A stretch of 64,000 bases of DNA from Thioalkalivibrio paradoxus ARh 1 (GCF_000227685.2 NZ_CP007029.1:966501-1030500), one strand, 5' to 3'. Positions 1-64,000 are shown, numbered from the stretch's first letter. Notes: generated from the letters alone by a model not told the origin. A program made the numbers and translations.

Positions 1-484
1 CGGACTCGTCGAAGCCGATCCGCACGTGGGTCTCGGCGAGCGCCGCCTGTTCCGCCTCGGACAGGTCCAGGATGCGCTCCACCCGCGGCAGGTGCGCCGG
101 CAGCGGCTTGCGCTTCGGGGTCTGCTTCTTGGGTTCGGTACGTTCCGAGCGTGGCGGCGCCTTGGCTTCGGCGATCTGGGCGTCCAGTTCCTCGATCAGG
201 ACGTTCAGCTCGGCTTCGTCAAAGAGCGCGAGCTGCTCCCGCGCGACGCGATCCGCCTTCGGTCCGAAGCGCTGGTGGCGCAGCAGATCCAGGCGCTCCA
301 GGAGGAGCTCGATCTTGCGGTCGAGCTTATCGATGGTCTCGTTCCGCACCCGAAGTTCTGCATCGCGTGCCTGCAACTCGGCCTCGAAGCGCTGTTCCCG
401 CGCGACCTTCTCGGCCGCCATCCGGGCGATGATCGCGTGCAGCTCCGCGGGGTCCTTGGGGAGCTTCTGAGCGGCTTCGGGCAT
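1..484 (-). CDS. tnpC: IS66-family transposase TnpC, 5' part (cut by window edge)
   Basis: This is the N-terminal part of the large IS66 transposase, the DDE enzyme that moves the element. About 161 codons are visible before the window edge. The start is the ATG whose complement is at 482-484 (protein begins MPEAAQKLPKD). Seen: a leucine-rich coiled coil (IDKLDRKIELLLERLDLL), then HQRFGPKADR, then a basic linker (KKQTPKRKPLPAHLPR); this order is characteristic of IS66 TnpC N-termini. The catalytic domain lies outside the window, so intactness cannot be judged. It sits 48 bp downstream of tnpB on the same strand, the normal IS66 order tnpA-tnpB-tnpC. Confidence 0.88.
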   Translation of the reverse strand, partial: MPEAAQKLPKDPAELHAIIARMAAEKVAREQRFEAELQARDAELRVRNETIDKLDRKIELLLERLDLLRHQRFGPKADRVAREQLALFDEAELNVLIEELDAQIAEAKAPPRSERTEPKKQTPKRKPLPAHLPRVERILDLSEAEQAALAETHVRIGFDES

Positions 485-532
485 ACCCGGAAGTTTACCA
501 AAACCCAGCCAATAACGCTGCAGAATCAGCGA

Positions 533-886
533 CTAAAGCAGAGAAAAAGACGCCTTGAGATGGCCCTGCACGGCGGTCGGATCCAGGCCCTCCAGCAACC
601 ACTGCAGTTCGCGCACCGACAGTTCAACCGAACTCTGCTCGGTGCCCGCCGGCCACCAGAAGCGCTGCTTCTCCAGGCGCCGGTACCACAGCCAGAAGCC
701 GTTCCGGTACCACACCAGCACCTTGATCTTGTCCCGCGCCCGGTTGCAGAACACGAACAGGTGCGAGGAAAACGGATCCGCCTGCAGCACGTCCTCGACC
801 CGCGCCGCGAGACCGTCGATCTGGCAGCGCATGTCGGTGTGGCCGCGCGCCAGATACACCTTGGTGTGCGCGTCCAAGGCGATCAT
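533..886 (-). CDS. tnpB: IS66 accessory protein TnpB
   Basis: This is the small IS66 'Orf2' protein needed for transposition of IS66 elements; its biochemical role is unclear. It is 117 residues, close to the usual 110-120. Family motifs are DMRCQIDGLA near the N-terminus, FVFCNRARDKIKVLVW in the middle and GFWLWYRRLEKQRF. The ATG at 886-884 overlaps the tnpA stop (ATGA), so the two are probably translationally coupled. A longer in-frame ORF begins upstream inside tnpA but has no family similarity there. Intact by inspection. Confidence 0.92.
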   Translation of the reverse strand: MIALDAHTKVYLARGHTDMRCQIDGLAARVEDVLQADPFSSHLFVFCNRARDKIKVLVWYRNGFWLWYRRLEKQRFWWPAGTEQSSVELSVRELQWLLEGLDPTAVQGHLKASFSLL

Positions 887-1221
887 GCGCGCTCCCGCAG
901 CACACCCAGCACCCGCTGCAGCGTCTCGGCCGAACACCCCGGCCCGATCTCCAGACGCAGACCACCGGCCAGCACCAGCGTCAGATCGGCAGCCCGCGTC
1001 CCGGGCGCGTCATCGACCAGGGTGACCGGCACGAACTCCGGCACCGGGGCCGCCACCGGCGACTCGGTCCGGGGCTCCGGCGCCAGCAGTCGCCGCCAGC
1101 GCTGCAGGCTGGCCACCGAAATCCCGCGCCGCTCACAGTACGCCTGCTGCGACAGACCGCTGCGCTCCCAGCCCCGCACCAGCCGCTCCCACTCCTGCCG
1201 ACTGCGCCGCACGCCCCACAT
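883..1221 (-). CDS. tnpA: IS66 accessory protein TnpA (HTH)
   Basis: This is the first gene of the IS66 operon, a 112-residue helix-turn-helix protein. Seen: an N-terminal basic region (RRSRQEWERLVRGWERSG) and a putative HTH (LSQQAYCERRGISVASLQRW), followed by a Pro/Ala linker and a short C-terminal domain (LTLVLAGGLRLEIGPG) typical of IS66 TnpA. It overlaps tnpB by 4 bp. The outer end of the IS should lie within the ~85 bp upstream of the start, where the sequence passes straight into the truncated higB; I could not define the terminal inverted repeat by eye. Confidence 0.88.
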   Translation of the reverse strand: MWGVRRSRQEWERLVRGWERSGLSQQAYCERRGISVASLQRWRRLLAPEPRTESPVAAPVPEFVPVTLVDDAPGTRAADLTLVLAGGLRLEIGPGCSAETLQRVLGVLRERA

Positions 1222-1305
1222 GATCCCGCCCTCCGGTTATCCTGGACTGGCGGCTATCATCCGGAGGCCGCCGGGGCGGCGGAAGAACGTATTTCGCAGG
1301 ACGCT

Positions 1306-1533
1306 TACACCGCAGGGATACAGGCTGCTCATGCGAAGAGGCTTCGATTGATTCTCGGCAGGCTAAATGCAGCGTCAGAAATCAAAGACATGGACTTGGC
1401 AGGCCTTCGGCTGCACAAGCTCTCTGGGGGTCGCGCCGGGACTTGGTCGGTAACAGTTAGCGGTAACTGGCGAGTGACCTTCCGGTTCGAGGACGGAGAC
1501 GCCGAGATAGTGAACTATGAAGATTACCACTGA
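1306..1533 (+). pseudogene. higB: HigB-type toxin, N-terminus lost
   Basis: This is a RelE/HigB-family ribosome-dependent mRNA interferase fragment. The reading frame shows AGIQAAHAKRLRLILGRL, then LRLHKL, WSVTVSGNWRVTFRF and the C-terminal NYEDYH, all diagnostic of HigB. Family members are about 92 residues; only about 75 are homologous here. The first ~16 residues (usually an SFRHKGLE-type segment) are replaced by sequence running back towards the IS66 end. The frame stays open upstream but contains no ATG. A TTG at 1348 could start a 61-residue product. The IS66 insertion, or a deletion beside it, probably removed the 5' end. The antitoxin downstream is intact. Confidence 0.8.
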
Positions 1534-1543
1534 GGTGCCGTCG

Positions 1544-1831
1544 ATGTTGATGCACAATCCCCCCCATCCTGGTGAAGTGTTGCGTGAGCTTTGTCTGGAG
1601 CCCATGGGTCTCTCTGTAACGGCCGCTGCAGAAGCGCTGGGAGTAAGTCGAAAAACCCTGAGTTCCGTATTGAACGGTAAGGCCGGCATTAGTCCAGAGA
1701 TGGCCATTCGACTATCCATTGCGTTTGATACTTCGGCAGAGAGTTGGCTGAACCAGCAGTCCCAGTATGAGCTCTGGCATGCTGAGCAGCACCGTAAAGA
1801 GCTCAAGGTTAAAAAGCTTGTCACCGCCTGA
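1544..1831 (+). CDS. higA: HigA antitoxin (XRE/HTH)
   Basis: This is the antitoxin and autorepressor of a HigBA module: a ~95-residue Cro/CI-type DNA-binding protein. Motifs: [11 protein letters not shown] near the N-terminus, the HTH ([20 protein letters not shown]), the conserved [14 protein letters not shown] and [14 protein letters not shown] chose the ATG at 1544 because a GAGGTG Shine-Dalgarno at 1532-1537 stands 6 nt upstream and family members begin close to MHNPPHPGE; an ATG at 1517, overlapping the toxin stop, would add 9 residues. The toxin upstream is truncated, so this is now probably an orphan antitoxin. The ORF is intact. Confidence 0.9.
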
Positions 1832-1837
1832 AGAAGC

Positions 1838-1900
1838 ACATAACGGATAAGGCTAGATCGTGTGAGCGAAGCGAGCGACGATCTGAGCCGTTTGTTGGAC
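1838..1900 (-). other. attC-like (integron recombination site) hairpin, or higA terminator
   Basis: Read on the minus strand this 63-bp stretch has attC layout. GTCCAAC (fits RYYYAAC) is followed by a 4-nt spacer, an 11-bp stem arm containing one extra unpaired base, a 16-nt loop, the second arm, a 6-nt spacer and GTTATGT (one mismatch to GTTRRRY). The arms are 1851-1861 and 1878-1889; they pair perfectly except for one bulged base at 1885, resembling attC extrahelical bases. It lies just after higA, and TA genes are common integron cassettes. Against this: no intI or second attC was found, and the hairpin followed by GTTTGTT could simply be a transcription terminator. Confidence 0.4.
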
Positions 1901-2133
1901 AAGCGTGGTTCAAAGGGAAGTGGCGGGGGTTCTGAAAACAGCTTTTCGGCAGGCGGGTGTCGCTGCCGATGGTCAACGTGTCATGGGCGCGCTCGAGGGT
2001 TTGTCGGTCCGTGGTTCCGGCAAGGCGGGCGCCAAGACGGGGGATTTGGGGCGGCGACAGCCGTTTTCCGGGCGCGCACACCCCTCGGCTCGAAGGCACC
2101 GAACGCCGAGGGGACCCGTGCTGGCGAAGGCGT

Positions 2134-2561
2134 TTACATAGCCGCGGCTCCGGCGACGGCATCCTGGATGCGGGTATAGCCCTCGTGCGGGGAGATCTGG
2201 GTGCGCAGGATCTTCATGTTCCCGCCGCAGCAGGGACAGGCCAGGGCCGGGCGCGCACGCAGGGGCGCCGGCATCGGTACGGGGCGCAACCTGAGCAGCA
2301 CCTGCAGCAGGTGGATCAGGCGTTTGCGGTTGGGATGCAGGAAGCCGTAGGTCCGAGCGCGGCGGAAGCCCTTGGGCAGGACATGGCGCAGGAGGTGCCA
2401 GATGAAGTCGGCACCGGAGAGCGTACGGGTCCGCGCCTTGCGGGTCTTGCTGTCCTGGTACCGGAAGGTCACCTGGCCGTCATTGCAGGCGAGGATGTCC
2501 TTCTCCTGGATCGCGCCGCGATAGAGATAGCGGCCGAGGTAGACGAGCGCTTTTTCGCCGG
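2134..2561 (-). pseudogene. IS91-family transposase, C-terminal fragment
   Basis: This is the last ~141 codons of an IS91/ISCR-type HUH transposase. Family motifs include ALVYLGRYLYRG, VTFRYQDSKT, TLSGADFIWHLLRHVLPKGF and RTYGFLHPNRK, then a CPCCGG zinc-type motif near the end. The catalytic HUH and tyrosine motifs, which lie in the missing N-terminal part, are absent. It joins directly to the 5' part of a tyrosine recombinase gene at about 2560 and in a different frame. The longer ORF that spans both is a chance fusion. Confidence 0.8.
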
Positions 2562-3203
2562 GCGGTCCAGCGGCGTGGTGGCCCGGGCCGCGGCGCGCAG
2601 CCCGCCCTGGCGGCTGGGGAACAGCCACACCGGGTTGCGATGGGTGCGCCAAAAGTCGCGCAGTACGGTGAGCGTGGTGTCGGGCAAGGGCACGAAACGG
2701 TCCTTGTTGCCCTTGCTGTCGCGCACATGCACCCGCGCCCGTTCGGCGTCGATGTCGCCGAGCTGGAGACGCAGGCCGTCGCCGAGGCGCAGGCCGAGGC
2801 TGTACAGGGTGAAGTAGAACACGCGGTAGCTGAGAATGCGGGTGGTATCGAACAGGCGGGCGGCTTCGGCGACGGTCACGATGTCCGGCAGACGCTGGGA
2901 CTTGGGTGGCTTGATCAGCCCCACCGCCACCCAGGGCTTGCGCAGCACGTGGGTGTAGAAGAACTTCAGGCCGTAGAGATCGTGCTTCGCGGCACTCCAG
3001 GAGTGGCTCTCCAGGAGATCGGTGAAGTACTCGGTGAGCTGGGCCTCGGAGAGATCCTCGATACGGTGGTCGAAGTAGGCGCCGATGCGCCGAACGGCGC
3101 GGGCATAGGCCTCGATGGTCTTGGGCTGGAGGGCCTTGAGCTTGAGGTGCTTGAGGTGGGTCTCGTACTGTTGGTTGAAGTCGGGCGGGGTTGCTGGTCT
3201 CAT
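2562..3203 (-). pseudogene. tyrosine recombinase (integrase), catalytic C-terminus lost
   Basis: About 214 codons of a phage-type site-specific integrase of the kind often found next to IS91 elements. Seen: an N-terminal SAM-like core-binding domain (LKALQPKTIEAYARAVRRIG ... YGLKFFYTHVL) and the start of the catalytic domain (LYSLGLRLGDGLRLQLGDID, SKGNKDRFVPLP). The usual first catalytic Arg (normally GLRxxE) appears in an altered context, GLRLGDG. The HxxR box and nucleophilic Tyr are missing because the gene joins IS91 transposase sequence at ~2560. It therefore cannot be an active recombinase. The start is the ATG complementary to 3201-3203. Confidence 0.78.
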
Positions 3204-3436
3204 GGTCGTGCAGCCTCACGGTTCTTGCTGGAACGGCCCCTCAGCGATGAGGGGGGTGAGGCTGCATTCTAGATTTCACCCGGCGGAGTCGCCCTTCTCC
3301 GCGTAGCGGCTTCGTCCAGCAAGTAGTAAGTATCGGGTAATCCGGCGAATGTTGGCGAGAACGCGGGGAACGCGGCATACTTGTATGATTTGAAGTGCGT
3401 ATCGGGCCCGATGCCCACGGCATCCGATGGAGGAAA

Positions 3437-3646
3437 ATGGAAATGAAAATACGAGTAGTACTAGAGCCAAGCGAAGAAGGCGGATACACGGTCTATGCGC
3501 CGAGCCTGCCTGGATGTATCAGTGAAGGGGAGTCAAAAGAAGAAGCCCTGGTCAATATCCGGGAGGCAATCGAACTGTACCTCGAGTCTGTTGAGGACGA
3601 CACCGGCTACAATCCGAATGCTGAAATTACTCATATCGCGGTATGA
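3437..3646 (+). CDS. hicB: HicB-family antitoxin
   Basis: This is a 69-residue antitoxin with the partial RNase H-like HicB fold. Seen: a first strand (MKIRVVLEPSEEGGYTVYAP), the signature SLPGCISEGESKEEALVNI and the helix REAIELYLES. There is no C-terminal HTH/RHH, so this is the short UPF0150-like form. The start at 3437 follows a clear GGAGG; an upstream in-frame ATG at 3395 lacks a ribosome site. It overlaps hicA by 4 bp (ATGA). Local base composition is noticeably AT-richer than the surroundings, consistent with acquisition. The antitoxin is expected to bind and neutralise the adjacent HicA. Confidence 0.92.
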   Translation: MEMKIRVVLEPSEEGGYTVYAPSLPGCISEGESKEEALVNIREAIELYLESVEDDTGYNPNAEITHIAV

Positions 3647-3870
3647 GCAAGGTACCGAGCCTCCCGTTCGATAAGGTCATTGGCGCCTTGAGGCGTGATG
3701 GATGGGTAGTTGTACGGCAGCGGGGTAGCCATATCCGGTTGCAGAAGCATACCAGGGAAGAGGTATTGAAGATCACCATTCCAGCTCATAGACCCATCAA
3801 GAGATCGACTCTTTCACATATTCTGAAACAGGCGCGTTTGGATGTTGCTGAGTTCATCAAGTTACTGTGA
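3643..3870 (+). CDS. hicA: HicA-family mRNA interferase toxin
   Basis: This is a 75-residue HicA toxin with a dsRBD-like fold that cleaves mRNA. Motifs: GALRRDGWVVVRQRGSHIRL, where the His in GSH is the catalytic position, then ITIPAHRPIKRSTLSHILKQ. Length is normal for HicA. The antitoxin-first gene order (hicB-hicA) with a 4-bp overlap is the common arrangement for short HicB partners. No frameshift or lost key residue is seen, so the pair looks functional. Confidence 0.93.
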   Translation: MSKVPSLPFDKVIGALRRDGWVVVRQRGSHIRLQKHTREEVLKITIPAHRPIKRSTLSHILKQARLDVAEFIKLL

Positions 3871-4269
3871 AACGGAATGGAACAAGGCAGGTTAAGCGTA
3901 GGCATAGAATCCTGTAGGCCGCAGGGGTGATCGCGCACCCTCAAGTGCTGGTACAGCTTCGACAAGCTCAGTTCCGGCCGCTGAGGGTTTAAACTGCACC
4001 GAAGGCAACACAGAAGCACCCGTCAAGGCGAGGGTGTGGAGGTCCGGCGGAGTCCATAGGCCGTGGCTGCGAGGCAAGAGATACGTCGGAGAACTCGGGA
4101 AGCCCCGATGGGCTCCTGGACGGACTTGCCACCGACAGGGCATGCGGTTATTGAGGCCCGCAAGGGGAAACCCGAGATGCGGACTCAATGATCGCTCAGA
4201 GATGCGGGATGAACTCGACGGGGGTCCCCAAGGCTGGCGGGCGAGCCAGGCGGCTACGGTTCGGTGTTG
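3871..4269. other. gene-free stretch, no recognised content
   Basis: About 400 bp between hicA and the DUF6064 gene. No ORF in either direction has recognisable protein similarity. It contains GCTTCGACAAGCTCAG (3956-3971), a short motif that recurs in intergenic DNA of many proteobacteria. At 4030-4190 lies a G-rich segment of alternating purine runs that looks like structured RNA or a mobile-intron remnant, but I found no group II intron domain V or other RNA signature. Confidence 0.4.
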
Positions 4270-4953
4270 CTACACGTTTGGCCGCGCCGCTGACTGGATC
4301 GAGCGCGCGACCGAAGTCCCGGCGATGATGGCCACCGCGGCCAGCGGGATCAGTGCCCCGGTTGCGTCGATCGCGATCAGGGTCAGCGAGCCGATCAGGC
4401 ACCACAGGATCGGAATGAGCGAGGCGAGCCAGAAGCTGGGGCCGCGCAGGATGAGCAGCAGCACGCCGAGCGTGGCGATGGCCGTGGGGTCGGGGTGCAG
4501 GCCGTAGGTCTCGGCCTGGCTCAGGCCGGGGCCGATGGTTGCGGCGATCAGCGGATAGCCAGGCAGGGAAACCAGCGCAACGGTCGCACCGATCCCGGTC
4601 GAAAGCGCTTTGGAAGGCCCTTGCGTCGGGCCGGATCCGGCGAACAAGGCGAGGGCGAGCAACATGGCAGCCTGGGCGATGAAGCCCCAGCCGAACCACG
4701 GGGCGGCCCAGTTCAGTTCGGCGTAATAGGTGAAGTGGAAGATGATCCCGCTGGTCAGCCAGGCGGGGGCGAGCAGGGCCAGGACGATGCGTTGGTTGCC
4801 GCGAAGGGCGAGCAACAGCGCAGCCAGGCCGATGGCGACGGCCAGAACGTGCAGTGGCCAGAAGGCTTCGTTGATGCGTTCCAGCAGCCGCCAGTAGATA
4901 TCCGGGGTGAACGGGATGAAGTCTTCGAGGCGGTAGGTCTGCCAGCCGTTCAT
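4270..4953 (-). CDS. DUF6064-family multi-spanning membrane protein (copy A, intact)
   Basis: A 227-residue integral membrane protein of unknown function, about seven hydrophobic segments. The N-terminus (YRLEDFIPFTPDIYWRLLER) is typical of DUF6064 proteins, followed by LHVLAVAIGLAALLLAL, LALLAPAWLTSGIIF, a W/F-rich loop (NWAAPWFGWGF), and C-terminal segments ending ATGALIPLAAVAIIAG. It ends a three-gene block with an aldo/keto reductase (7 bp upstream) and another membrane protein. A second copy at 16353-16679 lacks the middle third, which identifies this as the ancestral form. Confidence 0.72.
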   Translation of the reverse strand: MNGWQTYRLEDFIPFTPDIYWRLLERINEAFWPLHVLAVAIGLAALLLALRGNQRIVLALLAPAWLTSGIIFHFTYYAELNWAAPWFGWGFIAQAAMLLALALFAGSGPTQGPSKALSTGIGATVALVSLPGYPLIAATIGPGLSQAETYGLHPDPTAIATLGVLLLILRGPSFWLASLIPILWCLIGSLTLIAIDATGALIPLAAVAIIAGTSVARSIQSAARPNV

Positions 4954-4960
4954 GGCGCGA

Positions 4961-5890
4961 TTACAGCGACGCGATGTGGCGGATCATGCGTTCGCGCGTG
5001 GCTGGCGTCGGCATCGGTTCGTGGCCGGCGCGCATGTTCTCGATCACGTGCTCGACGCGGGTCGTTGCCGGAATCGCGCAGGTCAGCGCCGGATGGCTGA
5101 CGACGAACTTGAGCAGGAAGTCGGCCCAGTTGCGGCAATCGAATTCGTCAGCGGCCCATGCAGGGACTTCATGCCGGCGCTTGAGGTTCTGGATCAGGCG
5201 CCCACCGTCGTACGTGCGATTGGCGATCACGGCAATACCTTTTTCCTGCGCCAGCGGCAGCAGCCGATCTTCGACCCGGCGGTGGGTGATGCTGTAGGTC
5301 AGTTGCACGAAATCGATGTCGCGTTCCCGCATGATGCGCTCGACCTCGTCGTGCCGGCGACCGTGCGAGGTGGTGATGCCGACGTGAGCGATCTCGCCGT
5401 CGGCCTTCATCTGCTGCAGAACGTCCAGGTGTTCGCGCCAGTCGGTGAGGTTGTGGACCTGGACCAGGTCGAAGCGGTCGACGCCCCAGCGCTGTGACAG
5501 ATCGGCAATCTGCTCGCGCGTACTGCCGCCGGCCGGGCTCCAGACCTTCTCGGCCGTGTAAAGCGAGTCCGGCTTGCCCAGCTTGTCGAGTGCGTAGCCC
5601 ATCACGTCGGGTGCGGAGCCGTACATCGGCGAAGAATCGACCAGGCCGCCGCCGTGTTCGAAGAAAGCCCGCACCACCTCGGTCCGGGCGTCGAGCAGTT
5701 GCGGATCGCGGCCGACATTGAACGTCCGCCAGGTACCCAGACCGATCACCGGCAACTGCCCGCCACCGGGGATGGGTTTGCGGAGCAGCGCGCCGGAGTG
5801 GGCAAGGGACAGATGCGGCATCCACCAGGCGGCGATGCCGGCAGCAAGGAGTTTCAGGGCGGTTCGGCGCGAGTGGCGATGACCCATCAA
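4961..5890 (-). CDS. exported aldo/keto reductase (Tat signal; copy A, intact)
   Basis: A 309-residue NADPH-dependent aldo/keto reductase with an N-terminal twin-arginine-type signal (HSRRTALKLLAAGIAAW), so it probably folds with cofactor in the cytoplasm and is exported. The catalytic tetrad is visible: Asp85 and Tyr90 in LVDSSPMYGSA, Lys115 in YTAEKVW, His146 in LVQVHN. The C-terminus (AIPATTRVEHVIENMRAG) is a standard AKR cofactor-binding end. Its start overlaps the upstream membrane-protein stop (ATGA), and the DUF6064 gene follows after 7 bp, indicating one operon. Substrate unknown. Copy B at 16687-16972 is a wreck. Confidence 0.9.
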   Translation of the reverse strand: MMGHRHSRRTALKLLAAGIAAWWMPHLSLAHSGALLRKPIPGGGQLPVIGLGTWRTFNVGRDPQLLDARTEVVRAFFEHGGGLVDSSPMYGSAPDVMGYALDKLGKPDSLYTAEKVWSPAGGSTREQIADLSQRWGVDRFDLVQVHNLTDWREHLDVLQQMKADGEIAHVGITTSHGRRHDEVERIMRERDIDFVQLTYSITHRRVEDRLLPLAQEKGIAVIANRTYDGGRLIQNLKRRHEVPAWAADEFDCRNWADFLLKFVVSHPALTCAIPATTRVEHVIENMRAGHEPMPTPATRERMIRHIASL

Positions 5891-6315
5891 GACGACCTCG
5901 TTCGAAAAAGCTCAGGTCTTACGACCACCGTAGCCAGAATCAGTGCGAAGGCGGAGAGCACAAAGACCTTGTTGACGAACCAGTTGCTCCTCCAGATGGA
6001 CCATTCCGGCTCCGCCAGAAAGAGGGTGAACAGGGTCAGGATGATGACGATCTCGATGGCCGACATGCCCACAGCCAGCCAGCGCGTGTACCAGGGCTGG
6101 GTCAACAGCGCCCAGCCCAGCCAGACGTGCGCAACCGGCCACAGGTCCCAGAAGATGTTCGCGTGCCAGTCCTCGTCCGTGAACAGAGCGAACGTGATCG
6201 GAAAGACGTACTTGATGAACACCGACCACGCCGCCAGCACGAAAAGCAGGTGGGCGAGGAAGGTGATCCAGCCGGAATCGGGACCTTGTAGTCGGGATCG
6301 AGTCATGTCGCGCAT
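5887..6315 (-). CDS. small four-segment membrane protein (copy A)
   Basis: A 142-residue integral membrane protein of no recognised family. Hydrophobic segments: WITFLAHLLFVLAAWSVFI, HVWLGWALLTQPWYTRWL, IEIVIILTLFTLFLA and VFVLSAFALILATVVV. The start at 6315 matches the start of copy B (16969-17400); an upstream in-frame ATG at 6378 would add residues absent in copy B. It is the first gene of the operon and is translationally coupled to the aldo/keto reductase. Function unknown; partnership with the exported reductase is inferred from conserved order in both copies. Confidence 0.72.
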   Translation of the reverse strand: MRDMTRSRLQGPDSGWITFLAHLLFVLAAWSVFIKYVFPITFALFTDEDWHANIFWDLWPVAHVWLGWALLTQPWYTRWLAVGMSAIEIVIILTLFTLFLAEPEWSIWRSNWFVNKVFVLSAFALILATVVVRPELFRTRSS

Positions 6316-6364
6316 TATGGCGCACCCACCTTGTTGACGCGGCAGGACGGCGCGGGTTCCGCGT

Positions 6365-6433
6365 GGTCCTCGCATCATGTCGCGCAGCGCGGCAATCGCT
6401 ACAGGCAGTGATATCGGTGGACCGCCCCCCGGA
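6365..6433 (+). repeat. decayed RAYT/IS200-like fragment, copy R1
   Basis: The plus strand reads HHVAQRGN, resembling the N-terminal HHVTQRGNRRQ signature of REP-associated tyrosine transposases, then ends in a degenerate form of a GTGTACTGTCCCCGG terminus. It lies just upstream of copy A of the duplicated block; a better-preserved relative (R4) has the same position beside copy B. Confidence 0.5.
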
Positions 6434-6508
6434 ACGGGGAAGGCTTGGCCAACCTGGCCAGCCTGGTTATGATGTCAAGTCTGGCAAGGCTTGATCCGGA
6501 GGCTGGTC

Positions 6509-6745
6509 ATGCAAGTCAATATGCTTGAAGCGAAGAACCAGCTCTCGAAGTTGGTGAAGGCGGCTGTTGCGGGTGAGGAGGTCATCATCGCCAGCCATGG
6601 TGAGGCCCAGGTGCGGCTGGTTCCTTGCGCGGCGAGCCCGGGATTAAAGCGTTGGGGGGTCTGGGCAGACCGCCCTGTCAATGTCGATGCCGCCTTTGAC
6701 GAGCAGGTCGACGAAGAGGTCGCCAGGCTCTTCGGTACCCCGTGA
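6509..6745 (+). CDS. Phd/YefM-family antitoxin
   Basis: A 78-residue antitoxin of the Phd/YefM fold, presumed to neutralise the PIN toxin that follows and to repress their promoter. The N-terminal MLEAKNQLSKLVKAAVAGEE and IIASHGEAQVRLVP are classic Phd signatures; the acidic C-terminus (NVDAAFDEQVDEEVARLFG) is the usual toxin-binding tail. I chose the ATG at 6509 because of CCGGAGG upstream; a TTG start at 6491 is less likely. It overlaps the toxin gene by 4 bp (GTGA). Confidence 0.9.
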   Translation: MQVNMLEAKNQLSKLVKAAVAGEEVIIASHGEAQVRLVPCAASPGLKRWGVWADRPVNVDAAFDEQVDEEVARLFGTP

Positions 6746-7116
6746 AGCTGCTTCTGGACACCCAGATCATGCTGTGGTGGCTGCTGGGCGATTCGCGGCT
6801 GCGGCAGGAGACGCGCGACCTCATGGGGAAAAGCGCCTGCGTGGTTTCCGTAGCAAGCATTTGGGAAGTGGCGATCAAGCACCGACTCGGGAAACTCAGT
6901 GTCGACCCAGCCAGCTTTCGCGACGAAAGCCTTGCCGCAGGCGCAACGCTGCTCGCGATCAATGACGCCCATGTCATCGAGACGGCAAGGCTTCCTGGTA
7001 TTCATTCAGATCCGTTCGACCGGCTGATCATCGCTCAGGCGCGTGTCGAGGGGTTGGTGGCGGTCTCATCGGATGGACGATGGAGTGAGTACGGCATCCC
7101 GCTGCAGCGGCCGTAG
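6742..7116 (+). CDS. PIN-domain toxin (VapC-like)
   Basis: A 124-residue PIN-domain ribonuclease toxin with a GTG start overlapping the Phd antitoxin stop. Metal-binding acids are visible in LLLDTQIMLWWLLG, SIWEVAIKHRLGKL, HSDPFDRLIIAQA and VSSDGRW. This SIWE/DPFDR variant is the form usually paired with Phd-type antitoxins. The ORF is full length and appears functional. It is followed by repeat R2. Confidence 0.93.
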   Translation: MKLLLDTQIMLWWLLGDSRLRQETRDLMGKSACVVSVASIWEVAIKHRLGKLSVDPASFRDESLAAGATLLAINDAHVIETARLPGIHSDPFDRLIIAQARVEGLVAVSSDGRWSEYGIPLQRP

Positions 7117-7122
7117 AGCCGT

Positions 7123-7247
7123 TCGGGGGACGGTGCGATTGCGTGTGCGATGGCCGGGACGAGTGTTCAGTCGAGGCTGCTCGCATGATCAGTGCCGGAG
7201 CGCATCAGTCGGCGAGAGCGCGCGCTATAGGTGTACTGTCCCCGGAA
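7123..7247. repeat. MITE-like element R2 (RAYT-derived ends)
   Basis: About 125 bp starting TTCGGGGACGGTGC and ending GTGTACTGTCCCCGGAA, so its ends are inverted relatives of one another. The interior (ATTGCGTG ... GTGTTCAGTCGAGGCTGCTCG) closely matches R3 at 7992-8119. It separates two TA operons. Interpreted as a degraded non-autonomous transposon related to the RAYT fragments R1 and R4. Confidence 0.6.
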
Positions 7248-7331
7248 TCCGTTATAGGAGATGTGCTTGCTTGGCGAAGTGGCCCCGTATACATTGCGTC
7301 TGTACATCATGGCGAAGTCGGAGGTGTGCAG

Positions 7332-7580
7332 ATGGTTCGCACGCAGATCTACCTGACGGAGGTTGAGCAGCAGGCACTGCGTGTGCTGTCTCGGCGCACT
7401 GGGCGCTCCCAGAGCGAGTTGATCCGTGAGGCCGTGGATCAACTCATCGCGAAGTCCGAGAAGCCGGACCGGAAAGCGCTACTGCAGCAGGCACGGGGTA
7501 TCTGGCAGGGTCGAGAGGATCTGCCGGACTTCGCGGCGCTTCGACGTGAGCTTGATCGTTCTGGTCCGGATGCCAGCTAA
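7332..7580 (+). CDS. vapB: VapB-type ribbon-helix-helix antitoxin
   Basis: An 82-residue CopG/RHH antitoxin: VRTQIYLTEVEQQALRVLS is the ribbon and first helix, RTGRSQSELIREAVDQLI the second helix, and the C-terminal tail (IWQGREDLPDFAALRRELDR) is the usual toxin-binding region. The start at 7332 has GGAGGTG just upstream; a longer in-frame ORF begins inside repeat R2 and has no similarity there. A TATACA hexamer at 7288-7293 with TTGCTT 15 bp upstream is a possible promoter between R2 and the gene. It overlaps vapC by one base (TAATG). Confidence 0.9.
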   Translation: MVRTQIYLTEVEQQALRVLSRRTGRSQSELIREAVDQLIAKSEKPDRKALLQQARGIWQGREDLPDFAALRRELDRSGPDAS

Positions 7581-7978
7581 TGGCAGCGCGTCTGCTGCTG
7601 GATACGGATGTTCTGATTGATTATCTCCGGGGCGTTCCCGAGGCCGTGACCTACCTTGAAAGCCGAAAGGAGGTTTTTCTGATTTCGGCGGTTACGGTCG
7701 GCGAACTCTATGCTGGGGTGCGCGAGGGCCGCGAGCGAAAAGCGTTGGATGCATTCATGGGGGCCTTTGAGATCGTTGTGCTGGATGCGTCTCTGGCCGA
7801 GCGAGGTGGCCTGCTTCGGCGGGATTACGGCAAGAGCCATGGCACCGGCCTGGCGGATGCCTTGATCGCAGCCTCTGCGGAGCGCCAGGAAGCGGTTCTC
7901 GTAACGCTCAATCGCAAGCATTTCCCCATGCTCAGGGAAGTGCTCGTGCCCTATGAAAAGAGAAGAGTTCCCAGCTAA
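7580..7978 (+). CDS. vapC: VapC PIN-domain ribonuclease toxin
   Basis: A 132-residue VapC toxin. PIN acids are visible in LLLDTDVLIDYLRG, SAVTVGELYAGVREG and GTGLADALIAASA; the end (LVTLNRKHFPML) is the usual VapC close. Length and order (RHH antitoxin then PIN toxin, one-base overlap) are typical of VapBC. VapCs cut tRNAs or rRNA; the target here is unknown. It is distinct from the PIN toxin at 6742-7116 (different SxxE and DxxD contexts), so the two modules are not recent duplicates. Confidence 0.93.
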   Translation: MAARLLLDTDVLIDYLRGVPEAVTYLESRKEVFLISAVTVGELYAGVREGRERKALDAFMGAFEIVVLDASLAERGGLLRRDYGKSHGTGLADALIAASAERQEAVLVTLNRKHFPMLREVLVPYEKRRVPS

Positions 7979-7991
7979 GCGTTGCGGATTT

Positions 7992-8119
7992 TCGGGGACA
8001 GTACACCCATTGATTGCGTGAGCACTGGCTGGGACGACCCGTGTTCAGTCGAGGCTGCTCGATCATCTTCCGCAGCGCGGTAATCGCCGGCAGACAGCGG
8101 TACCGTGCACTGTCCCCTG
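7992..8119. repeat. MITE-like element R3 with 13-bp inverted ends
   Basis: A 128-bp element bounded by GGGGACAGTACAC and its inverted relative GTGCACTGTCCCC (one mismatch over 13 bp). The interior repeats R2 (TTCAGTCGAGGCTGCTCG) and, in one frame, reads HLPQRGNRRQTA, a remnant of a RAYT transposase N-terminus. It sits between vapBC and the UPF0158 gene. Confidence 0.65.
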
Positions 8120-8141
8120 AAACGAGATCGAGGACCAAGAA

Positions 8142-8603
8142 ATGGCACTGCCAGTTTCGATCCAGGATGTCGTGGATGCCATGCAGCTTCCGAACGATGA
8201 TTGGTGTTCATACCTTAACGTCGACACGGGTGAGATCGTGACCGTGACCGATGAGGATCAACGTCTGATCGAAGGCGATGTCGATCTGGACGACGTGCCA
8301 GCCTGGCAGCGCGAAGCGCTGCCCAAGGCTCGCGAGGCCCTGGAGTCGGACCGTTTCCTGGCACTTCCCCAACCGTTCGATATCCACGAATGGTCGATCA
8401 TGGAAGAATTCGCCGACGGTCTCAGCGACGAGGATTCACGCGCGGATGTGCTGGACGCGTTGCGGGGCCCGGGTGCATTTCGCCGTTTCCGGTCCACGAT
8501 CGAGCGGCTGGGGATCGAAAGCGACTGGTACCGACACCGGGACTTGGCGTTCGAGCGAATCGCGAAGGACTGGCTGGAGGCCAACAACGTGCCGTATCGA
8601 TAG
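8142..8603 (+). CDS. UPF0158-family protein
   Basis: A 153-residue soluble acidic protein. Similarity to UPF0158: the N-terminus (VSIQDVVDAMQL), a predicted strand YLNVDTGEIVTVTDED, the middle motif FLALPQPFDIHEWSIMEEFA, and the C-terminal IERLGIESDWYRHRDLAFERIAKDWLE. Function unknown for the family. It stands alone, between repeat R3 and a convergent small gene 11 bp away. Full length and apparently intact. Confidence 0.85.
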   Translation: MALPVSIQDVVDAMQLPNDDWCSYLNVDTGEIVTVTDEDQRLIEGDVDLDDVPAWQREALPKAREALESDRFLALPQPFDIHEWSIMEEFADGLSDEDSRADVLDALRGPGAFRRFRSTIERLGIESDWYRHRDLAFERIAKDWLEANNVPYR

Positions 8604-8614
8604 GGGTAGCCAGT

Positions 8615-8950
8615 TCAGTGCTTGTTGGCAAGGGGTGTGGCGGGCAGTGGCTGGAGCAGGTCGTCACAAGGATCAAGTCGGATTTCGTCGAAGTGCTCGG
8701 GCACGGCCTCCTGCATCAGTGGGAAGGCGGGATGGTCCAGCACACCGCTCCCCCTGAAGCAGCGTTGGCGGCATTCGTCGTCGGGCCATAGGGCATACGA
8801 CCAGAACAGGCCGTCCTCGCCCTCATGCAGGCGCGCACCGAAGGATCCGCAACGTTGATGGATCAGCGCCGTGCCCTCGACCCAGGCCTGCCGAAACTGC
8901 GCTTCATATCCGGGCCTGACGCGCCAGCGGTAAAGGATCGCGATGCTCAT
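8615..8950 (-). CDS. ABM-like (dimeric alpha/beta barrel) small protein
   Basis: A 111-residue protein beginning MSIAILYRWRVRPGYEAQFRQAW, the pattern of antibiotic-biosynthesis-monooxygenase-like ferredoxin folds; GSFGARLHEGEDGLFWSYALWPD continues it. The start at 8950 is chosen because upstream in-frame sequence has no similarity. No catalytic residues can be assigned; family members range from monooxygenases to haem-degrading enzymes. Convergent with the UPF0158 gene. Family assignment moderate, function unknown. Confidence 0.68.
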   Translation of the reverse strand: MSIAILYRWRVRPGYEAQFRQAWVEGTALIHQRCGSFGARLHEGEDGLFWSYALWPDDECRQRCFRGSGVLDHPAFPLMQEAVPEHFDEIRLDPCDDLLQPLPATPLANKH

Positions 8951-9096
8951 GAAACGGCTTCCGAGCGCCACTGGGTACCCGGCTGTTCCGAGCTCGCGTG
9001 CAACTGCTCGGCCATGTGCAGAACCATCCCGAACTCGACCCGGGCGCCGTGCTGCGGGGTTCGCTCGCCGATGGGCTGCATGGCGAAGTCGCCGCA

Positions 9097-9534
9097 ATGA
9101 ACCGGGAGAACTTCATCGTGCGCATGCACCTGGAGGCGGTCGAGCGGTTTCAGGACCGGGGCGCCTGGGAGCGGCTGAGCGAGGGCGATCGCGAGACGCT
9201 GCTGTCCGCTCTGCTGGCCCGCAGCGCGTCGCCCTCGCTCGCCCACTTCGTGCGCAGCCTGGTCGGCCTGGATCGGACGGCCGCCCAGGCGGCGTTCTCC
9301 CGGTTCCTGAACGACCGCAGCCTTGCGCCGCAGCAGATCCGCTTCGTCGAGATGGTGATCGACCAGCTCACCGCGCGCGGCGTGATGGACGCGTCCGCGC
9401 TCTACGAGCCGCCGTTCAGCAGCCTGCACGCGGGCGGCCCGGACGAACTGTTCGCGGGCAGGGCGAACGTGATCAACGCCGTGTTCCAGACCCTGGCATC
9501 GCTGGAACCCCGGGTTCGGGCCGCCGCAGGCTGA
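9097..9534 (+). pseudogene. hsdR: type I restriction subunit HsdR, C-terminal remnant
   Basis: The frame reads ENFIVRMHLEAVERFQDRGAW, then FVRSLVGLDRTAAQAAFSRF and IRFVEMVIDQLTARGVMDAS, ending with LHAGGPDELF. These are characteristic of the C-terminal region of HsdR subunits (EcoEI-type), the motor/nuclease of type I restriction. HsdR is ~800-1000 residues; fewer than 150 remain, and two parts that are far apart in intact proteins are brought close together, so there is an internal deletion as well as loss of the helicase and nuclease domains. No hsdM or hsdS is nearby. Confidence 0.75.
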
Positions 9535-9680
9535 GGGCTGTGGGGCAAGATCAGGGACGTACCGACATGACGCCGCAGGCGGTGGGGGCGGGCGCAACGC
9601 TGGTCAGGAAGCCGTGGAAGATGTCTTGGGGTGGCTACAGCGGCTACTTCAAGGATCCTGAAGGCCAACTTGGCCAGTCG

Positions 9681-9708
9681 CCATATTTGCCACCATATTA
9701 AGATATGG
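9681..9708. promoter_or_regulatory. inverted repeat upstream of brnTA (candidate BrnA operator)
   Basis: CCATAT at 9681-9686 and ATATGG at 9703-9708 form an inverted repeat with a further CCATAT at 9693. It is an AT-rich patch 33 bp before brnT. BrnA-type antitoxins are DNA-binding autorepressors, so this is the likely operator; the assignment is inferred from position and symmetry. Confidence 0.45.
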
Positions 9709-9740
9709 AAATCGCGCCATACGTCTGCTAGGCTCTCCGC

Positions 9741-10019
9741 ATGAGCATGGAAAGCTTTGAATGGGATCCGGAGAAGGATCTTCTCAATCAGGCTAAGCAC
9801 GGCGTTTCCTTCGCTGAAGCGCAGTTGGCTTTCGCTGATCCGGATCGTGTTATTGCTGAAGACCTGTCCCACAGTCACACTGAGAAACGGTATTACTGTT
9901 TCGGGAAGGCCGGGGACGGCATATTGACTGTCCGATTCACATTCCGCCTTGGTGTCATCCGGATTATCGGGGCGGGCTATTGGCGCAAAGGTAAGCAGAT
10001 TTATGAGCGCGAAAATTAA
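9741..10019 (+). CDS. brnT: BrnT-family ribonuclease toxin
   Basis: A 92-residue RelE-fold toxin. Motifs: FEWDPEKDLLNQAKHGVSFAEA, with the KHG signature, RYYCFGKAGDGILTVRFTFR and IRIIGAGYWRKGKQIYE. All are typical of BrnT, whose C-terminal R-rich strand holds catalytic residues. Local AT content is higher than the surroundings. It overlaps brnA by 17 bp, the normal toxin-first arrangement of this system. Confidence 0.93.
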   Translation: MSMESFEWDPEKDLLNQAKHGVSFAEAQLAFADPDRVIAEDLSHSHTEKRYYCFGKAGDGILTVRFTFRLGVIRIIGAGYWRKGKQIYEREN

Positions 10020-10284
10020 ATACACTGATGAGCCCGTCGGCCCTTTAAAGGTCGTATCCGATTTCCTGCCCGCTCCGGAGGAGCTCGTATTCAAGGAAGA
10101 TACGGTTAAAGTGACGATTGCTCTGAGCAAGGAGAGCGTTGAGTTTTTCAAGCATGAGGCTGAAAAGCATCATACCCAGTACCAGAAGATGATCCGCCGG
10201 TTGCTGGATGCCTATACGCTGGCGCATAAGAGGCCTCTAACAAAGCGTTCCAGCCGACGGAGAAAGCGCGCGGCTGAACGCTGA
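10003..10284 (+). CDS. brnA: BrnA-family antitoxin
   Basis: A 93-residue antitoxin: an N-terminal variable part (YTDEPVGPLKVVSDFLPAPE) and a C-terminal RHH/CopG-like region (KVTIALSKESVEFFKHEAEK ... YQKMIRRLLDAYT), then a basic tail. The start at 10003 is inside the brnT 3' end; an ORF start at 9949 would overlap brnT too far. It neutralises BrnT and represses the operon in known systems. Followed after its stop by a small CTGACG/CGTCAG hairpin. Confidence 0.9.
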   Translation: MSAKIKYTDEPVGPLKVVSDFLPAPEELVFKEDTVKVTIALSKESVEFFKHEAEKHHTQYQKMIRRLLDAYTLAHKRPLTKRSSRRRKRAAER

Positions 10285-10297
10285 CGTTGTGCGTCAG
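10281..10297. terminator. short hairpin between convergent brnA and SDR gene
   Basis: CTGACG (10281-10286), a 5-nt loop and CGTCAG (10292-10297) lie between the convergent stops of brnA and the NmrA-like gene. There is no U-tract, so at most a weak bidirectional terminator. Confidence 0.3.
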
Positions 10298-10298
10298 G

Positions 10299-11213
10299 TC
10301 ACAAGGGCCTTCTCAGACGAGCTTCCTTTCCGTCGCGGTATTCGGCGACGCGGCTACGGTGGGCTGGGGTCAGGGCGTGCCGCCAGGCGCCGGAGGCTGC
10401 GGCGTCGCGCGCGTAGTCGCTGAAAGCCCGTGGCACGCGGCCCAGGGCGCGCTGGACCCCGTCGCCAAGCTGAGCATTGCGGCCGTCGAGGACCTCGGAG
10501 AAGAGGTAGGAAAGCAGGGCCACGGCCGCCTCCGGTTCACCTTGCTCGGCCAGCGCGGACACGAACTGCTCCATGGAGATCTGCACGTAGTCAACCTGCC
10601 TGCCGGTGGCTCTGGCGATCTGCTCGACCGCTTCCGCGAAGGTCAGCAGCTGAGGACCGGTGAGTTCATAGATGTGCCCGGCGCGCCCGCTCTCCGTCAG
10701 CGCAGCGACCGCGACGTCTGCGACGTCGTCGAGGTCGACGAAGGGCTCTGCCACGCTCCCGGCCGGCAATGCGACTTCACCGGCGAGCACCATGTCCAGG
10801 AAGCTGCCTTCGCTGAAGTTCTGGCAGAACCAGCTGGAGCGCAGGACGGTCCAGTCGGCGCCTGAGCGCCGCACAGCGTGTTCGGCGAGCTGTGCGCCTT
10901 CTTCACCCCGCCCGGAAAGCAGTACCAGACGCCGAACCCCGCTCGCCACCGCCAACTCCGCGAAAGACCCGACGGTTGCAGCAGCGCCTGGCACTGCCAG
11001 GTCCGGGAAGTACGCCAGGTACGCGGAGGTCACGCCGAGCACAGCAGGCGCCCAGGTCTCTCTGTCCTCCCAGTCGAATGGAGGCCGGCCGGAGCGCGAA
11101 CCAACCCGCACGGGCACACCGCGCGCCGAGAGCCGCTCCACAATGCGCCGGCCGGTCTTGCCCGTGCCGCTGAGAACCAGGGTCGTTTCTGTCGTCAGGC
11201 CGGTCCGCTTCAT
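10299..11213 (-). CDS. NmrA-like NAD(P)-binding SDR oxidoreductase
   Basis: A 304-residue atypical short-chain dehydrogenase. The N-terminus TLVLSGTGKTGRRIVERL is a GxxGxxG Rossmann dinucleotide site; LVLLSGRGEEG, WTVLRSSWFCQNFSEG and VDLDDVADVAVAALTE are NmrA/quinone-oxidoreductase-2-type motifs. No classical YxxxK pair is seen, as usual in this branch. The start at 11213 has GAGGGACC upstream. It is divergent from an AraC regulator 143 bp away, which probably controls it. Substrate unknown. Confidence 0.85.
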   Translation of the reverse strand: MKRTGLTTETTLVLSGTGKTGRRIVERLSARGVPVRVGSRSGRPPFDWEDRETWAPAVLGVTSAYLAYFPDLAVPGAAATVGSFAELAVASGVRRLVLLSGRGEEGAQLAEHAVRRSGADWTVLRSSWFCQNFSEGSFLDMVLAGEVALPAGSVAEPFVDLDDVADVAVAALTESGRAGHIYELTGPQLLTFAEAVEQIARATGRQVDYVQISMEQFVSALAEQGEPEAAVALLSYLFSEVLDGRNAQLGDGVQRALGRVPRAFSDYARDAAASGAWRHALTPAHRSRVAEYRDGKEARLRRPL

Positions 11214-11356
11214 GGTTGGTCCCTCGTTGTGAGTTTCGCTGTACGTCCAGTTTCGTTGCTGAGAACCGGACGAACAATTCTCGATTAGCTCGATTTCATG
11301 CCTATCCGTCCATTTCTTCTGGACGGCGGTGTGGATCGAAGCGCACACTCGGTCGC
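11214..11356. promoter_or_regulatory. divergent promoter region, SDR / AraC regulator
   Basis: A 143-bp gap between divergent starts, the only possible place for both promoters. It is AT-richer than the flanks. No confident -10/-35 or direct repeat could be fixed by eye. Confidence 0.4.
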
Positions 11357-12358
11357 ATGAAGGCAAAGGATCTGTGGAGCCCGCTGGATCGGCTCGGCGA
11401 AGCGCTGCACCTGCTGCGGATGAGCGGCAGCTTCTATTGCCGTTCCGAGTTCACGGCACCCTGGGCTCTGGAGCTTCCCGCGTTCGAGGACTGCCTGATG
11501 TTCCACGTCGTGACTTCGGGCCAGTGCTGGCTGGAAGTCGAGGGCGCCGAGCGCCGGATGCTGCAGCGCGGGGATTTCGCGCTCGTGCCACATGGCGAAG
11601 GCCACACCCTGCGGAGCGAGTTCGGCATTGCTGCCGCGAAGCTTTTCGATCTTCCTCGGGAACTCGTGAGTGAGCGCTACGAGATCCTTCGGACCGGTGG
11701 CGGCGGGGAGGCAACGAGCGTGGTGTGCGGCGTCGTCCGTTTCGAGCACCCGGCCGCGCAGCGCCTGGTCGCGCTGCTTCCGAAGATGGTTGTGGTCGAG
11801 GCCTCGAGTTCCCCTCACGCGGATTGGACCCAGAGCACGCTGCGCCTCATGGCTGACGAAGCCAGGGCGCTCCTCCCGGGAGGCGAGACGGTCATCACGA
11901 GGCTCTCCGACATTCTGGTGGTCCAGGCGATCCGGTCCTGGATCGCGCAGGACCCCGCTGCGCGCAAGGGTTGGCTCGGAGCGCTTCAGGACCGGCAGAT
12001 CGGTCGCGCCCTCGCGCACATTCATCGCGACCCGGCGCGCGAGTGGACGGTGGCATCGCTCGCGGACGAGGTGGCCATGTCGCGCTCGGCACTTGCGGCA
12101 CGCTTTACCGCACTCGTCGGGGAGCCGGTGATGCGTTACGTGACGCGCTGGAGAATGCATCTCGCACTCACGCAACTGAAGGAGGAGGATACGCCGCTCT
12201 GCGATCTGGCGTCCCGCCTCGGCTACCAGTCCGAGGCCGCGTTCAGCCGCGCCTTCAAGCGCTTCATCGGCGTCGCGCCGGGCGCCGTTCGGGCCCAGGC
12301 AAGGCCTGCTACTGCCCAACAGACGGTCTCGGCGGACGAGCCCAAGCCCCGCCGCTGA
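11357..12358 (+). CDS. AraC-family regulator with N-terminal cupin domain
   Basis: A 333-residue transcription regulator. The N-terminal ~190 residues are a cupin-type sensor domain (FHVVTSGQCWLEVEG, RRMLQRGDFALVPHGEGHTL). The C-terminal ~100 residues are an AraC/XylS double HTH: VASLADEVAMSRSALAARF and LCDLASRLGYQSEAAFSRAF, ending FKRFIGVAPGAVR. This cupin-AraC architecture usually controls an adjacent oxidoreductase in response to a small molecule, and the neighbour here is the divergent NmrA-like SDR. The start at 11357 begins family similarity; longer ORF sequence upstream overlaps the promoter region. Confidence 0.9.
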   Translation: MKAKDLWSPLDRLGEALHLLRMSGSFYCRSEFTAPWALELPAFEDCLMFHVVTSGQCWLEVEGAERRMLQRGDFALVPHGEGHTLRSEFGIAAAKLFDLPRELVSERYEILRTGGGGEATSVVCGVVRFEHPAAQRLVALLPKMVVVEASSSPHADWTQSTLRLMADEARALLPGGETVITRLSDILVVQAIRSWIAQDPAARKGWLGALQDRQIGRALAHIHRDPAREWTVASLADEVAMSRSALAARFTALVGEPVMRYVTRWRMHLALTQLKEEDTPLCDLASRLGYQSEAAFSRAFKRFIGVAPGAVRAQARPATAQQTVSADEPKPRR

Positions 12359-12579
12359 GCCCGAGCGTTGGCAAGAATGAGGGTGCCGACTCATGGATGG
12401 CTTTGGAATGCGGGAGGCGAGGCCCTCCGACCTGCCAGGCCTCGAGCAGCGGCTCAATCTGGACATGTGACGCCGCGGTGTGGCAAGGACGTTTCCCATC
12501 ACGCGGCTACGTCCGCGTGTCTGATCACGGCCTCATGAGGAGGCCGGGGAACGGAAATTCAGGCCTCGGGGTTGAGCAC

Positions 12580-13317
12580 ATGGCGAGACCTTACCTGCCG
12601 GCGATCCTGGTGCTGTTGGCCGCACCCATGAGTGGGTGCGGGCTCGTCAGTGACGCGGACGAGACGTTCTACTTCGGCGAAAAACGGCAGCCCGTTGAAC
12701 TGGAGTACCAGTACGTCGCTCTCGCCAATGAGCTTCAATCGATCAAGCCCTGCTATCTCATCCATCCTCGTAGTTTGAGGGCTGGAGCATTCGGCTCGGT
12801 GGGAAGCCAGGTGTCGCTGAATCGCAGCACCTGCTTTGCGTGGGTGGCGGAAGGCTCGGGAAACGAAAAGCCTTGCGATAAGGTCCGGTCGGCGAGCACG
12901 CTGTTCCTGTCGGGAGCGGATCTGAACGCGGAGACGTGCCGCCGGAATGCACGTGTCCCGGGTATGGTGTCCTTGAGGCTGGATGTGCCCGCAATCGTCG
13001 TATTGGCCGGCTACGAGGAAGAGGAAATCGACGCCTATCTGGTATCGGAAGGTCGATTCAGCGGCATCGAGGCAGCGAAGAGTTACCGGCGGGACCAGCC
13101 TTCGACCTACTGGAACGAGGTGCAGATGACGCTGCTTCACACCGAACAGTTCTTCGATCGGATCGGGCGCCTGCCCGGATTCGGTACCGCCGAAGATCAG
13201 GCGACCATGAATGCCCTCAGGTGGGAACCCCGGCAGCAGCGGCTCTGGACCCTGCCGGAGCAGCGCACGCGTTCGGTACCGGAAATCAGAGTGCCGGCGC
13301 CGTCGGAACGGGAATGA
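12580..13317 (+). CDS. putative lipoprotein, unknown function
   Basis: A 245-residue protein with a lipoprotein-type signal (MARPYLPAILVLLAAPMSGC), the Cys at 20 being the lipidation site. The mature part contains several Cys residues (KPCYLIHP, STCFAWV, KPCDK, ETCRR), suggesting disulfides in the periplasm. No family recognised. The start at 12580 is the only one giving a signal peptide; the open frame extends far upstream, antisense to nothing known. It stands alone between the AraC gene and a HIT-like gene. Confidence 0.65.
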   Translation: MARPYLPAILVLLAAPMSGCGLVSDADETFYFGEKRQPVELEYQYVALANELQSIKPCYLIHPRSLRAGAFGSVGSQVSLNRSTCFAWVAEGSGNEKPCDKVRSASTLFLSGADLNAETCRRNARVPGMVSLRLDVPAIVVLAGYEEEEIDAYLVSEGRFSGIEAAKSYRRDQPSTYWNEVQMTLLHTEQFFDRIGRLPGFGTAEDQATMNALRWEPRQQRLWTLPEQRTRSVPEIRVPAPSERE

Positions 13318-13537
13318 CGGCTGGACGCGCCTGTTTGCGCGTTGCGGAAATAGCGAGTGATTCCATGCAGCCGAGGGCCGCAGCTCGCGCGGCGGATCGA
13401 TGTCTCTTGGCTTGGTCTGCCGGGACCTGCGCGCCGATTCGGGGGTTCGGCAGCCATAGCGGCATGGCGCACCGCGGCGCCGAAATCCACTTGAATCGGG
13501 TGCCTCCATTCTGACGCAGGCCCGTCCAGGTTCCTCG

Positions 13538-13984
13538 ATGACCAGCCCTCAACCAGACCAGAACTGCTATTTCTGCCGGGTTTCCGCCGGCTTGGCCGAC
13601 CCGTTCATTTTCGAGAACCGATCGTTCATCGGCATCTTCGACACCAACCCGGTCAATCCGGGGCATGCACTGGTGATTCCCCGGCGGCACGTCGTCTCGC
13701 TGTTCGAGCTCAACGAAACGGAGCAGTCGGACTACTTCGACGCCGTCCGCGGGGTCCGGCAGGCGATCGAAGCGACCGACATGAACGACCTGTGCCGGAA
13801 CATGCTGGACCGCGACTATTTGAGGGAGCGACCGAAGGGCCACATCGAAGCGGTGCTGAAAGGGCCCTTCCTGAACAGGCGGCCCGATCGTGGCGCGCGG
13901 GATGCCCGGGCCACGAGTGCCGGAGCGTGCTATACAGAATCTGTCCATCACCAACAGGTCAGATTCCGTCAGGCACTCGGTTGA
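13538..13984 (+). CDS. HIT-domain protein lacking the histidine triad (likely degenerate)
   Basis: The first ~85 residues are a good HIT-family (nucleotide hydrolase) N-terminus: CYFCRVSAGL (zinc-type CxxC), FENRSFIGIFDTNPVNPGHA, LVIPRRHVVSLFEL, then YFDAVRGVRQAIEA. After that the usual NxGxxAGQxxxHxHxHxxP region should follow but does not: the remaining ~60 residues show no HIT similarity and no HxHxH triad. The gene may have lost its 3' half by fusion to unrelated DNA, leaving a catalytically dead product. It precedes the DUF5996 gene by 23 bp. Confidence 0.6.
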   Translation: MTSPQPDQNCYFCRVSAGLADPFIFENRSFIGIFDTNPVNPGHALVIPRRHVVSLFELNETEQSDYFDAVRGVRQAIEATDMNDLCRNMLDRDYLRERPKGHIEAVLKGPFLNRRPDRGARDARATSAGACYTESVHHQQVRFRQALG

Positions 13985-14007
13985 CGGTTGACCAGGGAAA
14001 GAATCGG

Positions 14008-14955
14008 ATGACGAATCAGTCGAGCTCCGGGACGGAGCAGTGGCCGTCCGTGCCGTTGGAGGCGTGGAGCGACACCTGCGCGACCCTCCACCTGTGGACC
14101 CAGATCGTGGGCAAGATCCGCTTGACGCAGAGCCCATGGGTGAATCACTCATGGAATGCGACGCTGTACGTGACGGCCCGCGGTCTGACCACGTCGCCCG
14201 TCCCGCACGGCGCCCGGGTATTCGAGATCGAGTTCGACTTCATCGCGCATCGCCTTTCGGTGCGTACGAGCGAAGGGGAAACGGGGGGCTTCGCGCTCAG
14301 GCCCGAATCCGTCGCGGGCTTCTACGCGAGGCTGATGGATGAGATGGGCCGCCTGAACCTGCCGGTGACGATCCAAAGGAAACCGAACGAGGTCACCGAG
14401 GCCATTCCGTTCGATCGGGATGATCGCCCCCGATCGTACGATCCGGTCTTTGTGAACAGGTACTGGCGCGCTCTGGCGCAGGTGGACCGGGTCTTCAAGC
14501 AGTTCCGCGCGAGGTTCATCGGGAAGTGCAGCCCCGTGCATTACTTCTGGGGCGCCCCCGACCTGGCGGTGACGCGGTTTTCGGGGCGGCCGGCGCCGCA
14601 ACACCCGGGGGGGATTCCCAATCTTCCCGACTGGGTGACGCGGGAAGCCTATTCGCACGAGGTCAGCAGCTGCGGTTTCTGGTCAGGCGGCGGGCCCGTT
14701 CCGTATCCGGCCTTCTACTCGTACGCCTATCCCGAGCCGCAGGGGTTCGCGGATGCGGCGATCCAGCCGGCCGAGGCCTTCTTCAGTACCGATCTTCGCG
14801 AGTTCGTTCTCCCCTACGATGCGGTTCGGCAGTCACCGGATCCGGACGGCATGCTGTTGGACTTTCTGCAAACCACGTATGACGCCGCAGCGGATCTGGC
14901 GCACTGGGACCGGGGATCCCTGGAGCGCGATCGTGATCCGAGAGACGCGCTCTGA
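14008..14955 (+). CDS. DUF5996-family protein
   Basis: A 315-residue soluble protein of unknown function. Similarity to DUF5996: WSDTCATLHLWTQIVGKIRL, WVNHSWNATLYVTARGLTT, DRVFKQFRARFIGKCSPVHYFWGAPDLAVTRFSG (interrupted motif), SHEVSSCGFWSGGG and FYSYAYPEP. Rich in Trp and aromatic residues. Start at 14008 with a GGAAAG upstream. Full length for the family. No neighbour suggests a role. Confidence 0.82.
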   Translation: MTNQSSSGTEQWPSVPLEAWSDTCATLHLWTQIVGKIRLTQSPWVNHSWNATLYVTARGLTTSPVPHGARVFEIEFDFIAHRLSVRTSEGETGGFALRPESVAGFYARLMDEMGRLNLPVTIQRKPNEVTEAIPFDRDDRPRSYDPVFVNRYWRALAQVDRVFKQFRARFIGKCSPVHYFWGAPDLAVTRFSGRPAPQHPGGIPNLPDWVTREAYSHEVSSCGFWSGGGPVPYPAFYSYAYPEPQGFADAAIQPAEAFFSTDLREFVLPYDAVRQSPDPDGMLLDFLQTTYDAAADLAHWDRGSLERDRDPRDAL

Positions 14956-15049
14956 CGAGCGGCGGACGCGGAGACACGCGCCGCGCGCGCAGCCCTGACC
15001 GCCGCCGCAGGTCGGCCAGCCGCCGCGAGTCGGCAAGGAATGAATCGAC

Positions 15050-15190
15050 ATGGCGACACCCAGTTCTTCCGAGGCGCAGGCCCGGATTGTCTATTTTTCT
15101 CACGGCGGAGGTCCGTTGCCCATTCTCGGCGACGCCAGCCACCGGGCGCGGGTGGAGCTCCTGCGAGAGCTTCCGGAGCCACCGGCTGGC
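15050..15190 (+). pseudogene. LigB/DODA-type extradiol dioxygenase, N-terminal fragment
   Basis: The frame begins MATPSSSEAQ and then reads RIVYFSHGGGPLPILGD and ARVELLRELPEPP, matching the start of DODA/LigB-class ring-cleaving dioxygenases, where the His of SHGGGP binds iron. Family proteins are ~260-280 residues; here similarity stops after ~45, where sequence becomes the 3' end of the opposite-strand SDR gene. A clear truncation. Confidence 0.65.
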
Positions 15191-15216
15191 CTCGGGCAAA
15201 CCGGCGGCCGAGCCGG

Positions 15217-15960
15217 TCACTTCAGGGCTTCGAACGATTCGGGCAGGATCTGGCCGCCGTCTACGATCAGTGTCTGCCCGGTGATGTACCGGGCCTCGGG
15301 AGACGCGAGGAAACACACGGCGAAGGCAATGTCCTGCGGCTCGCACAGCGCCCGGGTAGGGATGGACTCCGCCATCTCGCGCAGGTAGTCCTCGCCCTGT
15401 GCCTTCAGCCCTTCAGTCAGCACGTTCCCCGGCATCACGGCGTTTATCGTGATGCCGTCCCGTGCACATTCGAGGGCCGCCGAGCGCATGAAGCCGAGCT
15501 GGCCCGCCTTGCTGGCACCGTAATGTGCCCAACCCGGGTACCCGGTCACGGGTCCGGTGATCGATGACGTGAGCACGATCCGACCGTATCCCTGTTCGCG
15601 CATGCCGGGCAGTACCGCCTGGGTCATGAAAAAGGCGCCGCGGAGGTTCACCGCGATCATCGTGTCCCAGTCGTCCTCCGTCATCGTGTCCAGGGGCGCC
15701 TGCGGAAAGATGCCGGCGTTGGAGCAGAGCACCCCCACCGGCCCCAAACGTTCCTGGATCGCCTGTACGGCGTGCCGGCACGAGTCGCGGGAACTCACGT
15801 CGAGCGCCTCGAACTCCACTCCCAGTTCGCCAGCCGCCTGCCGGCCCTCGGCCTCGTCGATGTCGGTGATCACGACCCGGGCACCGGCCTGCACAAGCAC
15901 GCGGGCAATGCCCCGGCCGATGCCCTTCGCGCCTCCGGTGACGATCGCCACCTGCTCCAC
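15217..15960 (-). CDS. FabG-like short-chain dehydrogenase
   Basis: About 248 residues of a classical SDR: TGGAKGIGRGIA (cofactor loop), ITDIDEAEG, NAGIFPQAP, TSSITGPVTGYPGWAHYGAS with catalytic Ser, Tyr and Lys (YGASK), and the end ITGQTLIVDGGQILPES. There is no ATG at the family start; a GTG at 15960-15958 is possible but has a poor ribosome site. The frame is open upstream into an NDUFA9-like fragment, so the natural 5' end and promoter may have been lost by fusion. The enzyme domain itself is nearly complete. Substrate unknown. Confidence 0.75.
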   Translation of the reverse strand: MEQVAIVTGGAKGIGRGIARVLVQAGARVVITDIDEAEGRQAAGELGVEFEALDVSSRDSCRHAVQAIQERLGPVGVLCSNAGIFPQAPLDTMTEDDWDTMIAVNLRGAFFMTQAVLPGMREQGYGRIVLTSSITGPVTGYPGWAHYGASKAGQLGFMRSAALECARDGITINAVMPGNVLTEGLKAQGEDYLREMAESIPTRALCEPQDIAFAVCFLASPEARYITGQTLIVDGGQILPESFEALK

Positions 15961-16330
15961 GAGCTCGCGATAGCGGTAAACTCGAGGGCCGCCGAGTTCG
16001 AACAGCAAGCTCTCGGAGTCGGTCGATTCGAGCCGCTTCGTCACGGCCTCGGCTACGTCGTCGACCAGGACGGGTTGCAAGCGGGTGTCGCCGCGGCCGA
16101 ACAGCGGGATCACCGGCAGGCTTGCGAGGCGGGTCAGGTTGGTGAGGAAGGCGTCGCCCGGCCCGAACAGCACGCTGGGGCGCACGATGACCGCATGCGG
16201 GAACGCCGCCCGAACCCGGTCCTTGCCACGGGCACGGGCCCGGACGTAGGGCGACGGCGAGGACGGGCTCGCTCCGATCCCGGAGATCAGCACCAACTGC
16301 CGCACCCCGGTCTCGTGCGCCACCCGCGCC
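15961..16330 (-). pseudogene. NDUFA9-like NAD-dependent epimerase fragment
   Basis: The frame reads VAHETGVRQLVLISGIGAS, VRAAFPHAVIVRPSVLFGPG, RLQPVLVDDVAEAV and FELGGPRVYRYREL, typical of the middle of atypical SDRs of the complex-I NDUFA9 group (~300 residues). Both ends are missing. The 3' side continues in frame into the FabG-like SDR; the 5' side joins the end of the decayed DUF6064 copy B. A piece of a chimera made by illegitimate recombination. Confidence 0.72.
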
Positions 16331-16352
16331 AGGCGGCTGCGGTTCGATGCCG

Positions 16353-16679
16353 CTACTCGTGTGGCCGCGCCGCTGACTGGATCGAGCGCGCGACCGAAGT
16401 CACGGCGATGATGGCTGCCGCGGCCAGCGGGATCAGTGCCCCGGTTGCGTCGATCGCCATCAGGGTCAGCGAGCCGATCACGCACCACAGGATGGGAATG
16501 AGCGAGGCAAGCCAGAAGGTGAGGCCGCGCAGCGCGAGCAGCAGCGCAGTCAGGCCGATGGCGACGGCCAGAACGTGCAGTGGCCAGAAGGCTTCGTTGA
16601 TGCGTTCCAGCAGCCGCCAGTAGATATCCGGGGTGAACGGGATGAAGTCTTCGAGGCGGTAGGTCTGCCAGCCGTTCAT
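16353..16679 (-). pseudogene. DUF6064 membrane protein, copy B with in-frame internal deletion
   Basis: This is nearly identical to copy A at both ends (MNGWQTYRLEDFIPF ... FWLASLIPILWC ... ATGALIPLAA) but the middle ~119 codons are missing. The deletion joins LLLALRG directly to the segment after the later ILRG, so a short repeat encoding LRG (GCGCGG-type) was probably the recombination point. The frame is kept, giving a 108-residue product with about half the membrane segments; probably non-functional. Confidence 0.8.
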
Positions 16680-16686
16680 GGCGCGA

Positions 16687-16972
16687 TTACAGCGACGCGA
16701 TGTGGCGGATCATGCGTTCCCGCGTCGCTTGCGTCGGCATCGGCTCGTGGCCGGCGCGCATGTTCTCGATCACGTGCTCGACGCGGGTCGTTGCCGGGAT
16801 GGCGCAGGTCAGCGCCGGATGGCTGACGACGAACTTGAGCAGGAAGTCGGGCCAGTTGCGGCAATCGAATTCGTCAGCCGCCCATGCAGGGACTTCATGC
16901 CGGCGCTTGAGGTTCCGGATCAGGCGCCCACCGAAGTTTCAGGGCGCTTCGGCGCGAGTGGCGATGGCTCAT
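16687..16972 (-). pseudogene. aldo/keto reductase, copy B, gutted and frameshifted
   Basis: It starts like copy A (MSHRHSRRSALK) but after about 12 codons jumps to sequence matching the last third of copy A, and the join is out of frame so translation ends after some 24 residues. The remaining 3' sequence still matches copy A closely down to the stop. All four catalytic positions are lost. Confidence 0.85.
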
Positions 16973-17400
16973 GAAGACGACCTCGTCCGGAAAAGCTCAG
17001 GTCTTACGACCACCGTCGCCAGAATCAGTGCGAATGCGGAGAGCACAAAGACCTTGTTGACGAACCAGTTGGTCCTCCAGAGGGTCCAGTCCGGCTCGGC
17101 CAGAAAGAGGGTGAACAGGGTCAGGATGATCGCGATCTCGATGACCGACATGCTCACGGCCAGCCAGCGCGTGTACCAGGGCTGGGTCAGCAGCGCCCAG
17201 CCCAGCCAGACATGCGCGATCGGCCACAAGTCCCAGAAGATGTTCGCGTGCCAGGCCTCGCCCGTGAACAGGGCAAACGTGATCGGAAAGACGTACTTGA
17301 TGAACACCGACCACGCCGCCAGCACGAAAAGCAGGTGGGCGAGGAAGGTGATCCAGCCGGAATCGGGAGCTTGTGATCGGAAGCGAGCCATGCTGGCCAT
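16969..17400 (-). CDS. small four-segment membrane protein (copy B)
   Basis: A 143-residue intact homologue of the product of 5887-6315, nearly identical through WITFLAHLLFVLAAWSVFI, NIFWDLWP and VLSAFALILATVVVRPELF, with scattered conservative changes (for example S/T and D/E) in the loop before the last segment. It overlaps the ruined reductase start by 4 bp as in copy A. Whether it is still expressed is unclear, since its operon partners here are broken. Confidence 0.7.
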   Translation of the reverse strand: MASMARFRSQAPDSGWITFLAHLLFVLAAWSVFIKYVFPITFALFTGEAWHANIFWDLWPIAHVWLGWALLTQPWYTRWLAVSMSVIEIAIILTLFTLFLAEPDWTLWRTNWFVNKVFVLSAFALILATVVVRPELFRTRSSS

Positions 17401-17452
17401 TATGACGCACCCAATGGGCTGCCGCGGCAGGATCGCACGGGTTCATTTCGTG

Positions 17453-17520
17453 ACCCCCCATCATGTGGCACAGCGCGGCCAGCGTCGGCAGACAGTGATC
17501 GCGGTGTACCGTCCCCGGGA
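17453..17520 (+). repeat. decayed RAYT/IS200-like fragment, copy R4
   Basis: The plus strand reads TPHHVAQRGQRRQTV, a clear remnant of the HHVTQRGNRRQ N-terminus of REP-associated tyrosine transposases, then ends GTGTACCGTCCCCGG. It lies beside copy B exactly where R1 lies beside copy A, so the duplicated segment includes it. Confidence 0.62.
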
Positions 17521-17644
17521 TTCCCGTGGGGTCATTGTTGTCCCGCAAGCACCTGCGGCTGTTGGACGACCCGTGGGGCAGGGCTGTTGATCCCCGCCAA
17601 TATGTGGCGGGATACTGCAGTTCCACGCGTGCAAGGACGGAACG

Positions 17645-17778
17645 ATGGCTGGGGCGGGGGACCACGACGAGATGGACATCGAAATTTTTCGCCTCGATCC
17701 GGAGGGCCGCTGGGTGCTTTACCCTGTCCGGCCCGGACAGAGGTCCGGCTGGACAATGTCGGACTCGATGTGCCCATG
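17645..17778 (+). pseudogene. Uma2/DUF820-like nuclease, C-terminal fragment (frameshifted)
   Basis: One frame reads DIEIFRLDPEGRWVLY and, after a frameshift near 17735, another reads EVRLDNVGLDVPM. Together they resemble the end of Uma2 (DUF820) proteins, where a line on sequence-graded writing ('V-E-V-Y ... DGRW-L') precedes 'LDSVGLxVPM'. The rest of the ~190-residue protein is absent and the fragment runs straight into DHFR-like sequence. Assignment from short similarity only. Confidence 0.42.
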
Positions 17779-18109
17779 GTGGTGGTTCTTTCCACTTCTG
17801 ATTTGGAAACCCCAGCGCACCTTGGATATGTGGTCAGGCGTGAATCAGGGAGCCCGAAAGAGATTGTTGAGCGGTTAGCTAGGGCGGGTATGCAACACCT
17901 TTATATTGACGGCGGGGTTACGATTCAGGCGATTTCTGAAAGAGAAACTGATTGATGAGCTCACGATCACCCGCATTCCCGTGCTGCTCGGTGTCGGCCT
18001 TCCCCTTTTTGGGGGTGCTGCTCCGGCACAGAAGTTGACGCTATTGGAGGTGACAGCGTCCGATAATGGGTTTGTCCAAGAACGCTACAAGGTTGAGAAC
18101 GTCGTATGA
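17779..18109 (+). pseudogene. DHFR/RibD-C-like reductase, 3' fragment with frameshift
   Basis: The first frame reads VVVLST, GSPKEIVERLARAGMQHLY and IDGGVTIQ; after an apparent single-base insertion near 17924 a second frame continues RRFLKEKLIDELTITRIPVL, LGVGLPLFG and VQERYKV. These are the C-terminal half of 'dihydrofolate reductase family' proteins. The N-terminal half with the substrate site is missing. Dead gene. Confidence 0.72.
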
Positions 18110-18187
18110 CAGTCGGCTGCAGTGGCCGACTGGCCCTGAAAGGGGTGTGGTCGTCAGCATACGGTATCAGATATGTAGGAGGCGGAT

Positions 18188-18694
18188 GTGGATGCAAATG
18201 AATTGGGAGCGCTCCAGGCGCCCTTGAAGGAAAGATATCAGCAGGATCCCGGTGCTGCCATGGTCACGCTGCGGGTGGAAGGGGAAATTGGTGAAGGCAT
18301 CGCCTGCAAGGTGGATACGGGGCATTCATTGGTCGAAGCGGGTTTGCATCCCGCGACTGGGGGTGACGGCTCTCAGGCGTGTTCGGGGGATATGCTTCTG
18401 GAAGCGCTTGCGGCGTGCGCAGGTGTCACGCTGAGAGCAGTGGCTACTGCCTTTGGTGTCGAAATTCGAGACGGCAGCAAGGTTGTGGCGGAAGGTGATC
18501 TTGATTTTCGTGGGACGCTTGGTGTCGCCAAAGACGCTCCTGTTGGGTTTAAGGAAATACGGTTGAGATTCGAGGTCGAGTCGGATGCAGACACGGCGAC
18601 AATGAACAAGCTTATCTCGGTCACGGAGCGGTACTGTGTTGTTCTTCAAACGCTCCGAGCTTGTCCAGCGATGGTCGTGTCACTGAACGAATAG
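18188..18694 (+). CDS. OsmC-family protein
   Basis: A 168-residue OsmC/Ohr-superfamily protein, likely a thiol-dependent hydroperoxide-handling protein. It has two family Cys: one in LLEALAACAGVTLRAVA and one in ERYCVVLQTLRACP. RFEVESDADTATMNKLISVTERYC is the typical C-terminal helix region. The GTG start at 18188 follows AGGAGG at 18178-18183; an ATG two bases upstream is in another frame. No neighbour is linked to it. Confidence 0.88.
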   Translation: MDANELGALQAPLKERYQQDPGAAMVTLRVEGEIGEGIACKVDTGHSLVEAGLHPATGGDGSQACSGDMLLEALAACAGVTLRAVATAFGVEIRDGSKVVAEGDLDFRGTLGVAKDAPVGFKEIRLRFEVESDADTATMNKLISVTERYCVVLQTLRACPAMVVSLNE

Positions 18695-18756
18695 GCCGAA
18701 CAATGCTGTGGGGCTGACGCGCGGCCAACGCTGACCGTATCGAGAGGTGGGTGGCC

Positions 18757-19029
18757 ATGAATCTGCGGCTTCGAGAGATTACGCGCGAGGATTTGCCGCT
18801 CATTGAGCAGTGGCTGCATGCGGATCATGTCCGTGGGGCATGGGGTGATCCGATTCCCAATCTCGTTCTGCTGAGCGAGCCAGCAGCCGATGGCGCATGG
18901 CGGGCCATCATCGAAGCGGATGGACGGGACGTCGGGGTTGTGCTGTGGCAGCACCTCTCTCGGGACGAACTGGACGCTGCGGGCCTCTCGGACATTCCGA
19001 CGACCGTCAGGGGGCTGCTCAACCAATGA
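18757..19029 (+). pseudogene. GNAT acetyltransferase, N-terminal half only
   Basis: A 90-residue remnant of an AAC(6')-type GNAT protein: LRLREITREDLPLIEQWLHADHV (interrupted), WRAIIEADGRDVGVVLWQH and LDAAGLSDIP. Family members are ~170 residues; the acetyl-CoA-binding R/QxxGxG/A motif and everything after it are missing. The truncated frame stops inside the first codons of the following methyltransferase gene (ATGA), so it might still be translated and coupled. Confidence 0.68.
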
Positions 19030-19808
19030 ACGAGTTCAACTCCCGTTTTCGGGAAATTTTCTTCGAGGTCTACGAAAGCCTGCCCCGGCAAGGCCCTGGC
19101 AACCGTGAATGCGCCATTAGGGCTCTTGGCCTGTGCCAGGAGCTGCCGCAATCGCCGGCGATACTCGACCTCGGGTGTGGTGTCGGCGGACAGACTCTCC
19201 AACTCGCGGAACTGACGTCGGGCTCCATCGTAGCAATCGACAGCCACCCGGAGAGCATCGAACGGCTTCAGGCAGCGATTGCGAAACGTGGGCTTTCGCG
19301 GCGGGTCCGCGCGGTCGTCGGAGACATGGCCCGGATTGAGCAACCGCTTGAAAGTTTCGATCTGATCTGGTCGGAGGGTGCGCTGTACAACATTGGCCTG
19401 CGGAACGCCCTGAACGTCTGTCACGGTTTGCTGCGCCCGGGCGGGTACCTTGCGTTTACCGACGCGGTCTGGCGCAAGAAGAATCCGCCGGCCGCAGTAC
19501 AGGCCAGTTTCGATCTGGACGATCCGAGTATGGGATCGCTGGACGACGACGTGGCAGCGATACAGGATTGCGGATTCGACCTCATCGGGCACTTTGCCTT
19601 GCCCGATGAGGCGTGGTGGGACGATTTCTATGGTCCGATGGAGCTGCGCATTGCCGATTTGCGCGGCAAATATGCGAACGACCCTGAGGCGTTGGCCGTA
19701 CTGGACCAACTTTCCGAGGAGCCCGAGATGCACCGGCGCTATTCCGACTTCTACGCCTACGTGTTTTTCGTAGCACGCCGCCCGATCGACCCTCGTGACC
19801 CGAGATGA
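19026..19808 (+). CDS. class I SAM-dependent methyltransferase
   Basis: A 260-residue methyltransferase with the SAM site ILDLGCGVGGQTLQLAEL (motif I), VAIDSHPESIERL (motif II), VVGDMARIEQPLESFDLIWS (motif III/IV, interrupted) and LLRPGGYLAFTDAVW. The C-terminal part (YGPMELRIADLRGKYANDP, EPEMHRRYSDFYAYVFFVAR) is typical of the small-molecule methyltransferase group. Its ATG overlaps the stop of the truncated GNAT gene. Substrate unknown. Confidence 0.87.
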   Translation: MNEFNSRFREIFFEVYESLPRQGPGNRECAIRALGLCQELPQSPAILDLGCGVGGQTLQLAELTSGSIVAIDSHPESIERLQAAIAKRGLSRRVRAVVGDMARIEQPLESFDLIWSEGALYNIGLRNALNVCHGLLRPGGYLAFTDAVWRKKNPPAAVQASFDLDDPSMGSLDDDVAAIQDCGFDLIGHFALPDEAWWDDFYGPMELRIADLRGKYANDPEALAVLDQLSEEPEMHRRYSDFYAYVFFVARRPIDPRDPR

Positions 19809-20072
19809 CCGAAGCGGTTGAACGAACCGGGCCGGCAGACGCGGGAATGGCGGAGGACGGCCGTCGGCCCTTGCCGCCCTACGCTTCTTCCATCATGGGC
19901 GGTGTGGCGCTCGCGCTGGGGCAGTGCAGGCTCACGGCGTGTCCTCCGGCCGCATCTGGGTGCATTATGGGTACACTGGTTGAGTGCACGGCTCGTGGCG
20001 CGGTTCATGGCATGAACTGGACTCTGGGGATGGTGTGTCGGTGATGCGATTCGGACAGACGGAGGCACGGGC

Positions 20073-21044
20073 ATGGCGGAGTTGACCCCCTGGGACAAGG
20101 ACGCCGTCGCGCTGGTGGGGCAGGCCGTGCTGGCCCCGTCGAGCCACAACACGCAGCCCTGGGTCTTCCTGCTCGGGGAGCCGCTGGTGGACCTGTTCGC
20201 GGATCGCACGCGGGCGCTGCTGGCGAACGATCCCGAAGGACGTGAACTCAGCATCAGCTGTGGCTGTGCGCTGCTGAACCTGCGCGCCGCGGCAGCCGCT
20301 CGCGGGTTTCGAACCGAGGGCCTGCTGGTACCGGATGCGAACGATCCGGACTGGCTGGCGCGCGCAGCCGTGACCCGGGGCGAGGTGGCGGAGGACGCCG
20401 GGCTGGCGATGCTCGCGGGGACGATCGTCACTCGACATACCTACCGAAGCCGTTTCCAGGCGCGGGAGGTGGCGGCGGAGGTGGTCGGCGAGCTGGTGGC
20501 GGCCGCCGAGGCGGAAGGAGCCTGGCTGCGTCCGGTGTCGGGCCGGGAGGCGCGACACCGCGTGGCCGGGCTGGTGGCCGAAGGCGATGCGATTCAGTGG
20601 GCCGATCCCGAGTGGCGGCGTGAACTCGCGGCCTGGATGCGCCCCCCGCACGATGGCGACGGGCTGTCGGTGCCGCCGTTGGTGGGGGTCGTCGCTCAGG
20701 CCGTGGTGCGCACCTTCGATATCGGCGGCGGCGTCGGCGCGAAGGATCGCGACATCGCCGAGGCCTCGCCTCTGCTTGCGGTTCTGGGCACCGAAGGCGA
20801 CCGTACTCGGGACTGGCTGGTCGCCGGGCAGGCGCTGCAGCGGGTACTGCTGACTGCTCGTGCGCGCGATCTGCAGGCGTCCTACCTGAACCAGCCGATC
20901 CAGGTGGGCGCGCTGCGCCCGAAGCTGCTCGACGCGGTGGGGGCAAGCGGTTCCCCGCAGATCCTGCTGCGCCTCGGGTACCCGGCGGAGCCGGCCGTGC
21001 CAGCACCGCGGCGCCCGGTGGAAGACGTGATCCAGTGGGCCTGA
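20073..21044 (+). CDS. Acg-type nitroreductase-family FMN protein
   Basis: A 323-residue protein of the nitroreductase superfamily, double-domain Acg type. The N-terminus LVGQAVLAPSSHNTQPWVF is the signature; FADRTRALLANDPEGRELSIS and CGCALLNLRAAAAARG follow, and a second nitroreductase-like half includes VTRHTYRSRF. The C-terminus (PQILLRLGYPAEPAVPAPRRP) matches the family end. Acg proteins are thought to sequester flavin rather than reduce substrates, so enzymatic activity is not assured. ATG at 20073, monocistronic. Confidence 0.88.
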   Translation: MAELTPWDKDAVALVGQAVLAPSSHNTQPWVFLLGEPLVDLFADRTRALLANDPEGRELSISCGCALLNLRAAAAARGFRTEGLLVPDANDPDWLARAAVTRGEVAEDAGLAMLAGTIVTRHTYRSRFQAREVAAEVVGELVAAAEAEGAWLRPVSGREARHRVAGLVAEGDAIQWADPEWRRELAAWMRPPHDGDGLSVPPLVGVVAQAVVRTFDIGGGVGAKDRDIAEASPLLAVLGTEGDRTRDWLVAGQALQRVLLTARARDLQASYLNQPIQVGALRPKLLDAVGASGSPQILLRLGYPAEPAVPAPRRPVEDVIQWA

Positions 21045-21123
21045 GCCGGCTCGGCGCACGCACGCGGCGGAATCGCACTGTTGGGGCGGGTGGGACGGCC
21101 GCGGCCCGAGCATCCCCGGCCGG

Positions 21124-22458
21124 TTAGTTCCGCGGGTCTGGTGGCAGCATCACGCGTGCCTCGGTGCCTCCGCCCTCGCGCGGACGCAGCGAGACATCCC
21201 AGCCGTTGGCCTTGGCCAGCTGGCGCGTGATCGCGAGTCCAAGGCCGCTGCCCCCGGTCTGGGCGCTGCGTGACGCATCCAGCCGATGGAAGGGGCGGAA
21301 CACGGCTTCGAGCTGGTCGTCGGGGATTCCGGGCCCCCGGTCGAGGATCCGGATGATGACCGTGGGAGCGCATTCGAGCGCTACCTCCACCGGCTGTCCG
21401 TCGCCATAGCGGACGGCGTTCTCCACCAGGTTGGCGAGGATACGCTGCAAGGCCACCGGGTTCAGGTGCCGGCTGCAGGACTCGGGTGTGCTGCTCCAGC
21501 GGATGTCGCCTTCGCTGCGGCAGGCATCGGCGATGATCTGCTCCAGCAGCGCGGCGAGATCGACAGTCTGTTCCTCCCGCGTTTCCAGATCCCGGCTCAG
21601 TGCCAGCGTTTGCCGGATGATCCGATCCATCGCGTCGAGGTCGTCGCAGACGCCATCGATCAGCTTCGGATCGTGTGCCTCTTTCAGTATCTCCAGCGAC
21701 AGCCGCATGCGCGTGAGCGGGGTGCGCAGATCGTGGGAAATCCCGGCCAGCAGGGTGGTCCGGTTCGCGAGCAGTTCGCGCACCTCGTGCGCCATGGTAT
21801 TGAAGTTCCGGGCCAGCATCCGGACCTCGCGCGGCCCGTTCTCAGGCAGGGGTTCGGGCAGCTGCCCCTGGCTGACATCGGCGACCGCGGCTGACAGGCG
21901 GCGTATGCGCCGGGTGGTGCCGCCGGCCATGAAGATGGAGGTGATCAGCACCAGCAGGACGGTGATCACCGCGACCGTCAGCAGTCCTTCCAGGCGCCGG
22001 GTCACGATGCGATCGTGGGCCAGCCCGATGCGCAGGTTCTGGCCGCCGATGGACAGGTCGGCCCAGTACCACCGTTCGCCATTGCGCAGTTGTGGACGCA
22101 GCGGCACGTCGAAGCCGACCCGGCGCGACAGGGATTCCTGCACGAATGCGAGGTAGGGTGCGGGCAGCTTGTCGGCCGGCGGCAGGGTTTCCCTGAGTTC
22201 CGTGATGCGCAGGCCGTGGTTGCGGAGCAGCCGGTCGTTGAATTCACGTCGGGCAGGAGGAGGGATCTCTGCCCAGCTGCGTGCCGAGAGCAGCATGAGT
22301 GCCGCCAGATCGTCGCCGGCGCTGCGCGCAAGGGGCAGGATCGTGAAGTGGGCCACGGTGCCCAGGATCAGGATCGCGAAGCTGAGGAACGCGATCAGCA
22401 GGATGCCGGTGGTGCGCACGAAGATCGAGCTGGGCAACAGGGCCCGAAGCCACTTCAT
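21124..22458 (-). CDS. envZ: EnvZ-like sensor histidine kinase
   Basis: A 444-residue inner-membrane kinase. TM1 is ~17-37 and TM2 ~159-180, with a ~120-residue periplasmic sensor between. HAMP follows, then the dimerisation box LAGISHDLRTPLTRMRL with phospho-acceptor His242, and a GHKL ATPase domain: NLVENAVRYG (N box), ILDRGPGIPDDQLEAVFRPF (G1/F) and SGLGLAIT (G2). The H-box is the exact EnvZ type. The start overlaps the regulator stop (ATGA), so the pair is one operon. Likely responds to osmotic or ionic conditions; the stimulus is inferred from homology only. Confidence 0.9.
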   Translation of the reverse strand: MKWLRALLPSSIFVRTTGILLIAFLSFAILILGTVAHFTILPLARSAGDDLAALMLLSARSWAEIPPPARREFNDRLLRNHGLRITELRETLPPADKLPAPYLAFVQESLSRRVGFDVPLRPQLRNGERWYWADLSIGGQNLRIGLAHDRIVTRRLEGLLTVAVITVLLVLITSIFMAGGTTRRIRRLSAAVADVSQGQLPEPLPENGPREVRMLARNFNTMAHEVRELLANRTTLLAGISHDLRTPLTRMRLSLEILKEAHDPKLIDGVCDDLDAMDRIIRQTLALSRDLETREEQTVDLAALLEQIIADACRSEGDIRWSSTPESCSRHLNPVALQRILANLVENAVRYGDGQPVEVALECAPTVIIRILDRGPGIPDDQLEAVFRPFHRLDASRSAQTGGSGLGLAITRQLAKANGWDVSLRPREGGGTEARVMLPPDPRN

Positions 22459-23186
22459 GTGGGAATCTCGTTTCCATCCGGGGCGAACAGGTAGCCGCGC
22501 CCCCAGACGGTGCGGATGTACCGTGGGTGGCTGGCGTCGTCCTCGATCTTGCGTCGCAGCCGGGCGACTCGCACGTCGATGCTGCGGTCGAACGGCTGGT
22601 GTTCGTAGCCCTTGATCAGGTCCAGCAGGGTGTTGCGGTCCAGCACGCGCTGGGGGTGTTCGGTCAGTACCCGCAGCAGGGTGAACTCGCCCGTGGTCAG
22701 GGGTACCTCTTCGCCGTTGCGCAGCAGGCGCTGTGAGGCGACATGCATCTCGAAGGGTCCGAAGCGGTATACGCCTTCGGGATCTGCGCTGGCCTCGTCC
22801 TCGGTGCCCGCCGAATGCCGGCGCAGCACCGCGCGTACCCGCGCCAGCAGTTCCCGCGGGTTGAACGGCTTGGCGATGTAGTCGTCGGCCCCGACTTCGA
22901 GGCCGACGATGCGGTCGACATCCTCACCGCGCGCGGAAACCATGATGACGGGCAGCGTCTGGCGGCTCACCGTCCGGCGCAGCAGCGACAGGCCATCCTC
23001 GCCCGGCAGCATCACGTCGAGGATCAGCAGGTCGAACGCCGCGTCTGCCAGCGCACGATCCATCTCCACGCCGTCGCGCACGGCCACCACTTCGTAGCCC
23101 TGCTCCTCCAGGTAGCGCCGGAGCAGGTCGCGCAGACCCGGGTCGTCGTCGACTACGAGGATGCGGGCGGGGCTTGTCGTATCCAT
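22455..23186 (-). CDS. ompR: OmpR-family response regulator
   Basis: A 243-residue receiver plus winged-helix regulator. Receiver: acidic pocket VVDDDPG, phospho-acceptor Asp57 in LILDVMLPGEDG, switch Thr/Ser region VSARGEDVDRIVGLEVGADD (interrupted), Lys in AKPFNP. DNA-binding domain: TTGEFTLLRVLTEHPQ, RSIDVRVARLRRKIE and IRTVWGRGYLF. It matches OmpR closely. Upstream is a 224-bp gap ending at a divergent small gene, where the promoter should lie. Partner of the EnvZ-like kinase. Confidence 0.92.
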   Translation of the reverse strand: MDTTSPARILVVDDDPGLRDLLRRYLEEQGYEVVAVRDGVEMDRALADAAFDLLILDVMLPGEDGLSLLRRTVSRQTLPVIMVSARGEDVDRIVGLEVGADDYIAKPFNPRELLARVRAVLRRHSAGTEDEASADPEGVYRFGPFEMHVASQRLLRNGEEVPLTTGEFTLLRVLTEHPQRVLDRNTLLDLIKGYEHQPFDRSIDVRVARLRRKIEDDASHPRYIRTVWGRGYLFAPDGNEIPT

Positions 23187-23410
23187 TGGCCTATTGTGCG
23201 CATGTGGCGACCGTGGTGTAGCTATTGAAACACACTGTTACAAATTCAGCACAACGCGACATTCTCATGCAATGCTTCGCCCGTATTGTGGAGCCTGTGC
23301 AGGATGCCTTCGGCCCGCACCGGGCGGCCCGCCACGTTGGCACCGCCGGAGATCGCCGAAGACGCCGTCTGCATCGATAGCGAATCGGAACCGTTACAGG
23401 AGAAGTCATC

Positions 23411-23566
23411 ATGTATCTCGACAATTTTACCCTTATTGGCGTTGTTGCGGCGGTTGCCATCGCTGCACTGGTCGTGCACCTGGTGGCGAGCGATTCGAAC
23501 GACACCCAGGAGCGCGATGGGAGCCGCGCCGACGCGCACGACGACAATCTGCCCGTTTGCCCCTGA
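23411..23566 (+). CDS. 51-residue single-span membrane protein
   Basis: A short ORF with ATG at 23411 and GGAG 10 nt upstream. The product is MYLDN, then a hydrophobic helix (FTLIGVVAAVAIAALVVHLV), then a hydrophilic tail rich in Asp, Arg and His ending LPVCP. No family recognised. It is divergent from ompR-envZ across a 224-bp gap. Support is the ribosome site and the clean membrane segment; expression is unproven. Confidence 0.5.
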   Translation: MYLDNFTLIGVVAAVAIAALVVHLVASDSNDTQERDGSRADAHDDNLPVCP

Positions 23567-23810
23567 CGGGCGACGGGCACCCGCGTGCCGACCGGAGTGC
23601 CGCCGCTGCCTGCGGCGCCGCAGGCTCGGGCGGCATATCCACACGGATCCGGTGGTGCGGCATGGGCGCGTGCGAGTGCCGCGCCATCGGCCTTCGACAG
23701 CTGCAGGAACGCACGGGTGACGCGCCAGGCCGGCTGGGTGCCGGAACGCGCAGGCATGCCGTCAATATACCCAGTAGCACGGCGGATGTGGCCTGCCAGT
23801 ACCGCCCGAA

Positions 23811-24263
23811 TCAGTCCTCGGTGTCGGCCCTGCCACGGGCAGCAGCGAGCGCCCTCTCCGCGCGTTCGGCGCGTTGTTCGGCGAGGACCCGGTCGGTGAT
23901 GTCCTTCTGGATCCCGATGTAGTAGGTGAGTTGGTCGTCGTCGTTATACACGGGCGTGATCGACAGTTCGTTCCAGAACATCGAGCCGTCCTTGCGGTAG
24001 TTGCGCAGCACCACTCGGCAGGGCGTTCCAGCGTCTAGGGCCGCGCGGATCTCGCGCACGCCGTCCTGGTCGGTGTCCGTGCCCTGAAGAAACCGGCAGT
24101 CGCGATACAGGATCTCGTCGCGGCCGTAGCCGGTGAGTTCCTCGAACGCGCGGTTCACGTAGATCAGGATGTTGTCGTGGCCTTCCTGCTCGGCGATCAC
24201 GATCCCGTCGTTGGAGGCGTCGACGGCCAGCGCAAGCAATTCAGCGTCGATCGTTCGGGTCAT
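23811..24263 (-). CDS. short LOV (flavin photosensor) protein
   Basis: A 150-residue stand-alone LOV/PAS domain with a C-terminal helix (AEQRAERAERALAAARGRAD). Core motifs: YVNRAFEELTGYGRDEIL, RDCRFLQGTDTD with adduct-forming Cys56, KDGSMFWNELSITPV and IGIQKDITDR with the flavin-contacting Gln119. The family signature is GxNCRFLQ; here the Asn before the Cys is Asp55. No kinase or GGDEF output domain is attached, so it is a 'short LOV' that acts through a partner. Blue-light sensing is inferred from the intact Cys and Gln. Confidence 0.88.
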   Translation of the reverse strand: MTRTIDAELLALAVDASNDGIVIAEQEGHDNILIYVNRAFEELTGYGRDEILYRDCRFLQGTDTDQDGVREIRAALDAGTPCRVVLRNYRKDGSMFWNELSITPVYNDDDQLTYYIGIQKDITDRVLAEQRAERAERALAAARGRADTED

Positions 24264-24434
24264 GCTGCGTGGCGCTCCGGGGCTGCCGACCGGGGTCGGC
24301 CGGTTGTGTCCGGGGGCGGGCGCGGGTCACCGGCGGAATCCTGAACGGGCAGGCGCACGACGCCGGTGCAACGCGTCAGGACCGCGGTCGCCGCGGTCCC
24401 GGGAAGCCCTTGCCGTGATCGTGCGGGCTGCGCA

Positions 24435-25013
24435 TCACATGCGCTGGATGATGGTGAAGGCGCCCCTGACGTCACCCTCTGAGTACCCGGTGGCCTGGTC
24501 TTCGGGGTAGAGCCGTTCCAGCGCATGCTGGATGTCGCCCCCCACCTCGCCGTGGCAGGTGAGGCAGAGACCGGCGGTCGGAATCGCGCGCATGAACCGG
24601 AAGGTCTTTTCGTCCCCGTCCTCGACAATCTCGTGGTGATGAAGCTCGGCCGCGGGAGTGCCTTCGGCGCGGCGGCTGTCAAAGTCTTCCAGGATCGCGC
24701 GTTCCCACTCGTCGGGTGCATTGTCGGGGTTGCGCAGCTTCAGGCTGGTGCGCCCCACTTCCCAGCCGGTTTCCGCGGAAATCTCGGCTGCAATTTCGGG
24801 TGCCCGCTCGCGGCACACATCGATCGCGCCCACCGGGCCGCCGGCCTCCATGCCCGCCATCATCTCGCCCTGCAGGGCGGCCGCAAAGCTCTGGATCGCG
24901 GACTGACTTGCCTGGATACGGTCGTCGATGTCCTGGCCGGCGTGTGCGGAGGTGGCTACGAAGAGCGCCAGCGTCAGGGGTGCGAGGGTCCATCTGCTGC
25001 GGTCGGTGTTCAT
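24435..25013 (-). CDS. exported DUF3365 (Tll0287-like) c-type haem protein
   Basis: A 192-residue periplasmic protein with a signal peptide (LAPLTLALFVATSAHA, cleavage near residue 25). The mature part has the DUF3365 pattern: IDVCRERAPEIAAEIS, WEVGRTSLKLRNPDNAPDEW (interrupted), then FRFMRAIPTAGLCLTCHGE with a CxxCH haem c site, and IQHALERLYPEDQATGY. Such PAS-like haem domains serve as sensors of gas or redox state. Start at 25013 chosen because it begins the signal sequence; an upstream GTG would add 34 unrelated residues. No partner kinase is adjacent. Confidence 0.87.
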   Translation of the reverse strand: MNTDRSRWTLAPLTLALFVATSAHAGQDIDDRIQASQSAIQSFAAALQGEMMAGMEAGGPVGAIDVCRERAPEIAAEISAETGWEVGRTSLKLRNPDNAPDEWERAILEDFDSRRAEGTPAAELHHHEIVEDGDEKTFRFMRAIPTAGLCLTCHGEVGGDIQHALERLYPEDQATGYSEGDVRGAFTIIQRM

Positions 25014-25252
25014 CGGGGTCACCCTTGGTTGTCTGAATGCGGTCATCTGTACTGTATCCGTTTCTGCGGATGCGGTATCGAAAATCCTTGCGGCGGCGAG
25101 TGACTCCTTTCCCACCCGGACGGTCGTTCGAGCCGTCGGCGATGTCCCAGGGTCTTGCCGCCGCGGGCATGGCTACACTAAGGGGATGGGGAACGCGGTG
25201 CAATGGTTGCCAAGCGCGCGGGACCTTGGTTCGGGGCCGACGATGCGCGCGA

Positions 25253-25798
25253 TCATGGCTTGAGCGGGCGCCGGAGGAGCACATAGGCTGCACCGGTGCC
25301 GCCGTCTGCGGGCGGGGCCGAACAGAACGCCAGCACGTCGTCGCGCTGGCGCAGCCAGTGATCGAGCAGCCCTTTCAGGACCGGGCCCTGCTGCCGCGAT
25401 CTCAGGCCCTTCCCGTGCACGATCCGGACACAGAGACGATGGTGGGCTCGGGCCTCGTTGAGGAATGCCGCGACCGTGCGCCGCGCTTCACCGGCGAACA
25501 GGCCGTGCAGATCGAGCTCGTCCTGGATGCGGTAATGTCCGCGCCGCAGGTTGCGGAATACCCGGCGGCTGACACCGGGGCGTACGAATCGCAATTCGTC
25601 GCCGGGCTGGAGGTCGGTGGCGTTGACCGGATCGCTCAGCAGGTCGTGCATCACCGCCTGCTCATCCTCCCGGCGCTTGTGCGCGACGCTGCGCGGCGAA
25701 GGCGGGCGAATCTCCGCGCGATCATGGTCGAGGCGCCGCACGTCTCCGATCGCGCGTAGAAAGTGCCCGATGTCGTTGGGATCTTCTTCCGAGGTCAT
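25253..25798 (-). CDS. Smr-domain protein (SmrA/YdaL-like endonuclease)
   Basis: A 181-residue cytoplasmic protein. The C-terminal ~90 residues are an Smr domain: ELDLHGLFAGEARRTVAAFL with the LDLHG motif, then VRIVHGKGLRS with the HGKG motif, ending AYVLLRRP. The N-terminal part is charged (KRREDEQAVMHDLL). Small Smr proteins have nicking endonuclease or RNA-cleaving activity. Start at 25798 (MTSEEDPND); upstream in-frame sequence has no similarity. Divergent from surE. Confidence 0.9.
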   Translation of the reverse strand: MTSEEDPNDIGHFLRAIGDVRRLDHDRAEIRPPSPRSVAHKRREDEQAVMHDLLSDPVNATDLQPGDELRFVRPGVSRRVFRNLRRGHYRIQDELDLHGLFAGEARRTVAAFLNEARAHHRLCVRIVHGKGLRSRQQGPVLKGLLDHWLRQRDDVLAFCSAPPADGGTGAAYVLLRRPLKP

Positions 25799-26012
25799 CG
25801 TTTGTTCCTGGCCTGCAACCGCCGAAAATCCAGGGTCGCGTGCATGGGCCGGCGTCCGCCGGACGATTGCCGCTGAAGGCCTGCGCAGCATCGGTGCGCG
25901 CGGCCCGGCGCGTCGGCCGATGCCGGCGGGCGGTGGCGCATCGGGTACGGGTGGGGCGCAGGCGCGGCCGTTTCCAGTATATTAGGTGGCCCGCTCCCGC
26001 ATTTGTTCGCCC

Positions 26013-26771
26013 ATGCGCATCCTGGTCAGTAATGACGATGGCATTTATGCACCCGGCATCCAGTGCCTGGCCCGGTACCTGCGCCAGGTTGCGGAGGTGC
26101 GCGTGGTCGCACCCGACCGGGACCGCAGCGGTGCCAGCAACAGTCTGACGCTGGTTCATCCGCTGCGCATCCAGGAGTTCGAAAATGGCGACATCGCGGT
26201 GGATGGCACGCCCACCGATTGCGTGCATCTCGCGATCACCGGGCTGCTCGATCAGGAGCCGGATCTGGTGATCTCGGGAATCAACGCCGGCGCGAACATG
26301 GGTGACGACGTGCTCTATTCGGGGACCGTGGCCGCGGCCATGGAAGGGCGGTTTCTCGGGTTGCCGGCCATCGCGGTATCGCTGGTCGGCCCCGAGTTGC
26401 GGCATTACGAGGCGGCGGCCCGGGTCGTGCTGGATCTGCTCGACCGTCTGCGTCTGGTGCCGCTGCCGGCGGCCACGATCCTGAACGTGAACGTGCCCGA
26501 CCTGCCTCACGAGGAGATCCGGGGCGTGCAGGCGACCCGGCTCGGACATCGACACAAGTCGGAGCCCGTGGTACCGGCCCAGGATCCGCGCGGGCGACCG
26601 ATCTACTGGGTCGGTCCCGCTGGCCCGGAGCAGGATGCAGGCCCCGGAACCGATTTCTTTGCGGTGCGCGACGGATTCGTGTCGGTCACTCCGATCCAGG
26701 TGGATCTGACGCAGTTCGAGGCGATCGATACCGTGGGACGCTGGCTGGAGGGAGACGCGAGTGGATCTTGA
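26013..26771 (+). CDS. surE: 5'/3'-nucleotidase SurE
   Basis: A 252-residue metal-dependent nucleoside-monophosphate phosphatase active in stationary phase. The N-terminus [15 protein letters not shown] carries the metal-binding Asp pair; [21 protein letters not shown] and [20 protein letters not shown] (the conserved Asn/Ser site) follow; the end is [20 protein letters not shown]. The start at 26013 is the family start. It overlaps pcm by 11 bp and begins the surE-pcm-yqaA-nlpD-rpoS run conserved in gammaproteobacteria. Confidence 0.96.
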
Positions 26772-27426
26772 TGTCGCCGGTGCGGGTCTGACCTCGCAGC
26801 GTGCGCGCGACCGCCTGATCGCGCAGCTCGCGCAACTGGGGATCCGCAATCCGGCGGTGCTCGAGGCGGTGCGCGCCGTGCCGCGGCACCTGTTCGTCGA
26901 GGAGGCGCTGGTGCATCGAGCCTACGAGAACATCGCGCTGCCGATCGGGTACCGGCAGACCGTCTCCCAACCCTACATTGTCGCCCGGATGACCGAGGCC
27001 CTGCTCGAGCACGGGCCACTGCGCACCGTGCTCGAGGTGGGAACCGGCTCGGGCTATCAGGCCGCGGTGCTGGCGCAATTGTGCGACCGCGTCTATTCGG
27101 TCGAACGCATTTTGGCCCTGAGCCGTAGCGCGCGGGAGCTGCTCAGTCGCCTGAAGATCAACAACGTCAGCCTGCGTCACGGCGACGGTGGCGAAGGCTG
27201 GCCGGCCCGGGGGCCGTTCGACGGCATCCTGCTGACCGCTGCACCACGCGACATCCCTCACCAGCTGCTGACCCAATTGGCCCCCGGGGGGCGACTGGTC
27301 GCTCCGGTCGAAGGGCCGGACGGGCGCCAGCAACTGGTCCGCTACACGCATACCGAGGAGGCCTACGTGCGCGACCTGCTCGACACGGTCTGTTTCGTGC
27401 CGATGCTGTCGGGGGCCGAGTCATGA
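26761..27426 (+). CDS. pcm: protein-L-isoaspartate O-methyltransferase
   Basis: A 221-residue repair enzyme that methylates isoaspartyl residues of aged proteins using SAM. Motifs: [55 protein letters not shown] (SAM site), YSVERI and [14 protein letters not shown]. It starts with GTG at 26761, overlapping surE, and overlaps yqaA by 4 bp. Full length, standard for the family. Confidence 0.96.
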
Positions 27427-28007
27427 AGATCTTCGAGCCGCTCTATGACCGGGTGATGGGCTGGTCGCGCCACCGCCATGCGCCGCGTTATCTCGCGGCA
27501 CTGTCGTTTGCCGAGTCTTCGTTCTTTCCCGTTCCGCCCGACGTGATGCTGGCGCCGATGGCCGCCGCGCGTCCGCGCGAGGGTCTGCGTCTCGCAGCCC
27601 TGACGACGCTCTTTTCGGTGCTCGGGGGCGTGCTGGGCTACCTGATCGGCGCGCTGGCCTACGAGCTGGTTTCGCCCTGGATCGTCGAGGCCGGCTACGG
27701 CGAACGCATGGAGCTGGCCAAGGAATGGTTCGCGGTCTGGGGCGTCTGGATCGTGCTGATCGCGGGGTTTTCTCCCATTCCGTACAAATTGTTCACCATC
27801 ACCGCTGGCGCGCTGGCCATGCCGCTGCTGCCTTTCATCCTGGCGTCGGTGATCGGCCGGGGTTCCCGGTTCTTCGCGGTAAGCCTGCTGATGGCCTGGC
27901 TCGGACCGCATGCCGATCGCCACCTGCGGCCGTATATGGAACGCCTGGGCTGGTTGTCGGTCTTCGTACTTGTGTCGATCATGGCCTATCTGACCTTCAT
28001 CGACTGA
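27423..28007 (+). CDS. yqaA: YqaA-family inner-membrane protein (DedA-like)
   Basis: A 194-residue membrane protein of the YqaA/SNARE-associated group. Seen: the re-entrant motif [57 protein letters not shown] and a final span [20 protein letters not shown] is the conserved half-helix motif. The family contributes to envelope homeostasis or lipid handling; exact role unknown. Its position between pcm and nlpD is conserved. It overlaps nlpD by one base (TGATG). Confidence 0.92.
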
Positions 28008-28846
28008 TGCGCAGCGGCTCTGTCACCCGGGGGATCGCGATCGGCGTTTTCGCCGTGTGGCTGGCCGGCTGCGCGGCGCGGGCCCCCGAACCGCGGGCGC
28101 CTGCGGCCGATAGTCACGTGGTCCAGCGGGGCGAAACACTGTATCGGATTTCCACCCGGAACGGCCTCGACTGGCGGGACGTGGCTCGGCGCAACGGAAT
28201 CGGGCCGCCGTACCTGATCTACCCGGGGCAGCGACTGCGGCTGGCCGGTGCTGCTCCGCTGGCGAGCCGACCGGCGCCGGCACGCGAGGCTACTCCGGCC
28301 CCGCGCGTCGCACAGACCCCCGAGGCCTCGCGCCCGCCGCCAGCACGGGCCTCCGAGCCATCCGCTCCGACCACATCCCGCGATGCCGGTCCGCCGGCCG
28401 GGCCTGCGCAGCGGCAAGCGGCCGCGCCGGCTGCACCGGAACCCCCGCCCCGTCCAGCCGCGTCGCCGGCAGCTACCCCGCAGTGGCAGTGGCCGGCCGA
28501 TGGTCCGGTGCTGCGCGCGTTCTCCAACAGTTCCGCGAGCCGCCGGGGAATCGCCATCGGTGGAGAACGTGGCGACGAGATCCGGGCCGCCAATGATGGG
28601 GAGGTGGTATACGCAGGCAGTGGACTGGTCGGATACGGCCGGCTTATCATCGTCAAGCACGACGCCCGCTTCATCAGTGCCTACGGGCACAACGAGGAAT
28701 TGCTGGTGCGCGAGGGCGACCGGGTGCAACGCGGTGACAGGATTGCACGCCTCGGCGACTCCGGGGCGGAACGTCCCATGCTGCATTTCGAAATCCGGGT
28801 CGACGGCACCCCGGTCGACCCGATACGGCTCCTGCCGCGGCGGTAG
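28007..28846 (+). CDS. nlpD: NlpD-like amidase activator (LysM + degenerate M23)
   Basis: A 279-residue outer-membrane lipoprotein with lipobox AVWLAGC. A LysM domain (HVVQRGETLYRISTRNG ... YLIYPGQRLRL) is followed by a long Pro/Ala linker and a C-terminal LytM/M23 domain. The M23 metal ligands are lost: GIAIGG stands where HxxxD should be, and LHFE where HxH should be. That is normal for NlpD, which activates the amidase AmiC at division. In many gammaproteobacteria the main rpoS promoter lies inside nlpD; this is likely here but was not seen directly. Confidence 0.93.
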   Translation: MRSGSVTRGIAIGVFAVWLAGCAARAPEPRAPAADSHVVQRGETLYRISTRNGLDWRDVARRNGIGPPYLIYPGQRLRLAGAAPLASRPAPAREATPAPRVAQTPEASRPPPARASEPSAPTTSRDAGPPAGPAQRQAAAPAAPEPPPRPAASPAATPQWQWPADGPVLRAFSNSSASRRGIAIGGERGDEIRAANDGEVVYAGSGLVGYGRLIIVKHDARFISAYGHNEELLVREGDRVQRGDRIARLGDSGAERPMLHFEIRVDGTPVDPIRLLPRR

Positions 28847-28878
28847 AAGTTGGCATCCAGCTGGAGAATTTCTGAACC

Positions 28879-29901
28879 ATGCCCCCACAAAACCGCTTCC
28901 TGAAGCAAGCCTCCATCGATCTGACGGACCCGGAACTGGACGCCCTGCAGGAGACGGAAGAGGCATCCTCCGAGGTCGAAGCTGCCGAGGAGGTGGAGGA
29001 AATCGAACTCGATCCCGTGGTCGCAGGGGCCGTAACCCGGCGGCAGCACGACGCGGGCCCTGCCGAGCTGGACGCAATTCAGCTCTACTTGCGCGATATC
29101 GAGTTCCGCCCCCTGCTCACGCCCGAGGAAGAGGTCTACTACGCCCGACTTGCGCGCGCCGGAGATCCCACCGGGCGCCAGCGGATGATCGAATGTAACC
29201 TGCGCCTGGTCGTGAAGATCGCGCGCCGCTATATGAATCGCGGCCTCGCGCTGCTCGACCTGATCGAGGAGGGGAATCTCGGCCTGATGCACGCGGTGGA
29301 AAAGTTCGACCCCGAGCGTGGATTCCGTTTCTCGACCTATGCGACCTGGTGGATCCGCCAGACCATCGAGCGGGCGCTGATGAACCAGGGCCGCACCATC
29401 CGGATTCCGGTGCATGTCAGCAAGGAACTCCGGGCGCAGAACAAGGTGGCCCGGGGGTTGATGCAGGAACTCGGGCGTGAGCCCACCGAGGATGAGCTGG
29501 CCACTCGGCTGGGCAAGCCGGTGGCGGAGATTCAGCGCCTGAGAGCCATGTCCGAGCCGTCCACCTCGATCGATATCGCGGTCGGGCCCGACGGTGACCG
29601 CTCGTTGACCGAGATCCTGCCCGACGAGAATTCCGCCGGACCGTCGGCACTGCTCGAGGATGAGGATATCCGCAACCTGGTCGCGGCCTGGCTGGAGGAG
29701 CTCGACCAGAAGCAGCGCGAGGTGCTGGTGCGGCGTTTCGGGCTGCACGGGTTCGAGCGTTGCACGCTGGAGCAGGTCGGGGCCGAAATCGGCGTGACCC
29801 GCGAGCGCGTGCGTCAGATCCAGATGGAGGCGCTGAAGCGCCTGCGGCGTCTGCTGAAGACGCGGGGATTGTCAGAGGACGAACTGCTACCGCGCCCCTG
29901 A
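28879..29901 (+). CDS. rpoS: RNA polymerase sigma factor RpoS
   Basis: A 340-residue group 2 sigma factor for stationary phase and general stress. Seen: an acidic N-terminus, region 1.2 ([20 protein letters not shown]), region 2 ([44 protein letters not shown]), region 3 ([13 protein letters not shown]) and region 4 ([31 protein letters not shown]). Ends LLPRP. It follows nlpD after 32 bp. The 3' end overlaps the convergent DUF498 gene by 15 bp. Confidence 0.97.
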
Positions 29902-30270
29902 TTCGACGATCAAGGCCGCCGCGACCGTCCGGCCTTCAGCCATGACCAGGTTATAGGTGCGGCATGCGGCGGCCGTGTCCATGAACTCCAGCCCCCATCC
30001 CAGCGCATGCAGCTGTGCCCACAGCGCGCGTTCCGGGAATGCCTGACCGCTCCCGGTGCCGATCAGCAGGATCTCGGGCGGATCCGTGTGCAGCCATTCG
30101 AGCGATTGTGGCGTCAAGGTTTCGATCCCGGTCACCGGCCATTCGGCCAGCAGGCGGTCCGGGCGCAGGATCAGGCTTGAGGTGTGGCGTACCCCGTTCA
30201 CCGCGACGTGATCCGGCGCATAGCCGGTGATCAGGTTGCGGTCGTCTCCGGTAATCTGGGTGAACTGCAT
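29887..30270 (-). CDS. Mth938-like / DUF498 protein
   Basis: A 127-residue protein of the Xcc1710/Mth938 fold. Motifs: [48 protein letters not shown] and [19 protein letters not shown]. This family resembles a small alpha/beta domain found near complex I assembly factors; biochemical role unknown. Convergent with rpoS, overlapping its 3' end by 15 bp. Confidence 0.9.
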
Positions 30271-30425
30271 CGTCTGAAGGTAAAGCCATCGCTTGCGGGC
30301 GACAAGGGGATGCCACCCGCGCCATGGTTTTCGCCGAGGCGCGGTGGTCGATGTTCCCTATACGCTGTTTGACAGCGGCAGGTGCCGGTTATACTTTGTT
30401 CCGTTTCGGTGGGGAGGGGTTCGCT

Positions 30426-31697
30426 GTGCCCGACCTGCCGCAACTACCGAACCAGGAATTCCCCGTGACCGACGTGTTTCCCCGCATCGAGCGCCTGCCG
30501 CCCTATGTCTTCAACATCGTGAACCAGTTGAAGGCCGAGGCACGAGCCCGGGGCGAGGACATCATCGATTTCGGAATGGGCAACCCCGATCAGCCGACGC
30601 CGCAACATATCGTCGACAAGCTCGTCGAGGTCGCGCAGCGTGGCGACACCCACCGGTATTCGGTGTCGAAGGGCATCCCGCGTCTGCGCCGTGCGATCAC
30701 GCGCTGGTACAAGGCTCACTACGACGTCGACCTGGACCCCGAGACCGAGGCGATCGTGACCATCGGTTCCAAGGAGGGGCTCGCGCATCTGGCACTGGCG
30801 ACGCTGGGACCGGGCGACGCGGTGCTGGTGCCGAATCCCGCCTATCCGATTCATCCCTACGGCTGTGTGATCGCCGGGGCCGACGTGCGCCACGTTCCGC
30901 TGACGCCGAATGTGGATTTCTTCGCCGAATTGCACCGTGCGATCCAGGACTCGTGGCCGCGGCCGAAGATGCTGATCCTGAACTTTCCAGCCAACCCGAC
31001 CACCCAGTGCGTGGATCTGGATTTCTTCGAGCGCGTGGTCAAGATCTGCCGGGAACAGCATATCTGGCTGGTGCACGACCTCGCCTATGCCGAGATCGTG
31101 TTCGATGGCTACAAGGCGCCGTCGGTTCTGCAGGTTCCGGGGGCGAAGGAGATCGCGGTCGAGTTCTACACGCTTTCGAAGACCTACAACATGCCGGGCT
31201 GGCGCATCGGCTTCATGTGCGGCAACCCGACGCTGGTCGCGGCGCTGGCGCGGATGAAGTCCTACCTCGACTACGGCACCTTCACGCCGATCCAGGTCGC
31301 GGCCATTGCCGCGCTGGAGGGTCCGCAGGATTGCGTGCAGGAGATCTGCGAGACCTACCGTGCCCGTCGCGATGTCCTCTGCGACGGGCTGAACGCCATC
31401 GGCTGGCAGGTCGAGAAGCCGAAGGCGACGATGTTCGTCTGGGCGCCGATTCCCCCTGGCTATCGCGAGATGGGGTCGCTCGAGTTTTCCAAGAAGCTGC
31501 TGCGGGATGCGAAGGTCGCGGTTTCCCCGGGAATCGGGTTCGGTAACTATGGCGACTCGCATGTGCGTTTCAGCCTGATCGAGAACGAACAGCGTACGCG
31601 TCAGGCGCTGCGCGGCATCAAGGCCATGTTCCGGGCCGACTCGATCCTCGCCAGTGCGCGCGCGGACGAGCCCGCATCCGGTCGGGCGGCCACCTGA
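30426..31697 (+). CDS. alaC: alanine transaminase AlaC
   Basis: A 423-residue PLP-dependent aminotransferase of class I that makes alanine from pyruvate and glutamate. Motifs: [46 protein letters not shown], and the PLP-lysine site [28 protein letters not shown] lies near the end. The GTG start at 30426 has GGGGAGGGG 9 nt upstream; an ATG at 30324 gives unrelated N-terminal residues. It precedes hom-thrC, and this alaC-hom-thrC order is common in gamma- and betaproteobacteria. Confidence 0.94.
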
Positions 31698-31945
31698 TCT
31701 CGGGTCCGGTCCTGGCCGGCCCAATCGAGGGTACGATCATGGCATTCCAGGCGACCCATAACCGATGGGATCCGGTCAGGTGTCGCTCTCGTCGGTGTCC
31801 CGGCCACGTTCGCGTCCAGGGTGCCCGGTGGCCATCTGCGGCCGTGAGCGAAGCTTGCGACGGAAGCGGCCGAAAGCCGTGATTTGCCGGCCCCGCGCCG
31901 GGGGGAAGTGAGCGGCGGATTTTTTTACGTTGAGGAAGGCAGTCT

Positions 31946-33259
31946 ATGAAGCCCGTCAAGATCGGATTGCTCGGCCTGGGTACGGTTGGCTGCGGCACGG
32001 TGGATGTGCTCGACCGCAACGCCGGCGAGATCGCGCGCCGGGCGGGGCGCGGTATCGCCGTGGTGGCGGCCGCAGTGCGCGATCTCGCGCGTCCGCGCGG
32101 CTGCGCGCTGGAGGGCGTGCGCCTGACGGCCGACCCGGTGGCCGTGGTCGACGATCCCGAGGTCGAGGTGGTGGTCGAACTGATGGGCGGCACCGAGCCG
32201 GCCCGAGAGCTCGTGCTGCGTGCGATCGCCGCGGGCAAGCACGTCGTCACCGCCAACAAGGCGCTGATCGCACTGCATGGCAACGAGATCTTCGCGCGCG
32301 CCCACGAGCGGGGCGTGATGGTAGCCTTCGAGGCCGCGGTCGCCGGAGGTATCCCGATCATCAAGGCGCTGCGCGAGGGGCTGGCCGGGAATCGCATCGA
32401 GTGGGTCGCCGGCATCATCAACGGCACCGGCAATTTCATCCTCACGGAGATGCGCGACCACGGGCGCGACTTCGCCGACGTGCTGGCCGAGGCGCAACGG
32501 CTGGGCTACGCAGAGGCCGATCCCACGTTCGACGTCGAGGGGATCGACGCGGCCCACAAGCTTTGCATCCTGGCGGCGATCGCGTTCGGGATCCCGCTGC
32601 AGTTCGACCGCGTCCATGTCGAGGGCATCAGCGGGATCACCCGCGAGGACGTGACCTTTGCCGGTGAGCTGGGTTACCGGATCAAGCATCTCGGGATCGC
32701 CCGGCGTGCCGAGGGCGGGTTCGAGCTGCGTGTGCATCCGACCCTGATCCCGGAACGGCGCCTGATCGCGAATGTCGATGGCGTGATGAACGCGGTGCTG
32801 GTGAAGGGCGACGCGGTCGGCCCGACGCTGTACTACGGCGCCGGTGCCGGTGCCGACGCGACCGCGTCCGCAGTGGTGGCCGATCTGGTCGACGTGGTGC
32901 GCGCGCTGACTGCCGACCCCGAGAATCGCGTGCCGCATCTTGCGTTCCAGCCGGACGCGCTTTCCGATCAGCCGATCCTGCCGATGGCCGAGGTGCGCAC
33001 TTCGTTCTACCTGCGACTGCGCGCTTGCGATCGACCGGGCGTGCTCGCCGATATCGCGCGCGTGCTCGGGCAGCACTCGATCAGTATCGAGGCGCTGCTG
33101 CAGCGCGAGCCGGATCCCGATCGGGGCGAGGCCACGATCATCATCCTGACCCATCAGGTCCGCGAGGGCGACATGCATTCGGCAATCGCCGAGCTCGAGG
33201 CGCTGGAGCATCTGACCTCGCCGGTTACCCGCATCCGCATGGAGCCTCTCGGCCGCTGA
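31946..33259 (+). CDS. hom: homoserine dehydrogenase
   Basis: A 437-residue NAD(P)H-dependent enzyme of threonine/methionine synthesis that reduces aspartate semialdehyde to homoserine. Seen: Rossmann motif [60 protein letters not shown] and [19 protein letters not shown]; the C-terminal ~80 residues are an ACT domain ([18 protein letters not shown]) for feedback by threonine. Start at 31946 with GAGGAAGG upstream, after a run of seven T. thrC follows after 31 bp. Confidence 0.97.
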
Positions 33260-33290
33260 TCCCGCCCACCATCTGAGGACTTGTTTCGCC

Positions 33291-34433
33291 ATGGCTTTCG
33301 GACACCGCTATACCGGCCTGATCGAGCGTTACCGCGACCGCCTGCCGGTGCACGACGACACCCGGATCATCTCGCTGGGCGAGGGCAATACGCCGCTGAT
33401 CCGGCTGAACAATGTCCCGCGTCACATCGGCCGGGACGTGGAGCTCTACGTGAAGTTCGAGGGCCTGAACCCGACCGGCTCGTTCAAGGACCGCGGCATG
33501 ACCATGGCGGTGACCAAGGCGGTGGAGGAGGGCTCGGAAGCGATCATCTGCGCGTCGACCGGCAACACCTCGGCGTCCGCGGCGGCCTACGCGGCACGAG
33601 CGGGGATCACCGCGTTCGTGGTGATCCCCGACGGCAAGATCGCGATGGGCAAGCTGGCGCAGGCTATGATGCACGGATCGGTGGTGATCCAGATCGAGGG
33701 CAACTTCGACGACGGCATGCGCCTGGTGAAGCAGGTCGCCGAGTCCGCCCCGGTCACGCTGGTGAACTCGGTGAATCCGTTCCGGCTCCAGGGGCAGAAG
33801 ACCGCGGCCTTCGAGATCGTGGAGGAACTCGGGCGCGCTCCGGACTACCACTGCCTGCCGGTCGGCAATGCGGGCAACATCACCGCGCACTGGATCGGCT
33901 ATTGCGAGCTCTCGGCCAGCTCGGGCGAACACGTGACCGAGGCCTGCACCTTCTGCAAGGGCCACTGCCGCTTTGCCGGCGGTGGGGTGGCCGGGCAGCG
34001 GCCGAAGATGGTCGGCTACCAGGCCAGCGGCAGCGCGCCTTTTCTGCGCGGGGCGATGGTCGATCATCCGGAAACGGTCGCCACCGCGATCCGGATCGGG
34101 CATCCGCAGTCCTGGGACGTCGCGTGGAAAGTGCAGAAGGAATCGGGCGGCTGGTTCGACGAGTGTACCGACGACGAGATCCTGGCAGCGCAGAAGCTGC
34201 TGGCGGAGAAGGAGGGCGTGTTCTGCGAGCCGGCTTCCGCCGCATCGGTGGCCGGTGCGTTGCGCGACATCCAGGCGGGGCGCATCCCCGAAGGATCCAG
34301 TGTGGTCTGTACGCTTACAGGCCACGGTCTGAAGGATCCCGATGCCGCGATTGCCCAGGCCGGTTCCGCGCCGCTGAAGGTCGCGGCGGAACTCGATGCG
34401 GTCACCCGGGCGATCCTGGACAACCTCGGTTGA
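33291..34433 (+). CDS. thrC: threonine synthase
   Basis: A 380-residue PLP enzyme converting O-phosphohomoserine to threonine. Motifs: [34 protein letters not shown] with PLP-binding Lys66, [31 protein letters not shown] and [11 protein letters not shown] Cys-containing insertion ([16 protein letters not shown]) after residue ~205 is a feature of some class II ThrC proteins; its three Cys might bind metal. Operon with hom. Convergent with the NtrC-like gene. Confidence 0.95.
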
Positions 34434-34504
34434 GCCGCGAGCCCGTGATGCGCGCGCTGGCGGGAGATCGCATGTACAACCGCCGGCGTCCCGCACAGGC
34501 TTCG

Positions 34505-35872
34505 TCATCCGCGGCTGTCTTCCGGAATCAGCCTCAGGCGGTGCAGCTTGCGCCAGAGCGTGGTGCGGTCGATACCCAGGCTGCGTGCGGCCAGCGTCCG
34601 GTTGCCGTCGTGTGCGGTCAGGGCCGCCTCCAGCATCTCGCGCTCTTTCCGCTCCTTTGCCGAGAACGACAGACCCTCCGTTGCCGCACCTGCGTCGGGG
34701 GTTGCGGCCGGAGCGTCGGTCGATGGCAGCACCCCTGCCAGGGCGTGGCTGGCGATATGTCCGCTGGCATCCGCCTGCAGGCGCAGCCATTCCAGCACGT
34801 GTCCGAGTTCCCGGAAGTTGCCGGGCCAGCGGTGCTGTACGAGGCGTTCGCGAACGGCCGAATCTGGTTTGATCCCGTGATGGGATGACCAGCGGTCCAG
34901 ACAGCTGGCGAGGTCGGCCAGGCGTTCGCGTAGCGGCGGCAGGCGGATGGTGATGCCGGCCAGCCGGTGGTAGAGGTCGGTTCGAAATGCGGGGCCGGAC
35001 CGGGATCCTGCAGACAGGTCGGCGCTGGTGGTCGCAATCAGGTGGAAGTCAGCCCGCCGGATCCGGTTTTCGCCGGCGCGTTCGAACCGGCCGCTATCCA
35101 GTACCCGCAACAGCGCCGCCTGCAGGCGCGGCGACATGGCGGCCACTTCGTCCAGCAGCAAGGTGCCGCCGTGCGCGTATTCCAGGCGGCCGATGCGCTC
35201 CGCGTCGGCACCCGGAAACGCGCCCTGAACGTGGCCGAACAATTCGGACACGAGGCCGGCGTCGGCAATCGTCGCGCCATGAAGTTCTTCCAGCCGGGCA
35301 TGGCGGCGTGGACCGATCCGGTGCAGTTCGCGCGCCAGCGCGGTCTTGCCGGTGCCGCTTTCGCCAAGGATCAGCAAGGGGCTGCCGGCGCCTGCGGCAC
35401 GACGGGCGAGGTCCAAGGCAGTGCGGGTATCCGGGTCGCTCGATTCGAGCACTGAATCGGGCGCGTAGCCCCCTGGAGGGGCCTCTGGGTCGCCCGCGGA
35501 GACGACCTGTAGCCGGACCAGCCTTAGCTGGCGTTGCCGCTGAGGATCCGCGAGGTTCGCAGTGACGATGCGCGCGCGCACCGGCCGTTCGCGGACCACG
35601 AGGTCAGCATGAAAATCGAGCGCGCGCGAGGAGGGTCTGCCAGCGGCGTCATGCTCGCCGGCGTCGATTGCCGCACGGATCAGCAGTTGCTGAAGGTTGA
35701 CCGATCCCAGGCGCAGGGTCGAGTCGAACTTGCTGTCCGCCGGCTGTCCAAGGAGTTCGGCCAGCGCCCGGTTATGCGTGACAATGCGGCCGAGTTCGTC
35801 TATGACCAGCGAGGCCTCGCGGAACTGTTCGACGAAACCCTGGATCAGTGCGAGGTATGGATCGGTGGACAC
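34505..35872 (-). CDS. NtrC-type AAA+ regulator with PAS domain and altered GAFTGA loop
   Basis: A 455-residue enhancer-binding-type regulator. N-terminal PAS-like sensor (residues ~10-120: FREASLVIDELGRIVTHNRAL), then AAA+ ATPase: Walker A GESGTGKT (170-177), Walker B GTLLLDEV (236-243), FRTDLYHRLAGI and WPGNFREL. The C-terminal Fis HTH is NRTLAARSLGIDRTTLWRKL. The sigma-54 contact loop reads GAFPGA (217-222) instead of GAFTGA; the Thr is central to sigma-54 activation, so the protein may act differently. GTG start at 35872. Convergent with thrC and divergent from the adaptor/RND operon, its possible target. Confidence 0.88.
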   Translation of the reverse strand: MSTDPYLALIQGFVEQFREASLVIDELGRIVTHNRALAELLGQPADSKFDSTLRLGSVNLQQLLIRAAIDAGEHDAAGRPSSRALDFHADLVVRERPVRARIVTANLADPQRQRQLRLVRLQVVSAGDPEAPPGGYAPDSVLESSDPDTRTALDLARRAAGAGSPLLILGESGTGKTALARELHRIGPRRHARLEELHGATIADAGLVSELFGHVQGAFPGADAERIGRLEYAHGGTLLLDEVAAMSPRLQAALLRVLDSGRFERAGENRIRRADFHLIATTSADLSAGSRSGPAFRTDLYHRLAGITIRLPPLRERLADLASCLDRWSSHHGIKPDSAVRERLVQHRWPGNFRELGHVLEWLRLQADASGHIASHALAGVLPSTDAPAATPDAGAATEGLSFSAKERKEREMLEAALTAHDGNRTLAARSLGIDRTTLWRKLHRLRLIPEDSRG

Positions 35873-35884
35873 GGCGCTTGGCTC

Positions 35885-36009
35885 GTTGCAGGCTGTTGCC
35901 AGTTTGCCAGTGCGGCTGCAACATCTGCAATCCGATTCACGGGGCTGAACGCCTTGCGGGAGAGGAAGACAGGCGGTCGTTATCGGTGGCGCGGCCGCTG
36001 TTGCAACAG
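35885..36009. promoter_or_regulatory. repeated TGTTGC/GCAACA elements (candidate enhancer sites)
   Basis: Several copies of TGTTGC or its complement GCAACA lie between the regulator and the adaptor/RND operon: GGCTGTTGCCAG near 35891, GGCTGCAACATC near 35914, and the perfect 12-bp palindrome CTGTTGCAACAG at 35998-36009. They are candidate binding sites for the neighbouring Fis-HTH regulator. Inferred from repetition and position. Confidence 0.45.
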
Positions 36010-36041
36010 TGGGTTGCTGCCTTGAACGTGTCGATCATCGA

Positions 36042-36072
36042 TTACGCACTAATTTATATATTAGGTTATACT
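36042..36072 (+). promoter_or_regulatory. AT-rich promoter with palindrome before adaptor/RND operon
   Basis: The perfect -10 hexamer TATACT at 36067-36072 is preceded by an AT-rich palindrome CTAAT-6-ATTAG (36049-36064) in the -35 region, in an otherwise GC-rich context. The palindrome looks like an operator that would block the promoter. No sigma-54 -24/-12 pair with correct spacing was found. The leader to the adaptor start is ~180 nt. Confidence 0.5.
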
Positions 36073-36254
36073 TATTCAGGTGGCCCGCGGAAGCTCCGCG
36101 CGATCCGGGCGGCGTGTTCTGGCCGAGGCATCGATCCGGCACACGGGCGCGGTGGGTTATGGTAAAAAGGACTTTCCTTCAGGCCGGATGTCTCGACCCG
36201 GCCGCAATTCAGCCTGCGGACCGATTTGCCAGCGCCTACACTCAAGATTTCGAC

Positions 36255-37436
36255 ATGAAGACGAATATGACTCCAAGCAGAGTATTTCTGGCTGCCCTGG
36301 CTGCAGCCGCGTTTGCGCTCGCGGGCGTCGTCCAGGCGCAGTACGGGCGGGTGATCACCGCGGAGGCCGCGGCCGCGGGAGAACAAACGATCAGCGGCAC
36401 GGTGGTGCCATTCCGGGAGGTCACCCTCACGGCGCAGATCGGCGGTCGGGTGACGCTGGTTGCCGGTGCCGAGGGCGATTTCTTCGACCGCGACGAGGTA
36501 TTGGTCGCCATCAGCGACGAGCGTTTGACCGCCCAGCGGCGGCAGGCGCTGGCCGAACTGCGTTCGGCCGAAGCGGCGATGCGCGAGGCGCAGATGCAGT
36601 ACGGCCGGGAGGTTGCGTCGCCGCGGGCGCGCGACATCGGCCAGATGCCGGGCATGGGGATTCCGTCGATGTTCGACCAGCTGGTCACGCGCCCGATGGG
36701 TTCGATGGCGGGGATGGGCGATCCCACGGTCGAGCGGCAGGCGGATCTGTACTCGCGCTACATCGGAATCGACCAGGCCGCGTCGCGCTGGCAGCAGGCA
36801 CGCTCGCGCCTCGAGGAGATCGACTCCGCGATTCGCGATACCCGCTCCGTGGCCCCGTTCTCCGGGCTGATCATGCACAAGCACGTTGAGGAGGGGGACA
36901 CGGTCCAGCCCGGGCACCCGCTCGTGACCTTCGGTCATGTCGAGTTCCTGCGCGTGGAAGCCGATATTCCAGCCCGGCTGGTCGGGCGTCTGCGCGTGGG
37001 CGACATGGTGCGCGTGACCCTCGACGTGGGCAAGACCGAAGTGGATGCGCGGGTCGCGCAGATCTTCCCGATCGCCGATCCGCAGCGGCACACCGTCACC
37101 GTGAAATTCGACCTGCCCCGCGGCGTTCCGGGCGGTCCGGGAATGTATGCAGACGTGCACATTCCGGGGACCGAAGCCACCCCGGGCGTCGTCCGGATTC
37201 CGCTGTCGGCGATCGTCCCGGGGGGGGCCCTTCCCAGGGTGGCCGTGGTCGAACCCGATGGCACGACGCGAGTGCGGATGGTGCGACTGGGCTCCGTGCA
37301 GGGTGACATGGTGACCGTGCTTTCCGGTCTCGAGCCGGGCGACCGGCTGCTGGATTCGCCCGATGCCACGATCCGTTCCGGCGAACGTGTCGAGCCCGGC
37401 ACCGGTCCGCGCCCGTCAGGCCCCCGCTTCCGCTAA
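36255..37436 (+). CDS. RND efflux periplasmic adaptor (MFP)
   Basis: A 393-residue membrane-fusion protein with a signal sequence (VFLAALAAAAFALAGVVQAQ). Lipoyl half VTLTAQIGGRVTLVAGAEGD, alpha-hairpin EEIDSAIRDT, second lipoyl half VAPFSGLIMHKHVEEGDTV and beta-barrel IPLSAIVPGGALPRVAVVEP. Odd: the hairpin contains a Met/Gly-rich stretch (residues ~125-155, including GQMPGMGIPSMF and RPMGSMAGMG), unusual for adaptors and suggestive of metal or hydrophobic contacts. The pump gene follows after 96 bp. No outer-membrane factor gene is nearby. Confidence 0.88.
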   Translation: MKTNMTPSRVFLAALAAAAFALAGVVQAQYGRVITAEAAAAGEQTISGTVVPFREVTLTAQIGGRVTLVAGAEGDFFDRDEVLVAISDERLTAQRRQALAELRSAEAAMREAQMQYGREVASPRARDIGQMPGMGIPSMFDQLVTRPMGSMAGMGDPTVERQADLYSRYIGIDQAASRWQQARSRLEEIDSAIRDTRSVAPFSGLIMHKHVEEGDTVQPGHPLVTFGHVEFLRVEADIPARLVGRLRVGDMVRVTLDVGKTEVDARVAQIFPIADPQRHTVTVKFDLPRGVPGGPGMYADVHIPGTEATPGVVRIPLSAIVPGGALPRVAVVEPDGTTRVRMVRLGSVQGDMVTVLSGLEPGDRLLDSPDATIRSGERVEPGTGPRPSGPRFR

Positions 37437-37532
37437 CCCCCGCTAGCCGCTGGGCCGGGAGCCGGCCCACCAGGAGGAGTTGCGGCCGTTCCCGGCCGCA
37501 CCGGGACACAAAGAACGAGACTGATAACAACC

Positions 37533-40500
37533 ATGTCCGAGCAAAAAACTCAGCAGGCAGGCGAAGGCCAGGAACCCGAAAAGGATCTCGGCCTCGCCGG
37601 CCGGATGGCCCAGAGCTTCATTCACTCTCCGCTGTCTCCGCTACTCCTGCTGGCGACGCTGGCCATTGGTGTGCTGGGTTTGATCATCACCCCGCGCCAG
37701 GAGGATCCGCAGATCTCGGTGCCGATGGTCGACGTCTTCGTGTCCTACCCGGGGGTTCCGTCGGAACAGGTGGCCAGCCTGGTCGCGCGGCCGCTGGAAC
37801 GCCTGATGAGCGAGATGTCCGGGGTCGACAACGTGTACTCGATCTCGCACCGCGGTCAGGCGATGGTCACGGTGCAGTTCGATGTCGGCGAGGAAATGGA
37901 ATCCTCGATCGTGAAGGTGCATGACAAGCTGATGTCGAACCGGGATCTGATGCCGCCCGGGGTGTCGGAGCCGATGGTCAAGCCGAAGGGTGTCGATGAC
38001 GTCCCGACCGTCACACTGACCCTTTGGTCGCATGATCTCGACGACGCGCTGCTTCGACAGATTGCGCTGGATAGCCTGCAATACCTGAACGAGGTGCCGA
38101 ATACCTCCCAGAGCTTCGTGGTCAGCGGGCGCGAGGAAATGGTGCGGGTGGAAGTCCAGCCGGAGCGCCTTGCCGGCCACAACGTGACGATGGAGCAGAT
38201 CGCTCAGGCGCTACAGGCCGCGAACTCCGAACGGACCGCCGGCAGCGTCGAGATCGGCGCGACCAGCACCCCGATCTACACCGGTGCGTTCCTTCGGGAC
38301 GCCGAGGATATCGGCCGCATCCTGGTTACCGTCGAGGAAGGGCGTCCCGTCTACGTCCGCGACGTGGCGGAAGTGATCTACGGACCCGGCGAAGTCGACC
38401 GCTTCGTGCGCTATTACACCGGCGTCGCGGGCCACCATGCCGACGAGGCGCCCGAGGGCGCCGCCGCGGTCACGATCGCCATTGCGAAGAAGGAAGGCAG
38501 CAACGGCGTGGCCGTGGCCAACGGCATCCTCGAGCGGCTGGAGATGCTCAAGGGGCAGGTCATTCCCGACAACGTCGAGGTTTCCGTTACCCGCAACTAC
38601 GGCGAGACTGCGAACGCGAAGGTGAACGAGCTGATGTTCAAGCTGTTCATCGCGACCGCCGCGGTGACGGTGCTGGTGTTCATCTTCCTCGGTCTGCGGG
38701 CAGCGGTGGTGGTGCTGATCGTGATCCCGGTCGTGCTGCTGTTCACCGTGTTCAGCGCCTGGCTGATGGGGTACACCATCGACCGGGTCAGCCTGTTCGC
38801 GCTGATCTTTGCGATCGGTATCCTCGTCGACGACGCGATCGTGGTGGTCGAGAACATCTATCGCCGCTGGCTGATGAAACGCGGCGTTGACACCGAGACG
38901 ACGGTGGACGCGGTGGCCGAGGTCGGCAACCCGACCATTCTCGCGACCTTTACCGTCATCGCGGCGCTGCTGCCAATGGGTTTCGTGACCGGCATGATGG
39001 GCCCGTACATGCAGCCGATCCCAGCGCTGGGTTCGGTGGCGATGCTGTTCTCGCTGGTGGCGGCCTTCCTGTTCACGCCCTGGCTTGCGTGGCGCCTGCG
39101 CCCGACGATCGACTACCTGCAGCGGGCCGAGGAGAAGGAACACAAGCAGAACGAGATGATGGGGCGGTTCTTTTCCAAGGCCATCCCCGGGCTCGTGCAC
39201 AACCGTGTGTACGGTTGGGGGTTCCTGATCGGGATCGTCGTGGTGTTCTTTCTCACCGTGATGCTGTTCTTCACCAAGGATGTTTCGGTGAAGATGCTGC
39301 CGCTGGACAACAAGCCCGAATTCAACGTGGTGATCAACTTCCCGGAGGGCACTGCACTGCCGCGCACGGCGACGCTCACCCATGATCTCGCGATGGTGCT
39401 CCGCGAACTGCCCGAGGTGACGGCCGTTCAGGCCTACGTCGGGACTGCCTCGCCGTTCAACTTCAACGGTCTGGTGCGGCATTATTATCTGCGCCAGGAA
39501 CCCTGGCAGGCCGATATCCAGGTTCAGCTCGTCGACAAGGGCGACCGCAAGAGGAGCAGTCACGAGATCGCGGTCGAGGCGCGCGAGATTCTTGCCCCGA
39601 TCGCCCACGCCGCCGGTGCGCGGGTCCAGGTCGTCGAGATGCCGCCCGGTCCGCCGGTACTGCAATCGGTGGTGGCGGAAGTCTACGGGCCCGAGCCCGA
39701 GATTCGCCGCCGCGTTGCGCGGGATCTCGAACGCATGTTCGATAACGCACCGCATCTCGACGACGTCGACAGCTTCCTGCAGGCGCAGTACGACGTCTGG
39801 CACTTCATCGTGGAACGCGACAAGGCGTTGCGTCGGGGCGTGACGGTCGACGCGGTCAACCGTACGCTCGAGACCGCGGTCGGCGGCCAAATCGTCGGCG
39901 ACGTGAAGGCCCGGTCGCTGGTCGAGCCGCATCTGATCCAGATCCGCCTGCCGATGGTCGTGCGCTCGGATCTGCAGCGACTGCTGTTGCTGCCGGTGCC
40001 GAACATGGCCGGAGGCTCGGTGCCTTTATCGGAGCTGGGTGAGTTCGTGCGCCTGCCCCAGGACGAACCGATCTTCCACAAGAATCTGCGGCCGGTCGAG
40101 TACGTGACCGCCGAGACGGTGGGCCGCCTGGCGGCGCCGATCTATGGCATGCTCGAGGTTCAGGAGCAGTTGAAGGAATACCGCCTGCCTGGCGGAGGCG
40201 AACTCAAGCCTCACTGGGTGGGGCCGCCCCCGAACGACGGCAACGTAGCGTTCGAGTGGGCGGGCGAGTGGACGGTCACCTACGAGACCTTCCGCGATAT
40301 GGGCATCGCATTCGCGATCGCACTGGTGCTGATCTACATGCTGGTCGTCTGGGAGTTCGGAAACTTCCTGTTGCCGGCCATCGTAATGGCTCCGATCCCG
40401 CTGACGCTGATCGGGATCATTCCCGGCCACTGGCTGCTCGGAGCCGAATTCACCGCGACCTCGATGATCGGTTTTATCGCACTCGCAGGAATCATCGTCC

Positions 40501-41567
40501 GGAACTCGATCCTGTTGGTGGACTTCGCGCGGCATCAGGTGGCGGAAGGGCAGTCGGTGATGGACGCGATGATTAACGCCTGCCAGGCGCGCACTCGGCC
40601 GATCCTGATCACCGCGTTCGCGCTGCTCGCGGGTTCCAGCGTGATTCTGTTCGATCCGATCTTCCAGGGCATGGCCATCTCGCTGATGTTCGGCACGATC
40701 GTCGCCACGCTGCTGACTCTGCTGGTCATTCCTCTCGGCTGCATCAGTGCCCGACGCACCTTGGAGGCGAACGCGGCCGGTGGGGGTTCCGGAGGTGCCG
40801 CCGCGTGTGCCGTGCAGACCGAACCGAACGGTGAGCCAGATCAGGGAGGCCCCAGGTTCCCGTCCAGTACGAAGATGACCGACCCGGCGGGTGGCCCCGT
40901 GATGAAGTTCATCGGGTTGACCGGTCTCTATCTGCGGTCGCTGGCAGCCAGCTTTGTCGAAGGTGTGGTGCAGCTGTTGCGTGCGCTTGCACGCTGGATC
41001 CTGCGTCTGGTGGGGGGCGGTGACGGTCCGCGGCCAGGCGGTGGCGGTCCTGCGGCGCCTCCGGATGGCGGTGGTGGTGGCGGCCCTGCCGGGGGTACTC
41101 CCCGCGGAGATGCGCCATCGGGTGCACAGGGGACGCAGGCGGAACCCGGCGAGCACGGCGAATCGCGCGGTCGTGCCGAGGCGCCGGAGCATCGGTCCGA
41201 AAACGAGCCGCAACCCGACCGCAAACGCAGTGCCGGCAGTGGACGCGCCGGGGCCGAAAACACCGAAAAGGCCCCATCAGGCACTGCCGTCCCGGCCGCC
41301 GACGAGGAACCGAAGGCGACCCGCGCATCTACCGGACAAGAGCCCCCAACCAGGCGCGCTTCCAAACCGGCTTCGGGGCGGGCCAAGCCCAGGGCGGACG
41401 CAGATGCCGAGGCGTCTGCGTCCAAGGGCGGGGCTCGGCTGGGCAGCACCGACCACAGCACCGGGGCCCACGAGGCAGAATCCGACGATGATGAAGCCGC
41501 CAAAGGCGCGTCGTCGGGTTCCGCAGCAAGCGGTGCTCGCCGCCGGCGCGGCATTCGCTTGAAATGA
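37533..41567 (+). CDS. RND-superfamily transporter with ~270-residue C-terminal extension
   Basis: A 1344-residue inner-membrane proton-driven pump; RND permeases are usually ~1030-1070. TM1 is LSPLLLLATLAIGVLGLII; the porter domain starts ISVPMVDVFVSYPGVPSEQV; TM4 carries the proton-relay Asp pair in FAIGILVDDAIVVVENIY; a second half repeats the fold, ending near residue 1070 (SLMFGTIVATLLTLLVIPLG). Beyond that comes a hydrophobic patch (FVEGVVQLLRALARWILRLV) and a Gly/Pro/Ala/Glu/Lys-rich disordered tail to RRRRGIRLK. The tail is in frame, GC-rich but not repeated elsewhere. Substrate unknown. Confidence 0.9.
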   Translation: MSEQKTQQAGEGQEPEKDLGLAGRMAQSFIHSPLSPLLLLATLAIGVLGLIITPRQEDPQISVPMVDVFVSYPGVPSEQVASLVARPLERLMSEMSGVDNVYSISHRGQAMVTVQFDVGEEMESSIVKVHDKLMSNRDLMPPGVSEPMVKPKGVDDVPTVTLTLWSHDLDDALLRQIALDSLQYLNEVPNTSQSFVVSGREEMVRVEVQPERLAGHNVTMEQIAQALQAANSERTAGSVEIGATSTPIYTGAFLRDAEDIGRILVTVEEGRPVYVRDVAEVIYGPGEVDRFVRYYTGVAGHHADEAPEGAAAVTIAIAKKEGSNGVAVANGILERLEMLKGQVIPDNVEVSVTRNYGETANAKVNELMFKLFIATAAVTVLVFIFLGLRAAVVVLIVIPVVLLFTVFSAWLMGYTIDRVSLFALIFAIGILVDDAIVVVENIYRRWLMKRGVDTETTVDAVAEVGNPTILATFTVIAALLPMGFVTGMMGPYMQPIPALGSVAMLFSLVAAFLFTPWLAWRLRPTIDYLQRAEEKEHKQNEMMGRFFSKAIPGLVHNRVYGWGFLIGIVVVFFLTVMLFFTKDVSVKMLPLDNKPEFNVVINFPEGTALPRTATLTHDLAMVLRELPEVTAVQAYVGTASPFNFNGLVRHYYLRQEPWQADIQVQLVDKGDRKRSSHEIAVEAREILAPIAHAAGARVQVVEMPPGPPVLQSVVAEVYGPEPEIRRRVARDLERMFDNAPHLDDVDSFLQAQYDVWHFIVERDKALRRGVTVDAVNRTLETAVGGQIVGDVKARSLVEPHLIQIRLPMVVRSDLQRLLLLPVPNMAGGSVPLSELGEFVRLPQDEPIFHKNLRPVEYVTAETVGRLAAPIYGMLEVQEQLKEYRLPGGGELKPHWVGPPPNDGNVAFEWAGEWTVTYETFRDMGIAFAIALVLIYMLVVWEFGNFLLPAIVMAPIPLTLIGIIPGHWLLGAEFTATSMIGFIALAGIIVRNSILLVDFARHQVAEGQSVMDAMINACQARTRPILITAFALLAGSSVILFDPIFQGMAISLMFGTIVATLLTLLVIPLGCISARRTLEANAAGGGSGGAAACAVQTEPNGEPDQGGPRFPSSTKMTDPAGGPVMKFIGLTGLYLRSLAASFVEGVVQLLRALARWILRLVGGGDGPRPGGGGPAAPPDGGGGGGPAGGTPRGDAPSGAQGTQAEPGEHGESRGRAEAPEHRSENEPQPDRKRSAGSGRAGAENTEKAPSGTAVPAADEEPKATRASTGQEPPTRRASKPASGRAKPRADADAEASASKGGARLGSTDHSTGAHEAESDDDEAAKGASSGSAASGARRRRGIRLK

Positions 41568-41603
41568 TTTACCCACGACTCTCAATGCAAGGAGATCGAC
41601 CTT

Positions 41604-42218
41604 ATGAAGCATGAAGTGAGCAAGCGTTTCGGCAAGTTTTCCCTGACCGCACTGGCCGTGGCCACGGCGTTCGCACTCGCGGGTGGCGCTCAGGCAGAGG
41701 AAGGGCAGGAAAAGACCGCTGCCGGCTACGGTTACGGCGTTCCGGCCTATGGCCAGGCTCCGATGGGCTACGGCCCGCGTCACGGCTATGGCCCGCGTGA
41801 GGGCTTTGGTCCCCGGCATGGCTATGGAATGCCGCCGCGCCCGGACTTCATGGATCGTGAAAGGCCGGCGTTCGAACCGCCGCCCTGGGTCCGCGAGGGT
41901 TACCCCGCCGAGATGCCGGAGATGTCCGAGGAGATGAAGGCGCTGATGGCCGAGCGCGAGGAGCGCATGAAGGAAATCGAAGCCGAGCGCAAGGCGTACA
42001 TGGAGAAGATGGAAGCCGAGCGCAAGGAGTACATGGAGCAGATGGAAGCGATGCACGAGGCGCGCATGAAGGCGATGGAGGCCGGGCGCGCGGCCTATAT
42101 GGAAGAAATGGAACGGCAGCGCAAAGAGATCATGAAAATGATGGAAGAGCGCCGCAAGGGAATGGAAGAGCGTGGCGCGGACCGCGGCGGGTACGGCTAC
42201 GCCCCGGCCGCCGAGTAA
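41604..42218 (+). CDS. exported GYG-repeat / Met-Glu coiled-coil protein
   Basis: A 204-residue secreted protein. Signal peptide (LTALAVATAFALAGGAQA), then a Gly/Tyr/Pro-rich region (AAGYGYGVPAYGQAPMGYG, HGYGPREGFGPRHGYG), then from ~residue 110 a long charged coiled coil with repeated KxYMExMExx units (RKAYMEKMEAERKEYMEQME), and a final GGYGYAPAAE. The mix of Gly/Tyr repeats and coiled coil resembles coat or scaffold proteins. No domain family recognised. It starts 36 bp after the RND gene and may share its transcript. Confidence 0.75.
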   Translation: MKHEVSKRFGKFSLTALAVATAFALAGGAQAEEGQEKTAAGYGYGVPAYGQAPMGYGPRHGYGPREGFGPRHGYGMPPRPDFMDRERPAFEPPPWVREGYPAEMPEMSEEMKALMAEREERMKEIEAERKAYMEKMEAERKEYMEQMEAMHEARMKAMEAGRAAYMEEMERQRKEIMKMMEERRKGMEERGADRGGYGYAPAAE

Positions 42219-42288
42219 GCGCAGCGCTTGGCGCTGCGGGTGACCGCGACGATGCGGTTACCCGCGGCGTGACAGGAGATCGGGGGCG

Positions 42289-42831
42289 ATGAACGATAGG
42301 GCAGCGGATCGCGCAACGCGACTGGCGCCACGCTGGGCGTTTGGGCCGTGCATTGCGCTCTGCCTGTTGCTGGGAGGGGATGTCCCGGCCCGCGATCGCA
42401 ATCCCTGGGCGGTCCCGGACCATCGGCCTCCGGCACCGACCTATCAGCCCTATAATGATGGACGGTTTGCCCCGCCGGAATATGACCCGACTTTTGATCG
42501 ACGTCGGCCCAGGGACCCCGTAGCTCCACTGACCCAGCCCGGTACGCGCTATGACGAGATGCTGCGCCACACGCCCGGCATTTCGTATGGACTGCAAGCG
42601 CCGGGTGTTGCGGGTACGCTCTACCCGGGGCTTGGGGACAGCTACGGGCTGTTGTCGCCCTGGTCGCTGGGGTACCCGGGGCTCGGTCTTTATCCGGGGC
42701 TGCTTCCGTACGGAGGCTATCCGGGTAGTAGTATGCTCTATCCTGGAACCGGTCTTGGTACGTCCGGGCTGTTGTCGCCGCTCTACGGATCTCCACTGGG
42801 CACCGTTCCGCTGTTTGGACTCCACTATTGA
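42289..42831 (+). CDS. exported Pro/Gly/Leu/Tyr-rich protein
   Basis: A 180-residue protein with a likely signal or anchor (APRWAFGPCIALCLLLGGD) and a low-complexity mature part: PDHRPPAPTYQPYNDGRFA, then repeats of YPGLG, LLSP and YGS type (LGYPGLGLYPGLLPYGGYPG). No family recognised. Its composition and its place between two Gly/Tyr-rich exported proteins suggest a shared surface or globule role. The start at 42289 has GGGGGCG upstream, a weak ribosome site. Confidence 0.6.
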   Translation: MNDRAADRATRLAPRWAFGPCIALCLLLGGDVPARDRNPWAVPDHRPPAPTYQPYNDGRFAPPEYDPTFDRRRPRDPVAPLTQPGTRYDEMLRHTPGISYGLQAPGVAGTLYPGLGDSYGLLSPWSLGYPGLGLYPGLLPYGGYPGSSMLYPGTGLGTSGLLSPLYGSPLGTVPLFGLHY

Positions 42832-42942
42832 GCATGGCGACTGAAGCACAATCGACCGAAGAACAATAATGCGTGCTGGTTGATGGCCCTCTTGGCCGGC
42901 ATGCAGTTCAAACGAGGGCCGAACTCCCATTGGAGGTTGTAC

Positions 42943-43302
42943 ATGAGTAAGATCGTTAAGGCAGTTGTTCTGGCTGCGTCCCTTGGTGCCCTTTCCGCGG
43001 CCCCGATGATGGCTTCGGCGCAGTGGGGTGGTCCCGGTGGCTGGGGTGGTCCTGGCGGCTGGGGTGGGCCGGGGTATGGATACGGCGGCCCCGGCTACGG
43101 CTACGGCCCGGGGTATGGTCGCGGTCTGGGTGACATGTTCGGCTTCGGCGACATGTTCAGCGACTTCGACTTCTCGGCTCGCGGTACCGGCCGCGGTCAC
43201 GGCTACGGCCGCGGCTACGGTGATGCCTACGGCTATGGCCAACCCTACGGGTACGGGCCGGGTCACGGCTACGGCCCCGGCTACGGTGGCCCGCGCTGGT
43301 AA
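42943..43302 (+). CDS. sulfur-globule-type protein
   Basis: A 119-residue exported protein: signal peptide ([20 protein letters not shown]), then GWGGPG repeats, [12 protein letters not shown], the family-like core [19 protein letters not shown], and [16 protein letters not shown] repeats to the end. The GDMF...DFDF core between Gly/Tyr arrays is characteristic of sulfur globule envelope proteins (Sgp) of purple and colourless sulfur bacteria, which coat periplasmic sulfur deposits. Start at 42943 has TGGAGG upstream. A strong terminator follows. Identification from composition and core motif. Confidence 0.8.
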
Positions 43303-43319
43303 GCTCGCCGTAAGTGCAG

Positions 43320-43350
43320 CCTGCCCGGTCTCGACCGGGCAGGTTCTTTC
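43320..43350 (+). terminator. Rho-independent terminator after the sulfur-globule-type gene
   Basis: A perfect 10-bp stem (CCTGCCCGGT at 43320-43329, ACCGGGCAGG at 43334-43343) with a 4-nt loop CTCG, followed by TTCTTTC. It separates the globule-type gene from parA, so parA needs its own promoter or read-through. Confidence 0.85.
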
Positions 43351-43374
43351 CACTTTGTCGTATCGAGGCCGTGC

Positions 43375-44010
43375 ATGCTGACAGTGATTGGCAACCTCAA
43401 GGGTGGCACCGGCAAGAGTACGGTCGCGTTCAACCTGGCACTGTGGGTGCTGAGCAACAAGCGTACGGTCTTGGCTGTCGACCTCGATCCGCAGGCGACG
43501 CTGACCGATGTGATTCGTGTGCGTGAAGAAGAAGGTTATTCGCCGTCGCTGGAGCTGTCGCAGAGCCTAGAAGAAGCCCTGCACGCGAGCGACAAGTATC
43601 AAGAGATCATCGTCGATGTCGGCCCCTCCGACCTCGGCACCATGTATGCGGCGATCCTCGCGGCCGACCAGGTCGTGATTCCGGTGCCGCCGAGCCAGGC
43701 GGATGTCTGGTCCACGCAGCGCTTTGTGCGCAAGATCCTGGAACTGCGCGGCGACCGGGAGAAGCCCGAGATCGTCGGGTTCATCAACCGTGCCGATACC
43801 CACCAGGCCGTGCGCGAGTCGGACGAGGCCTTTGGTGCTTTGGGTATGATCGACGGCCTGAGGGCGGTACGCCCGCGCCTGCGCCAGCGTATGGCCTTTC
43901 GCCGCTCGTTCAGCGAGGGGCTGTCGGTGCACGAGCTGGAGCGCCGGGGTAAGGCAGCGCACGAGCTGGATGAGTTGGCCAGGGCGCTCTTCCGAAAGTC
44001 CCGCCGGTGA
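43375..44010 (+). CDS. orphan ParA/MinD-type ATPase
   Basis: A 211-residue ParA-superfamily ATPase. Deviant Walker A KGGTGKST (9-16), Walker A' DLDPQ (36-40), Walker B-type IIVDVGPSD, and PVPPSQADVWSTQRFV. No N-terminal HTH, so it is the short type that positions cargo such as chemoreceptors, carboxysomes or conjugation machinery rather than a plasmid ParA. No parB or parS is nearby. It is followed by membrane proteins and a dynamin-like GTPase. Partner unknown; possible partners are the adjacent membrane proteins. Confidence 0.9.
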   Translation: MLTVIGNLKGGTGKSTVAFNLALWVLSNKRTVLAVDLDPQATLTDVIRVREEEGYSPSLELSQSLEEALHASDKYQEIIVDVGPSDLGTMYAAILAADQVVIPVPPSQADVWSTQRFVRKILELRGDREKPEIVGFINRADTHQAVRESDEAFGALGMIDGLRAVRPRLRQRMAFRRSFSEGLSVHELERRGKAAHELDELARALFRKSRR

Positions 44011-44049
44011 TACCGGGGGGTTCCCATGCACAACCGATGTAGGTGACTC

Positions 44050-45093
44050 ATGTCTGCGGTACGCACTTTCTTGCGGAAGTACTGGATCCTGCTCGTCATT
44101 CTGCTCTGGGTGATTGCCTGGGCCAACCGGGACTGGCTGGCGGGAGGCACTGCGTCGGATTCAGCCCCAGCGGAGATGACTACCGAGGCGGCGGCGGTTC
44201 CGGATGAACCCGAAGCGGTAGCCGAAGCCCCGGCGCCGGCAGTGCCGGACGAGCCTGATACGGTGGCCGAGGCCCCGGTGCCGGCAGTGCCGGACGAGCC
44301 TGATGCGGTGGCCGAGGCCGCTGCGCCGGCAGTGCCGGACGAGCCCGACGCGGTGGCCGAGGCCCCGGCGCCGGCCGGTCCGGACGAAACCGCAGCGGTA
44401 GCCGAAGCCCCAGCGCCGGCAGTGCCGGACGAGCCTGAGACGGTGGCCGAGGCCGCTGCGCCGGCGGTTCCGGAGGAGCCTGAGACGGTGGCCGAGGCCC
44501 CGGCGCCGGCAGTGCCGGAGGAGCCCGAGGCGGCGGTCGAAGCCCCGGCGCCGGCAGTGCCGGAGGAGCCCGAGGCGGCGGTCGAAGCCCCGGCGCCGGC
44601 AGTGCCGGAGGAGCCTGAGACGGTGGCCGAGGCCCCTGCGCCGGCAGTGCCGGAGGAGCCTGAGACGGTGGCCGAGGCCCCGGCGCCGGCAGTGCCGGAT
44701 GAGCCCGAGGCGGCGGTCGAAGCCCCGGCGCCGGCAGTGCCAGAGGAGCGCGACGCGGTTGCTGACGCCGATGCCCCCGGAGTGGTCGCGTCTGCGGATC
44801 TTCTTGCCGAAGCTCGGTCGGCCTTTCGCAGCCGCGGGCCGCGTGCGGCGGCGCAGGTGCTGGCAGCGGGTCTGGAGGGCGTCGCGCCCGATGCGCCCGA
44901 GCGGGCCGACCTCTATGGTGAGTTGGGCAATTTCCATTTCGCGGCGGGAGACACTCGCCGCGCACTCGCTGCGTTTGATGACGCGCTGCGGGCGCTGCCC
45001 GAGAACGAGCGGGCGTCGATGCTGCGGCGTCTTGCTCCTGTCTACGACCGTTTCCATCCGTCCGGCCGCGCATATCTGGAGCGATTCAGGTAG
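44050..45093 (+). CDS. membrane-anchored Pro/Ala/Glu repeat protein with C-terminal TPR
   Basis: A 347-residue protein. An N-terminal anchor (WILLVILLWVIAWA, residues ~12-26) follows the charged start MSAVRTFLRKY. Residues 49-243 are 13 near-perfect 15-residue repeats of the type AVPDEPEAVAEAPAP, an extended acidic Pro/Ala spacer like that of TonB. The C-terminal ~100 residues look like a TPR pair (AAAQVLAAGL ... LYGELGNFHFAAGDTRRALA). An inner-membrane protein with a long rod reaching a folded TPR tip; topology ambiguous. It starts 39 bp after parA. Confidence 0.8.
   Translation: MSAVRTFLRKYWILLVILLWVIAWANRDWLAGGTASDSAPAEMTTEAAAVPDEPEAVAEAPAPAVPDEPDTVAEAPVPAVPDEPDAVAEAAAPAVPDEPDAVAEAPAPAGPDETAAVAEAPAPAVPDEPETVAEAAAPAVPEEPETVAEAPAPAVPEEPEAAVEAPAPAVPEEPEAAVEAPAPAVPEEPETVAEAPAPAVPEEPETVAEAPAPAVPDEPEAAVEAPAPAVPEERDAVADADAPGVVASADLLAEARSAFRSRGPRAAAQVLAAGLEGVAPDAPERADLYGELGNFHFAAGDTRRALAAFDDALRALPENERASMLRRLAPVYDRFHPSGRAYLERFR
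44194..44778 (+). repeat. 13 x 45-bp tandem repeat inside the rod/TPR gene
   Basis: Thirteen in-frame 45-bp units (15 codons each) encode the acidic Pro/Ala rod. Several neighbouring units are identical at DNA level, for example two successive EEPEAAVEAPAPAVP units, showing recent expansion by slippage or unequal crossing-over. The copy number probably varies between strains. Confidence 0.85.
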
Positions 45094-45191
45094 AATATTA
45101 GGAGGTTCTGAAATGGTGGGCGGCAAGCAGGGCAGCCTCAACCGGGGGCCGAGCCCCGGCGCTTATCGGTCGCCGACGACGGGGATGCTGG

Positions 45192-45779
45192 ATGCGGTTG
45201 GTGCGGAACGTGCTCGCCCTGGTGGGGCTGCTAACGCTGGTGGCGATCGGTGGCCTGATCCTCGTCCTCGAGCCCTATATGCACAAGGTGCGCAGCCTCG
45301 ATGAGGCTGCGCTCGGCGTTTATTCCGAGGTTGCACGAACGATACTTGCCACCGGTGATCCGACGGCGGCACTCGTCTACCAGCGCAGTGTCGCAGCCGG
45401 GCTCACGGTTGCGGATGTCGAGATTGCGCTTGGCAGGGCCGCCGAGGCGGCGGACCTGCACACACTGGGAGCGCTGTCGGTCGATCGGCAGGTGCGGAAC
45501 CGGGCGGGCGTGGGGTTTCCGTTCCTGAAGGTCTACCTGTTCTGCGAACCCGAGCTGGCTGCGGACCTGATCCGCCATACCACGGCGATGGCGGCGTTTC
45601 TTCCCTGCAGGATCATCTTGCACGAGGATGAACGTGGTGGGCTCTGGCTGATGACGCCGAATCTCGACCTGGTGATTCATGGCGGCCGACCCTTGCCGAT
45701 CGCGCTGCAGGAGCGCGCGCTGGGTCTGCAGTCGACGCTGCGGGAGATCGTGGACCGCGCTGCGGCGGGTGATGATTGA
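45192..45779 (+). CDS. membrane-anchored DUF302-domain protein
   Basis: A 195-residue protein: N-terminal hydrophobic helix (VLALVGLLTLVAIGGLILVL), a ~90-residue middle and a C-terminal DUF302-type domain (YLFCEPELAADLIRHTTAMA, FLPCRIILHEDERGGLWLMT). DUF302 folds are found in sulfur and stress proteins of unknown mechanism; two Cys are in this domain. A strong AGGAGG at 45100 precedes a different, overlapping ORF, while this ATG at 45192 has only a weak GGGGA. Part of the ParA-dynamin run. Confidence 0.75.
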   Translation: MRLVRNVLALVGLLTLVAIGGLILVLEPYMHKVRSLDEAALGVYSEVARTILATGDPTAALVYQRSVAAGLTVADVEIALGRAAEAADLHTLGALSVDRQVRNRAGVGFPFLKVYLFCEPELAADLIRHTTAMAAFLPCRIILHEDERGGLWLMTPNLDLVIHGGRPLPIALQERALGLQSTLREIVDRAAAGDD

Positions 45780-45833
45780 ACCCGGCCGGCGGCATCGCCG
45801 AGCCCCTATTCCATTTTGGCTGGAACTGACGTA

Positions 45834-46376
45834 ATGAGTGAATTCGACTATCGTAACGACGCCCGGCACGTGGATCCGGACGAGTACGACGTACGTTCCC
45901 GACGACTGCAGTTGATCGTCTATTCTTCGCTGGTCGCGTTCGTGGTGCTCGCGGTGTACGGGTTCTGGCTGATCACAAGCCTGACCCGGGACGTGAGCCG
46001 TCTCGCGATCGAGATGTCGGCGATGACCCGGACGATCGACCGGGAGATGACGGTGATGGCGGCGAAGATGGGCGACATCGACGAACGCATGGTGTACATC
46101 AACGAGAACATGGTCTCCATGAACGAAAATATGCTCGCGATGAACCGCAACATCGCCTCGATGACCCGGGACATCGGCACGATGAACGTCAATATCCGCT
46201 CGATGTCTTCGGACACGAAGACCATGGCGGGGTCGACCCTGCACATGCAGCGCGACATGTGGAGTCTGAACCGCAACGTGTCGGGCCCGCTCGGCATGAT
46301 GAATTCGTTCAACCCGTTCAGTGGCAATCCCGGTCCGTTCCCTGGATCGCCGGCCCCGTTCTTTCCCCAGCACTGA
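45834..46376 (+). CDS. membrane-anchored coiled-coil protein
   Basis: A 180-residue protein: cytoplasmic N-terminus (DYRNDARHVDPDEYDVRSRR), one span (LIVYSSLVAFVVLAVYGFWLI), then a long regular coiled coil with repeated Met/Asn/Glu heptads (DERMVYINENMVSMNENMLA, MNRNIASMTRDIGTMNVNI) to about residue 150, and a Pro/Phe-rich tail (GNPGPFPGSPAPFFPQH). No family recognised; it resembles methyl-accepting or tether-type coiled coils. Start at 45834. It precedes the dynamin-like gene by 45 bp and could be its membrane tether. Confidence 0.72.
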   Translation: MSEFDYRNDARHVDPDEYDVRSRRLQLIVYSSLVAFVVLAVYGFWLITSLTRDVSRLAIEMSAMTRTIDREMTVMAAKMGDIDERMVYINENMVSMNENMLAMNRNIASMTRDIGTMNVNIRSMSSDTKTMAGSTLHMQRDMWSLNRNVSGPLGMMNSFNPFSGNPGPFPGSPAPFFPQH

Positions 46377-46421
46377 GGCCGTCGCCAGGGCGGCCCTCCA
46401 GACCTACGACACGGAGCTTGC

Positions 46422-47957
46422 ATGTTCAACCGTCCCGGCAACCGAGTGAGTCAGCAACTAAGTCGCCTCAGCAACCGTCTGTCGGAGGAAAACCCGGCGC
46501 TGGAAGGGGTTGTGAGCCCATTCCAGGCCCTGGACCGGGTCGGATACGCGGCGGGCCTGCTCGATCCGGAGGAAGAGTCTTACGCCTTCACCATTTCCTG
46601 GTGGCCGATGATCGCGGTGCTTGGCACCTTCTCGGCCGGCAAGTCGACGTTCATCAACGAGTACATCGGAACCACGGTACAGCGCAGCGGGAGCCAGGCG
46701 GTCGACGACCGTTTCACCGTGATCAGCTATGGCACCAGCGACAAGGTCCAGGAGCTTCCCGGGCTGGCGCTGGATGGCGATCCGCGGTTTCCGTTCTACC
46801 GGGTCAGCGACGAGATCGAACGGCTCAGTGACGGAGGAGGCCGCACGGTCGATCATTTCCTGGCGATGAAAACGGTTCGATCCGAGCGCCTGCGGGGGCG
46901 CATTCTGATCGACTCGCCGGGATTCGATGCCGACGAGCAGCGGGCGACGATCCTGCAGCTGACCGACCACATCATCGATCTGTCGGATCTGGTGCTGGTC
47001 TTCTTCGACGCCCGGCATCCGGAACCCGGTGCGATGCGCGACACGCTCGAACACCTCGTCAATCGTGTCGCGGCACGCAATGACTTCACCAAGCTGGTGT
47101 TCATCCTGAACCAGATCGACACGACCTGGCGCGAGGACAACCTCGAGGAAGTGGTATCGGCCTGGCAGCGGGCCGTGGTGCGTCAGGGCACGGCGACCGG
47201 CCGCTTTTACTGCCTGTACAACCCGAGCGCGGCGGTCGAGATCGGCGACGAGAAGGTACGCGCGCGCTACGAGTACAAGTCGGCCCAGGACCGGGAGGAG
47301 ATTCACCACAAGATCGCCGAGATCAGTTCTTCGCGTTCCTACCGCATCGTCGGGGCGATGCAGGCCATCGCCGAGTCGATCGAGATGGACGCCCTGCCGG
47401 CGCTGACACGCGCACTCGGCCGCTGGCGTCGGCGCGTCGTGCAGGCGAACGCGCTGTTGATGGGCGTGGTACTGGCGGTGGCGATCTGGGCCGGCCAGTC
47501 GCTGACCGGCGGCTTCGCTCCGTGGTTCGATGGCACCCTGACCCAGTCGATGCGGGACCACCCGGTGATTTCGACCTTGGTGGTGCTGCTTTTCGCAGGC
47601 GTGCTTCTCGGGATCCATTATTTCAATCGTGGCTGGGTCGCGCAGCGCATCGCGCGGACGCTGCCAAACGAAACCGCGTCCGGAAACTGGCGCGCGGCGT
47701 TTCTTCGCAACACGGCCTTCTGGCGTTCGATCTTCCTCAAGGCGCCGGCAGGGCTGGGACGGGGCGCGATCCGGCAGCTCCATGCGCTGCGTGAACAGGC
47801 CGAGACCTACGTGCAGCGCCTCAACGATCAGTTCATGGATGAAGGGCATCCACCGTCCGCGACGGAGCCGGCCCATGCGGCGGCGCCTTCCGGTCAGCGC
47901 GAGCAGCCGGCGCCAGACGCGGGAGGCCGTGCCGCACGCTCCGATGCCGCGGGGTAG
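46422..47957 (+). CDS. dynamin-like GTPase with two membrane segments
   Basis: A 511-residue large GTPase. G1 GTFSAGKST (68-76), G2-type Thr near 100, G3 DSPGF (164-168), G4 NQID (230-233; NQ replaces NK). Two hydrophobic helices (~343-359 and ~382-400) form a hairpin or paddle that inserts in the membrane, and the C-terminal ~110 residues are helical (EQAETYVQRLNDQFMDEG), then disordered. This is bacterial-dynamin architecture, used for membrane remodelling. Not linked to a second dynamin. Last large gene of the ParA run. Confidence 0.85.
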   Translation: MFNRPGNRVSQQLSRLSNRLSEENPALEGVVSPFQALDRVGYAAGLLDPEEESYAFTISWWPMIAVLGTFSAGKSTFINEYIGTTVQRSGSQAVDDRFTVISYGTSDKVQELPGLALDGDPRFPFYRVSDEIERLSDGGGRTVDHFLAMKTVRSERLRGRILIDSPGFDADEQRATILQLTDHIIDLSDLVLVFFDARHPEPGAMRDTLEHLVNRVAARNDFTKLVFILNQIDTTWREDNLEEVVSAWQRAVVRQGTATGRFYCLYNPSAAVEIGDEKVRARYEYKSAQDREEIHHKIAEISSSRSYRIVGAMQAIAESIEMDALPALTRALGRWRRRVVQANALLMGVVLAVAIWAGQSLTGGFAPWFDGTLTQSMRDHPVISTLVVLLFAGVLLGIHYFNRGWVAQRIARTLPNETASGNWRAAFLRNTAFWRSIFLKAPAGLGRGAIRQLHALREQAETYVQRLNDQFMDEGHPPSATEPAHAAAPSGQREQPAPDAGGRAARSDAAG

Positions 47958-48056
47958 CGGCGGCATCAGGTCCTCGCAACGGTTGACCGTAGGTGCTAAA
48001 TGCGCATAAAATAAAGGGTTTAGAGAATACCCGCGCGATCGGGCAGGAGCGATACG

Positions 48057-48218
48057 ATGACAATTCTGGCATGGATCATGTTTGTTCTGGCGATGGTTTT
48101 GGTCCCGGTCTCAGTATGGGCGAGCCTCGCGGCCCTTGGGGTTTGTGCAGGTTGCGCGCTGGTCCGGGACTGGCGGCGCGATCGAGAACTGGAGACACCG
48201 CAGGGTAAGGGTGTCTGA
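48057..48218 (+). CDS. 53-residue membrane protein
   Basis: A short ORF with CAGGAGCG 8 nt before its ATG at 48057. It encodes two adjacent hydrophobic stretches (ILAWIMFVLAMVLVPVSVWA, SLAALGVCAGCALV) then a charged end RDWRRDRELETPQ. No family recognised. It lies between the dynamin-like gene and dsrE2. Support is the ribosome site and the membrane pattern. Confidence 0.5.
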   Translation: MTILAWIMFVLAMVLVPVSVWASLAALGVCAGCALVRDWRRDRELETPQGKGV

Positions 48219-48298
48219 GCAGAAAATGCCTGGTTGTCGTAGATGCCGGATTCGCGCCTGAGCGTCAGGCAGGCGGATCTTCTCGGTCTCGCCGGTTG

Positions 48299-48337
48299 CG
48301 CGCCGCAGCAGGTTTGAACCAACCCTGCTGCGGCGCG
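48299..48337. promoter_or_regulatory. strong inverted repeat upstream of dsrE2
   Basis: Perfect 14-bp arms (CGCGCCGCAGCAGG at 48299-48312, CCTGCTGCGGCGCG at 48324-48337) around an 11-nt loop, about 155 bp before dsrE2. No U-tract follows, so it is either a terminator for the upstream small gene or a leader-RNA structure; which is unclear. Confidence 0.5.
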
Positions 48338-48491
48338 GTGCTGTAATCGCAGGACCAGGGCCCGGCGGGATCAGTTCGGTTCCGGCCCAGACCGGAGCCG
48401 TAGCGGGCCGGCCGGTTTCTTCGGGAATTCCGTGGCGGTTGTCGTTTCGGGCGCCACGCCGTACATCGACCAAAGTTTGGGGATATTCGAC

Positions 48492-48962
48492 ATGAGTGAC
48501 AGCAAGAAACTGGCCATTATCGCGACCAAGGGCAGCCTGGACTGGGGGTATCCCCCGTTCATCCTGGCTTCCACCGCGGCAGCGCTCGGGTACGACGTTG
48601 AGGTGTTCTTCACGTTCTACGGGCTGCAGCTCCTGAAGAAGAAGATGGATCTGCAGGTCAGCTCGCTCGGTAACCCGGGCATGCCGATGCCAATGCCCGT
48701 GCCGGTTCTGCTCCAGGCGCTTCCGGGCATGCAGCGCATGATGACGGTGATGATGAAGCAGAAAATGAAGGCCAAGGGGGTTGCGAGCCTGGAGGACCTG
48801 CGCGAACTCTGCATGGAAGCGGAAGTCCGCATGATTGCTTGTCAGATGACGGTGGATCTGTTCGAGATGGATACTGGCGAATTCATCGACGGTGTCGAGT
48901 ACGCCGGGGCTGCCGCGTTCTTCGAGTTCGCCGGCGAAGCCGATATCTGCCTGTTCATCTGA
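48492..48962 (+). CDS. DsrE2-family protein
   Basis: A 156-residue protein of the DsrE/DsrF/DrsH group: LAIIATKGSLDWGYPPFILA, VEVFFTFYGLQLLKKK, PGMPMPMPVPVLLQALPG, then ELCMEAEVRMIACQMTVDLF with conserved Cys107 and Cys117 and DGVEYAGAAAFFEFA. DsrE2 proteins handle cytoplasmic sulfur atoms with TusA and rhodanese in sulfur oxidisers, and C117 is in the family's active position. rhd-tusA neighbours are absent here. ATG at 48492; strong terminator after. Confidence 0.87.
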   Translation: MSDSKKLAIIATKGSLDWGYPPFILASTAAALGYDVEVFFTFYGLQLLKKKMDLQVSSLGNPGMPMPMPVPVLLQALPGMQRMMTVMMKQKMKAKGVASLEDLRELCMEAEVRMIACQMTVDLFEMDTGEFIDGVEYAGAAAFFEFAGEADICLFI

Positions 48963-48973
48963 GTTCCGCCCCG

Positions 48974-49023
48974 AACGCGAACGCCCCCGCGCGCCCTTGA
49001 TGGCGCGGGGGCGTTCGCGTTTC
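48974..49023 (+). terminator. Rho-independent terminator after dsrE2
   Basis: A 19-bp stem (48974-48992 and 49003-49021) around a 10-nt loop, followed by TTCT. It also lies 75 bp from the convergent dnaE2 stop and could act in both directions. Confidence 0.82.
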
Positions 49024-49098
49024 TGGTCCAGGGGTCCGCCCGGATCCCGAACCCGGTCGTGTGGCGGCCGCCAGGCACAACACCGCCGTCTCTCCACG

Positions 49099-52000
49099 TC
49101 ATCCGAAGTCCCGCGATCGTACGGCCAGCGTGCCCAGCCAGGCGCTGCGGTCTCGCAGCCGTTGTGCGACCAGGTGGGTTACGCCGTCTTCCTGCTGCAG
49201 AACGCCGGTCACCTCGAGCAGTCGCGCGTGGATGACCGCTGCGCGCGCCTTTTCCACCAGCGCCGGCCAGACGATCACATTCACTGTGCCCGACTCGTCT
49301 TCCAGAGTCAGAAACACGGTACCCTTCGCTGAACCTGGCCGCTGCCGGGTGATCACGACACCCGTGTAGCGCACGCGGGCGCGCGGGCCGCCGGCGATCA
49401 GCTCGACCGCGGTGGGAATGCCGGCCAGTCCCGGGTGTCCGCGCAGCAGGGCCAACGGGTGCGGTCCCAGCGTCAGGCCGGTGCCGGCGTAGTCCTGCAG
49501 CAGATCCTCCGCGATCGTCGGTGCAGGCAGCATCGGAACGGCTGCGGGCCGCGAAACCCCGGCAGCGGGAAACAGCGGCAATGGCGGCTCGACCGCCTGG
49601 GTATCCCAGCGTGCGCGATGCCGGTTCCCGGCCAGCCGGGCGAGCGCTCCGGCCTGTGCCAGCCGCGTGGCTTCGGCGCGATCGAGGCGCGCGCGGATCA
49701 CCAGATCGGCGCTATCCCGAAATGGCCGTTCGACGCGCGCTGCCACGATGCGCTTCGCACTGTCGGCGTGCAGACCGCGCACCATCGAGAGCCCCAGGCG
49801 CAGCGCCAGATCGCGACCTTCCCTGCGCTCGCCGGCATTCCCTGAGCGATTCCCGGCGCTGGCTTGACCACCGCCTCGATTACTGCCATCACTCCGGGCA
49901 CTGCCACGGCCCTCGGGGCTGCCAGCCGTGTTGCTGAAGACAGCTTCGACGCTGCAGTCGGCGAGGCTTGCGGTCACGTCGATCGGCCGGACCTCGACTC
50001 CGTGGCGGCGTGCGTCGGCGACGATCTGCGCCGGGGCGTAGAAGCCCATCGGCTGGCTGTTCAGCAACGCGCAGGCGAAGATCGCCGGTTCCCGGCACTT
50101 GAACCAGGCCGAGACGTAGCTGATCAGCGCAAAGCTCGCCGAGTGCGACTCAGGGAACCCGTATTCGCCGAAACCCAGGATCTGCTGGTAGATCTGCTCG
50201 GCGAAGGTGGCCGGGTAGCCGCGTTTGCGCATGCCGTCCAGCAGCCGGTCGCGGTACTTCGCGAGGTTTCCGGTGCGGCGCCAGGCGCCGATCGCGCGGC
50301 GCAGGCCGTCCGCCTCGCCAGCGCTGAAGCCGGCCGCGACCATCGCCAGCTCGATCACCTGTTCCTGGAAGATCGGCACCCCGAGCGTGCGCTCGAGTAC
50401 CCGTTTCACCTCCGGGCCCGGGTAGGTCACCGGTTCGCGTTTCTGCCGGCGGCGCAGGTAGGGATGCACCATCCGGCCCTGGATCGGGCCGGGGCGCACA
50501 ATCGCGATCTCGATCACCAGGTCGTAGAAGGTCTCGGGTTGCAGGCGCGGCAGCATGCTCATCTGCGCGCGCGACTCGATCTGGAACACGCCGACGGTAT
50601 CCGCCTGTTGCAGCATCGCGTAGACCACCGGGTCCTCGGCCGGCACGTCGGCGAGCCCCCAGTGCTGGTTCCGGTGCCGCGCGAGCAGTTCCAGGCAGCG
50701 GCGCAGGCAGGAGAACATCCCCAGCGCGAGGATGTCGATCTTCAGCAGGCCCAGTGCGTCGAGGTCGTCCTTGTCCCACTGGATCACGGTGCGCCCGGCC
50801 ATCGCGGCGTTCTCGATCGGCACCAGTTCGTCCAGCCGCCCGGCGGCGATCACGAAGCCGCCGGTGTGCTGCGACAGGTGCCGGGGAAAGCCGCGCAGGA
50901 TCTGCGCCAGTGTCTGCCACTGCCGGGCCAGGGGCCCGTCCGGGTCGAGCCCCACCTCCTGCAGACGCTCGCGCGGGATGCCGTCGTCCCACCAGGCCAT
51001 GTTCGCGGTCAGCGCGTCGATGCGCGCACGGCTGATGCCCAGTGCCCGGCCGACGTCGCGCAATGCGCTGCGGCGCCGGTAGCGGATCACGGTCGCGGTC
51101 AGTGCCGCGCGTTCGCGTCCGTAGCGCCGGTAGAGGTACTGGATCACCTCCTCGCGCCGCTCGTGCTCGAAGTCGACGTCGATATCGGGAGGCTCATTGC
51201 GTTCGCGCGAGATGAAACGCTCGAACAGCATATTCGAGCGCGCCGGGTCCACCGCGGTGATGCCGAGCGCGTAGCAGACCGCGGAGTTCGCGGCCGAGCC
51301 GCGACCCTGGCACAGGATGCCGCGCTCGCGGGCGAAACGCACGATGTCGTGCACGGTGAGAAAGTAGGGTTCGTAGCCGAGGTCGGCGATGATCGCGAGT
51401 TCGTGCTCGAGTTGCGCCTGGACTTTCTCCGGCGTGCCTTCGGGCCAGCGCTCCAGGCAGCCCTGCTCGACCAGCCGCCGCAGCCAGGGCCCGGGCTGCT
51501 CGCCGGCGGGGATCGCGTCGGTGGGGTACTGATAGCGGACCTCGTCCATGTGGAATCGGCAGCGGTCCGCCACCCTCAGGGTTTCGGCGAGCCAGGCCGC
51601 AGGGTAGAGCCGGGTGAGTTCGTCGCGCGGGCGCAGGCAGCGTTCGCCGTTCGGGAACAGCGCCGGCGCGGCTTCGGCGACCGTGGATTTCCGCCGCAGC
51701 GCGGTCAGTACATCCTGCAGCGCGCGCCGTCCGCGCAGATGCATCAGTACGTCTCCGCAGGCGAGCACCGGGATTCCGCTGGCCGTGGCCAGAGTCTCGG
51801 CCCGGGCCCGCAGCAACGTGTCGTCAGGGCTGCGCACCAGCGTGACCGCCAGGTGCAGCTGCTGTGCCGATACCGCTCGACCCAGCCACTCCGCCCAATC
51901 GAGATCCCTGCGCAAGAATGCCGCGTCCGGGTCTTCGCAGCGGGTCTCGATACGCCACAACACCTCGCAGCCCGGCAGCCCGGACCACTCGGGCCGTAAC

Positions 52001-52368
52001 AGATCGTCCGCCCGGAGCCGGTATCGGCCTTTACTCCCTGCCCGGCGCGCATGGGTGATCAGCCGGCACAATGTCCGGTAACCGGCCAGCGAACGCGCCA
52101 GCAGCGTCAGCCGTGGGCCATCGCAAAGCCGTAGATCGGTACCCACGATCAAGTGCAAGCCCGTCTCCACCGCTGCCTGGTGTGCGCGCACGATCCCGGC
52201 CAGCGAGCACTCGTCGGTGAGCGCCAGCGCGCGATACCCCAGCGCCGCTGCCTGCCGCACCAGTTCTTCCGGGTGCGATGCGCCGCACAGGAAGCTGAAG
52301 TTGCTGCGGCAGGTCAGCTCGGCGTAGCCGGCCGGAGCTGCATCCGGCGCTGCGTCTATACTGTTCAT
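49099..52368 (-). CDS. dnaE2: error-prone DNA polymerase DnaE2
   Basis: A 1089-residue C-family polymerase of damage-inducible mutagenesis. PHP domain start CRSNFSFLCGASHPEELV and LALTDECSLAGIVRAH; polymerase motifs include GRGSAANSAVCYALGIT, PPDIDVDFEHERREEV and GVFQIESRAQMSMLP; the C-terminal OB region ends LRDRSAWLGTLAVRSRDFG. An odd ~40-residue Gly/Ser/Arg-rich insert (for example GRGSARSDGSNRGGGQASAG) sits after ~residue 815, absent from most relatives. The only in-frame ATG (52368) lies inside a palindromic LexA box. imuA/imuB are not adjacent. Confidence 0.95.
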   Translation of the reverse strand: MNSIDAAPDAAPAGYAELTCRSNFSFLCGASHPEELVRQAAALGYRALALTDECSLAGIVRAHQAAVETGLHLIVGTDLRLCDGPRLTLLARSLAGYRTLCRLITHARRAGSKGRYRLRADDLLRPEWSGLPGCEVLWRIETRCEDPDAAFLRRDLDWAEWLGRAVSAQQLHLAVTLVRSPDDTLLRARAETLATASGIPVLACGDVLMHLRGRRALQDVLTALRRKSTVAEAAPALFPNGERCLRPRDELTRLYPAAWLAETLRVADRCRFHMDEVRYQYPTDAIPAGEQPGPWLRRLVEQGCLERWPEGTPEKVQAQLEHELAIIADLGYEPYFLTVHDIVRFARERGILCQGRGSAANSAVCYALGITAVDPARSNMLFERFISRERNEPPDIDVDFEHERREEVIQYLYRRYGRERAALTATVIRYRRRSALRDVGRALGISRARIDALTANMAWWDDGIPRERLQEVGLDPDGPLARQWQTLAQILRGFPRHLSQHTGGFVIAAGRLDELVPIENAAMAGRTVIQWDKDDLDALGLLKIDILALGMFSCLRRCLELLARHRNQHWGLADVPAEDPVVYAMLQQADTVGVFQIESRAQMSMLPRLQPETFYDLVIEIAIVRPGPIQGRMVHPYLRRRQKREPVTYPGPEVKRVLERTLGVPIFQEQVIELAMVAAGFSAGEADGLRRAIGAWRRTGNLAKYRDRLLDGMRKRGYPATFAEQIYQQILGFGEYGFPESHSASFALISYVSAWFKCREPAIFACALLNSQPMGFYAPAQIVADARRHGVEVRPIDVTASLADCSVEAVFSNTAGSPEGRGSARSDGSNRGGGQASAGNRSGNAGERREGRDLALRLGLSMVRGLHADSAKRIVAARVERPFRDSADLVIRARLDRAEATRLAQAGALARLAGNRHRARWDTQAVEPPLPLFPAAGVSRPAAVPMLPAPTIAEDLLQDYAGTGLTLGPHPLALLRGHPGLAGIPTAVELIAGGPRARVRYTGVVITRQRPGSAKGTVFLTLEDESGTVNVIVWPALVEKARAAVIHARLLEVTGVLQQEDGVTHLVAQRLRDRSAWLGTLAVRSRDFG

Positions 52369-52392
52369 ATTTACAGTATAGACGCAGCGCCG
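52345..52392. promoter_or_regulatory. 48-bp perfect palindrome centred on a LexA box at the dnaE2 start
   Basis: Perfect 20-bp arms (52345-52364 and 52373-52392) flank an 8-nt centre. The core CTGT-TCATATTT-ACAG fits the gammaproteobacterial SOS box (CTG-N10-CAG) and is TACTGT-8-ACAGTA when extended. The dnaE2 ATG is in the centre on the minus strand. LexA repression of dnaE2 is well known; arms this long are not needed for LexA and could also form an mRNA hairpin over the start codon. Confidence 0.88.
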
Positions 52393-52736
52393 TCATGCCG
52401 GATCCACCCCAGGTTCACCCGACTGATCGCCGGCAACCGGTTCCCTGGGCTGCCCGGAAGCACTCTCGGTGTGGCCGCGCCCCATCCCTTCGCTGCAAAT
52501 CCTCGGCGAACAATGCTATACAGTCGCCACGTCACCGAACTCCAAGCCCGAATTCTCACGCGGAGAGCTCGGTCCAGCTTCACCGACGCGATCGATGGAT
52601 GGACCTGAAGTAGCAGTGCACGGCACCCTTTGCCCGTCGACCCCGCCCGCCGACGTCGGGCCGGACCGCAAATCATGGATCGTCACCGATTGGAGGATGC
52701 ACGGATCCATGCCACCCACCATGGACCAACCGAGAC
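52393..52736. other. intergenic region, dnaE2 / prpD-like gene
   Basis: About 345 bp between the dnaE2 palindrome and the divergent prpD-like gene. No supported ORF; the promoter of the prpD-like operon must lie here. GCTATACAG near 52513 is a possible -10-like element. Nothing else recognised. Confidence 0.4.
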
Positions 52737-54116
52737 ATGGACCAACCTACGCGCAATCTCGCCGAGTTCGCAGTCTCGCTCGATTATGGTGCTCTGACGC
52801 AATCTGCCATCGATTCGACCGTTCGCCATGTGGTCGACACGATTGGCTGTGCGATCGGGGCTCTGGACGCGAAGCCGGCGGCGATCGCGCGCAGTATCGC
52901 GGCGCTGAGCGGCGGGACTCCGGGTTCGACGGTCATTGGCCTTGAGCAGCCCACCACGCCTGAATATGCAGCGTTCGCCAACGCAGTGATGGTCCGATAC
53001 CTCGATTTCAACGACACAGGGATCGGCGGCCATCCCAGCGACATGATCCCCGCTACCCTCGCGGTGGCGGAGCCGCGATTGTCGAGTGGCAGCGATGTGC
53101 TACTGGCAACGTTCATTCAGTACGAAGTGGTAGCGGCACTCAGGCGCGGGGGGTTCCACCGCCTGCGCAAACGGCATGTCGATCAGGTTCAGTCCGTCAT
53201 CGGGAGCGCGATCGGGGCCGGCCGCATCCTTGGTCTCAATACCACGGAAATGGCGAATGCAATCAGCTTGGCGTTGACCCCGAATATTCCACTTCGAGTC
53301 GTTCGCACCGGCGTGATCTCGGACTGGAAGGGCTGTGCAACCGCGCATGGAGCCATGATGGGAGTTTTCGCTGCCCGGCTCGCACGCGAAGGACTCACTG
53401 GACCACCTGAACCATTCAACGGAATTGCGGGCCTGTGCGAGCTGGTGGGGCTGCCAGCTTTCGAGGTGGGAGGCGTCGGACGCGCGTACAACGGTCTGAG
53501 TGCAATCGAGGCCACAGGTTTCAAGCCCTACCCATCGGAATACAGCTCACAGGGCCCGATCGCCCTTTTGCTCGATCTCAGAGCGCAACTGACAGTCGAC
53601 CGTGTCACTGCGATCACCATTGCACTGCACTGGGGCGGTTGGCACGAGATCGGGGGCGGCCAGGGGGACCACGTGGAGAAATGGCATCCGACAACGCGGG
53701 AAAGTGCTGATCACAGCCTGCCTTATCTCGCCGCGGTTGCTCTGATCGACGGTGCAGTTTCGCTTGAGAGTTTCTCCGAGCAGCGCATTGGCGATCCCCA
53801 GATCCGAGCGCTGATGCAGAAAATCCGGGTCGTCGAAGATCCGGGTCTGACCCGGGCCCACGCCGGCGAACTGCCGAGCTGGCCGTCGCGCGTCGAGATC
53901 GTGCTGGACGACGGGCGGCGGCTGGAGCGGAGTTGCGCTCGCCCGAAAGGCCATCCGCTGAATCCATTGATGGATCAGGAGCTTGAGTCGAAGTTCATTG
54001 AGCTCTGCGAACCCCGGATGGCGATGAGTCGGATCCGGCAGCTGCTCGATACGCTTTGGTCGCTCGCTGCGCTCGACGATATCCGGAGTCTCACTCACCA
54101 GTTGCGGACGATTTGA
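52737..54116 (+). CDS. MmgE/PrpD-family protein
   Basis: A 459-residue member of the family of 2-methylcitrate dehydratase and cis-aconitate decarboxylase. Signatures: HVVDTIGCAIGALDAKPAAI, FANAVMVRYLDFNDTGIGGH with the LDFND active-site motif, HPSDMIPATLAVAE, CATAHGAMMGVFAARLAREG and EKWHPTTRESADHSLPYLAA. Full length. No methylcitrate-cycle genes are nearby, so the substrate is uncertain. It runs directly into an ATP-grasp gene (1-nt gap), suggesting joint action in a small pathway. Confidence 0.9.
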   Translation: MDQPTRNLAEFAVSLDYGALTQSAIDSTVRHVVDTIGCAIGALDAKPAAIARSIAALSGGTPGSTVIGLEQPTTPEYAAFANAVMVRYLDFNDTGIGGHPSDMIPATLAVAEPRLSSGSDVLLATFIQYEVVAALRRGGFHRLRKRHVDQVQSVIGSAIGAGRILGLNTTEMANAISLALTPNIPLRVVRTGVISDWKGCATAHGAMMGVFAARLAREGLTGPPEPFNGIAGLCELVGLPAFEVGGVGRAYNGLSAIEATGFKPYPSEYSSQGPIALLLDLRAQLTVDRVTAITIALHWGGWHEIGGGQGDHVEKWHPTTRESADHSLPYLAAVALIDGAVSLESFSEQRIGDPQIRALMQKIRVVEDPGLTRAHAGELPSWPSRVEIVLDDGRRLERSCARPKGHPLNPLMDQELESKFIELCEPRMAMSRIRQLLDTLWSLAALDDIRSLTHQLRTI

Positions 54117-54117
54117 A

Positions 54118-55248
54118 ATGACCGAAGGTACCGATCGGAGAACCAATCCGGTGACAAGGCCTCGCCTATTGCTGCTGTCAGGGGGCAGCCTTGTGGGCCA
54201 GAACATTATCGCCGCTCTGTCGCAACGGCGGGACCAACTGGACATCCGTGCCGTAAACAGCAAGGCAGACGAGCCTACCCTGTTCGACTTCGATGCCGTC
54301 TATCTTGCGCCGTGGATTGGCTCGGATCCGGGCGCATTCGAGCAGCGCTTCGACGCTATCGTGGAAGAGGCCGCACCCGACCTCGTGATTCCCTGCAGGG
54401 ATGACGATGTCGCCTTTCTGGCGGCGAGGGCGCAGCGGGATCCGAATGCGCGCAGCCGATATCTATGCGGCAGCCGATCGATTGCAGACGCATTGAGCGA
54501 CAAATGGGAGAGCTGGCGTTTCTCGAGCGCACTGGGCCTGCCGTTTGCCCCGACCTTGAGGGCCGATTGCGCCCGGGACGAGCTGGACGCCTTCGTTCAC
54601 GCGCACGGTTTCCCTCTGGTCGCGAAGCCCGTCAGCGGATTCGCCTCGCGTGGCGTCGTTCTGGTGCTGGACCGGGAGCAATTGGCGAGGCTGGTGGGTC
54701 GGAACGACTATATCTTTCAGAAGTTCCTGGGGGACCCGGATCGGGTGCGCGCCCATGCGCAGAGTGTCGCGCGCGATGGTGTGCCGCTTTTCCACACCTT
54801 CGAAGAGGTCAAGCACTCGATTCAGGGCTGTATTGCGCCCGAGGGTCGCATTTCAGGGCTGATGGTGACCGATAACCTGATGCGTTTCGGCCGGAGCGAA
54901 CGCGTGGATCTCGCGACGGATCCGGAGCTCGAGTCGGCCGGAATGCAATGGGTCAGGACCTTTGCCGAAGCCGGTTGGCGCGGACCGCTGAACATACAGT
55001 GTCAGCGCGGGAGCGATGGAAGACTCGCAATCTATGAATACAACGGGCGCTTCACTGGCGCTACTGCGGCCCGTTACCTGCTCGGGTTCGACGAGGTCGG
55101 CATGGTGGTTCGGGACTGGCTGGCGTTTCCGCTGCGCGTGGACGCGCCACCGCCTGGCGCGCGATCGGTGATCCGTACGATGAACAGCCGCATGCTGGAC
55201 CCCGGCAAGGTGACCTCGCTCTCGCGGACGCTTTCCTGGCGCCCATAG
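54118..55248 (+). CDS. ATP-grasp ligase-like protein
   Basis: A 376-residue protein with an N-terminal pre-ATP-grasp Rossmann part (LLLLSGGSLVGQNIIAALSQ) and an ATP-grasp domain: ALSDKWESWRFSSALGLPFA, HGFPLVAKPVSGFASRGVVL (ATP lysine and Gly-rich loop), DYIFQKFLGDP and GPLNIQCQRGSDGRLAIYEYN, ending NGRFTGATAARYLLG. It resembles carbamoyl-phosphate-synthase-like or amino-acid-ligase ATP-grasp proteins; substrate unknown. Its ATG follows the prpD-like stop by 1 nt. Confidence 0.82.
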   Translation: MTEGTDRRTNPVTRPRLLLLSGGSLVGQNIIAALSQRRDQLDIRAVNSKADEPTLFDFDAVYLAPWIGSDPGAFEQRFDAIVEEAAPDLVIPCRDDDVAFLAARAQRDPNARSRYLCGSRSIADALSDKWESWRFSSALGLPFAPTLRADCARDELDAFVHAHGFPLVAKPVSGFASRGVVLVLDREQLARLVGRNDYIFQKFLGDPDRVRAHAQSVARDGVPLFHTFEEVKHSIQGCIAPEGRISGLMVTDNLMRFGRSERVDLATDPELESAGMQWVRTFAEAGWRGPLNIQCQRGSDGRLAIYEYNGRFTGATAARYLLGFDEVGMVVRDWLAFPLRVDAPPPGARSVIRTMNSRMLDPGKVTSLSRTLSWRP

Positions 55249-55430
55249 GCATTGCCGATGGGCGTCGCCCGAACCATATCGTGCAAACGCCCACGGAAAA
55301 ACTCGAATCGCGCATGATCTGTCCCGCCGCTATCGCCACGTTCGTGGTCCCGCCATGTCCGCCGGGTATGGTGTCCAAGGCTGGAGGTCGCGACCCGCCG
55401 GCGGGAGGTCGGTGGCGCGTTGCGCAGGGC

Positions 55431-56189
55431 CTACGGTGACAGCCGCTTGAACAGCGGTTCGGGAATCATCTGGAGGACTCCAAGGATCGGGCGCCAGAAC
55501 CACGGCAGGTACACCACGTCGCGGCGTCTGGCGAAGGCGCGGACGATGCCGCGCGCGACCCGCTCGGGTCGCGTCCACAGCCAGCGGTTGCGGTCGAGGC
55601 CCTCGGTCATCGGCGTGATCACGAATCCGGGCTTGATCGTGAGCACGCGCACGCCGCTGCCGTGGAGGCGGCTCCGCAGCCCCTGCAGGAACAGCGCCAG
55701 CATGCCCTTGGCCGCACCGTAGACGTAGTTGTGCTTCCGCCCCCGGTCGCCGGCCACCGAGCCGATCACGCCGATCACCCCCCGTTGCCGGGCCTCGAAG
55801 TCGTTTGCGATCACGGTCAGCAGGGTCATTGCGCTCAGTGCGTTCAGCCGCAGTGCCTGCAGCATGGCGTCGGGCGATTGCTGGCAGCGCGCCTGGTCGG
55901 GCTGGCTGCCCTGGGCGATCAGCACGGCGTCCAGGTCCGGATGGCGCTCGCGCAGGGCCTCCCACAGGGCCGGCAGCGCGTCCAGATCCGAGAGGTCCGC
56001 TGTCACTCCGTCCACCTCGGCCAGCCCGGCGGCGCGCAGGGCCAGGTCGTCGGTCAGCCTGCGCAGCTGCACGGGGTTTCCGGTCACGACCACGAGGTGC
56101 ACGCCCTTCGCCAGCCAAATGCGCGCCGCTTCGGTCGCGATGCGCGAATCGGCGCCAAGGATCGCAATGCGTCGGGGGGCTTCGTTCAT
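55431..56189 (-). CDS. SDR oxidoreductase (DprE2-like)
   Basis: A 252-residue short-chain dehydrogenase. Cofactor loop AILGADSRIATEAARIW, VVTGNPVQLRRL, DAVLIAQGSQPDQ, GSVAGDRGRKHNYVYGAAKG with catalytic YxxxK, and LTIKPGFVITPMTEGL. The pattern resembles DprE2 (decaprenylphosphoryl-2-keto-ribose reductase). It overlaps the FAD oxidase gene upstream by 4 bp, the DprE1-DprE2 arrangement that epimerises a prenyl-linked ribose. The polyprenyl substrate in a Gram-negative is inferred. Confidence 0.82.
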   Translation of the reverse strand: MNEAPRRIAILGADSRIATEAARIWLAKGVHLVVVTGNPVQLRRLTDDLALRAAGLAEVDGVTADLSDLDALPALWEALRERHPDLDAVLIAQGSQPDQARCQQSPDAMLQALRLNALSAMTLLTVIANDFEARQRGVIGVIGSVAGDRGRKHNYVYGAAKGMLALFLQGLRSRLHGSGVRVLTIKPGFVITPMTEGLDRNRWLWTRPERVARGIVRAFARRRDVVYLPWFWRPILGVLQMIPEPLFKRLSP

Positions 56190-57487
56190 GGATTCATCCT
56201 GCGCCAGAAGCTGGAGGAAAACGCCGGGTCGATGAACGTGGCGAACTGCTCCCAGTTCGGGAAGCCCCGGCGGAACACGGTCACCGACATCCGCGCGTCC
56301 TGACCCGGGTACAGCGCACCGCCGGCGGCACTCACCACGTCGTCGAGGTCGGCGAACAGGCTGCGGGTCCGGTGGCCCTGGTTCGTGAAGTCCAGCGCCA
56401 GGGTAACCCCGGGCCGGGGAAACGACAGCAGCCCGGGCGAGGGCAGGGTGCCGAAGCACTGGAGTGTCGCGCGGCAGGCGCCTTGCCGGTTGGCCGCGAT
56501 CCGCCGCAGCAGCGTGCGGATCCCGTCACGAGCGGCGCCTGGGGGCAGCACGCACTGGTACCGGTAGAACCCGCGCCGCCCATAGATCCGATTCCAGTCA
56601 CGCAGGCCGTCGAGCGGGAAGAAGTGAGGCCGGTAATGCTGCAGCTGCAATCCCGGCCTTGCGCCCAGCTGGAAATACAGTTGGTTGAACACCCGCACAC
56701 TGTGCCGGTGCAGTATCCAGCCGGGCAGGTCGAACCGCATCGCAGCCGATCGATGGCGCCCGCGCGGCAACCGAGCCGATGCCGGCTGCGGCGGCGCGTG
56801 CCGGCTGCCGAGGAATACGCCGCGGCCGAGCTTGCTGCCATGGGCCAGGCAGTCGATCCAGGCGACGCGGTACGGCCAGTCGGCGCCGAGACGGTCGTTC
56901 AGTTCCCAGAACGCGTCGAGATGGGGAAAGCGGTGGCGCTCGGCCAGCATGAACGCGTTGCAGACCGGCATCAGCTGCAGCCGGATGCGGGTCATCAGCC
57001 CGGTCAACCCCAGGCCGCCCACGGTGGCCGCAAACAGCTCGCGCTGCTGTTTCGGACCGATCCAGAGGCGTGCGCCGTCCGAGCGGCGCAATTCCAGCCC
57101 GATCACATGGCGGCCAAAGCTCCCCGCGATAGGGTGATTGCGGCCGTGGACATCGTTCGCGACCGCGCCGCCCAGCGTGACGGACTGCGTGGCAGGCACC
57201 ACCGGCAGTGCCCAGCCCTGCGGCAGCGACCAGGCCAGCAGGTCTCCCACCTGCATGCCGGCCTCGCATTCGAGTACGCCGGTGCGCCGGTCGAATGCGA
57301 TCAGCTGGTCCATGTCGCCGGTGAGCAGCAGCGTGCCCCGGTCGTTCAGGCAGGCGTCGCCATGGCTGCGCCCACTGCCTCGAGCGAGCAGCGGCGCCGC
57401 CGATGCGGGCAGCGGTGCCGAGCGGTCGGTCCACTCGAGCACGCGGGCATGACGGACCCTCGGCAGGCGATTCCAGCTCGAGGGCAT
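56186..57487 (-). CDS. FAD-dependent oxidoreductase (DprE1-like)
   Basis: A 433-residue PCMH-type flavoprotein. FAD-binding N-terminus: ARGSGRSHGDACLNDRGTLL, EAGMQVGDLLAWSLPQGWAL, VPATQSVTLGGAVANDVHGR with HGRNH and SFGRHVIGLEL; the C-terminal half is a DprE1-like substrate domain (FPNWEQFATFIDPAFSSSFW). DprE1 oxidises decaprenylphosphoryl-ribose at C2. Start at 57487, 1 nt after the aat stop; overlapping DprE2-like gene downstream. Longer upstream frame lies in aat antisense to sense. Homology moderate; substrate untested. Confidence 0.83.
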   Translation of the reverse strand: MPSSWNRLPRVRHARVLEWTDRSAPLPASAAPLLARGSGRSHGDACLNDRGTLLLTGDMDQLIAFDRRTGVLECEAGMQVGDLLAWSLPQGWALPVVPATQSVTLGGAVANDVHGRNHPIAGSFGRHVIGLELRRSDGARLWIGPKQQRELFAATVGGLGLTGLMTRIRLQLMPVCNAFMLAERHRFPHLDAFWELNDRLGADWPYRVAWIDCLAHGSKLGRGVFLGSRHAPPQPASARLPRGRHRSAAMRFDLPGWILHRHSVRVFNQLYFQLGARPGLQLQHYRPHFFPLDGLRDWNRIYGRRGFYRYQCVLPPGAARDGIRTLLRRIAANRQGACRATLQCFGTLPSPGLLSFPRPGVTLALDFTNQGHRTRSLFADLDDVVSAAGGALYPGQDARMSVTVFRRGFPNWEQFATFIDPAFSSSFWRRMNP

Positions 57488-57488
57488 C

Positions 57489-58253
57489 TCAGACGGGTGC
57501 TTCCGGGTGCCGCCAGCCGTCGTCCAGCGGGTGAATCCGCGGGTCCATCTGCCAGGAAGCCCGGCCCGGATCCTGGTCGACCAGGCTGCGGATCCGCTCC
57601 AGGAACTGGTCTCTCGGGATTTCGCGGGCACCCATCGTCAGCATATGTGGCGTCGGCGTCTGGCTGTCGATCAGCGGCCATTCCCACTCGGCCAGGTGCC
57701 GGCAGAGCCAGGCCAGCGCGATCTTGGAGGCATCGCGGACGTGGGAGAACATCGATTCCCCGCAGAACAGCCGGCCGATCGCGACTCCGTAGAGGCCGCC
57801 GACCAGCGCGCCGTCCTGCCATACCTCGAGCGAGTGGGCGTATCCGCTGCGGTGCAGGCGCAGGTAGGCATGGCGCATCTCCACCGTGATCCAGGTACCG
57901 CTGGCACCGGCCCGCGGGCCGCTGCAAGCGCGCACCACCGCCTCGAAATCGCGGTCGAAGCTGACTTCGAAGCCGCCGTTGCGGATCGACTTGCGCAAGC
58001 TGCGTGACAGGCGCAGCGCTGCGGGTTCGAGTACGGTACGGGGGTCCGGGCTCCACCAGAGGATCGGCTGTCCCGCCTCGTACCAGGGAAAGATCCCCCC
58101 GCGGTAGGCCCGCAGCAAGCGCGGCGGCGACAGGTCGCCACCGGCGGCGAGCAGGCCATTGGGCTCTTGCCAGGCCTGCGTTGCTGGCGGGAACGGTTCT
58201 TCCGCGAGGCCGGCGTGGAGCCAGGTGATCATCCGGCGCGCCTGGCGGCTCAT
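57489..58253 (-). CDS. aat: leucyl/phenylalanyl-tRNA-protein transferase
   Basis: A 254-residue enzyme that adds Leu or Phe to proteins with N-terminal Lys/Arg, feeding the ClpAP N-end rule pathway. Motifs: GLLAAGGDLSPPRLLRAYRG, GIFPWYEAGQPILWWSPDPR, TWITVEMRHAYLRLH and GGLYGVAIGRLFCGESMFSH, then LIDSQTPTPHMLTMGAREIP. Standard length. First gene of a run with the DprE1/2-like genes downstream. Confidence 0.95.
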   Translation of the reverse strand: MSRQARRMITWLHAGLAEEPFPPATQAWQEPNGLLAAGGDLSPPRLLRAYRGGIFPWYEAGQPILWWSPDPRTVLEPAALRLSRSLRKSIRNGGFEVSFDRDFEAVVRACSGPRAGASGTWITVEMRHAYLRLHRSGYAHSLEVWQDGALVGGLYGVAIGRLFCGESMFSHVRDASKIALAWLCRHLAEWEWPLIDSQTPTPHMLTMGAREIPRDQFLERIRSLVDQDPGRASWQMDPRIHPLDDGWRHPEAPV

Positions 58254-58316
58254 CGCCGAACTCCGGCGCCCGGCAACACGCGCGCGCGATGGTCCCGTGT
58301 CACGGGCGACACGCCC

Positions 58317-59480
58317 TCAGTCCGGGGTGCGGTAGGGAGAGTGTTCCATCAGGCTGGCGCATTGTGCCTCCATCATCCGGCGTTCCCGCTGGCAGAAGTC
58401 CTGCACCGCCGCACCGAACCCGGGTGTCAGGATCGCGTGTGCCGAGGTGGTCGGCGTCGGGAGGAAACCGCGCGGAATCTTGTGTTCGCCCTGGGCCCCG
58501 GGTTCGAATCGGGCCAAGCCTGCGCGGATGCAGAACTCGATGCCCTGATAGTAGCAGGTCTCGAAATGAAGGTCGGGGAGGTCCTCGGCACAGCCCCAGA
58601 AGCGACCGTACAGCGTGTCGTGGCTCCGGTAGCAGAGCGCGGCGGCGACGCTCTGGCCGTTCCGCTGCGCCTCGAACAGGATCACCTGCTCGCCGAGCGC
58701 GGCAGCGGTGCCAACGAAGAAGTCCTCCGACAGCGTCGGAATCCCCATGTGCTTCTCGAAGGTGTCGAGGTAAAAGCGGTGGAACCGCGCCCAGTCCTCC
58801 GGGCCGGCGGTCGTGCCGGTCAGGGTGCGGAACTCGATCCCCTGTTCGGCGACCCGCCGCCGCTCGCGCCGGATGTTCTTGCGTTTCTTCGTGCTCAGTG
58901 CGGCCAGAAAGGCGTCGAAGTCCGCATAGCCGCGGTTATGCCAGTGATACTGGCAGCCCATGCGGCGTACCAGGCCCGAGTGGTCGGCCTGCGCGGCCTC
59001 CGCCTCGGTCGGAAACAGCACGTGTACGCCCGAGGCCCCCAGTTCCGCGCCGCGCGCGGCCGCAGTCTGCAGCAGCCGGTGCCGGACCGCTTCCGGATCC
59101 GCCTCGTCGGGGTGTACCAGCAGCCGCGGCCCGGTGGCCGGGGTATAGGGAACGCTGATCACGAGCTTCGGGTAATACGGCTGCCCCTGGCGTTCCCAGG
59201 CCGTCTGCCAGGCCCAGTCGAAAACGAACTCGCCGTAGTTGTTGGTCTTCGCGTAGCACGGGGCCGCGCCCACCAGCGTGTCGTCGCGGAATGCGAGCAG
59301 GTGCTGGGGGAACCAGCCATAGCGCCGCCCGAGGCAGCCGTGGCGCTCGAGGCCCTCCAGGAACGCATGGCGCAGGAACGGTTCCCGGCCATGCGTCAAC
59401 GCATCCCAGGCGCCTGGGTCGACCGCGTTCAATGTGTCCCGGACCTCCATGCGGAGACCAGGGTCGGCGCTCGCAGTCAT
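58317..59480 (-). CDS. GNAT-type acyltransferase (DUF482/COG3146)
   Basis: A 387-residue cytoplasmic protein of the peptidoglycan-biosynthesis-like GNAT group. Signatures: EPFLRHAFLEGLERHGC, YGEFVFDWAWQTAWERQGQP with the FDWAW motif, YYPKLVISVPYTPATGPRLL, LSTKKRKNIRRERRRVAEQG and FETCYYQGIEFCIRAGL. It lies beside aat in many proteobacteria. No catalytic residue proven; acyl acceptor unknown. Confidence 0.9.
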   Translation of the reverse strand: MTASADPGLRMEVRDTLNAVDPGAWDALTHGREPFLRHAFLEGLERHGCLGRRYGWFPQHLLAFRDDTLVGAAPCYAKTNNYGEFVFDWAWQTAWERQGQPYYPKLVISVPYTPATGPRLLVHPDEADPEAVRHRLLQTAAARGAELGASGVHVLFPTEAEAAQADHSGLVRRMGCQYHWHNRGYADFDAFLAALSTKKRKNIRRERRRVAEQGIEFRTLTGTTAGPEDWARFHRFYLDTFEKHMGIPTLSEDFFVGTAAALGEQVILFEAQRNGQSVAAALCYRSHDTLYGRFWGCAEDLPDLHFETCYYQGIEFCIRAGLARFEPGAQGEHKIPRGFLPTPTTSAHAILTPGFGAAVQDFCQRERRMMEAQCASLMEHSPYRTPD

Positions 59481-59538
59481 GGCCGCACCGGATTGCCGGC
59501 AGGATCCGCAGCGGAGCTCGCGCTGGTGCCGATCCGGC

Positions 59539-63169
<3,631 letters not shown>

Positions 63170-63272
63170 ACCGGCGCGGCGGTCCAGTGCCCGTGGCGGC
63201 GGTCGCGATTCAGGATCGGTTCAATGCACCCGGCGATACTGGCGTCCGTATCCATTGCCCCCAGGTGAAACC

Positions 63273-63908
63273 ATGACGTCGATCTTCGCAAGGATTCTCT
63301 TCGCCCTGCTGGCGCTGGCGCTGCTCGTGCCCGGCTCCGCGGCGGCATCGGGTGAGGCACGGCAGGCCCTGGAACGTTTTCTTTCGGGTCTGGACACCTA
63401 TAGCGCCGAGTTCACGCAGACGCTGACCGACGAGACCGGCTTCCTGTTACAGGAGGCGGACGGGCGACTGTCGCTGGCGCTCCCGGACCGGCTGCGCTGG
63501 GAACTCGATGGCCCGTTCGAACAGTGGGTGATCGCCGACGGCGAGTACCTGTGGCTGTACGATCCCGACCTGCGCCAAGCCACGGTACGGCCGCTGGACG
63601 ATTCTCTGGAGGCGACACCGCTGGCGCTGCTGACGCAACCGCACCGCCTCGACGAGCGATTCGAGGTCGCCGAGGAGACGGTACCGGACGGCCTGCGGCT
63701 GGTATTGTCGCCCCGTGCCCGGGAAGCCGATTTCACGCAGCTGGAACTCGACCTGACCCGCGACGGCGAACTGCAGGCCCTGGCATTCCTCGATGTGTTC
63801 GGCCAGCGCACCGAAATGCGGCTGCGCGAGGCGCGTCGCAACCCGGCGCTGGCGCCAGCCGAGTTCCAGTTCACCGCGCCGCCGGGAACCGACATCTACC
63901 GGCCGTGA
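63273..63908 (+). CDS. lolA: outer-membrane lipoprotein carrier LolA
   Basis: A 211-residue periplasmic chaperone that carries lipoproteins from LolCDE to LolB. Signal peptide (LFALLALALLVPGSAAA), mature start EARQALERFLSGLDTYSAEF, then FLLQEADGRLSLALPDRLRW, VIADGEYLWLYDPDLRQATV and the family end FQFTAPPGTDIYRP. Start at 63273. The stop overlaps the rarA GTG start. Confidence 0.95.
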   Translation: MTSIFARILFALLALALLVPGSAAASGEARQALERFLSGLDTYSAEFTQTLTDETGFLLQEADGRLSLALPDRLRWELDGPFEQWVIADGEYLWLYDPDLRQATVRPLDDSLEATPLALLTQPHRLDERFEVAEETVPDGLRLVLSPRAREADFTQLELDLTRDGELQALAFLDVFGQRTEMRLREARRNPALAPAEFQFTAPPGTDIYRP

Positions 63909-64000
63909 CTCCCGGGCCCGCCAGCGACGACCTCTTCGGCGACCCGGTCCCGACCGGTAGCGGCGAAGGGCGCGGCACACCGGGTCCGAGCGGAACTCCC
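63905..64000 (+). CDS. rarA: RarA (MgsA) recombination factor, 5' end (cut by window edge)
   Basis: A GTG at 63905 overlaps the lolA stop. The first ~32 codons read TPGPASDDLFGDPVPTGSGE, whose DLFGDP is typical of the RarA N-terminus. Position after ftsK-lolA is the conserved place of this clamp-loader-like ATPase acting at stalled forks. Too short to prove. Confidence 0.6.
   Translation, partial: MTPGPASDDLFGDPVPTGSGEGRGTPGPSGTP

Follow-up and report, generated by a model that had tools for sequence, protein, structure and literature searches.

The locus lies within a 64,000-nucleotide stretch of the Thioalkalivibrio paradoxus ARh 1 genome (NZ_CP007029.1:966501-1030500; hereafter the window, to which all coordinates refer). 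A sequence-only reading of this DNA had described a run of genes on one strand that begins with a sulfur-globule-type protein (SGP) and ends with DsrE2. Every gene that it named is present on the + strand (Table 1), and profile searches backed the domain identities of SGP, ParA, DUF302, Dynamin_N, and DsrE2. Almost every Thioalkalivibrio locus whose contig is long enough keeps the same order, which is therefore not a chance arrangement in the window. The unit also reaches upstream of position 42943: an RND pump with its periplasmic adaptor (MFP; 36255-41567) and two genes for secreted Pro/Gly/Tyr-rich proteins (41604-42831) are conserved together with it.

Table 1. Genes and features of the locus, in window coordinates.
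Feature	Position	Strand	Basis or remark
RND periplasmic adaptor (MFP)	36255..37436	+	TIGR01730, 151.9 bits, over cut-off (scored on a reading taken from 36231; the ATG start at 36255 is our choice)
RND (HAE-type) permease with long low-complexity C-terminal extension	37533..41567	+	RND_permease_2, 440 bits (under the subfamily cut-off of 1250)
Secreted Gly/Tyr-rich protein with C-terminal charged coiled coil	41604..42218	+	Directly 3' of RND gene; kept in genus
Secreted Pro/Gly/Tyr-rich protein	42289..42831	+	Kept in genus; no match in Pfam search
Sulfur-globule-type protein, signal peptide and GGPGYGYG repeats	42943..43302	+	PF17228
Terminator-like hairpin between sgp and parA	43318..43345	+	Fold
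ParA ATPase, 211 aa, deviant Walker A KGGTGKST	43375..44010	+	AAA_31/CbiA/MipZ over cut-off
Single-pass membrane protein, Pro/Glu/Val repeat rod ('PAVPEEPE') and C-terminal TPR-like domain	44050..45093	+	Predicted periplasmic
Single-pass membrane protein with DUF302	45192..45779	+	PF03625, 47.3 bits
TM and coiled-coil membrane protein, proposed ParA partner	45834..46376	+	Alignment of homologues
Dynamin-like GTPase (accessory), C-terminal membrane hairpin	46422..47957	+	PF00350 (Dynamin_N), 57.4 bits (cut-off 27)
Small 53-aa membrane protein	48057..48218	+	Kept in genus
DsrE2 sulfur carrier, lineage-specific neighbour	48492..48962	+	NF047629 equivalog, 291.8 bits (cut-off 210)

The first gene of the run encodes a protein that fits the sulfur globule protein family (PF17228), with a signal peptide, Gly/Tyr-rich repeats, and a Pfam match. 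PF17228 is a low-complexity model; the match reached 24.2 bits for the protein alone, just below the cut-off of 26.7, and 27.8 bits when neighbouring stretches were included in the genome scan. Of 21 aligned Gly/Tyr-rich proteins linked to parA, 16 match the same model at E 1e-3. Sulfur globules lie in the periplasm under a coat of secreted proteins, in Thioalkalivibrio too (PMC10386293). The window resembles the SgpA-D set of Allochromatium vinosum in encoding further secreted Gly/Tyr-rich proteins of coat type, and differs from it in its ParA and putative tether, neither of which is reported for SgpA-D in the literature searched. A. vinosum SgpD has a predicted coiled coil and adjoins a hydrophobic/amphiphilic exporter; its homologues are reported almost only in Chromatiaceae, and an sgpD mutant forms normal globules (PMC10386293). 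By position and architecture, the 41604..42218 protein is a possible counterpart of SgpD. Between sgp and parA, where a terminator had been proposed, we found a hairpin with a 12-bp stem followed by TTCTTT (fold -30.7 kcal/mol, z -2.6), one that is not among the predictions of a consensus terminator scanner.

The ParA of the window has the motifs of the ParA/MinD family: a deviant Walker A with its signature lysine, Walker A', and Walker B. Across 76 homologues, K9, G10, G11, K14, S15/T16, D36, D38, D81, R172, and R176 are invariant, a count that leaves out four matches in another genomic context (about 40% identity, a divergent subgroup). Its score against the 'ParA family partition ATPase' model NF041546 (128 bits) is under the cut-off of 180, and a search of the T. 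paradoxus genome returned no other ParA at E 1e-25 or better. A basic, conserved C-terminal stretch (R168-R177) is only suggestive of a putative role in binding the nucleoid (as non-specific DNA) or the membrane. The nearest solved structures are ParF/ParA proteins (4dzz, 5u1g), and the window ParA shares with plasmid partition ATPases such as TP228 ParF (4dzz) both its size (about 206-211 aa) and its ATPase motifs. Such likeness to small plasmid ParA/ParF proteins would suit an ordinary DNA partition cassette (ParA-ParB-parS) carried on an integrated element, an explanation that we rejected as very improbable. The window ParA, in contrast to its plasmid relatives, is chromosomal and its genomic linkage is to sgp; in the window block and the other loci read out, we saw no ParB- or ParG-like gene after parA, nor one for any other small DNA-binding partner; and the best plasmid matches are about 36% identical, compared with a median of 50-53% for chromosomal loci of other families.

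Three genes for membrane proteins follow parA. The first had been described as a membrane rod/TPR protein: its transmembrane segment (TM) and rod are present, but the TPR assignment is weak (best score 21.7 bits, cut-off 25). TM+TPR genes of a similar kind follow parA in other families too. Where the sequence extends far enough downstream, the DUF302 gene occurs in 15 of 39 gammaproteobacterial loci; it occurs in none of the loci from the second class described below.

The third, a coiled-coil protein, had been listed as one member of the run among others; its membership holds, but it was under-weighted, for it proved to be ParA's most tightly associated partner. Across 274 gammaproteobacterial genomes, 47 encode both proteins, 3 ParA alone, 10 the coiled coil alone, and 214 neither (p 3e-39, kinship ignored). 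Of the 39 gammaproteobacterial loci that extend far enough, 22 have the coiled-coil gene behind parA. In three Thioalkalivibrio, parA and the coiled-coil gene are both gone from the locus. The protein consists of a short, predicted cytoplasmic tail, a TM, and a long Met/Asn-rich coiled-coil helix; AlphaFold2 models a single helix over residues 15-149 of the protein (mean pLDDT 70). More Lys and Arg residues lie on the N-terminal side of the TM, and this charge difference leads us to predict that the rod is periplasmic. Among 58 homologues, R24 is 97% conserved and the TM residues are near-invariant. A tail motif before the TM, SA(R/K)RWE(L/M)IVYP, is conserved, as is a C-terminal Pro motif (RPM..(M/I)N.FMPW or related), and many homologues outside Thioalkalivibrio have a CxxC in the tail. 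As a conserved, adjoining membrane coiled coil with a basic tail, it is a candidate for the kind of partner that in ParA/MinD systems stimulates the ATPase and marks the cargo.

Upstream, an RND gene precedes parA in 18 of 23 gammaproteobacterial loci and in 12 of 17 others, counting loci whose sequence runs 7 kb or more upstream, and the MFP adaptor upstream of RND is conserved in other families as well. Several gammaproteobacterial loci lack either the coiled coil or the RND gene, and at one locus (L272) the pump is encoded on the opposite strand.

To place these genes in a wider context, we surveyed the 274 Gammaproteobacteria genomes, chosen at one to three per family, in which calls of absence depend on assembly quality. 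ParA of the window subtype was present in 50 genomes, SGP (PF17228) in 43, the coiled coil in 57, the GTPase in 68, and dsrA in 94 (at >100 bits; 87 of these exceed the curated cut-off). The question set beforehand, whether parA is common in genomes that lack sulfur genes, was answered in the negative: it occurs in 45 of 94 dsrA+ genomes and in 5 of 180 dsrA- genomes. ParA and SGP were found together in 39 genomes as against 7.8 expected, with 11 genomes encoding ParA alone, 4 SGP alone, and 220 neither (p 1e-32, kinship ignored). The association persists within dsrA+ genomes (35 with both, 10 and 4 with ParA or SGP alone, and 45 with neither; p 2e-12, kinship ignored).

The two genes are also physically linked. 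Outside the genus, 12 of 37 genomes have a Pfam-detected SGP no further than 3 kb upstream of parA, where 0.05 would be expected at random (P 8e-26), and families with SGP beside parA number at least 10 by Pfam matches and 18 by composition. A scan for secreted Gly/Tyr-rich ORFs with signal-peptide-like N-termini picked them up in 18 families in addition to that of the window, where they precede parA in the same orientation; none turned up on the opposite strand or downstream of parA. Since ParA tracks SGP across genomes and sgp precedes parA in many families, the proposed link to sulfur globules no longer rests on a single neighbourhood, and the terminator between the two genes does not weaken it. 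Conversely, some SGP+ loci (L158, L159, L144, and L180) contain the coiled coil and no ParA, and 49 dsrA+ genomes have no ParA. Globules can thus exist without ParA, and sulfur storage as such does not depend on the module.

Specificity did not extend to the other proposed members of the run. The dynamin-like GTPase occurs in 21 of the 180 dsrA- genomes, compared with 5 for ParA and 4 for SGP, and stands alone in Wenzhouxiangella contigs and in Thiorhodospira sibirica; because it is also common where ParA or sulfur genes are lacking, we rejected it as a core component. Its nearest solved relatives are EHD4 and EHD2, dynamin-related ATPases/GTPases with which it shares similarity in the GTPase domain and membrane association. 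The match is weak and confined to the nucleotide-binding region, and the window GTPase differs in having a C-terminal TM hairpin; an AlphaFold2 model of its G domain (pLDDT <50) was too poor for fold comparison. DsrE2 was likewise rejected, since it is linked to the unit only in Thioalkalivibrio and one near relative. What remains as the core of the candidate system is SGP, ParA, and the coiled coil, usually preceded by an RND pump. The idea put forward in the sequence-only reading, a system that could position, segregate or enclose sulfur globules or the membranes around them, is partly supported: its tie to sulfur is stronger than that reading could tell, and its composition is different.

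A phylum-wide sample yielded 39 strong matches to the window ParA outside the Gammaproteobacteria, and the SGP-ParA unit recurs in a second proteobacterial class. We take most of the 39 to be Magnetococcia; one, from a single-contig genome with 55% GC in the stretch retrieved around it, is presumably Magnetococcus marinus MC-1. The order at these loci is RND, secreted Gly/Tyr-rich proteins, parA, and coiled coil. SGP-like genes precede parA in 14 of the 18 loci that extend far enough, and in 18 of 20 the coiled coil is the very next gene after parA. The GTPase is mostly absent, being present in two loci. In a ParA tree, of which we used only the branching among ParAs of the block (its outgroup rows are meaningless), most second-class sequences group in a single clade, joined there by two from a gammaproteobacterial family, whereas those of the two loci that bear the GTPase (L256 and L267) fall beside Thioalkalivibrio. 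Many magnetotactic cocci contain sulfur globules (PMC6783814), and a cultured relative is reported to form them (PMC5088516).

These distributions bear on the notion that the genes form a general envelope-stress or polarity cluster of sulfidic habitats, with no role in globules and an association produced by ecology and shared ancestry. The wider or patchy occurrence of GTPase, RND, and DUF302 would fit such a cluster, as would the fact that the sampled families are not fully independent. We nevertheless regard it as improbable, given that at least 10 families by Pfam matches, and 18 by composition, have SGP beside parA, that ParA and SGP remain associated within dsrA+ genomes, and that their association recurs in a second class.

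On balance, we favour the view that the locus probably encodes a ParA-based system that positions periplasmic sulfur globules, shares them out between daughter cells, or both, a proposal drawn from gene content and conservation. With a ParA gene tied to genes for a membrane tether and a coat protein, positioning or partition across the inner membrane is the simplest reading. ATP-bound ParA dimers would bind the nucleoid; the cytoplasmic tail of the coiled-coil protein would bind ParA and stimulate its ATPase; and the rod, spanning the periplasm, would bind the globule coat directly or via the TPR and DUF302 proteins, such that a ParA gradient could space or segregate globules across the inner membrane. 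As weak guesses, the GTPase, where there is one, might remodel inner membrane that surrounds globules, and the RND pump might act in coat or sulfur handling. Against the proposal speak the SGP+ loci and dsrA+ genomes without ParA noted above, the description of globules as 'randomly localised' in many species, and the normal globules of the A. vinosum sgpD mutant (PMC10386293). More tentatively, and with rather less confidence than we place in the general proposal, cytoplasmic ParA may act on the periplasmic globule through this membrane-anchored tether as a trans-envelope system found in sulfur-storing bacteria of two classes, magnetotactic cocci included.

The MFP-RND pump and several secreted Pro/Gly/Tyr-rich proteins upstream are conserved to the same degree as SGP, which would also be compatible with a module for building globules rather than moving them. 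In that case the pump and a site of coat export or assembly would be placed by ParA and the coiled coil, so that globules start at defined sites on the envelope. The exporter beside A. vinosum sgpD (PMC10386293) points the same way. We judge this unlikely, because ParA proteins of known cargo move or space that cargo, the coiled coil is shaped like a tether, and the pump of L272 is encoded on the opposite strand.

Positioning of globules by a ParA system would be new in its cargo and its trans-membrane arrangement, and known in kind. In agreement with the sequence-only reading, which knew of no system so composed, our search of the literature on ParA or dynamin with sulfur globules found none; subscription papers were mostly outside that search, so absence is not proven. 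Globules can account for a third of cell dry weight and are described as 'randomly localised' in many species (PMC10386293), and we found no system for their positioning or inheritance in the literature searched. If our proposal is true, ParA-type control of cargo extends to an extracytoplasmic inclusion, and a conserved ParA-tether-coat module makes globule placement and inheritance directly testable.

ParA/MinD ATPases position diverse cargos, and for their partners, diverse as these are, a common mode of ATPase stimulation is proposed (PMC10241942). The McdAB system, which positions carboxysomes, offers a parallel: an orphan ParA-type ATPase is encoded beside genes of a protein-coated inclusion, and a partner, here a proposed one, joins the ATPase to its cargo. 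The differences are that the proposed partner in the window is a membrane coiled coil and the proposed cargo periplasmic. Neither carboxysome genes nor linkage to McdB was seen, the neighbours being RND, SGP, TPR, DUF302, coiled coil, GTPase, and DsrE2, and McdA is a weak sequence relative of the window ParA (6noo, 40.8 bits, partial match).

A profile scan found three additional sulfur-globule-type protein (SGP) genes elsewhere in the window's genome, and all three outscore the parA-linked SGP against PF17228. The genes for ParA, the DUF302 protein and the coiled-coil protein are jointly missing from three compared Thioalkalivibrio loci (L051, L056 and L063), which retain a divergent Gly/Tyr protein, the TPR protein, the dynamin-like GTPase, the small membrane protein and DsrE2.

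Because a GTPase like that of the window (70-76% identity) occurs in isolation at three further loci (L047, L048 and L050), on contigs labelled Wenzhouxiangella or Gammaproteobacteria, horizontal transfer or a broader role of this protein is suggested.

In other families, the stretch between the RND gene and parA or the TPR gene encodes a secreted protein (about 210-290 aa) that is conserved and has the motif 'FSAQAVQ...MFVG...R.EY' (L144, L156, L158, L159, L193 and L264); the window lacks it. The TPR protein contains a rod of tandem 'APAVPEEPEAVAE' repeats, the length of which differs among relatives. In coiled-coil homologues outside Thioalkalivibrio, the cytoplasmic tail frequently contains CxxC or just one Cys (L156, L193, L261, L264, L266, L271 and L273), both absent from the window's protein; these residues could have a redox or metal role.

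Positions of features in the window and its genome
Feature	Position	Strand
TPR protein, repeat rod	44180-44760	
Coiled-coil protein	45834-46376	+
Additional SGP gene	G000:C1:1285101	
Additional SGP gene	G000:C1:1602245	
Additional SGP gene	G000:C1:1687474
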